From positions 1 through 25,629 of the IMG/VR virus record IMGVR_UViG_3300028829_000888: a stretch of DNA of 25,629 nt; one strand, given 5' to 3'. Under the pieces are notes generated by a model. The model was not told where the DNA came from, ran no database searches, and worked only from the letters and a program-made list of their open reading frames with translations. Position 1 is the first letter of the stretch, and each line of letters begins with the position of its first letter. Both the position numbers and the translations under genes were made by a program. Positions 1 through 25,629 of the stretch are shown piece after piece. The DNA comes from a virus.

Positions 1-3000
1 CTCTCCGTTCCTGTCTTGAAGACAAGTCCAACCTCGAACGGAATTGGTATCTTTACTCCACCAACTATCCAGTTCTGATCTCGCTCTGCTTCTGTGGCGT
101 TCTTGTACTCTTCATCATCCTTGGAAATCAAAGTGTATGCGAGGGTTGCCGCAGCAATTTGTCCACCTCGGGCAAGGAAAGAAGCTAGTGCGTTATTCTC
201 CCCGTCCCTGTTAGACTTGTACCGCCCCCTAATGGCTCTGTACATGACATCCAAGCCCTGCATTCTCGCGTTCAAGAACGGAACCGCAGGCATGATAAGA
301 CTGATCAGCGCAGAGTTACCTCTTCTGGAGAAGTTGAGAGTCTCCATCGCTTGGAAGATAGCCTCGGACTCTGCCTCTGATCGACTAACGCCCTTGCTGA
401 GTAGCGTTTGCAGGGTGTCTTCGTATATTACTTGCCGAGTTGCCGCATCTGATTTCTGAGATGCTTCCCCAAGGCTATCCCACAGCTTTGCGAAAGGAGC
501 CGACACTGTGTCTATGCTTCCTTTCTTAGCCCCCATCCCTTCTCTTCTGAGTTTCTTCCTGAAGTTCTGCTCAAACTTCTTAGGCTCAAACACATAGTCA
601 TAACCACCAACCACACCAGAGTTTTCTAGTATGCTGTAGCTATCACTTTCATTCCCTCTTATGTCTGAGCTGAACTTCTTCATCGTGTCGATGATCGGAG
701 TCATGTTCGCTCCAGAAGTTACCCATACAGACATGGAGTCTCTCAGTAAGTTCCTAAGGATAAACGTGGGGCTTCTAGCGACTGACTCCCTGAGGAAGTT
801 GGCTGGCGCAGTGAAGAACGGGCTAACACTTACTCGACCCTGGCTAAACCCAGTCAGTGTGTCGATCAGTAGCCTATCGGTTGTGGTGAAATACTTCTCC
901 TCACCACCAACTCTCACCGTGTAGGCAGCGGGATCAACTACCCCCTTATCATCTGCGAAGACCTCTGTAGCGAACCCTGCATCCACAGCATCTATCATGA
1001 CCCTTTGCGCCGCTAGGTTCTTAGTACCAGCGGTGACTGCTGCGCGGAGATTCTGCATGATACCCGTGAGGGGATCAGTTAGTTGCATATCTCCACCCTT
1101 GTACTTCTTGGGCTGGCTCTGGTCCGTCAGTGTCGGGAATAATTCTTTGAGTCTTGAGTTCTTCCCAAGAGAAAGGTCTATGCCCTCTTCTCTGAGTATA
1201 TCCTTAAACACTTCGGGTGTTACGCCTTCACCGTCAGCATCTCCGTCAAGATCCATGTTTCTGTAGAAGGGTATGTAGTCACCATACTTCTTGAACACCA
1301 CCGCAAGCTCTTCACTCACGACACCACTATCTCTCATGAAGTTTACGAGAGAATCATTCCACTGCTCGTAATCGTTACTCACTTGCTCAAACATAGGAAG
1401 AAGACCTCTCTTCTCTATGTTGCTGTTGATAGTTTGTATCTCACCTGTTGTGAGATTCGTTAGCTTCCCTGATTTAATCAGCCTTCCCGCACGGTTAGCG
1501 ACCATCCAAGTCGCCCAATCCCTGTACAGATATTCGTCCTTCTCGAATAAAGGACTAAGGGCCTGCCGGAGACTCTTCTTAGTTGGGTCAATCCTCGCGA
1601 TCCCCCCTCTAAGTACAATCGCTCCGTTGTTAATCGCTGCGGAAACAACGCTGTTCGCTCTGTCTGCGAGAAGAGCTAGAGAAGCTGCATTTGTAGATGC
1701 TAGAAGTTCTCTGTCATCTTTCTTACGCAGTCCAGCTTCCTTTGTTACTTTTTCCAAGTAATCGTACTGGTTTAGATACTTGATCCTAAACCTAGCCATC
1801 CACTCTTTTCGTTTTTCTGTGTCGAAGAGAGCGTCTGTGATCGACTGGAATAGGGTCTTGTCGTTAGGCGCAGCGAAAAGCTGAGAGACTATATCCTGAA
1901 AGGGTCTATCCTTTCGGCGCTCTTGCCTGTTGACTTTATCCTGATTAGCCGGTGAAAGCCTTTGAGGCTCTACCGTTCCCTCAGCAATAGCGACAGCCCT
2001 CTGACTTACCTCGTCTTCCCTACCTCTCGCGTTATCGTTAACGCGAGGGATCTTATAAGAGTTCCCAGCACTGCCCTGGTTAGGTGCGGTGAGGGTTGAG
2101 TTTTCCTTCAGTCGTATGCCAGAGCCTCCCCCGACCCCTGTGTTTGCTATTTCGATCCTATCCCCATACGGGCTCTTAGGGTTGGGGTTCCATTCCCAAA
2201 CTGCACCAACACTGTCGTAAGTAAGAGTCCCTGCAACCTCCTCCGCATTCACCTTTCGTGTTATCAGCGCATCTTTAGCTCCGTATAGGCCAGAGATTCC
2301 AGTTTCGTAGCCAAGCCCCTCCGCTTCCATCGAAAGTTTTATGTCTGAGGCTTTCACTACAAACACAGCCACCTCGTTAGAGCCTTCGCCTCCCGCTGGG
2401 CCTACATAGATTCCGGGTTCACTAATAGAAGATTGAACAAGAGAACCGTCTTCTCTTACAGTGAGGCGACCCAAATTACTGTCCCGAGAAGCGATTGACC
2501 CGTCTACACCTTCTTCGACGAACTTGTCTAGCCAATTCCGAGTAGTTTTATGCTCCACCACTACTAGATCATCTCCGCGTGGGTGAGTCTCTGGGGAGAA
2601 TGGCTTTCTTTCTCTATCAGGGGGCATGGATAGTTCAACGGGAATAGCAGACAGCCTCTCGCCTTCTGCGGATACAGGCTCAGACTTTCGAGACATATCG
2701 AACTGAGTTGATTTATCAGTTTCAGTTATGTCCAAGCTGTAGTTAAGATCTTTCGCAACCTTCCTGATGCCGCGCTCGTATATCCTCGACCTAGCCCCTT
2801 TGCCTCCTTCAGTCTTTGAAGATGCGAAAATAATATTACCGGGTCTTTTCTGGATAATAAAGTCTCTAAGTATATCTCTTATTGTTCCCAGAACTCGCAA
2901 GGCTCCGAACTTCTCTTCCCCTGTAATGCCGAACGCCTCAGGGGAGGCTCCACCCCTACCTTCCGCCTGGAATGAGATATACCAAACACCTCTATCGTTA

Positions 3001-6000
3001 TCTGAATTAAACTGATATCTAACACCGTTGTCAGAAACGAACATAGATTCAAAGCTAAGATTATCATTCTCTGTAACCTTGTATCCGTATGGTCTGTCGA
3101 ATGCTAGTCGCTCAGACTCTGAGAATCTTTCAGCATCTAAGTCTTCTGTTCTAGCGTCACTCGATTTTCTCTTCGCTTGTCTTCGCCTTGTCTTTATGTC
3201 AGACCAGTCCGCTACAGCCCATTCCGCTGGCTTGGAGGTGCTGGTGATGCTTCTGTTCAAAGCACCCTCATCTACTAATACAAACTCTCCGTTAGCTCTT
3301 TGTCCCCAATTCCTGAACGCAGTGAAATCGTTCCATAACAAGTCGTAGTTGAGGAAGCCATCGAGCCCCATCGCATCCATTGCATTTTGAAGATCTGTAG
3401 TCTTATCTTCAAAGTCTTTGGGTGAGAAATTCTTGAGCGGCTTAAGGAATCTCCTTGTCTCTTTGTCATTCCTTGGAACATTCTCAGTTACTACATAATC
3501 TTTCCCGGCTTCAAACATCTCTGGAAGAGCGGATCCCACTATCCCTTTATCGCCGAACCCCATGCTCGCGTTTTGTTCCAGACCTCTTGGGTTCTTAGCG
3601 ACCTTAAGTACTCGGTTCCCAATGACGTAGACATCTCTGGTCGTGCCACCAGGGAGCTTCTTCATGCCTGACACGTCTATCTTGTCAGCAAGTATTGTTT
3701 CAGGAACGTCGCCTTCGCTGAAAGCAGCACTAAATCTTTCAGCCTCTGGCGGGTCTGTTCTAACATCGGCGTTCGCGTCAACAGGGTCTCGGCCTAGCTC
3801 AGCTCTTGTCTCAGGGTCAGTGGGGGTATCGGAAACCACTGACTCCGCCACGGCTTGACCAGCCACTTCTTCTTCTGCTTCTTCTTCAACTTCTATCGCT
3901 TGAGATACGAGGGGATTGCGATCAACTTGTATAGTGCGAACCTCTCCAGCCTCTCTCGCTTGGATCTTCTTCATGCCGGAGATTGCGTCAGCAGCAGTGA
4001 CAAAGCCTGCACCGCTCATGGCGTTGTACAGCTTCTCCATGAAGATAGCCATTCGCTCTATTAGCGTTCTTGGCTGGCCTGCTATCTGTCTTCTTACCTC
4101 AGGCACGCTGTAATACTGCCGGTACATCTCAGCAACAGCTTCTTCTAAGACGTACTCAGTGTTGTTGCCTGCGTAGTCCTGCGATGCTTGATCGAAGAAT
4201 GTGACACCATTCCTGTTCTTAACTCTATACGCAGAAGTGGATAGAACATTCCATTCTTGCATAGTGAACAGGTCAAGATCTCTCATGGCATGAACGATCT
4301 CATGATCCATAATAGATGCTACAGCTATTCTTATTTCTTCTGCTGTGTTAGCGTCTTTGATCTGATCCAAGCTGATGGCAATTCTTCTGAATCCATCATC
4401 GTTTGGACTGTAAGATCCTTCGCCTGATCTGACTTCTCCGTCAGTACCTACAGCCTCGATCTTACTCATCACAGTGCCGATGAGAGCCTTGTTTAAGTTG
4501 GCTTCCTTCAGCTTGTTTTCTATAACCTTGAGAACTTCTTCACCCTTAGCTCGACTGCCTTCGGGTATTTCCTTTAGAACCTTCTCTCTTTTAGATATCT
4601 CAGTAGGTCTACTGGGAGCTGAAAGAACTTCGCCCTGTAAAACATCGGCAAAAGAAGGCGGTCGGAACTGTCTACCCTCGTCATCGAATAACTGCTGGAG
4701 TTCTGCCCTCTTGGTTTTCCCTACCTCGTCAGCCTTCTTGTCCCAGTTAGATGCACCCGGCATCATCTCTTTGGCAAACTCAAACTCAACAGAACTTGCG
4801 GTTTTTACATCCGGAGCAAAAGAGATCTCAGTTACCTTGGGTCTTTTGGGTCCGAAAGACTCACCAGTTTCTATTAGCTCCCCTGTTTCTCTGTCCTTTA
4901 CCTTGAGGCCCGGAGATAAGAACTGGCGAACTGCGAACCCTTCGCTTTTACTATTATCAACAGAGAAGGAGCCTTCCATCAGCTCTGGGGTAACACCTGT
5001 GTAGTCTGGGGAACCGGAGGCTCTTCCCTGTGCGGTCATGGCCCCTTTTGAAACTTGTATAATCGCATTTAACTTTCGTTTTGTTCCGTATGTAGGATTC
5101 CCAGTTGCTTGATCTACGATCTTATACTTAGCTCTGTTTTCATTTAGGAAATTAGCTTCTTTATTTGCTTCCGCTTTTGACGTAGCACCACCAACGATCT
5201 GACCGTTCTCATCCCTGATGAAGTAGCCATTCGCACCAACAACCTCAGTCACTGTGTTTCCTGCGGTTAACCGACGCTTGATCTCTTCCTGCTGACCTTT
5301 GCTCGTCCGTATCACGGGCCTTCCGTCTGGCCCTACAACGGGTTCAAGGTTCCCACCCTGTTCAGCAGCATCTTCACTGAACGCTGCTCTGAATACTAAA
5401 GGAGCAAACTCGCCATCACTCATAGATAATGATTGTCTCTGAGGCATGTCGCCTCTCACTACCGCATCATCCAAGAAAGACTCAAAGTTATTTTGACCAA
5501 AGCGACCAGTGATCTGCTCATAGTCTCTAAGGTTTATAGACCCATCCTTGTAAGCTCTTTCCATCAAGTCTCGGTACTGACTCTCTGTGTACTTGGGTTT
5601 CCTAGCCTTCACATTGCCGTTCTTATCTTCAACGGCATATCCTTTTATCTTCATTTCTTCTATGATTGATGAAGCAATATCGTTTGAGCTTTCAGAATCA
5701 GTGAAGTCTACGAGATTCCCTGTGCCCTTTGCCTTGGAGAAGAACTTCTCGTGTAGCTTCTTCCTGACCACCTCAGGCGTAATCCTTGATCCGCTCTTCA
5801 GCCCCTTGATTACGGACTCAACCTCTTCGGACGTAAACGAGGGGACGCTGACACCTTCTTCAGTGTCGGCATCGTAGTAGTCCTGAATGGTGAACCCTGT
5901 GAGGATCGTTCGCATGGCGCGAAGCGCATCCTGATCAGCCTCGTTGATGTCATTGGTCTGACCATTGGTGGTTCTATACACGAAAGCCTTAAAAGCTTTG

Positions 6001-7316
6001 TCATCTGTCTTAATGTTTCTGGATTCAGCAGCCTCAAAAACATCATCAGCACTGAACTCGACAGAATCCTTAGCCTCTTGGACTCCCTGCTCAATTAGCC
6101 GCCTATTTTCTACGGATTCTCTGCCTGCTTCCTGAAATTTATTCTGTACTTCCTTTACATTCTGCTCGTACATTCGCATCGAGTTGTCGTACTCAGCCTG
6201 AACAGAGTTTTCTCGTCTCTTTTCGTAATCATTTCTAATTACTTTCTCTTCTTCAGAGAGCTTCTCCCAGTCCTTGTAAGCTTTTTTATTAGCTCTGTAA
6301 GACCTCTGGGTTCCGTAGGCTCCGAACGCACCAGCAACCGGAAGCGTACCGGCGACAGTTGCAATCATTTCCTCCACAAACTCTGCATCCTGAGGAGAAA
6401 TAGAAAGACCAGCTTGGGCTCTTTCTAGGATTGTCTGAACCATCTCCGTTGGAAACTCTACTGCTGATTCAGCGAAGCTTGCCTTTGCTGCTTGTCCCAG
6501 TGTTGGGAAAGCAGAGGCCTTCGCTGTTGCGCCCACGGCACCTAATGATTCCTTGAGCGATCTGGCTGCTGCGATCTGAGGCCCTCGTCCTATACCTCCA
6601 GAAAGAGCGATGACGATGTAGTCCATCCCCGCCTGAGGAGCAGCAGCGAGCGCAGCTCCGAACGAGTTGAGATCCTCTGGAGTGACTCTCTCATCTGGGT
6701 TTTCAGCTTGGGCAGTTTCGTACTGCCTTTGCATATTGTCCCCAAAGAATTGGAGCGCAAGAGTCCCTATGCCAGCAGCAGCACCAAGTCCGAACTTCAG
6801 CACGGAAGGAGGCACTGCGACAGCAGCAGTTCTGAGTAACGGGGTCGCCTTGGCGAGGTAGGAAGCGATACCCAATCCCGCATTCGTCGAGGCAACCTTG
6901 CCAGCAAACATGGAGGGTATCGTGTAGGGTAGTGTCTGGCCTATGGACTCAGCGGAGAACCTGTATGCGTCAGGTATTGCACCTAAGACACCATCTTCCT
7001 TGTAAGCTTCTATGACATCTTTATAGCTTGTCGCGGCAGGGAGAGCTTCCGAGGTTAGCCGGTTTACCTCTGCATATTCTCTACCGGCTTGATCGATAGC
7101 TTCTTGGCTGTCGAAAACATCGCCAAATAGAACATCAGGTATAGCCCCTAGAGAGCCTTTGAGTCTTTCGTATCCAGCAGAAAGACCAGACATGAACCCG
7201 CCAGTTCTCCTCTGGTACTCTTGGCGAACGTCCGCAAAAGAAGTGCCCTCCGGAAAAGTGACAGGTTCACCATCAATAACGACTCTGTATTCTTTCTCCA
7301 AAAACCCTTCAGCCAT
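1..7316 (-). CDS. Giant polyvalent phage protein, HExxH and kinase-like regions, C-terminus cut by window edge
   Basis: An unbroken frame runs from ATG at 7316 to the left edge, giving 2438 codons with no stop in the parts I translated. Visible in order: N-terminal IDGEPVTFPEGTSFADVR (14-31); Gly/Ala-rich hydrophobic stretches at about 135-190 and 312-335; a charged helical, coiled-coil-like stretch at 336-415; HEIVH at 1005-1009, an HExxH zinc-peptidase motif, with EYVLEE at 1054-1059 as possible third ligand; a kinase-like region at about 1215-1360 with VLKVAKN (Lys1238) and VLVDEG (Asp1349); an unknown domain at 1395-1540 with SRIYERG; and from 1840 a helical region containing FILRNLLRD (Asp2193), which resembles large polyvalent protein domain LPD38. 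Polyvalent proteins of this kind in phages and conjugative elements are thought to travel with the DNA. The gene follows the 522-residue gene after 2 nt. Enzymatic roles are inferred from short motifs only; a purely structural ejection protein is the alternative. Confidence 0.85.
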   Translation of the reverse strand, partial: MAEGFLEKEYRVVIDGEPVTFPEGTSFADVRQEYQRRTGGFMSGLSAGYERLKGSLGAIPDVLFGDVFDSQEAIDQAGREYAEVNRLTSEALPAATSYKDVIEAYKEDGVLGAIPDAYRFSAESIGQTLPYTIPSMFAGKVASTNAGLGIASYLAKATPLLRTAAVAVPPSVLKFGLGAAAGIGTLALQFFGDNMQRQYETAQAENPDERVTPEDLNSFGAALAAAPQAGMDYIVIALSGGIGRGPQIAAARSLKESLGAVGATAKASAFPTLGQAAKASFAESAVEFPTEMVQTILERAQAGLSISPQDAEFVEEMIATVAGTLPVAGAFGAYGTQRSYRANKKAYKDWEKLSEEEKVIRNDYEKRRENSVQAEYDNSMRMYEQNVKEVQNKFQEAGRESVENRRLIEQGVQEAKDSVEFSADDVFEAAESRNIKTDDKAFKAFVYRTTNGQTNDINEADQDALRAMRTILTGFTIQDYYDADTEEGVSVPSFTSEEVESVIKGLKSGSRITPEVVRKKLHEKFFSKAKGTGNLVDFTDSESSNDIASSIIEEMKIKGYAVEDKNGNVKARKPKYTESQYRDLMERAYKDGSINLRDYEQITGRFGQNNFESFLDDAVVRGDMPQRQSLSMSDGEFAPLVFRAAFSEDAAEQGGNLEPVVGPDGRPVIRTSKGQQEEIKRRLTAGNTVTEVVGANGYFIRDENGQIVGGATSKAEANKEANFLNENRAKYKIVDQATGNPTYGTKRKLNAIIQVSKGAMTAQGRASGSPDYTGVTPELMEGSFSVDNSKSEGFAVRQFLSPGLKVKDRETGELIETGESFGPKRPKVTEISFAPDVKTASSVEFEFAKEMMPGASNWDKKADEVGKTKRAELQQLFDDEGRQFRPPSFADVLQGEVLSAPSRPTEISKREKVLKEIPEGSRAKGEEVLKVIENKLKEANLNKALIGTVMSKIEAVGTDGEVRSGEGSYSPNDDGFRRIAISLDQIKDANTAEEIRIAVASIMDHEIVHAMRDLDLFTMQEWNVLSTSAYRVKNRNGVTFFDQASQDYAGNNTEYVLEEAVAEMYRQYYSVPEVRRQIAGQPRTLIERMAIFMEKLYNAMSGAGFVTAADAISGMKKIQAREAGEVRTIQVDRNPLVSQAIEVEEEAEEEVAGQAVAESVVSDTPTDPETRAELGRDPVDANADVRTDPPEAERFSAAFSEGDVPETILADKIDVSGMKKLPGGTTRDVYVIGNRVLKVAKNPRGLEQNASMGFGDKGIVGSALPEMFEAGKDYVVTENVPRNDKETRRFLKPLKNFSPKDFEDKTTDLQNAMDAMGLDGFLNYDLLWNDFTAFRNWGQRANGEFVLVDEGALNRSITSTSKPAEWAVADWSDIKTRRRQAKRKSSDARTEDLDAERFSESERLAFDRPYGYKVTENDNLSFESMFVSDNGVRYQFNSDNDRGVWYISFQAEGRGGASPEAFGITGEEKFGALRVLGTIRDILRDFIIQKRPGNIIFASSKTEGGKGARSRIYERGIRKVAKDLNYSLDITETDKSTQFDMSRKSEPVSAEGERLSAIPVELSMPPDRERKPFSPETHPRGDDLVVVEHKTTRNWLDKFVEEGVDGSIASRDSNLGRLTVREDGSLVQSSISEPGIYVGPAGGEGSNEVAVFVVKASDIKLSMEAEGLGYETGISGLYGAKDALITRKVNAEEVAGTLTYDSVGAVWEWNPNPKSPYGDRIEIANTGVGGGSGIRLKENSTLTAPNQGSAGNSYKIPRVNDNARGREDEVSQRAVAIAEGTVEPQRLSPANQDKVNRQERRKDRPFQDIVSQLFAAPNDKTLFQSITDALFDTEKRKEWMARFRIKYLNQYDYLEKVTKEAGLRKKDDRELLASTNAASLALLADRANSVVSAAINNGAIVLRGGIARIDPTKKSLRQALSPLFEKDEYLYRDWATWMVANRAGRLIKSGKLTNLTTGEIQTINSNIEKRGLLPMFEQVSNDYEQWNDSLVNFMRDSGVVSEELAVVFKKYGDYIPFYRNMDLDGDADGEGVTPEVFKDILREEGIDLSLGKNSRLKELFPTLTDQSQPKKYKGGDMQLTDPLTGIMQNLRAAVTAGTKNLAAQRVMIDAVDAGFATEVFADDKGVVDPAAYTVRVGGEEKYFTTTDRLLIDTLTGFSQGRVSVSPFFTAPANFLRESVARSPTFILRNLLRDSMSVWVTSGANMTPIIDTMKKFSSDIRGNESDSYSILENSGVVGGYDYVFEPKKFEQNFRKKLRREGMGAKKGSIDTVSAPFAKLWDSLGEASQKSDAATRQVIYEDTLQTLLSKGVSRSEAESEAIFQAMETLNFSRRGNSALISLIMPAVPFLNARMQGLDVMYRAIRGRYKSNRDGENNALASFLARGGQIAAATLAYTLISKDDEEYKNATEAERDQNWIVGGVKIPIPFEVGLVFKTGTE

Positions 7317-7318
7317 AA

Positions 7319-8887
7319 TTACCCAAACACCCTCGCCTGAAGTTCTGCTGATTCGTCACGGGAGCCTTCGGCAAATACCTGAAATAGTCTTTCTGTTCCG
7401 TAGGCTTTGAATATTTGCATTAATTGCGATCTCATGTTTTCGTAGTCTGGATCTCCGGGCATTTTACCAGTCCTCGATAGGTATTCATCTATCGCAGATG
7501 CGGCTTGGTTGTCGTTAAGACTTCCCCTACCTGTACCCGACTGATCGTTTCTTCTTATTTGAGATTCAACGAGTCTTTTATTCAGCTTCCGGTCCTCTAG
7601 GGAAACTTCTCTATTGAAATCCTTGTCGGCCCTGTCCTCTGCGCGAGCTTGTGAAGCTGTGTAAACCTTTAGTGCGTCTTGAATCCCAAGACCTATGCCC
7701 TCTCCGACATTTTCTTCACTAGCAACTCTTCCGCCTAGAGCAATTAGGGAGTTCCAGAATCCCTCACTTACAGGAACTTCGGCTCTCTCAGGATCTTCTA
7801 GAATGCTATCTATTCCACCATCACCTGATGGTTCCTCTTGGGCATTTGGATCGACCGGGAAAGGCGCTCCGAAGTTCTCGAACCCATCCTCACCGCCAGC
7901 CATAGAGGCGAGAGTGCCTGCTGCACCAGCACCTAGACCAGCTCTCAAAGCTTTATTTCTCGCAGATCCTCCAAGGATTTCTCTCCCAAGCTGAAGATCC
8001 CCAGCGAATCTGAAGTCTTTGGGGTCTGCCGATCTCACTGGTGCGAAATTTCCCGTAGGCTTCATGCCCGCTCTTCTACCTGCTGCTCCAACGACTGCTC
8101 GACCCCGATTTAACAAAGGCAGAACCCGAGGAACTAGGAGTTTCGCACCCGCGCTCAGTCCCCGTAAAGCTAGTCCACCGGGTAGCAAGCTCACTCCGGC
8201 ACCAAGCAAAGCAACCTTGCCCGGATTTTCTTCTGCCCATTGCATGATCTCACTTATTAATGAAGGATCTTCACCCGCAAGCTCTTCATCGTCATATATC
8301 GATCCGTACTCGTCACCGCCAAGGACTGATCCGCCATCTTGGTATTTCTGGATAAACCCACCAACATTGAGCGGCTGACTCCCGCCAGTCGCAGAGCGAG
8401 CCTGAGCTTCAGCCTCTTCCCTGCTCATACCTTGAGACATGAGATATTCTACGATCCCGAAATTAGACATATCAGGTTTTCGCATGAGGTCAGTCCCAAC
8501 CTGTCCCCCACCAGCCATCATCTGAGGAGGCATCTGTTGAGGCATCTGAGGCTGCTGCATGGGAGCCTGAGGCATCATTGAGCCAATACCTTGCTGCTGC
8601 GGAGGCATCTGGGGAGGCATCGCCTGAGCCATCTGAGGTGGCATAGGCGCAGGCTGTCCCATCATCTGCTGAGAGGCTGCTAGGAACTGGTCAACCATAG
8701 GAGGCTGCTCCACCCCTTGCTCTGCTTCTTCCGCCTTAGCTGCTTGCATTTGCTCACCACGACGCTTGATCTCGTCCATGCCAAGAAGCTGTGCGGCCTT
8801 GCCGGACTGCCCTTGAGCAACCTTCTGGACAGATCCCATGTCCAAGTTGCGGAGCATCTCTTGTAGTTCTAGTAAGTTAGAAGTCAT
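7319..8887 (-). CDS. Met/Pro/Gln-rich putative internal virion protein (522 aa)
   Basis: No enzymatic domain is recognised. The N-terminal 60 residues look helical and charged. Residues 60-125 are a low-complexity run of Met, Pro and Gln with repeated MPPQ and QMP units. MAGGGQV (124-130) and YQDGGSV (182-188) are short Gly-turn motifs also found in neighbouring proteins. Residues about 222-260 and 308-330 are Gly/Ala/Leu-rich and hydrophobic, and the C-terminal 130 residues are charged and probably helical. The start overlaps the previous stop by one base (TGATG), so translation is probably coupled. Proteins of this composition are common in marine phages between the tail genes and a giant protein, where they are taken to be virion or ejection proteins; that role is inferred from position and composition. 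Confidence 0.8.
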   Translation of the reverse strand: MTSNLLELQEMLRNLDMGSVQKVAQGQSGKAAQLLGMDEIKRRGEQMQAAKAEEAEQGVEQPPMVDQFLAASQQMMGQPAPMPPQMAQAMPPQMPPQQQGIGSMMPQAPMQQPQMPQQMPPQMMAGGGQVGTDLMRKPDMSNFGIVEYLMSQGMSREEAEAQARSATGGSQPLNVGGFIQKYQDGGSVLGGDEYGSIYDDEELAGEDPSLISEIMQWAEENPGKVALLGAGVSLLPGGLALRGLSAGAKLLVPRVLPLLNRGRAVVGAAGRRAGMKPTGNFAPVRSADPKDFRFAGDLQLGREILGGSARNKALRAGLGAGAAGTLASMAGGEDGFENFGAPFPVDPNAQEEPSGDGGIDSILEDPERAEVPVSEGFWNSLIALGGRVASEENVGEGIGLGIQDALKVYTASQARAEDRADKDFNREVSLEDRKLNKRLVESQIRRNDQSGTGRGSLNDNQAASAIDEYLSRTGKMPGDPDYENMRSQLMQIFKAYGTERLFQVFAEGSRDESAELQARVFG

Positions 8888-9819
8888 CAGTCTGCCCCTG
8901 CGCCTTGATAGTAAGATCCTAATGCGCCAGCACCTGCGATGCCTGCTCCTGCAATAAGCTGGCCAGTGGAAGGTCCGCCGCCAGATGTGCTTTGAGTTGT
9001 ATTCATCGCTGTAGCGTATGGAGTTCCAGAAAGGTTCGCGATATGTTGCCGAAGTTGGTTAGATCTAAAGTCTCTTCGTTCTATAAAGTCGCTGTAAGCT
9101 TGATCTCTGATTGCTTGCTCCATCTCCCTACCGCGAACACCGGCTTGCTGTAGAGCATTGATCCGCTCTAGGGCTTGAGTCTGTTGCATGGATGCAAGGT
9201 TTTGTAGTTGGGCTCCTGCATCCAGACCTATTCTGGCTCCTGCTTGCCTGTTCTGAACATCCTGTCCGAAAGCTTGCTGAGCTTGGTCGAATGCTCTGAA
9301 CCGAGTGTCGGATTCAAACTCTCGCATTGCCCTGAATGCTTCGTCTGAAACACGACCAGCCTCCCTGGCTCCCATCAGGGTCCCCCTACCACCCATCACG
9401 CCTGACTGTATGGCAGCATCGGAAGATCTCCTTCGGCTATCGCCCAGAGCGCCCTGATAATCGCGCATCATCCGAGATCGGCCTTGGTCGAGTACATTCT
9501 CAAGGTATGGATTCATGTACCGTTGAGCTTGATCAGGGAACTGAGGAGTGTTGAAGCCAATTCCAGAAGCTCTCTGGGCAATCCCTTGAGCTTGGCCTAG
9601 TTCTTGTCGAGGGCCAGCATCATAAAGAGACTGAACCCCTCGAAAAGCCTGACGCTCCATAGGGTTGAATCGAGCTATTCTCTGGCCTTCAAACGGTTGG
9701 TAAGGCTCTCTCGCTAAAGACCGGCTACTTGCTGCAATCCCTTCCCAGTATGGCTTAGACCAATCCGGTAAATCTTGGATGACTCTTTGAGTACCACCAC
9801 CACCACTACTACCGCCCAT
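8887..9819 (-). CDS. Helical putative internal virion or DNA-transfer protein (310 aa)
   Basis: The ATG at 9819 is chosen because GGAG at 9829-9826 lies six bases upstream; a TTG at 9831 would add four residues (MEIV). The protein begins with a Gly/Ser run, then QDLPDWSKPYWEG, and is mostly helical, rich in Gln, Arg and Ala, through the middle. MNPYLENVLDQ followed by an Arg-rich helix is a pattern I recognise from marine phage structural proteins. The last 30 residues are a Gly/Ala hydrophobic stretch (LIAGAGIAGAGALGSYY) that could insert in a membrane. It overlaps the upstream 911-residue gene by 11 nt. By position and composition it belongs with the internal or ejected virion proteins (analogous to, not visibly homologous to, T7 gp14-gp16). 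Function is inferred. Confidence 0.8.
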   Translation of the reverse strand: MGGSSGGGGTQRVIQDLPDWSKPYWEGIAASSRSLAREPYQPFEGQRIARFNPMERQAFRGVQSLYDAGPRQELGQAQGIAQRASGIGFNTPQFPDQAQRYMNPYLENVLDQGRSRMMRDYQGALGDSRRRSSDAAIQSGVMGGRGTLMGAREAGRVSDEAFRAMREFESDTRFRAFDQAQQAFGQDVQNRQAGARIGLDAGAQLQNLASMQQTQALERINALQQAGVRGREMEQAIRDQAYSDFIERRDFRSNQLRQHIANLSGTPYATAMNTTQSTSGGGPSTGQLIAGAGIAGAGALGSYYQGAGAD

Positions 9820-12544
9820 AACTATCTCCAATAATCCCAGACATTATTCCGTCGTTAAGCGGAGCAGGCTGCTCCACCGATCCTGTCTTTACTGTTCTGA
9901 CTTGATCTAATAATTGATAAAGCTTTGAGGCTCCGTTTTGATTATTCCCATCACCTAGATGAGAGACCACATCTGCGGGAACAACAAACTCCCCACTCGA
10001 AAGAGCGGCGGCGTTAGAGCCATCTATGCTTGCAGGTATCGTATCGTCCATCCCGCCTTCTGCTCCGCCGATGTATCCACCCCCAGCCATCGCATTAACG
10101 ATGCCACCAGCAAAACCTCCCGTACCCGGTATCACACCCGGACCTTCGTCTAGAGGGCCAGAGAGATTAAGAGATCCTCCGCCGCCTGATAAGTAATCTG
10201 GAAGATTGTACGCACCATAAGAATTGGAGTACGCAGACGGTATGGAAATGTTTTGATCGAATTGCTGACCCGAAGATCTGTTCTCGGATATTTCTTCTAT
10301 TCGGTCCATCATCGGCTTAAGGAGAACCTTGGAGAACCAAGCGAATTTTTTCAAGTTATCCTGACTCGTAATATCTGATTCCGATCCAACTGCACCAAGT
10401 CCATTATCACTAGCAAAGTCTCGAATAATAGAAGAGAAGCCATCCCACCCAGATTCCTCTGATCCCGCCATGAAATGCTCTGCGTCGAAGACATTACTGG
10501 GTGAACCTTCGTCGTAAGTTCCAATGTCGCTTAACTCATTCAAAAACACAGTGTCTAACGGAACTCCCGTTATATCAGAGTAGTTTTTAAGCTCTGTAAA
10601 CATTAACTGTTGTATTTCTTTATCTTCAAAAATGCTAAATTCCCAGGGGTTCCTAGCTTTATTAAGTATTCTACTAGCCCTACGGTTTTTTCCTGTTCGT
10701 TCAGGAAAGAAGGATGCTAGTTGTTCACTCTGCCATTCAGCATCTTTGGAGACTAAAGAAGTCGGGCTAATTTCTACAAGATTGGAAGGCTCATAATTAA
10801 TAGAATTAACATTTCTTAAGTCACCGACATAGAACGTCCGCATGACGGGCACCCGACGGCCAAAACTGCGACCCGTCCCGACGGTTCTTGTCCCGACCTG
10901 CCTTTTGGCAGTTGGAAGATTAAGACCGGGGAATAGATCAACCTCCGAGGTAAATATCGCTGGGTCATCCACCGTGTTGCTTCTATCCCAACCCGTCTGG
11001 AACTCCTGGGCTAAGTCCAATGTGGCATCTGGGCCGAAGTAACTACTGGCAATATCTTCAGGAGATCTAGCTATGTCTTGCGAAAGATTATAAATTCCAT
11101 CGCTTGTTACAGGTACATCTTCAGCGGTAATCCCATCATCTTGGATACCTCGGATACCTGTAGAGGGCGCTTCTCTCCAATCTGAATGCTCAACTCTTAT
11201 AACATCCCCATTTTCATCGACTATCTCAGCGCCTTCGCTAGTCAGGACTCTCCTTTCGCCATCCCTTAGAGCAGGTACAAAGCTTTCAGAAGCTTCGTCA
11301 TAGACAAAAGGATGTTTCTTCTCTGTGTCCCAAGAAGCATATTCCGTTCCCGGAGTATCTGAAGTATCTGAAGTATCTGAAGTGTCTGAAGTGTCTGAAG
11401 TATCTTCGCCTGGATACTCGTACTGATCCCTGACAACAATTATGTCGTTGCCTTCAAACCTCAAGACCCTTCCTTCATTATCAACAAATTCGTTTTCTGC
11501 GAGGTACGGAACAGGGTTTCCTGTCTCATCTCTCATATATGGACGCTCTTCTCCTACATCGTCGCTATAGTAGAAAACTTCATCCAAGCTCCCTAACCCA
11601 CCTTGTCCACCTTGTCCACCTTGTCCACCTTGTCCACCCGGCCCTCCCGGTCCTCCCGGTCCTCCACCCGAAAGCCAGCTCACTAAAGCAGCCGGATTAC
11701 TTGCCAATCCTGCTGCCTCATCGGCAGTGATTTCTCCAGCGGAAACAAAATCAGAAAGCAAATTCATCGAGTTTCTAATCAGATCATCCTGACTCATGTT
11801 GACATTGATCTGGTCGGCATCGCTTAGTGCTGCTTGAAACTTAAACTGATCTCCGTATTGGTCCCAGATCCCAGCCTGAGTGTTAAGCTCTTCAGTTAAG
11901 GCATTGAAAAGCTGTGGGTCATATTGCCTCATAGCTGCTAGGTAATCTGGTATCGATGAAAACCCTTGGCTATCAGCTTCAAGTTGAAAGTTTGAGATGT
12001 AATCTTGAGCCGTTTGAACGAGGTTCATCTCGTCCCCAGACAACATTGTTCCTTCGTAATCAACGGGAGTTCTAAACTCCGCTTCAGACCAGTCTTGCCT
12101 AAAAGGATTTCTTTCTGTTGGGCCGTAAATAGCTTCGATACCTTCAGGGACACCCACTTGTTCAGGGCTTAAAAATCGATAGCTTTGATCTACCGCAGAT
12201 GCGTAGTCGTAACTGAATGGGTCTTGATCTGTGAAATCCCTGGCAAGAATTTCATTCCCCGTTCTGTAAACTCGCCCGCGATGAGTAATATAATTTCTGT
12301 CTTGTGAGTTTTGGTCGATACCAGCCTGCGTAGGAGTCGCAGGAACTGTATTGAGTTCAGCGATCCCGCCTCCAGTCTGCGGAAGGTACTCGCTAAAATC
12401 TAAGTCTAGACCTGAAGTGTCGAAATCAGTGTCTGCTGATTCAAGACTGACCCCTTCGTTACCTTGGAGATTTTGATCTCCAGATGCATCTTCAACATTG
12501 ATGTTGTCTTCATCGTTATTTTGCGTGTAAATTGCTGATGACAT
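9809..12544 (-). CDS. Large acidic, low-complexity virion protein with a conserved C-terminal phage domain (911 aa)
   Basis: The first half is acidic and low in recognisable motifs. A run of GGP and GGQ triplets at residues about 293-314 and DTS repeats at about 380-396 are probably flexible linkers. The last 90 residues hold a pattern I know from marine phage structural proteins: GGYIGG, then GGMDDTIPASIDG, then LSSGEFVVPADVVSHLGDG (848-866), then a helix ending VRTVKTG. I do not know a proven function for this domain. The start has AGGT upstream and lies 12 nt after the 435-residue gene. Its length and position suggest a virion component of the tail tip or of the ejected set. The two repeat tracts are encoded by near-perfect 9-nt DNA repeats, so length variants are to be expected. 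Confidence 0.82.
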   Translation of the reverse strand: MSSAIYTQNNDEDNINVEDASGDQNLQGNEGVSLESADTDFDTSGLDLDFSEYLPQTGGGIAELNTVPATPTQAGIDQNSQDRNYITHRGRVYRTGNEILARDFTDQDPFSYDYASAVDQSYRFLSPEQVGVPEGIEAIYGPTERNPFRQDWSEAEFRTPVDYEGTMLSGDEMNLVQTAQDYISNFQLEADSQGFSSIPDYLAAMRQYDPQLFNALTEELNTQAGIWDQYGDQFKFQAALSDADQINVNMSQDDLIRNSMNLLSDFVSAGEITADEAAGLASNPAALVSWLSGGGPGGPGGPGGQGGQGGQGGQGGLGSLDEVFYYSDDVGEERPYMRDETGNPVPYLAENEFVDNEGRVLRFEGNDIIVVRDQYEYPGEDTSDTSDTSDTSDTSDTPGTEYASWDTEKKHPFVYDEASESFVPALRDGERRVLTSEGAEIVDENGDVIRVEHSDWREAPSTGIRGIQDDGITAEDVPVTSDGIYNLSQDIARSPEDIASSYFGPDATLDLAQEFQTGWDRSNTVDDPAIFTSEVDLFPGLNLPTAKRQVGTRTVGTGRSFGRRVPVMRTFYVGDLRNVNSINYEPSNLVEISPTSLVSKDAEWQSEQLASFFPERTGKNRRASRILNKARNPWEFSIFEDKEIQQLMFTELKNYSDITGVPLDTVFLNELSDIGTYDEGSPSNVFDAEHFMAGSEESGWDGFSSIIRDFASDNGLGAVGSESDITSQDNLKKFAWFSKVLLKPMMDRIEEISENRSSGQQFDQNISIPSAYSNSYGAYNLPDYLSGGGGSLNLSGPLDEGPGVIPGTGGFAGGIVNAMAGGGYIGGAEGGMDDTIPASIDGSNAAALSSGEFVVPADVVSHLGDGNNQNGASKLYQLLDQVRTVKTGSVEQPAPLNDGIMSGIIGDSYGR
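11355..11405. repeat. 9-nt tandem repeats coding for DTS units
   Basis: Five copies of GTATCTGAA or GTGTCTGAA plus a partial copy, in frame in the 911-residue gene. They encode alternating Asp, Thr and Ser, probably a flexible linker. Confidence 0.88.
11602..11664. repeat. 9-nt tandem repeats coding for GGP/GGQ triplets
   Basis: Four copies of CTTGTCCAC followed by three copies of a CCGG(C/T)CCTC unit, seven 9-mers in all. They encode Gly-Gly-Gln and Gly-Gly-Pro triplets in the 911-residue protein, a collagen-like or simply flexible tract. Confidence 0.88.
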
Positions 12545-12556
12545 TATAATACCTAC

Positions 12557-13864
12557 CTAGATAATACTTCTAGAGCCGGGAAGAGAGTTTATTCCTGTTC
12601 TTCGCTTCAACCTTGCGTAAGGACTTGGAACGTCCCTTAAGGGGCTAGGGGCAGGCGTCGGAGGGGGAGGGGCCATTGGTGCTTGTTGCTCTTGCTGGCC
12701 CTGACTACTCAAGGATGAAAGGCCGGATGCAGCAGCTTTGGCCAGTCCAGACTTTGATATGCCCCCAGTAGCGGCAGGCTGAAAGCCTGCACCCAACTGG
12801 CCAGCCAAAGCTGTTCCCTGGGTAGTGTTCGCAACGCCTAGTGAAGCAGCCTGTGCGGCAGTCACGCCACCGCCCGCCCCAGAGGCCAGAACTCCCGCTC
12901 CGGGGGCTCCAGCGCCTACCGCTGCGGCCTGAGGAACTCCGAACAAAGGCAAGGCGGAAGATCCAGCCGCCAACCCAGTCGGAGCCGCAGCAGCTAAAGG
13001 CCCGACTGCGGCAGGTGCTGTGGCTGCGGCTGCGGGTACAGCAGCGGTTGCTGCCATGCCACCTGTGGCGGCCACAGCACCGAGACCAAGACCAAACAAA
13101 GCGCCATTCTTGGCACCTTCTTTACCCCCTGTAGCGGCTCCGAATGCAGCTCCGCCGCCAGTCAGGATCGCAGCAGCCGCAAGCGCAGCCATAAGCCCGA
13201 AAGCCTCTGGGTTGCCTGTCTCTGGGTTGATCGTTACTGGACCGAGGAGAGACTGAAGTCCACTAAGCTCTTCCGGCTGTATGTGCATAAGCATGGTGTC
13301 GCCATTGCGACCCTTGGAAGCGATCTCTTTAGATTGCTCAACCATGCCACCATGCGCGTACCCACTCACCCCACCAGACTCAAGCTCCTGAGTTACTTGG
13401 TTGTACATATTCATTGATGGATTGGATTCCATCGGATTAACAGCTCCCCCCATAGCGAAGCCACCCTGGGGTTGTTCATTTAGAGTGAGTCCCTGCCAGA
13501 GTTCTCCCATCCATTGGTCGCCTGTTCCCGTATCCTGATTGGGCTGCTGTTTTCTTTGCTGCATCCCCGGTCGCTGTTGAGGTTGCTGAGGTCTAGCTTG
13601 AGGTTTCTGCGGACCACCAGTAATGGGGCCTAGAGGAGATCGATTCGGGAGTCCCTTGAGTCTTTTGGCTGAGGCATTTCTACCGGCAAACTGCTTCGCG
13701 GATGGATCGTCTTTAGCAGGGAAAACGCTACCCATCGTCTTGTTCTTCATTCCCGCGTTAGGCATGGGAGAACCAGCGATGGGAGGCATGTCAGTTTTAA
13801 TCTGAGAACCCGTAGGGTTTTCATCTTCTAACTGAGAAAACTGTCCGAACTTTTTCTGCATCAT
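12557..13864 (-). CDS. Pro/Gln-rich virion protein with long Ala/Gly hydrophobic region (435 aa)
   Basis: Residues 1-115 are polar with a Pro/Gln run (about 86-112). FAMGGAV (136-142) and YAHGGMV (169-175) match the Gly-turn motif of neighbouring proteins. A conserved-looking segment follows at 188-222 (GDTMLMHIQPEELSGLQSLL, then GPVTINPETGNPEAFG), which I have seen in other marine phage proteins. Residues about 223-300 are almost purely Ala, Gly, Leu and Thr and have glycine-zipper spacing, so they could form membrane-inserting helices. The C-terminus is Pro-rich and then basic. ATG codons stand at 13864 and 13861; the first is used here, with AGG eight bases upstream. It is probably one of the internal or ejected proteins; the evidence is position and composition, not a known domain. 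Confidence 0.8.
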   Translation of the reverse strand: MMQKKFGQFSQLEDENPTGSQIKTDMPPIAGSPMPNAGMKNKTMGSVFPAKDDPSAKQFAGRNASAKRLKGLPNRSPLGPITGGPQKPQARPQQPQQRPGMQQRKQQPNQDTGTGDQWMGELWQGLTLNEQPQGGFAMGGAVNPMESNPSMNMYNQVTQELESGGVSGYAHGGMVEQSKEIASKGRNGDTMLMHIQPEELSGLQSLLGPVTINPETGNPEAFGLMAALAAAAILTGGGAAFGAATGGKEGAKNGALFGLGLGAVAATGGMAATAAVPAAAATAPAAVGPLAAAAPTGLAAGSSALPLFGVPQAAAVGAGAPGAGVLASGAGGGVTAAQAASLGVANTTQGTALAGQLGAGFQPAATGGISKSGLAKAAASGLSSLSSQGQQEQQAPMAPPPPTPAPSPLRDVPSPYARLKRRTGINSLPGSRSII

Positions 13865-13873
13865 AGTGATTAC

Positions 13874-14275
13874 CTAAAGAGCTTCTGTTCCGAATATGTG
13901 AATGTTTATATCGCTTCCGGAATCAGCGGAGGCGTATATCGCGTCACCAGAAATAAGGCCGATCCCAAAAGTCAAAACGTCGGTATTGTTTTGACTTATC
14001 GATTTGTGAAATATAAGGTATTGGGAATCATCTATGTTTAAAGAGGGCGATCTATCTGCACTCTGCACTAACCTGATTGAGTAAGCGGCAGATCCGGTAG
14101 CGTGATGACAAACAGTCATAGAGGAAAAAATCGCCTGCGAGTTCCCCCTAGTCCCAAACCTTTCACCAGAAGGACTGGGTACTTCGTATATTAAGGATGC
14201 TTCCGTATTTGAGTACGGGGCGCTTCCAATCGAGACCATCTCCTTCGCGGCCAATACCTTAAAACCATCAGCCAT
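13874..14275 (-). CDS. Small beta-sandwich-like tail-associated structural protein (133 aa)
   Basis: The sequence follows a pattern I recognise in many phage structural proteins: an N-terminal FKVLAAK, then IYEVPSPSGE, a strand ending in MTVCHHATG, SIRLVQS, a segment ending in DVLTFGIGLISGDAIYASA, and a last strand DINIHIFGTEAL. Relatives usually read VP..., VCN..., LAxGDxIxV... and FG near the end, and look like a single beta-sandwich. No catalytic residues are evident. The start overlaps the end of the 53-residue gene by 8 nt. Relatives tend to sit beside tail genes, as here, so a small tail or virion-surface part is likely. It shares general architecture with the five beta proteins at 21783-23735, but I cannot show homology. 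Confidence 0.8.
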   Translation of the reverse strand: MADGFKVLAAKEMVSIGSAPYSNTEASLIYEVPSPSGERFGTRGNSQAIFSSMTVCHHATGSAAYSIRLVQSADRSPSLNIDDSQYLIFHKSISQNNTDVLTFGIGLISGDAIYASADSGSDINIHIFGTEAL

Positions 14276-14429
14276 AAGTCACTATACCCATCGGCGGAAA
14301 GACCATTGCAAGCTTTATAATCTGATTGCTGTCTCGTTTATTTGGGACATTTTGATTGACCACATTGACAGTATTAACGCTCTTACCGAGAAAAGGATCG
14401 CGTTCTCTACTGTAGATATCATCAGACAT
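14268..14429 (-). CDS. Small hypothetical protein (53 aa) between two tail genes
   Basis: ATG at 14429 overlaps the TAA of the gp10-like gene by one base (TAATG), and the TGA at 14270-14268 overlaps the start of the next gene by 8 nt. The product starts MSDDIYSRERDPFLGKSVN, has an Asn/Val-rich middle, and ends IIKLAMVFPPMGIVTYG. Without it there would be a 153-nt gap in a region where all other gaps are below 15 nt. The tight coupling on both sides and the lack of an internal stop make it convincing as a gene, although it is short. No family is recognised. It is probably translated with its neighbours and so may be a small virion or chaperone component; this is inference. Confidence 0.72.
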   Translation of the reverse strand: MSDDIYSRERDPFLGKSVNTVNVVNQNVPNKRDSNQIIKLAMVFPPMGIVTYG

Positions 14430-17158
14430 TACCTTCTCCCATCGGGTTTGATGCGGATTCTTGAATCACCAAGTTCCCACCCCGCCCCAGGCTCTGAAGT
14501 GTCTTGGTCAGTAAATCTAAGAGACATAGTTCTTCCACGGATCCTTGTGTTTAAGAACTCTGTATCACTTTTAAGGGTAAGGGTTCGGGTAGTCGAGCTA
14601 CTAGAGGAGGGGTAATTTTTCCCAACGATTTTCACGGAAAGTTCAGGGGTCGTGCTGTAAAGTCCGCGAAAGTCAGGAGCGAATCTGTCAACGAACATGG
14701 CGTTATCACCATCTTCTATATCAAAATATCCGCTCTCTATAAAAGAGTTCATAACTGATTCATCATCCCTATAGCCATCCTCGTGGTTATAGATAATAGA
14801 ACGATTAATATTTTCCCACACGCCAGAGGGGTACAGACCCTTATCGAAAGAAGCGTTAGGTTTTTCTCTTAAACCTGAATCAGACCAACCAGACCTCGAC
14901 ATCGATCCATATGCCCACGTCTGGTCTACATAATTAAAAATTACATACTTGTCGGGGTCGATTGAACTACCTGATGGGTAGAACCATATAATCTCATTAA
15001 ACAATGAGTTCAAAGCAGATACAATAACCTCTCTCTTCTCGTAATTTAATTCTTCAAACACTTTTGAAAGAACAGAGCAAGGAACTTTCTGAACGCTTCG
15101 ACCATCTGTCTGGTAGAAGTTACTGTCTCCCATCCAGTAGACGATCCCTCTGCCGGACTTGTGGGCGTGCCTAGAGGCTATCGATATATCATCTGCAACT
15201 TCTTGTAGAGAGAACACAAAGCCTCCCCCTATGTACTGTAGGGAGTACAGTGCGTTATCTGTCCAGATCATAATTTGCCTATCCGATCTGGCGGCGGAGA
15301 TAATCCTAGAACCTTTCTGAAGCGGGGCACCACCAGCAGAGTTCTGATCCGTCATCTTCCAAGATCCTGGGCGATCCACATCGCACCAACGAATAAGCAT
15401 CGGATCGTAATCCCCGAAGGTGTCAGAGGCACCGAAGGCAATCACTTGTCGGGAAGCTGGGTTTGTCATCAAGAACCCAACTTCTTCGGGAACATCACCA
15501 TGCCCATCATCCGTGGACAAGCCAAGCGAGGACATGGGAACTGCGTCAGCAAGCATGATACCAGATGCGTAATCGTTTGAAGTATTTGACCGAGTGCTAT
15601 AAGGATACCCGTTTCTCATCTTGAGCGAGGTGTTCCAGTAGTACGGCTTAGATCTGTCTTTTGACGCTACTAGATCTTCTCCGAATGTATCCAGTGACCA
15701 CACGTTCAAAACATTTGCTGTGCCTGCAAACGGGATTGTAGGATCCCCCCAGGCAGTCCAGTATTTATCTATGAGGAATGCGGAAGTACCCGAGGCGTGA
15801 TCGATAGCGGTCGTTCCTTTTTGACCTCTGGTAGTTCCAGCTCCTCCGGATAACTCATCGCTATTCGTATCATTAGAAGTGAACGTGATTATTTCAGACT
15901 CTATTAAGATGTCACCAGCCACCCCGAATGAGTCTGTAGAGACTAGGGGTATGATTACAGTTGATGATGCACCATCTATTGAAGTTGAAAGCGGAGAAGA
16001 CACCGTGACTGACGGAACGCCTCCCCAAGTTCCTGCTCCCCACCCGCTGAACTCAGCGAACGTAGATTCAGAAGCTTGGACATCTCGCATTATGATGGTG
16101 TCGCCACCTTGTCCAGATGCAGCACTTCCGACCTCATTTACGCTGGCTCCAGTCGCGTGGTCTTTTGAAATGGAACCAAACTGAGATCTCAGGCAACTCG
16201 CAAATGTCAAATTATCTGATGTAGTCCCTAGCTTTATGTACTCATCTCCAATTTTCACCAAGTCATTGGCTGCGAATGCAGGGCTAGAGGAGTTTAAGAC
16301 AATGGTAGGGTCAATATTGGTTATTGCTCCATTTAACGTGGAGGTGGACAAGCCTGTCGGGGCTGTAGCTATACGAATTTCAAAGTAGTCACTGCTAAGA
16401 ACCTTCGTGACTGGAAAGCTCTGCGTGGACTTGGTGGTGTCGTACCCATCTATGCTGGAGGTATGGGACGGGTAATACAGGTCATTCCTATCTATTGTGG
16501 CGATGGGTGTAATGTCAGTTCCAATCTTTAAGAAGTTAACGAAGTCACCGGACGTGACGCCGTGGGCTGGGTAGTAAATCAGAGCAGTCGTTGAGTTTTG
16601 AGCTAGGTAGATCGGGTTGGATAGTTTCTGTAGGAGGAATGCTGCATCACCTAGTGCGTGAGCAGATGCTGTAGTGTTTGCGTATCCCCTAGAAATGGTG
16701 ACGGGATCGCCAGGATTAGTGGTCGTAGTTCCTACAGAAATTAATTCATCGCCTACCGCATTGGCGTCACTCCCCATCCGGACGACATCCCCAGAGGTGA
16801 CATTGAAGTCAAAATGTGCCGTCGTCGCTGCGTCGTTTATGCCTCCGTCAGTCGTGAGGGTGCCTTGGGCTTTGTAGTATATCGGCGTGATATCATGATA
16901 AACGCCACCTAGTTCTACATAGAGTTTTTTATCTGTACCCACTGCCATGAGGTTCGCGCCGTCGATGGACGACCAGTTCACGAGCGTTCTAGATATGCCC
17001 AAGAACTCGTTAGTAGAATACTTAGTCCAGCCGCCGATCTTTTCAGGACTGCCCTGCCGAAACCGAATCAAGTCACAGTCGAACCAGTTTCCCTCAGCGG
17101 AATACTGGGTGCCTTCTCTATTTATACCGGGAGGGAATGTGATCTTGCTATACGGCAT
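14429..17158 (-). CDS. P22 gp10-like tail hub / packaged-DNA stabilisation protein (909 aa)
   Basis: The N-terminus (ITFPPGINREGTQYSAEGNW, then DLIRFRQGSPEKIGGW) is the hallmark of a phage family related to P22 gp10, the tail hub that plugs the packaged-DNA channel below gp4. The region from 560 to 750 has propeller-like repeats, including ARSDRQIMIWTDNALYSLQY, GRGIVYWMGDSNFYQTDG and KYVIFNYVDQTWAYG. Between N-terminus and propeller lie three copies of an insert module (about 120-172, 295-343, 412-464), each with a GDE-I or ESE-I strand, an RG-GT-like turn and an HA-G strand. At 909 residues it is much longer than P22 gp10 (about 470), largely because of this insert. It starts 3 nt after the tail fibre gene. 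Family assignment is by pattern memory; the position next to fibre and adaptor genes agrees. Confidence 0.8.
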   Translation of the reverse strand: MPYSKITFPPGINREGTQYSAEGNWFDCDLIRFRQGSPEKIGGWTKYSTNEFLGISRTLVNWSSIDGANLMAVGTDKKLYVELGGVYHDITPIYYKAQGTLTTDGGINDAATTAHFDFNVTSGDVVRMGSDANAVGDELISVGTTTTNPGDPVTISRGYANTTASAHALGDAAFLLQKLSNPIYLAQNSTTALIYYPAHGVTSGDFVNFLKIGTDITPIATIDRNDLYYPSHTSSIDGYDTTKSTQSFPVTKVLSSDYFEIRIATAPTGLSTSTLNGAITNIDPTIVLNSSSPAFAANDLVKIGDEYIKLGTTSDNLTFASCLRSQFGSISKDHATGASVNEVGSAASGQGGDTIIMRDVQASESTFAEFSGWGAGTWGGVPSVTVSSPLSTSIDGASSTVIIPLVSTDSFGVAGDILIESEIITFTSNDTNSDELSGGAGTTRGQKGTTAIDHASGTSAFLIDKYWTAWGDPTIPFAGTANVLNVWSLDTFGEDLVASKDRSKPYYWNTSLKMRNGYPYSTRSNTSNDYASGIMLADAVPMSSLGLSTDDGHGDVPEEVGFLMTNPASRQVIAFGASDTFGDYDPMLIRWCDVDRPGSWKMTDQNSAGGAPLQKGSRIISAARSDRQIMIWTDNALYSLQYIGGGFVFSLQEVADDISIASRHAHKSGRGIVYWMGDSNFYQTDGRSVQKVPCSVLSKVFEELNYEKREVIVSALNSLFNEIIWFYPSGSSIDPDKYVIFNYVDQTWAYGSMSRSGWSDSGLREKPNASFDKGLYPSGVWENINRSIIYNHEDGYRDDESVMNSFIESGYFDIEDGDNAMFVDRFAPDFRGLYSTTPELSVKIVGKNYPSSSSSTTRTLTLKSDTEFLNTRIRGRTMSLRFTDQDTSEPGAGWELGDSRIRIKPDGRR

Positions 17159-17161
17159 TAG

Positions 17162-19033
17162 CTATTTCCAAGCTTTGATCTGGAGTTCCCAGTTAATGTC
17201 GCTGTCTAGGAACTGTTGGCCGTTTGCGCCTGTCAGGTCTCGCTCAATAATTTGGATTCTACCAGCACCAATCGACCACCTAATGTTAGTGTTGTCAGCA
17301 GAAATGCTGATGCCACGGTTGTTGTCGCCTTGGGAATAAGAAAGATAAACAACATCTCCTTGGGTGTACCCAAACTGGTCAGACACGCAAAGTGCTTGCA
17401 ATGTTATGAGGCGAGGAGGCCCACCGAACCCATGCGGGACCGGACCACCGTCTGTGTTTGCCAGAACAGAGCCTCCAGTAATCTCAAGGTAAGCACCTTG
17501 ACCACTTACCATGCCCGCGTGGTAAGGCTGACCCCATGCGTCTCCAATTTTGTTCTTTATGCCCAACACATTAGATGATCCATCGCTACCTCTTATCCCG
17601 AACCCGTTCACTCCGTAGGCAGTGTTCATGTTAAGGTACTGACCACCAGAAGAGAGAAGAGCGATCCCCTCTTGGTTAACACTAGCCTGTACAACAGAAT
17701 TGTTAGAACTGTTTTTTGTCTTGAACTTTATAGCTCCATTAGCGGCAGCAGGGTTTGTAGTTTCTAGCAGCAGTGGACCAGAGGATGTGGTGAGAGAAAT
17801 CGCGCTTCCGGATCCGGTGTCTATAAAGCTTGACGACAAGTCGAGCCTCTGTAAAAAGCCGGGAGAGATAGACAACGCTGATGTAGAAGTGAGTAAAGGA
17901 GTTGCCACACTGGAACTGCCGACTAGGTTAGATCCCTCAATATTTCCAGTGCCTGTTATAGTGGGAGATGATAAAGTCTTTTGTGATAAAGTTTGGATAC
18001 CTGTTGTTCTGACAACGGTGCTATCCACTGCAACTGAAGGCGAAGCACTGGTTCCGTTAGCTACAGTTATACCGTCTCCACCGGTTACGCTGGTAACATT
18101 CCCCGCTGTTCCCGGTGGTATCCATTGCAATCCTCCGCCACCCGATTGAGCGGAGAGGATGTACCCGTTTTGGGGTAGATTACTTACTTTTAACTTCGGC
18201 TCCGAAACAGCGTCATTCGCGATATTAACTTCTGAAACAGCGTTATTAGCAAGAGTGGTGGCGGTGTTGAAGCTTCCGCTACTCGTTACAGCTCCTGTTA
18301 GCGCAGGGATTGTTGTGACAGTGGCCGCAGTGCCTGTTGTGTTTTGGTTCCATGTGGGCTCGTCCCCGCCCATCTTTGAATAAGATATTCCAGCGGTATT
18401 GCTTATATCAGCATTGACAATAACCCCAGCTTTAATACGAACTGTATTTGGAGAAGTTGTTTCTATATCGCCCGAGAGGGGGGCGTTTATTGCCGTGGAC
18501 CCAGAGCTGCCTGTAACATTACCTGTAACATTACCTGTAACATTACCTGTAACATTACCTGTGATAGTTCCCGACGAGATCAATGTATCGACAGAGAGAT
18601 TGGCAAGACTGTTCACGACATTAGTGCCATCGATGTGGATAACCGCAGAGTAGCCGTTTGGAATGGTGACATTAGTTCCAGCACCGCAAGATATAACTAG
18701 ATTACTCGTTCCGGAGAGGCTATTTACCGCAGTAAATCTGGCGTGGGCACGAGGGTTGCCTCCAACCTTAAGTGTCACCGTGTGAGTTGAATTGGAGGGA
18801 TCGCCTGTCCATTTAATTACGGAAGACCTTCCCTTAGAGTCAGTAGAGTACGCAGTTGACGCATCTGGTATGTCCAGATCTGCCGCAGCGCCGGTAACTG
18901 CAATCTCGGCGTAACGAGAAATACCCTCCTCTAACGCTCGGAGGTTATTGTTTGTGACATCACCCCATGACCCAGCTTTGTCGCCAGCGCCAATAAGTTC
19001 TACCCCGAGTCCTTCGGTATAATCAGAAGCCAT
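17162..19033 (-). CDS. Tail fibre / receptor-binding protein (623 aa)
   Basis: The N-terminus contains LGVELIGAGDKAGSWGDVTN followed by NNLRALEEGISRY, a typical phage tail-fibre attachment segment. The central part is a Ser/Thr/Gly/Asn-rich beta-repeat shaft: GNVTG repeats at 159-175, then ADISNTAGISYSKM, NNAVSEVNIANDAVSEPKLK and LSQKTLSSPTITGTGNIEGS, all characteristic of trimeric fibres. The last 140 residues (from about 485) are more complex, with PRLITLQALCVSDQFGYTQGD and W-containing strands, and probably form the receptor-binding head. It would bind the host surface. The start overlaps the upstream stop (TAATG). A four-fold 12-nt DNA repeat encodes the NVTG run. The role is well supported by composition, N-terminal motif and neighbours; the receptor cannot be told. 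Confidence 0.88.
   Translation of the reverse strand: MASDYTEGLGVELIGAGDKAGSWGDVTNNNLRALEEGISRYAEIAVTGAAADLDIPDASTAYSTDSKGRSSVIKWTGDPSNSTHTVTLKVGGNPRAHARFTAVNSLSGTSNLVISCGAGTNVTIPNGYSAVIHIDGTNVVNSLANLSVDTLISSGTITGNVTGNVTGNVTGNVTGSSGSTAINAPLSGDIETTSPNTVRIKAGVIVNADISNTAGISYSKMGGDEPTWNQNTTGTAATVTTIPALTGAVTSSGSFNTATTLANNAVSEVNIANDAVSEPKLKVSNLPQNGYILSAQSGGGGLQWIPPGTAGNVTSVTGGDGITVANGTSASPSVAVDSTVVRTTGIQTLSQKTLSSPTITGTGNIEGSNLVGSSSVATPLLTSTSALSISPGFLQRLDLSSSFIDTGSGSAISLTTSSGPLLLETTNPAAANGAIKFKTKNSSNNSVVQASVNQEGIALLSSGGQYLNMNTAYGVNGFGIRGSDGSSNVLGIKNKIGDAWGQPYHAGMVSGQGAYLEITGGSVLANTDGGPVPHGFGGPPRLITLQALCVSDQFGYTQGDVVYLSYSQGDNNRGISISADNTNIRWSIGAGRIQIIERDLTGANGQQFLDSDINWELQIKAWK
18510..18557. repeat. 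Four perfect 12-nt tandem repeats inside the tail fibre gene
   Basis: The unit CCTGTAACATTA occurs four times in a row and a fifth copy begins at 18558. It encodes the NVTG run at residues 159-175 of the fibre. As the unit is a multiple of three, gain or loss of copies changes shaft length without a frameshift. Confidence 0.9.
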
Positions 19034-19752
19034 TATTGAGCCACCATCATATTCGGAGCGTTGTCCGAATCGTTAAAGGAAGTATCTCGGAAGGTTCCAC
19101 CCTGCATCACAAGAAGAGCCTTCAAAGCTTCCATGAATTTCATTTCATATACTTGAATTAACCCTGGATCGCCCTTCATAAAGATGTATGCCTGAGTGAT
19201 ACACCCGTAGAGCAGAGCATTCTTGGCATGGGTACTTAGCCAAGTAGTGCCAGTCCCATCGACCGGACCCGCTGTTAGAGAAGCTGGTTCAAAGTAGTAG
19301 CTGAACTCATAGTCGTAGGCGGCGTTTGCAATGGGTGAAAAGTTCACGGTTACTCCATTCGCATTGCTGACATCATTATAAAATGAATAATACTTTGGAT
19401 AACCTTGAGAGTTGTCTACAGGCGCATATTCCTGAAGAAAGTTGTAGTCCTTCAAAAGCAGGAAGCTCCAAGGATTTGCAGTTGCATCATTGCCTAGTCT
19501 GATTTTGAGATACGAAGGAGACAAAGGCCCCGTCACGGAGTCAGGTATTACGTCGATCAACTTGTCGGTCTGAGCAATGTCTCCAACTTGCGTGTTCGTG
19601 TTGTACCCAGCAATGCCTACAGTCGAGTTGATCTTTTCCTCCGCCAACACAATAATATTGTCTCTCTGGGAGGGTGTTCCCCAGGAGTCATTCTCCATCT
19701 CTAGCCATTCATCAATGGCTGTCCGTAGTGTTGCTAGAGTAAAAGCTGCCAA
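19033..19752 (-). CDS. Head-tail adaptor-like protein (SU10-adaptor type, 239 aa)
   Basis: The protein has a helical N-terminus (LATLRTAIDEWLEMEND, RDNIIVLAEEKIN) and a central beta region with YPKYYSFYNDV (118-128), NFSPIANAAYDYEFSYYF and TTWLSTHAKNALLYGCITQA (169-188), then a C-terminal helix pair. This arrangement and the Y-P-x-Y-Y, F-S-P and T-W-L motifs match phage adaptor proteins that join portal to tail tube, as I recall from SU10-like podoviruses. The start is a TTG placed directly after the TAA of the 63-residue gene; the next ATG would lose the conserved first helix. Function follows from family pattern and position between the gp4-like adaptor and the fibre gene. An alternative is a tail completion protein. 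Confidence 0.75.
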   Translation of the reverse strand: MAAFTLATLRTAIDEWLEMENDSWGTPSQRDNIIVLAEEKINSTVGIAGYNTNTQVGDIAQTDKLIDVIPDSVTGPLSPSYLKIRLGNDATANPWSFLLLKDYNFLQEYAPVDNSQGYPKYYSFYNDVSNANGVTVNFSPIANAAYDYEFSYYFEPASLTAGPVDGTGTTWLSTHAKNALLYGCITQAYIFMKGDPGLIQVYEMKFMEALKALLVMQGGTFRDTSFNDSDNAPNMMVAQ

Positions 19753-19944
19753 TTACTTCTTCCCTTTTTTCTTAGGCATACGCGCCTTGCCGTAACCTTG
19801 GCCTTTAACAGAGCCTCCGCCAGCGAACTGAGCGTAGTTCTTGTCATCCTGCTCAATCGGAAGACCAGTTCTCTGAGCTTCCTGCATAGCTTTCTGTTGG
19901 CCTGCTTCGTCATAACTAAACTTCTTCATTCCTACCTTGGGCAT
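19753..19944 (-). CDS. Small basic Gly/Lys-rich protein (63 aa)
   Basis: A short protein with a MPKVGMKKFSYDE N-terminus, a Gln-rich helix, and a C-terminus FAGGGSVKGQGYGKARMPKK ending in four more basic or glycine residues. Small proteins of this shape, with a GGG-V turn and a Lys-rich tail, are frequent in marine phage structural clusters. GGAG lies six bases before the ATG. The basic tail suggests nucleic-acid or acidic-partner binding; no function is known to me. It is directly coupled to the next adaptor gene (TAA followed by its TTG start). Confidence 0.78.
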   Translation of the reverse strand: MPKVGMKKFSYDEAGQQKAMQEAQRTGLPIEQDDKNYAQFAGGGSVKGQGYGKARMPKKKGKK

Positions 19945-19953
19945 TGTTCTCTC

Positions 19954-20808
19954 CTAGAGATCGGGGTTGTGAAATGCGACCACTTCGATGTAGTCAACGT
20001 CGATATCTCCGGCACCTAAGTCCCCGTCTCTGCCGTGAAAATAATCAAGTCTTATTGTCGATACTGTGCCAGTCCATTCTGGATCGTCAGTCATGTCAAA
20101 CACGATCTTAAACGTACTAGCCATGTCTCTGTCAGATTGAGCGAATCCATCTGAAGGCTGGGTGAGCTTAAAGTAAGGCTGGCTTTGACAGCGTTGAGAC
20201 TTATCTTCCGATATGCCGGAAACTGAAGGGTCCGTGCTGGTACTCCAATAGAACTGGCCTTGAAACGCATCAGGTTGAAACTTGTTTTCAGGTTCTTTGA
20301 CAGGGTAATTATTTACAGTGAACTGAGTCACTACATATTTATACACGGAAGTGTCTATGCTCAGGTAGTCAGGGGTGTTACTCCCGCCATTCCACCCTCT
20401 GAAAATGTATGGATCTCCGGGGTTGGGGCCAGAATCTGTTAGCGCAACAATGTTCAACGATTCTCTGGATTGATTCCAAGTTAAGGTTCCGTTGATTGCC
20501 CACCATCCATCTATGCGGGTTGGGTCAGTCTGAGCTGTACCAGTCGAGAAGTCACATCGATACGCAGCGGGTAAATCTCTACCACTAATCCCACCAAGAG
20601 GTCTTGGGTTTCTCAAAGCCTGTGGGTCATCCACTCTCAATCGACCCAGCATGTTCTGAGGCTGATCCGGATCCCAACACTCAGGACAAACCAACAGGTT
20701 GGTGCTGGCAAGATTTACAGTTTCTGCCTTCAGCTCCTTCAGCTTGTACCTGAAGCCGCATCGGTCGCAGAAGCCAAAAGCTTTCTTGCCTTCAGCATAA
20801 GCAGACAT
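19954..20808 (-). CDS. Virion protein with N-terminal zinc ribbon and beta-rich C-terminal domain (284 aa)
   Basis: The N-terminus carries two CxxC pairs, Cys14/Cys17 (CDRCG) and Cys41/Cys44 (CPECW), spaced as in a treble-clef or zinc-ribbon fold. It continues DPDQPQNMLGRLRVDDPQAL and NPRPLGG, a stretch I recognise from other marine phage structural clusters. From about residue 85 the protein becomes beta-rich with many aromatic residues (GWWAINGTLTWNQ, YIFRGWNGG, GQFYWSTSTD, TIRLDYFHGR, IDVDYIEVVAF), resembling a jelly-roll or carbohydrate-binding module. It lies between the two adaptor genes, starts on a TAATG overlap, and probably is a neck or tail appendage protein. The zinc site is read directly from the sequence; the carbohydrate-binding idea is inference from composition. 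Confidence 0.78.
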   Translation of the reverse strand: MSAYAEGKKAFGFCDRCGFRYKLKELKAETVNLASTNLLVCPECWDPDQPQNMLGRLRVDDPQALRNPRPLGGISGRDLPAAYRCDFSTGTAQTDPTRIDGWWAINGTLTWNQSRESLNIVALTDSGPNPGDPYIFRGWNGGSNTPDYLSIDTSVYKYVVTQFTVNNYPVKEPENKFQPDAFQGQFYWSTSTDPSVSGISEDKSQRCQSQPYFKLTQPSDGFAQSDRDMASTFKIVFDMTDDPEWTGTVSTIRLDYFHGRDGDLGAGDIDVDYIEVVAFHNPDL

Positions 20809-21509
20809 TAAGAGTTGTATCCTCCAGGGTAGAGTCTAAAGGGAGACTTCTCCCTGTCTTCATCTGCTGCGTATTGGAACTGCTCGTCGTACACCTGCTT
20901 GAGCATCTGTATTCTTTGACCAGCCTCAGGCTTCTTGAGGGCGATGTTGTACGCGAGGCCAGCAACTAGAGCGGGCCAGAATCTATCCGGCACATCAGGG
21001 TCATAGGTGCCGCCGGGTCCAGAGTCTTCCATGCGACGAATGTAGGTGTAGACAATCTGGTAGTTACTGCTGTCAGTTCTAGGCCAGATGTTCAAGTTGA
21101 TACTGCCTTGCTGCCTGTCTACATAAATTTGCGTGGGCCTGCCCTTTGTGAGCTTAGATGGAATGCCCATGTATGTGTTTCTTGAGATCCTACTTAGGCT
21201 GTAGTCAGACTGCTTGTCTGCATTCCCGGCATCAGTCCTTAAGATTGCGTCTAGTATCGAGACAGCAACTTTGGAAGATGTGTTTACAGCGGTGAAATTG
21301 CCGACATTCAAAGCCAGACTCTCAGTATGCTCATCCACACACCAGAGGTTTATCCCCCTGTTCGCCCATTCCATGAGCATGAGGTCAAGGCTTCTTCTAG
21401 CTGTGCGAAGGTCATACCCGGAAACCATCTGGAGACCAGCACGCTCGTAAGCTTCCTCTACTAGCTCACCTATGTCTGGTGAGAATGTAACTGCGCCACT
21501 AGTTGCCAC
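20808..21509 (-). CDS. P22 gp4-like head-tail adaptor / tail accessory factor (233 aa)
   Basis: The segment GYDLRTARRSLDLMLMEWAN followed by RGINLW (31-56), after an EEAYERAG helix, is the conserved core of phage proteins related to P22 gp4, the first ring below the portal. A middle beta region (RPTQIYVDRQQGSINLNIWP) and a C-terminal helix with FWPALVAGLAYNIALKKPE complete the usual architecture, and the length is normal (P22 gp4 is about 166; marine relatives are often longer). The start is GTG at 21509, supported by GGAGG six bases upstream and an 11-nt overlap with the preceding gene. It should close the portal and recruit the next adaptor and the gp10-like hub, both encoded downstream. 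Confidence 0.82.
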   Translation of the reverse strand: MATSGAVTFSPDIGELVEEAYERAGLQMVSGYDLRTARRSLDLMLMEWANRGINLWCVDEHTESLALNVGNFTAVNTSSKVAVSILDAILRTDAGNADKQSDYSLSRISRNTYMGIPSKLTKGRPTQIYVDRQQGSINLNIWPRTDSSNYQIVYTYIRRMEDSGPGGTYDPDVPDRFWPALVAGLAYNIALKKPEAGQRIQMLKQVYDEQFQYAADEDREKSPFRLYPGGYNS

Positions 21510-21783
21510 GGATGGCCTCCAGAATCTCTTCGCTTGTCTCAGCTTGCCTATCTCTTAGGGATCTGATCTCTGTTCTTAAATCACCGAGTAACTCACGGTT
21601 ATGGTTTACTTCTGTTGCAATCCGGGCAATCGTAATTTTTACTTCGGAAACTTCCGCCTGATCTACCGTTGAGCTATGACCATTTTCACCAGCGTGAGAC
21701 ATCTGCATACTAAAAAGGCCCCCTATGGCAGAAGCTATAATGCCAACGGAAGCCCAGTATGTGGTGGTGGTTATATGGTTCAT
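21499..21783 (-). CDS. Membrane-anchored coiled-coil protein (94 aa)
   Basis: Residues 6-27 form one hydrophobic segment (YWASVGIIASAIGGLFSMQM), and residues about 42-92 are polar with heptad-like spacing, ending RSLRDRQAETSEEILEAI, so a coiled coil is likely. There is no lipobox, no catalytic motif and no clear signal-peptidase site. The shape (single N-terminal helix plus coiled coil) is seen in inner-membrane spanins and in several phage membrane proteins of unknown role. The start overlaps the previous stop (TAATG). A lysis role is possible, but no endolysin or outer-membrane partner lies next to it, so this is only a suggestion. Confidence 0.72.
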   Translation of the reverse strand: MNHITTTTYWASVGIIASAIGGLFSMQMSHAGENGHSSTVDQAEVSEVKITIARIATEVNHNRELLGDLRTEIRSLRDRQAETSEEILEAIRGN

Positions 21784-22181
21784 TAAGTGTTCGCTCCACC
21801 AGTATAGAATATCTGCAAGCTTCTTATCGAGCCTCTGTCGCCGTTAGGGCCTGGGCCTGTGTTTAATCTAATCCAAACTCCATCTGTAAAAAGAACACCG
21901 TTGCCACCAGTGTAAAAAGAGTTTGAGAAACAGAAGTTGTCGTTCGTGGACGGACCTGTAGTTCCGGATGAAGTAGTATATCTAAGCGCAACCTCGACCA
22001 GAGAAGAGCCGCCGCTTGTCCCAGAGAGCGCAATCGTCTTTCCGTCGTCACCACTTACCCCTGAACCAACAGTTGATGCGAGTATTGCTCGGACTGAGAC
22101 TCTGCCTGATATGACTTTTACGTTATCAGATATCAAAGAGGTAGTATTGTAGACATTGCAAAAGCTATCTGAATCAAGCAT
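21783..22181 (-). CDS. Small beta-rich virion protein, array member 5 (132 aa)
   Basis: Last of five consecutive small beta-rich genes. The C-terminal half reads GGNGVLFTDGVWIRLNTG and ends SLQIFYTGGANT, matching the G-x-x-F-x-D-G-hydrophobic and final I-x-Y pattern of its neighbour at 22181-22639 most closely. The ATG at 22181 is preferred to a TTG one codon earlier because it overlaps the upstream TGA by one base and has GGGTGGG close upstream. No signal peptide or catalytic motif is seen. The composition (Ser, Thr, Gly, Asn, alternating hydrophobics) suggests a single beta-sandwich domain, probably a capsid or tail surface decoration. Function is inferred. Confidence 0.75.
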   Translation of the reverse strand: MLDSDSFCNVYNTTSLISDNVKVISGRVSVRAILASTVGSGVSGDDGKTIALSGTSGGSSLVEVALRYTTSSGTTGPSTNDNFCFSNSFYTGGNGVLFTDGVWIRLNTGPGPNGDRGSIRSLQIFYTGGANT

Positions 22182-22639
22182 CAAGACCCACCCGAATAAA
22201 AAATATTTACATTGAAGCCGTAATTTTCCGCCGGTTCTCCTGCGCCCGCACTCGATGAAGGTCTTGCTGTAAACACGACAAACAAACCATCATTAAACAA
22301 AACTCCATCGCATGGAATATTAAACAAAGAAGCCTGTAAATTCTTACCGAATCCAATTACTCCATATTGAGAAAATGAAGGCTTTATCTCAAAGATCAAA
22401 GGCCCATTAGAACTGCCTGTCCTGAAAGATATCGTGCTGTCTCGGTTGTTGTTGATACTAGTAGGATTACTCCCTGAGTACACAACATTGGCTGAGAATG
22501 ATTTAAGGACGCACCTTGTTCCGGATGGAACCGCCGTAAATGACTGCTCTTGGGTAAAGCCATTCCCAGCATTAAAGTCAAGAGAAGCCCACTGCTTGAA
22601 GAAGTTATTCGCGTTTAGTCTCTTAAGTTTATCTTTCAT
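22181..22639 (-). CDS. Small beta-rich virion protein, array member 4 (152 aa)
   Basis: Beta-rich protein with FTAVPSGTRCVLKSFSANVV in the first third, then STISFRTGSSNGPLIFEIKP, and a C-terminal block CDGVLFNDGLFVVFTARP ending NVNIFYSGGS. This block aligns by eye with the end of the 132-residue neighbour (GVLFTDGVWIRL, IFYTGG). The order of a VPSG turn, a strand with S-F-S, and a final hydrophobic Y-x-G-G strand resembles known small phage structural proteins. Its ATG overlaps the upstream stop in an ATGA arrangement, so translation is coupled. No ribosome-binding site of note is visible. Probably a virion surface protein; no function is established. Confidence 0.75.
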   Translation of the reverse strand: MKDKLKRLNANNFFKQWASLDFNAGNGFTQEQSFTAVPSGTRCVLKSFSANVVYSGSNPTSINNNRDSTISFRTGSSNGPLIFEIKPSFSQYGVIGFGKNLQASLFNIPCDGVLFNDGLFVVFTARPSSSAGAGEPAENYGFNVNIFYSGGS

Positions 22640-23007
22640 GTGTAGAAAACCGTAATCTGCATAGGATTCGTAATTGCAATATCTGTATTTCTCCAGTAGT
22701 ACAGTCCATTTTTAATTAGGACGTAGGAGTCTTCAGGCATAATCAATTTAGAATACAAAATAGAATTTAGATTAACTGAACCTCCTGTGACCCTGCAAAA
22801 CCCAGTTGCGTTCGCACCGCCTTGCCCAGGGCCATCTTGAAACACTAGGCTTGCAGGATTGATTGGTGTTGCTCCATTCCCAATAGTTACAGTGAGACCG
22901 CGAAGGTAAAAACGAACAGGAAGATTTGAGCTAACCAAAAAAGAATCTGTTGAAAACGGCCTGGAAATCTCAGAGGTTAATGTTTTTATGTAGGAAGTAT
23001 TAGACAT
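22636..23007 (-). CDS. Small beta-rich virion protein, array member 3 (123 aa)
   Basis: The start ATG follows the upstream TAA without a gap. The protein reads VRFYLRGLTVTIGNGATPIN, then SLVFQDGPGQGG, then KLIMPEDSYVLIKNGLYYWR, and ends with the strand MQITVFYT. The order (a strand with F-x-D-G-P, a P-E/G-D-x-hydrophobic strand, an L-Y-x strand, and a final V-x-Y strand) is the same as in the other four members, although residue identity is low. It has no Cys pair or catalytic motif. I take it as a diverged copy of the same beta-sandwich unit. A virion decoration or fibre-tip role is inferred from the array and its place among structural genes. Confidence 0.72.
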   Translation of the reverse strand: MSNTSYIKTLTSEISRPFSTDSFLVSSNLPVRFYLRGLTVTIGNGATPINPASLVFQDGPGQGGANATGFCRVTGGSVNLNSILYSKLIMPEDSYVLIKNGLYYWRNTDIAITNPMQITVFYT

Positions 23008-23379
23008 TTATCCAACCTGATAACAGATAGTTAAGGCTTTAGTTCCGCTAGTTCCGATTCCCTCTACATACAAATCAGAAAAACACTCAATCCCATGATC
23101 AGGTAAAGTATTACTATTAGTGGGGTTGTAGCCGGGGACGGCAGCATAACTTCCATTAAAATCTGAAATGCCCGCAGAATATATGACGCTACCACCAGAA
23201 CCATCTTTCAAGACAAACCCAAAAGATCTAGCAACGGTACTGTAATCAAAGTTATCAATGCTAAATATTGAAAATATTCTAATTCTGGAGTTAGAACCTA
23301 TGTCGATAAGGAGTTCTTCTGACCCTTGAGTTGCAGACATTTCGTGGTACTTGCAAGAAACATACGAGGAGAGGCTCAT
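23008..23379 (-). CDS. Small beta-rich virion protein, array member 2 (123 aa)
   Basis: Start chosen at ATG 23379, which forms an ATGA overlap with the preceding stop and has GGG eight bases upstream; an in-frame ATG at 23409 would add ten residues but has no ribosome-binding site and a 34-nt overlap. The protein contains IRIFSIFSIDNFDYS, then SFGFVLKDGSGGSVIYSAG, then PDHGIECFSDLYVEGIGTSG and the last strand ALTICYQVG. The K-D-G-S-G turn, the G-I-x-x-x-x-x-L-Y-V strand and the final I-x-Y-x strand match the other array members. No function is known; a small virion surface protein is the likeliest role. Confidence 0.72.
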   Translation of the reverse strand: MSLSSYVSCKYHEMSATQGSEELLIDIGSNSRIRIFSIFSIDNFDYSTVARSFGFVLKDGSGGSVIYSAGISDFNGSYAAVPGYNPTNSNTLPDHGIECFSDLYVEGIGTSGTKALTICYQVG

Positions 23380-23735
23380 CGTTGATACCCGATATTGAGG
23401 TTGTGACATTGAGCATTATTGGAAGCATCTGCGTCTTCTATCCCAACTCGCAAAGATTCTTTTATTCTTATGCCTGCACCAGGGATACTTACAGAATCAT
23501 AAGACGGGTAAAAATTAATGTAAGTAGTAAGACCAGTTTTGAATATTTGGCTATCGCCATCAAAAAATTGAATCGAAGCACGAGACACCGAGGCCGAGAG
23601 TCTTAATAAGCAGTAGCTAAAGGACTTAAGAACCAAAGGCCCTTCAAGGACAAGCACAGGGCCTGCACTTGCTGAGAAAAAAAAGTCAGATCCGTTCTGA
23701 TATCTGTATGACTTTATAGATGCGGGATAAATCAA
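23376..23735 (-). CDS. Small beta-rich virion protein, array member 1 (119 aa)
   Basis: First gene of the five-member array. The start is a TTG at 23735 that overlaps the upstream TGA by four bases (TTGA), with GAGG eight bases before it; no ATG occurs near. The protein reads LVLEGPLVLKSFSYCLLRLS, then ASIQFFDGDSQIF, then VSIPGAGIRIKESLRVGIED and a final strand NLNIGYQR. The F-F-D-G-D turn, the P-G-x-G-I-x-I segment, L-x-V and the last I-x-Y strand follow the pattern of the other members. Low identity means relationship is suggested by architecture rather than proven. Confidence 0.7.
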   Translation of the reverse strand: MIYPASIKSYRYQNGSDFFFSASAGPVLVLEGPLVLKSFSYCLLRLSASVSRASIQFFDGDSQIFKTGLTTYINFYPSYDSVSIPGAGIRIKESLRVGIEDADASNNAQCHNLNIGYQR

Positions 23736-23977
23736 CTAAGCATCCTCACTACTTCCCATATGCCTGCCCCGCCGATCCAGAACGCCATATCTTTTCTCGT
23801 GTCAGCTACTCGCTCGACAGGCCACTGGATCCAGAACTCCCTTATGAAGAGAGCCACCATAGATAGGTAGGCTCCTCCGATAGCGGATAAGACTAGGCCG
23901 CAGACCAGATGTGCTGTCTGATCTACGGCCTCTTGTCCTTGGGGAGTGAGATCCCTGTACCATCGGGGGTCGTTCAA
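23732..23977 (-). CDS. Small membrane protein, possible holin-like (81 aa)
   Basis: The protein has a polar N-terminus (DPRWYRDLTPQGQEAVDQTA), a hydrophobic helix at about 23-46 (HLVCGLVLSAIGGAYLSMVA), a charged middle REFWIQWPVERVADTRKD, and a second, weaker hydrophobic stretch at about 65-80. I recognise the QWPVERVADTRKD segment from other marine phage genomes, where it is uncharacterised. Size and two helices would fit a holin, but the strongly conserved polar centre is unusual for holins and no lysis enzyme lies beside it. It ends in an overlap with the TTG start of the beta-protein array. Confidence 0.72.
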   Translation of the reverse strand: MNDPRWYRDLTPQGQEAVDQTAHLVCGLVLSAIGGAYLSMVALFIREFWIQWPVERVADTRKDMAFWIGGAGIWEVVRMLS

Positions 23978-23980
23978 GGA

Positions 23981-24535
23981 TTACGCTGCAAACAAAAAAG
24001 CGCCCTTAACGGCGAGTGGATCTTTCGATGAATCAAGTCCGATGTGCCAAAGTCCAGATTCCCAACAAGAAAAATAAAGAATAGAACCAATGGTAAAAAA
24101 GTTAGTAGTAACAGATCCACCACAGGTATAAACCAATTGTCCTTCACCGGCTGTGGACGTATCGTAAATCACAGCATCAGTCGCTCTACTTTCTATCAAA
24201 GATCCAGTAACCCACGCATCGGTACCATCAGCATTGAAAGTAATAGTATTAGTACCACCCGTCACATCAACACTTTGAACATAGGCAACTTTTGTCCCCG
24301 CCGTCGCGGCTGGCAGGTTGAATACAGCAGCGGCAGCGCCTGTTGCGTTTACCGTGCTGACTTGACCGGAGGGAAGACTAACTCCTGAACCCGTCGCTAC
24401 GGCAGCGTGCGTCATTCCTGTGAAGTCGAATTTTACATCAAGATAAGTTGGAGTATAAGTTCCCGTTGCAGACTTGGCGACAGATTGAAAGCCGCCTTCA
24501 GATCGAACCGGACCACTAAAAGTTGTCGTACCCAT
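23981..24535 (-). CDS. Putative capsid decoration or head fibre protein (184 aa)
   Basis: The N-terminus TTFSGPVRSEGGFQSV is a pattern I have seen in small marine phage proteins encoded just downstream of the capsid gene. The rest is Gly, Thr, Ala and Ser rich and beta-prone (TGAAAAVFNLPAATAGTKVA, GGTNTITFNADGTDAWVTGS, LWHIGLDSSKDPLAVKG). Two ATG codons are possible: 24541 and 24535. The second is preferred because GAGG lies nine bases upstream of it and only three before the first. The gene is preceded by an inverted repeat at 24562-24602. A head decoration protein is the best guess from position and composition; no fold can be proven. Confidence 0.72.
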   Translation of the reverse strand: MGTTTFSGPVRSEGGFQSVAKSATGTYTPTYLDVKFDFTGMTHAAVATGSGVSLPSGQVSTVNATGAAAAVFNLPAATAGTKVAYVQSVDVTGGTNTITFNADGTDAWVTGSLIESRATDAVIYDTSTAGEGQLVYTCGGSVTTNFFTIGSILYFSCWESGLWHIGLDSSKDPLAVKGAFLFAA

Positions 24536-24561
24536 TTTCATTTACCTCATTACACGCAATT

Positions 24562-24602
24562 AGCCTGACAGTCCGCGTGCTGTCGTTTAAGTCTGTCAGG
24601 CT
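24562..24602 (-). terminator. Perfect 10-bp inverted repeat, possible mRNA stabilising hairpin or weak terminator
   Basis: Arms AGCCTGACAG (24562-24571) and CTGTCAGGCT (24593-24602) are perfectly complementary with a 21-nt loop. It sits six bases after the stop of the 82-residue gene. On the minus-strand transcript no T-run follows, so it is a poor intrinsic terminator; an mRNA-processing or 3'-end protecting hairpin is equally possible. Confidence 0.5.
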
Positions 24603-24607
24603 TTGGT

Positions 24608-24856
24608 CTACCACTTCTTGCAAGACCAGTATCCAGCAGTCAATTTGCTTTTCTTCTCGTCGCATTTGTGGCGAGCCCGGAAAGACTTTTTCCGAGCAGG
24701 AATGTTTTTCTTAATTTTCATGTTAGGATCACCAAAGCGAACAAGTCTCACTTCGTCTTTTTCTTTGGCTAAAACTGCAAACTTCTTAGACTTGCCCGGA
24801 GTTCTTTTGGGCTTGTTATATCCAGAAAATTTTTCACCACGATAAGTAATAGCCAT
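24608..24856 (-). CDS. Small highly basic phage protein with RHxC...WSCKKW C-terminus (82 aa)
   Basis: The protein is very rich in Lys and Arg. KFSGYNKPKRTP near the N-terminus, VLAKEKDEVRLVRFGDP in the middle, and SFRARHKCDEKKSKLTAGYW ending in SCKKW are patterns I recognise from an uncharacterised phage family. His63, Cys65 and Cys79 could bind a metal, though a full four-ligand site is not seen. It starts 2 nt after the 138-residue basic gene and probably shares its mRNA. Charge suggests nucleic-acid contact or interaction with the capsid interior. No function has been established to my knowledge. Confidence 0.8.
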   Translation of the reverse strand: MAITYRGEKFSGYNKPKRTPGKSKKFAVLAKEKDEVRLVRFGDPNMKIKKNIPARKKSFRARHKCDEKKSKLTAGYWSCKKW

Positions 24857-24858
24857 GT

Positions 24859-25275
24859 CTAACCCTTGCGGTGCTTAGCGGTTTTTTTAGCAACTTTTGA
24901 AGGCTGCTTTGAGTGTTGCTTTCCAGCCTTGGTGTCTTTGAGCTTTTTAGCATTAGTAGCAGCTAATTGTTTTTTGCCTTTTGGAGTCTGTTTTAATTCT
25001 TTTATGGCTTCTTTAGGAAGGTAACGCTCATTCTTTGCGTCCTTACCTTGAGTGCTGGGCTTGCCGGATTTAGTTCCCCAATCTTCTTTAGTCCATTTTG
25101 ATAAAGACTTTTGAGATTCGCTCTTCTTTCCTCTAAAACCGCCGCCAGCTTTCTTGTACTTCTCGTTGGCTATCTGGGCTTTTCTGGCCGACCACTGACC
25201 CGGCTTACCTCCGCTAGAGCCAGCCCTTACTTGCGAGACAATCCTCTTGCGTAAATCTGGTTTAGTGTAAGCCAT
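24859..25275 (-). CDS. Basic protein with WSARKAQ motif (DUF5872-like, 138 aa)
   Basis: Residues 1-95 contain GGKPGQWSARKAQ, then YKKAGGGFRGKKSESQKSLS, WTKEDWGTKSGK and RYLPKEAIKELK. This is the pattern of a small domain that I recall as DUF5872, present in phages and large algal viruses. The last 43 residues are a Lys/Ala-rich tail (PSKVAKKTAKHRKG), as in histone-like tails. GGAG lies five bases before the ATG. It is the first gene after the major capsid protein, separated by a terminator-like hairpin. It is very likely a nucleic-acid-binding or capsid-internal protein, but the function of the family is unknown; the DUF number is from memory. Confidence 0.8.
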   Translation of the reverse strand: MAYTKPDLRKRIVSQVRAGSSGGKPGQWSARKAQIANEKYKKAGGGFRGKKSESQKSLSKWTKEDWGTKSGKPSTQGKDAKNERYLPKEAIKELKQTPKGKKQLAATNAKKLKDTKAGKQHSKQPSKVAKKTAKHRKG

Positions 25276-25293
25276 CAGTTCTCCAAGGAAGAA

Positions 25294-25326
25294 GGGAAGG
25301 GAGAAACGGATAGTCTCTCCCTTCCC
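25294..25326 (-). terminator. Terminator-like hairpin after the capsid gene
   Basis: Arms TCTCCCTTCCC and GGGAAGGGAGA (25316-25326 and 25294-25304) pair over 11 bp with an 11-nt loop. On the minus-strand transcript the stem is followed by TTCTTCCTT, a T-rich tail. It lies 27 bases after the capsid stop, so it could terminate most transcripts there and lower expression of the genes that follow. Confidence 0.65.
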
Positions 25327-25352
25327 CTACGGAATTAACCGTATATCCTCAA

Positions 25353-25629
25353 TCACGCACCCGGCGATCCGTAGATCCCAAGCGGGTCCGAAACGCCAAA
25401 GCTGTATCGCTCTCGGCACTTGTATCGGACGTTGCCCGTATCGAAGTCACCGTCCATCGACGTGGACATCGGCGTTCGCGTGAAGCCCTTCATGCCATTC
25501 GGCACATCGGTAATCACGAACCACGCATCGTTCTGAGCATCAGTCAGATAGTGGTTGACGCGGTATCCCTCAGGAATCGCACCGTTGGTGCGGAGGGCAT
25601 TGATGTCGTTGTCAGCCGTGCTGGGTCGA
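25353..25629 (-). CDS. Major capsid protein, C-terminal 91 residues (start outside window)
   Basis: The frame is open at the right edge and ends at TGA 25355-25353. The visible end reads IPEGYRVNHYLTDAQNDAWF, VITDVPNGMKGFTRTP, DGDFDTGNVRYKCRERYSFG and VSDPLGIYGSPGA. The T-D-x-P-N-G-x-x-x-F-x-R, D-F-x-T-G-N and RYSFG-x-x-DP-x-G-x-x-G-S motifs are typical of the end of major capsid proteins in many marine phages. The protein would form the capsid shell; the HK97-type fold is expected but cannot be seen here because the N-terminal part is missing. Its position at the upstream end of the tail module is the usual one. Confidence 0.85.
   Translation of the reverse strand, partial: RPSTADNDINALRTNGAIPEGYRVNHYLTDAQNDAWFVITDVPNGMKGFTRTPMSTSMDGDFDTGNVRYKCRERYSFGVSDPLGIYGSPGA

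Follow-up and report, generated by a model that had tools for sequence, protein, structure and literature searches.

Polyvalent proteins have been described by Iyer et al. (2017; PMC5512222), in whose account zincins, kinases and GNATs are recurrent domains, ARTs also occur, and the zincins are regarded as the likely processors: it was proposed that polyvalent proteins are cut into working units by their own zincins. The MPTases of these proteins comprise a small beta sheet, a helix bearing HExxH and, after it, another helix that contains a glutamate, and another of the domains, LPD38, has been described as phage-only (PMC5512222). The virion RNA polymerase of N4, which is giant and includes an MPTase domain, is packaged unprocessed (PMC5512222). 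In Burkholderia phage JC1, the 4515-aa protein gp69 has been found in virions by mass spectrometry (51 unique peptides), and its gene is the last of the morphogenesis module, followed by two small reverse-strand genes and lysis (PMC9144972).

Here, we analyse a giant protein encoded by a 25.6-kb IMG/VR virus record, a single contig, which at its full length of 25,629 nucleotides is called the window. The protein belongs to the phage polyvalent proteins already described: several unrelated enzymes lie in one chain with a zincin as hub and LPD38 at the end, and the gene has a phage structural neighbourhood (PMC5512222). The initial annotation had read it in the same way, and the zincin signature, the kinase and GNAT folds and the LPD38 end support that reading. 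That annotation also found the domain order unfamiliar; the order was not seen in any of the relatives examined here either, which sets the window protein apart from the polyvalent proteins described. The phage is probably podovirus-like and the protein one of its internal virion ("ejection") proteins, of the polyvalent kind, in which a fixed chassis carries variable enzyme cassettes. The undescribed part is a short motif at the cassette borders, of which we found no description in the open-access literature, including the main text of Iyer et al.

The giant frame (Table 1) is stop-free over all of its 2438 codons as far as base 3. That it is still open at the edge of the window had been recognized before, and its strand is the minus one. 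A complete collinear homolog of 2839 aa (P0002) is encoded on L002, an independent contig from another metagenome, with 50% identity over residues 1–1231 and 57% over residues 1768–2438 of the window protein, and with no detectable similarity between residues 1231 and 1768. Because this homolog is collinear and in one frame, the giant frame is considered intact, contrary to the undetected frameshift that the initial annotation had allowed for. The homolog also indicates that about 260 C-terminal residues, holding the rest of LPD38, are missing from the window protein.

Table 1. Features of the giant gene and its neighbours in the window.
Feature	Position	Strand	Basis or remark
Giant polyvalent protein ORF, 2438 aa	3..7316	-	ATG at 7316; open at contig edge
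N-terminal chassis, residues 1-345	6282..7316	-	Gly/Ala-rich, moderately hydrophobic
Charged, probably helical stretch, residues 341-425 (coiled coil of the initial annotation)	6042..6296	-	sequence
Chassis region, residues 426-905	4602..6041	-	kept among close relatives
Zincin-like metallopeptidase, residues 906-1170	3807..4601	-	alignment, model
Linker 1, AERFS (R1194)	3729..3743	-	sequence
35-nt direct repeat copy 2, at linker 1	3733..3767	+	74% identity
Kinase-like cassette, residues 1206-1390	3147..3701	-	relatives, model, Foldseek
Linker 2, AERFS (R1397)	3120..3134	-	sequence
35-nt direct repeat copy 1, at linker 2	3124..3158	+	74% identity
GNAT-fold (DUF6934-like) cassette, residues 1409-1545	2682..3092	-	weak profile match, model
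Linker 3, GERLS (R1554)	2649..2663	-	sequence
Third cassette, residues 1557-1783	1968..2648	-	low-confidence model
Linker 4, PQRLS (R1786)	1953..1967	-	sequence
C-terminal chassis, residues 1850-2400	117..1769	-	at least 580 IMG/VR stretches contain relatives
LPD38 start (PF18857), residues 2401-2435	12..116	-	cut by contig edge
522-aa gene between ejection and giant genes	7319..8887	-	ORF end 2 bp before giant ATG
DNA ejection protein family neighbour (phrog_4287)	8887..9831	-	profile match, E 1e-12

The N-terminal chassis is the best conserved part, with 72–78% identity to the L002 homolog over residues 151–350. The hydrophobic stretches noted earlier in this region are present but moderate: the best 19-residue Kyte–Doolittle mean is 1.44 and none exceeds 1.6, so that they are not clear transmembrane helices. 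At the other end, the presumed LPD38-like region is indeed there. Its first 35 residues match with an E-value of 0.0056, which lies below the Pfam cut-off because the domain is truncated at the contig edge, and in the L002 homolog the whole domain is found (E 2.4e-33).

The HExxH site, likewise pointed out before, is H1005-E1006-x-x-H1009 (bases 4290–4304). These three residues are invariant in 44 aligned relatives, as are E1058/E1059, the candidate glutamates for the third ligand. An AlphaFold2 model of the zincin (mean pLDDT 78, core above 90) shows the layout described for polyvalent MPTases, with strands, one helix bearing HExxH and one bearing the glutamate. Foldseek matched this zincin-like model to LPD-annotated viral models (E 6.6e-5), and a comparison with solved structures gave nothing significant (anthrax lethal factor, E 1.8), a point against the overall reading. 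Among the 62 members of the family that exceed 2300 aa, 58 have the domain.

The kinase-like region of the initial annotation corresponds to the first cassette, whose key residues are G1224, K1238, E1278, D1330, N1336 and D1349. Residues 1230–1383 share 60% identity, over 154 aa, with a cassette of the phage contig L160, residues 1206–1387 are 36% identical to L112, and the same kinase core is held by 106 phage contigs. The kinase group of polyvalent proteins is characterized by retained active-site residues, a reduced C-terminal lobe and a distinctive conserved glutamine. In 52 aligned relatives of the cassette the active-site residues are kept, with the G-loop, the VLK lysine, the catalytic D and DxG conserved, and a glutamine, that of AKNxxGxxQN, is invariant. 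A profile search found the effector kinase SteC (E 0.017), and the model matched Rio2, APH(2'') and other kinases in Foldseek with probabilities up to 0.99 and E-values from 4e-3. The proteins with this core, VLK[IV]AKNxxGxxQN, form a family of mostly small phage proteins, often of 210–260 aa, in more than 100 viral contigs (L089–L194).

The "unknown domain" of the initial annotation corresponds to two cassettes. Residues 1409–1545 have a weak match to DUF6934, which at E 8e-5 does not reach the Pfam cut-off; their model, with pLDDT mostly 86–95, matches RimJ and SpeG with a Foldseek probability of 1.00 and an E-value of 3.9e-3. The Foldseek E-values for both the kinase and the GNAT folds are thus about 4e-3 and not below 1e-3, though the probabilities are high. 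On the basis of the model, residues 1409–1545 have a GNAT fold and are predicted to be a GNAT-like acetyltransferase; in L010 three related copies of such a domain stand in a row. Residues 1557–1783 found no relative by tblastn, and the confidence of their model is low. A pattern in this third cassette, LVVVEHKTT...GIYVGP, prompted its comparison with ARTs, but profile comparison gave a probability of 0.4%, and tblastn, pattern search and the model likewise lent no support to such an identity. As for the possibility, raised by the initial annotation, that structure prediction would yield only helical rods, kinase and GNAT folds and a zincin-like model were obtained instead.

Throughout the family the chassis is conserved, whereas the block that lies between zincin and C-terminal region is not. 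This is seen most clearly in a pair of sister phages, L009 and L010: their DNA shows 96.1% identity as far as AGA-TTT-TC within an R-F-S linker; homology is then undetectable over about 2.1–2.3 kb and is back (87–89%) some 6 residues after a later R-F-S linker. The intervening part encodes a GHKL ATPase (HATPase_c_3, E 5e-10) and a second metallopeptidase-like stretch in L009, and repeated GNAT-like domains in L010. The GHKL/HSP90-type ATPase cassette and the extra HExxH stretch of L009 occupy residues 292–985 of its protein. Elsewhere in the family the block contains ART-PolyVal (up to E 5e-49), DUF7178, GP88 or others, or an annotated methylase region. The fixed chassis thus consists of the N-terminal part, the zincin and the C-terminal part; what lies between, the enzyme block, is replaced as a whole, and whole enzyme blocks are exchanged between phages at the linkers. 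The L009/L010 pair is a natural experiment in such cassette exchange at linker borders. This linker-bounded exchange suggests a modular kit of proteins that are injected with the phage DNA.

What marks the borders is a short peptide. Every cassette border of the window protein has an R[FL]S (R1194, R1397, R1554 and R1786), and three [DE].?R[FL]S sites lie in the block, where 0.13 are expected (P 3e-4), with none outside it; the residue that follows R[FL]S is A, E or P, whereas L, I or V is usual in the family. Among 54 non-redundant relatives, [RK][FYL]S[LIV] was observed 117 times in the block (12.7 ± 3.7 expected), twice in the N-terminal chassis (6.7 expected) and once in the C-terminal chassis (10.7 expected), the expectations being derived from shuffles within regions and the counts in the conserved C-terminal regions not being independent. 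In the same relatives the longer form [RK][FYL]SL[RKS] occurs 75 times in the block against 1.0 expected and nowhere outside it. The strict motif has 61 sites, compared with 0–12 for its non-overlapping permutations. Segments shared between proteins end no more than 10 residues away from 106 of the 133 motif sites, compared with 42 ± 5 (maximum 62) in 1000 rotations. The motif is missing from 13 of the 54 non-redundant proteins even under a looser pattern. Many bacteria have prophage proteins with borders similar to the linkers, NPDIR[FY]S. Of the linker arrays seen, the most regular was that of L227, a Phycisphaerales MAG, where a 1414-aa frame has nine R[FL]S sites, several of them alternating with ART domains (RFSIAPLV ... 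NPDIRFSV).

Among the 133 sites there are 101 different 12-mers, and nearly every synonymous codon is in use, which argues that selection acts on the peptide and not on the DNA. Among the motif codons, AGC for Ser and TAC for Tyr are over-used. A recombination signal at the DNA level as the sole cause of the motif is ruled out by this variety of 12-mers and codons.

How would such a protein work? The fixed chassis, made up of the N-terminal part, the zincin and the C-terminal LPD38 region, carries a variable cassette block, which in the window protein comprises a kinase-like enzyme, a predicted GNAT-like acetyltransferase and a third unit, with the linker core [RK]-[FYL]-S between them. Judging from relatives and gene order, synthesis of the giant protein would be late, and packaging and then ejection together with the DNA would follow; the cassettes, to judge from their fold class, would then modify host proteins. 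The linker marks the unit of exchange, and a peptidase, possibly the protein's own zincin, might cut the linkers and free the cassettes. Tentatively, the linker may be taken as a putative processing site, perhaps for the zincin, because it is conserved at the peptide level, is depleted in the chassis and lies in a probably flexible location (linkers 1 and 3 clearly fall in low-confidence stretches of the model, linkers 2 and 4 less so), and because nearly all members have a zincin and those with the motif group together on the zincin tree (7 changes, compared with 17 in shuffles). The fuller proposal, that [RK]-[FYL]-S-[LIV] is a dedicated processing site, cut after packaging or injection and most likely by the chassis zincin, so that the enzymes are set free to act separately, and that the same linkers define the swap units, is one we hold to be somewhat doubtful. 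Some members have a zincin and no motif, the block of the giant protein of Vibrio phage VvAW1 among them contains none, and some prophage frames, e.g., L210 and L215, carry the motif and show no HExxH; processing by the zincin in cis is weakened by these cases, and a strict cis link between motif and zincin fails as a rule. The clustering on the zincin tree, too, could come from descent alone. To our knowledge, no defined cut sites are known for polyvalent proteins. The border motif gives specific candidates, namely the four arginines of the window protein and the corresponding sites in dozens of relatives, and it allows effector cassettes to be read from sequence, even those without a known fold.

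The same polyvalent protein may also have a linker that is never cut, a flexible spacer or cap that tolerates any cassette and is kept because new cassettes bring their linkers along through duplication and recombination; the chance of this we put not far short of even. Simple descent would account for the clustering just mentioned, and the linkers of the window lie in direct DNA repeats (35 nt, 74%) spaced 609 nt apart, which is the kinase cassette, as do those of L002 (67 nt, 94%, plus a 24-nt third copy), pointing to duplication of the linker when a cassette is added. Around ART-PolyVal domains the motif lies about 7–9 residues after and 20–24 residues before the domain, and the fixed distance of 7–9 residues from the C-terminal end, found in many members, is what an inherited tail would show; however, of the 61 sites with the strict motif, 43 fall outside the class of ART tails. 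The varied codons also speak against an uncut spacer, since the peptide has been kept rather than the DNA, and depletion in the chassis is left unexplained by a neutral spacer, though the conserved C-terminal counts are not independent.

With either fate of the linker, the polyvalent protein that we favour would act from within the virion, and its gene lies amid virion structural genes. The neighbouring DNA ejection protein, upstream of which tail and head families are encoded, has homologs in at least 38 loci with giant-protein relatives, a lower bound because many loci are cut off upstream. In Vibrio phage VvAW1 the order is the same as in the window: a DNA ejection gene, one gene, and the giant protein, which is annotated as DarB-like. 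The ejection neighbour, the VvAW1 gene order and the C-terminal chassis shared with that phage support a role in the virion and in ejection, and by analogy the giant protein would be packaged and enter the host with the DNA. Some other products of the window were also seen, all on the minus strand. A 911-aa protein (9809–12544) has a C-terminal stretch, MDDTIPA..GEFVVPADVVSHLGDGNNQNGASKLYQLLD, that is almost unchanged in its L002 homolog, the rest having diverged. A 623-aa fibre-like protein (17162–19033) contains a run of GNVT repeats (GNVTGNVTGNVTGNVTGS). Between 21783 and 23735 five adjacent short ORFs (119–152 aa), several of which share a similar C-terminal stretch and two of which are weakly alike (E about 1e-3), suggest a diverged tandem array, perhaps of decoration or fibre proteins.

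Virion and ejection proteins as neighbours would equally suit a protein that stays whole as a structural or DNA-ejection part of the virion, its enzyme folds being degenerate or acting on virion proteins only, and the unprocessed packaging of N4 virion RNA polymerase, MPTase included, is a precedent for it. This is unlikely, as the catalytic residues of both zincin and kinase are intact and conserved, and exchange among enzymes as unrelated as a kinase, a GNAT, a GHKL ATPase, an ART and an annotated methylase fits effectors and not a structural part. That the frame is an assembly chimera or a frameshifted set of unrelated ORFs is most improbable: the window is one contig only and is cut at the 3′ end of the giant gene, but the collinear homolog exists in another metagenome and the kinase cassette is in-frame with its close match to L160.

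Placed among the known giant proteins, the polyvalent effector carrier that we favour resembles the one of podovirus VvAW1, with which it shares a homologous C-terminal region, an HExxH just upstream of it and the gene order by the ejection gene, but the VvAW1 block is different (annotated methylase or DarB-like) and is without the linker motif. Gp69 of JC1, a DarB-like protein of another podovirus, is likened to it by the comparable place of its gene. Like N4 virion RNA polymerase, the window protein is giant and has an MPTase domain; in contrast to N4, no RNA polymerase domain was found. In MARTX toxins a single giant polypeptide carries effector cassettes, and a protease within it performs autoprocessing. 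They are a functional analogue, for which we claim no sequence relation: their protease is a cysteine protease, whereas the peptidase here is a zincin, and scans of the window protein against Pfam and NCBIfam found no cysteine protease domain or RTX repeat family. Delivery here, unlike that of MARTX, would be by the phage virion. If the linkers are indeed processed, the family would be a plug-in platform for effector delivery comparable to MARTX, with a readable code at its borders.
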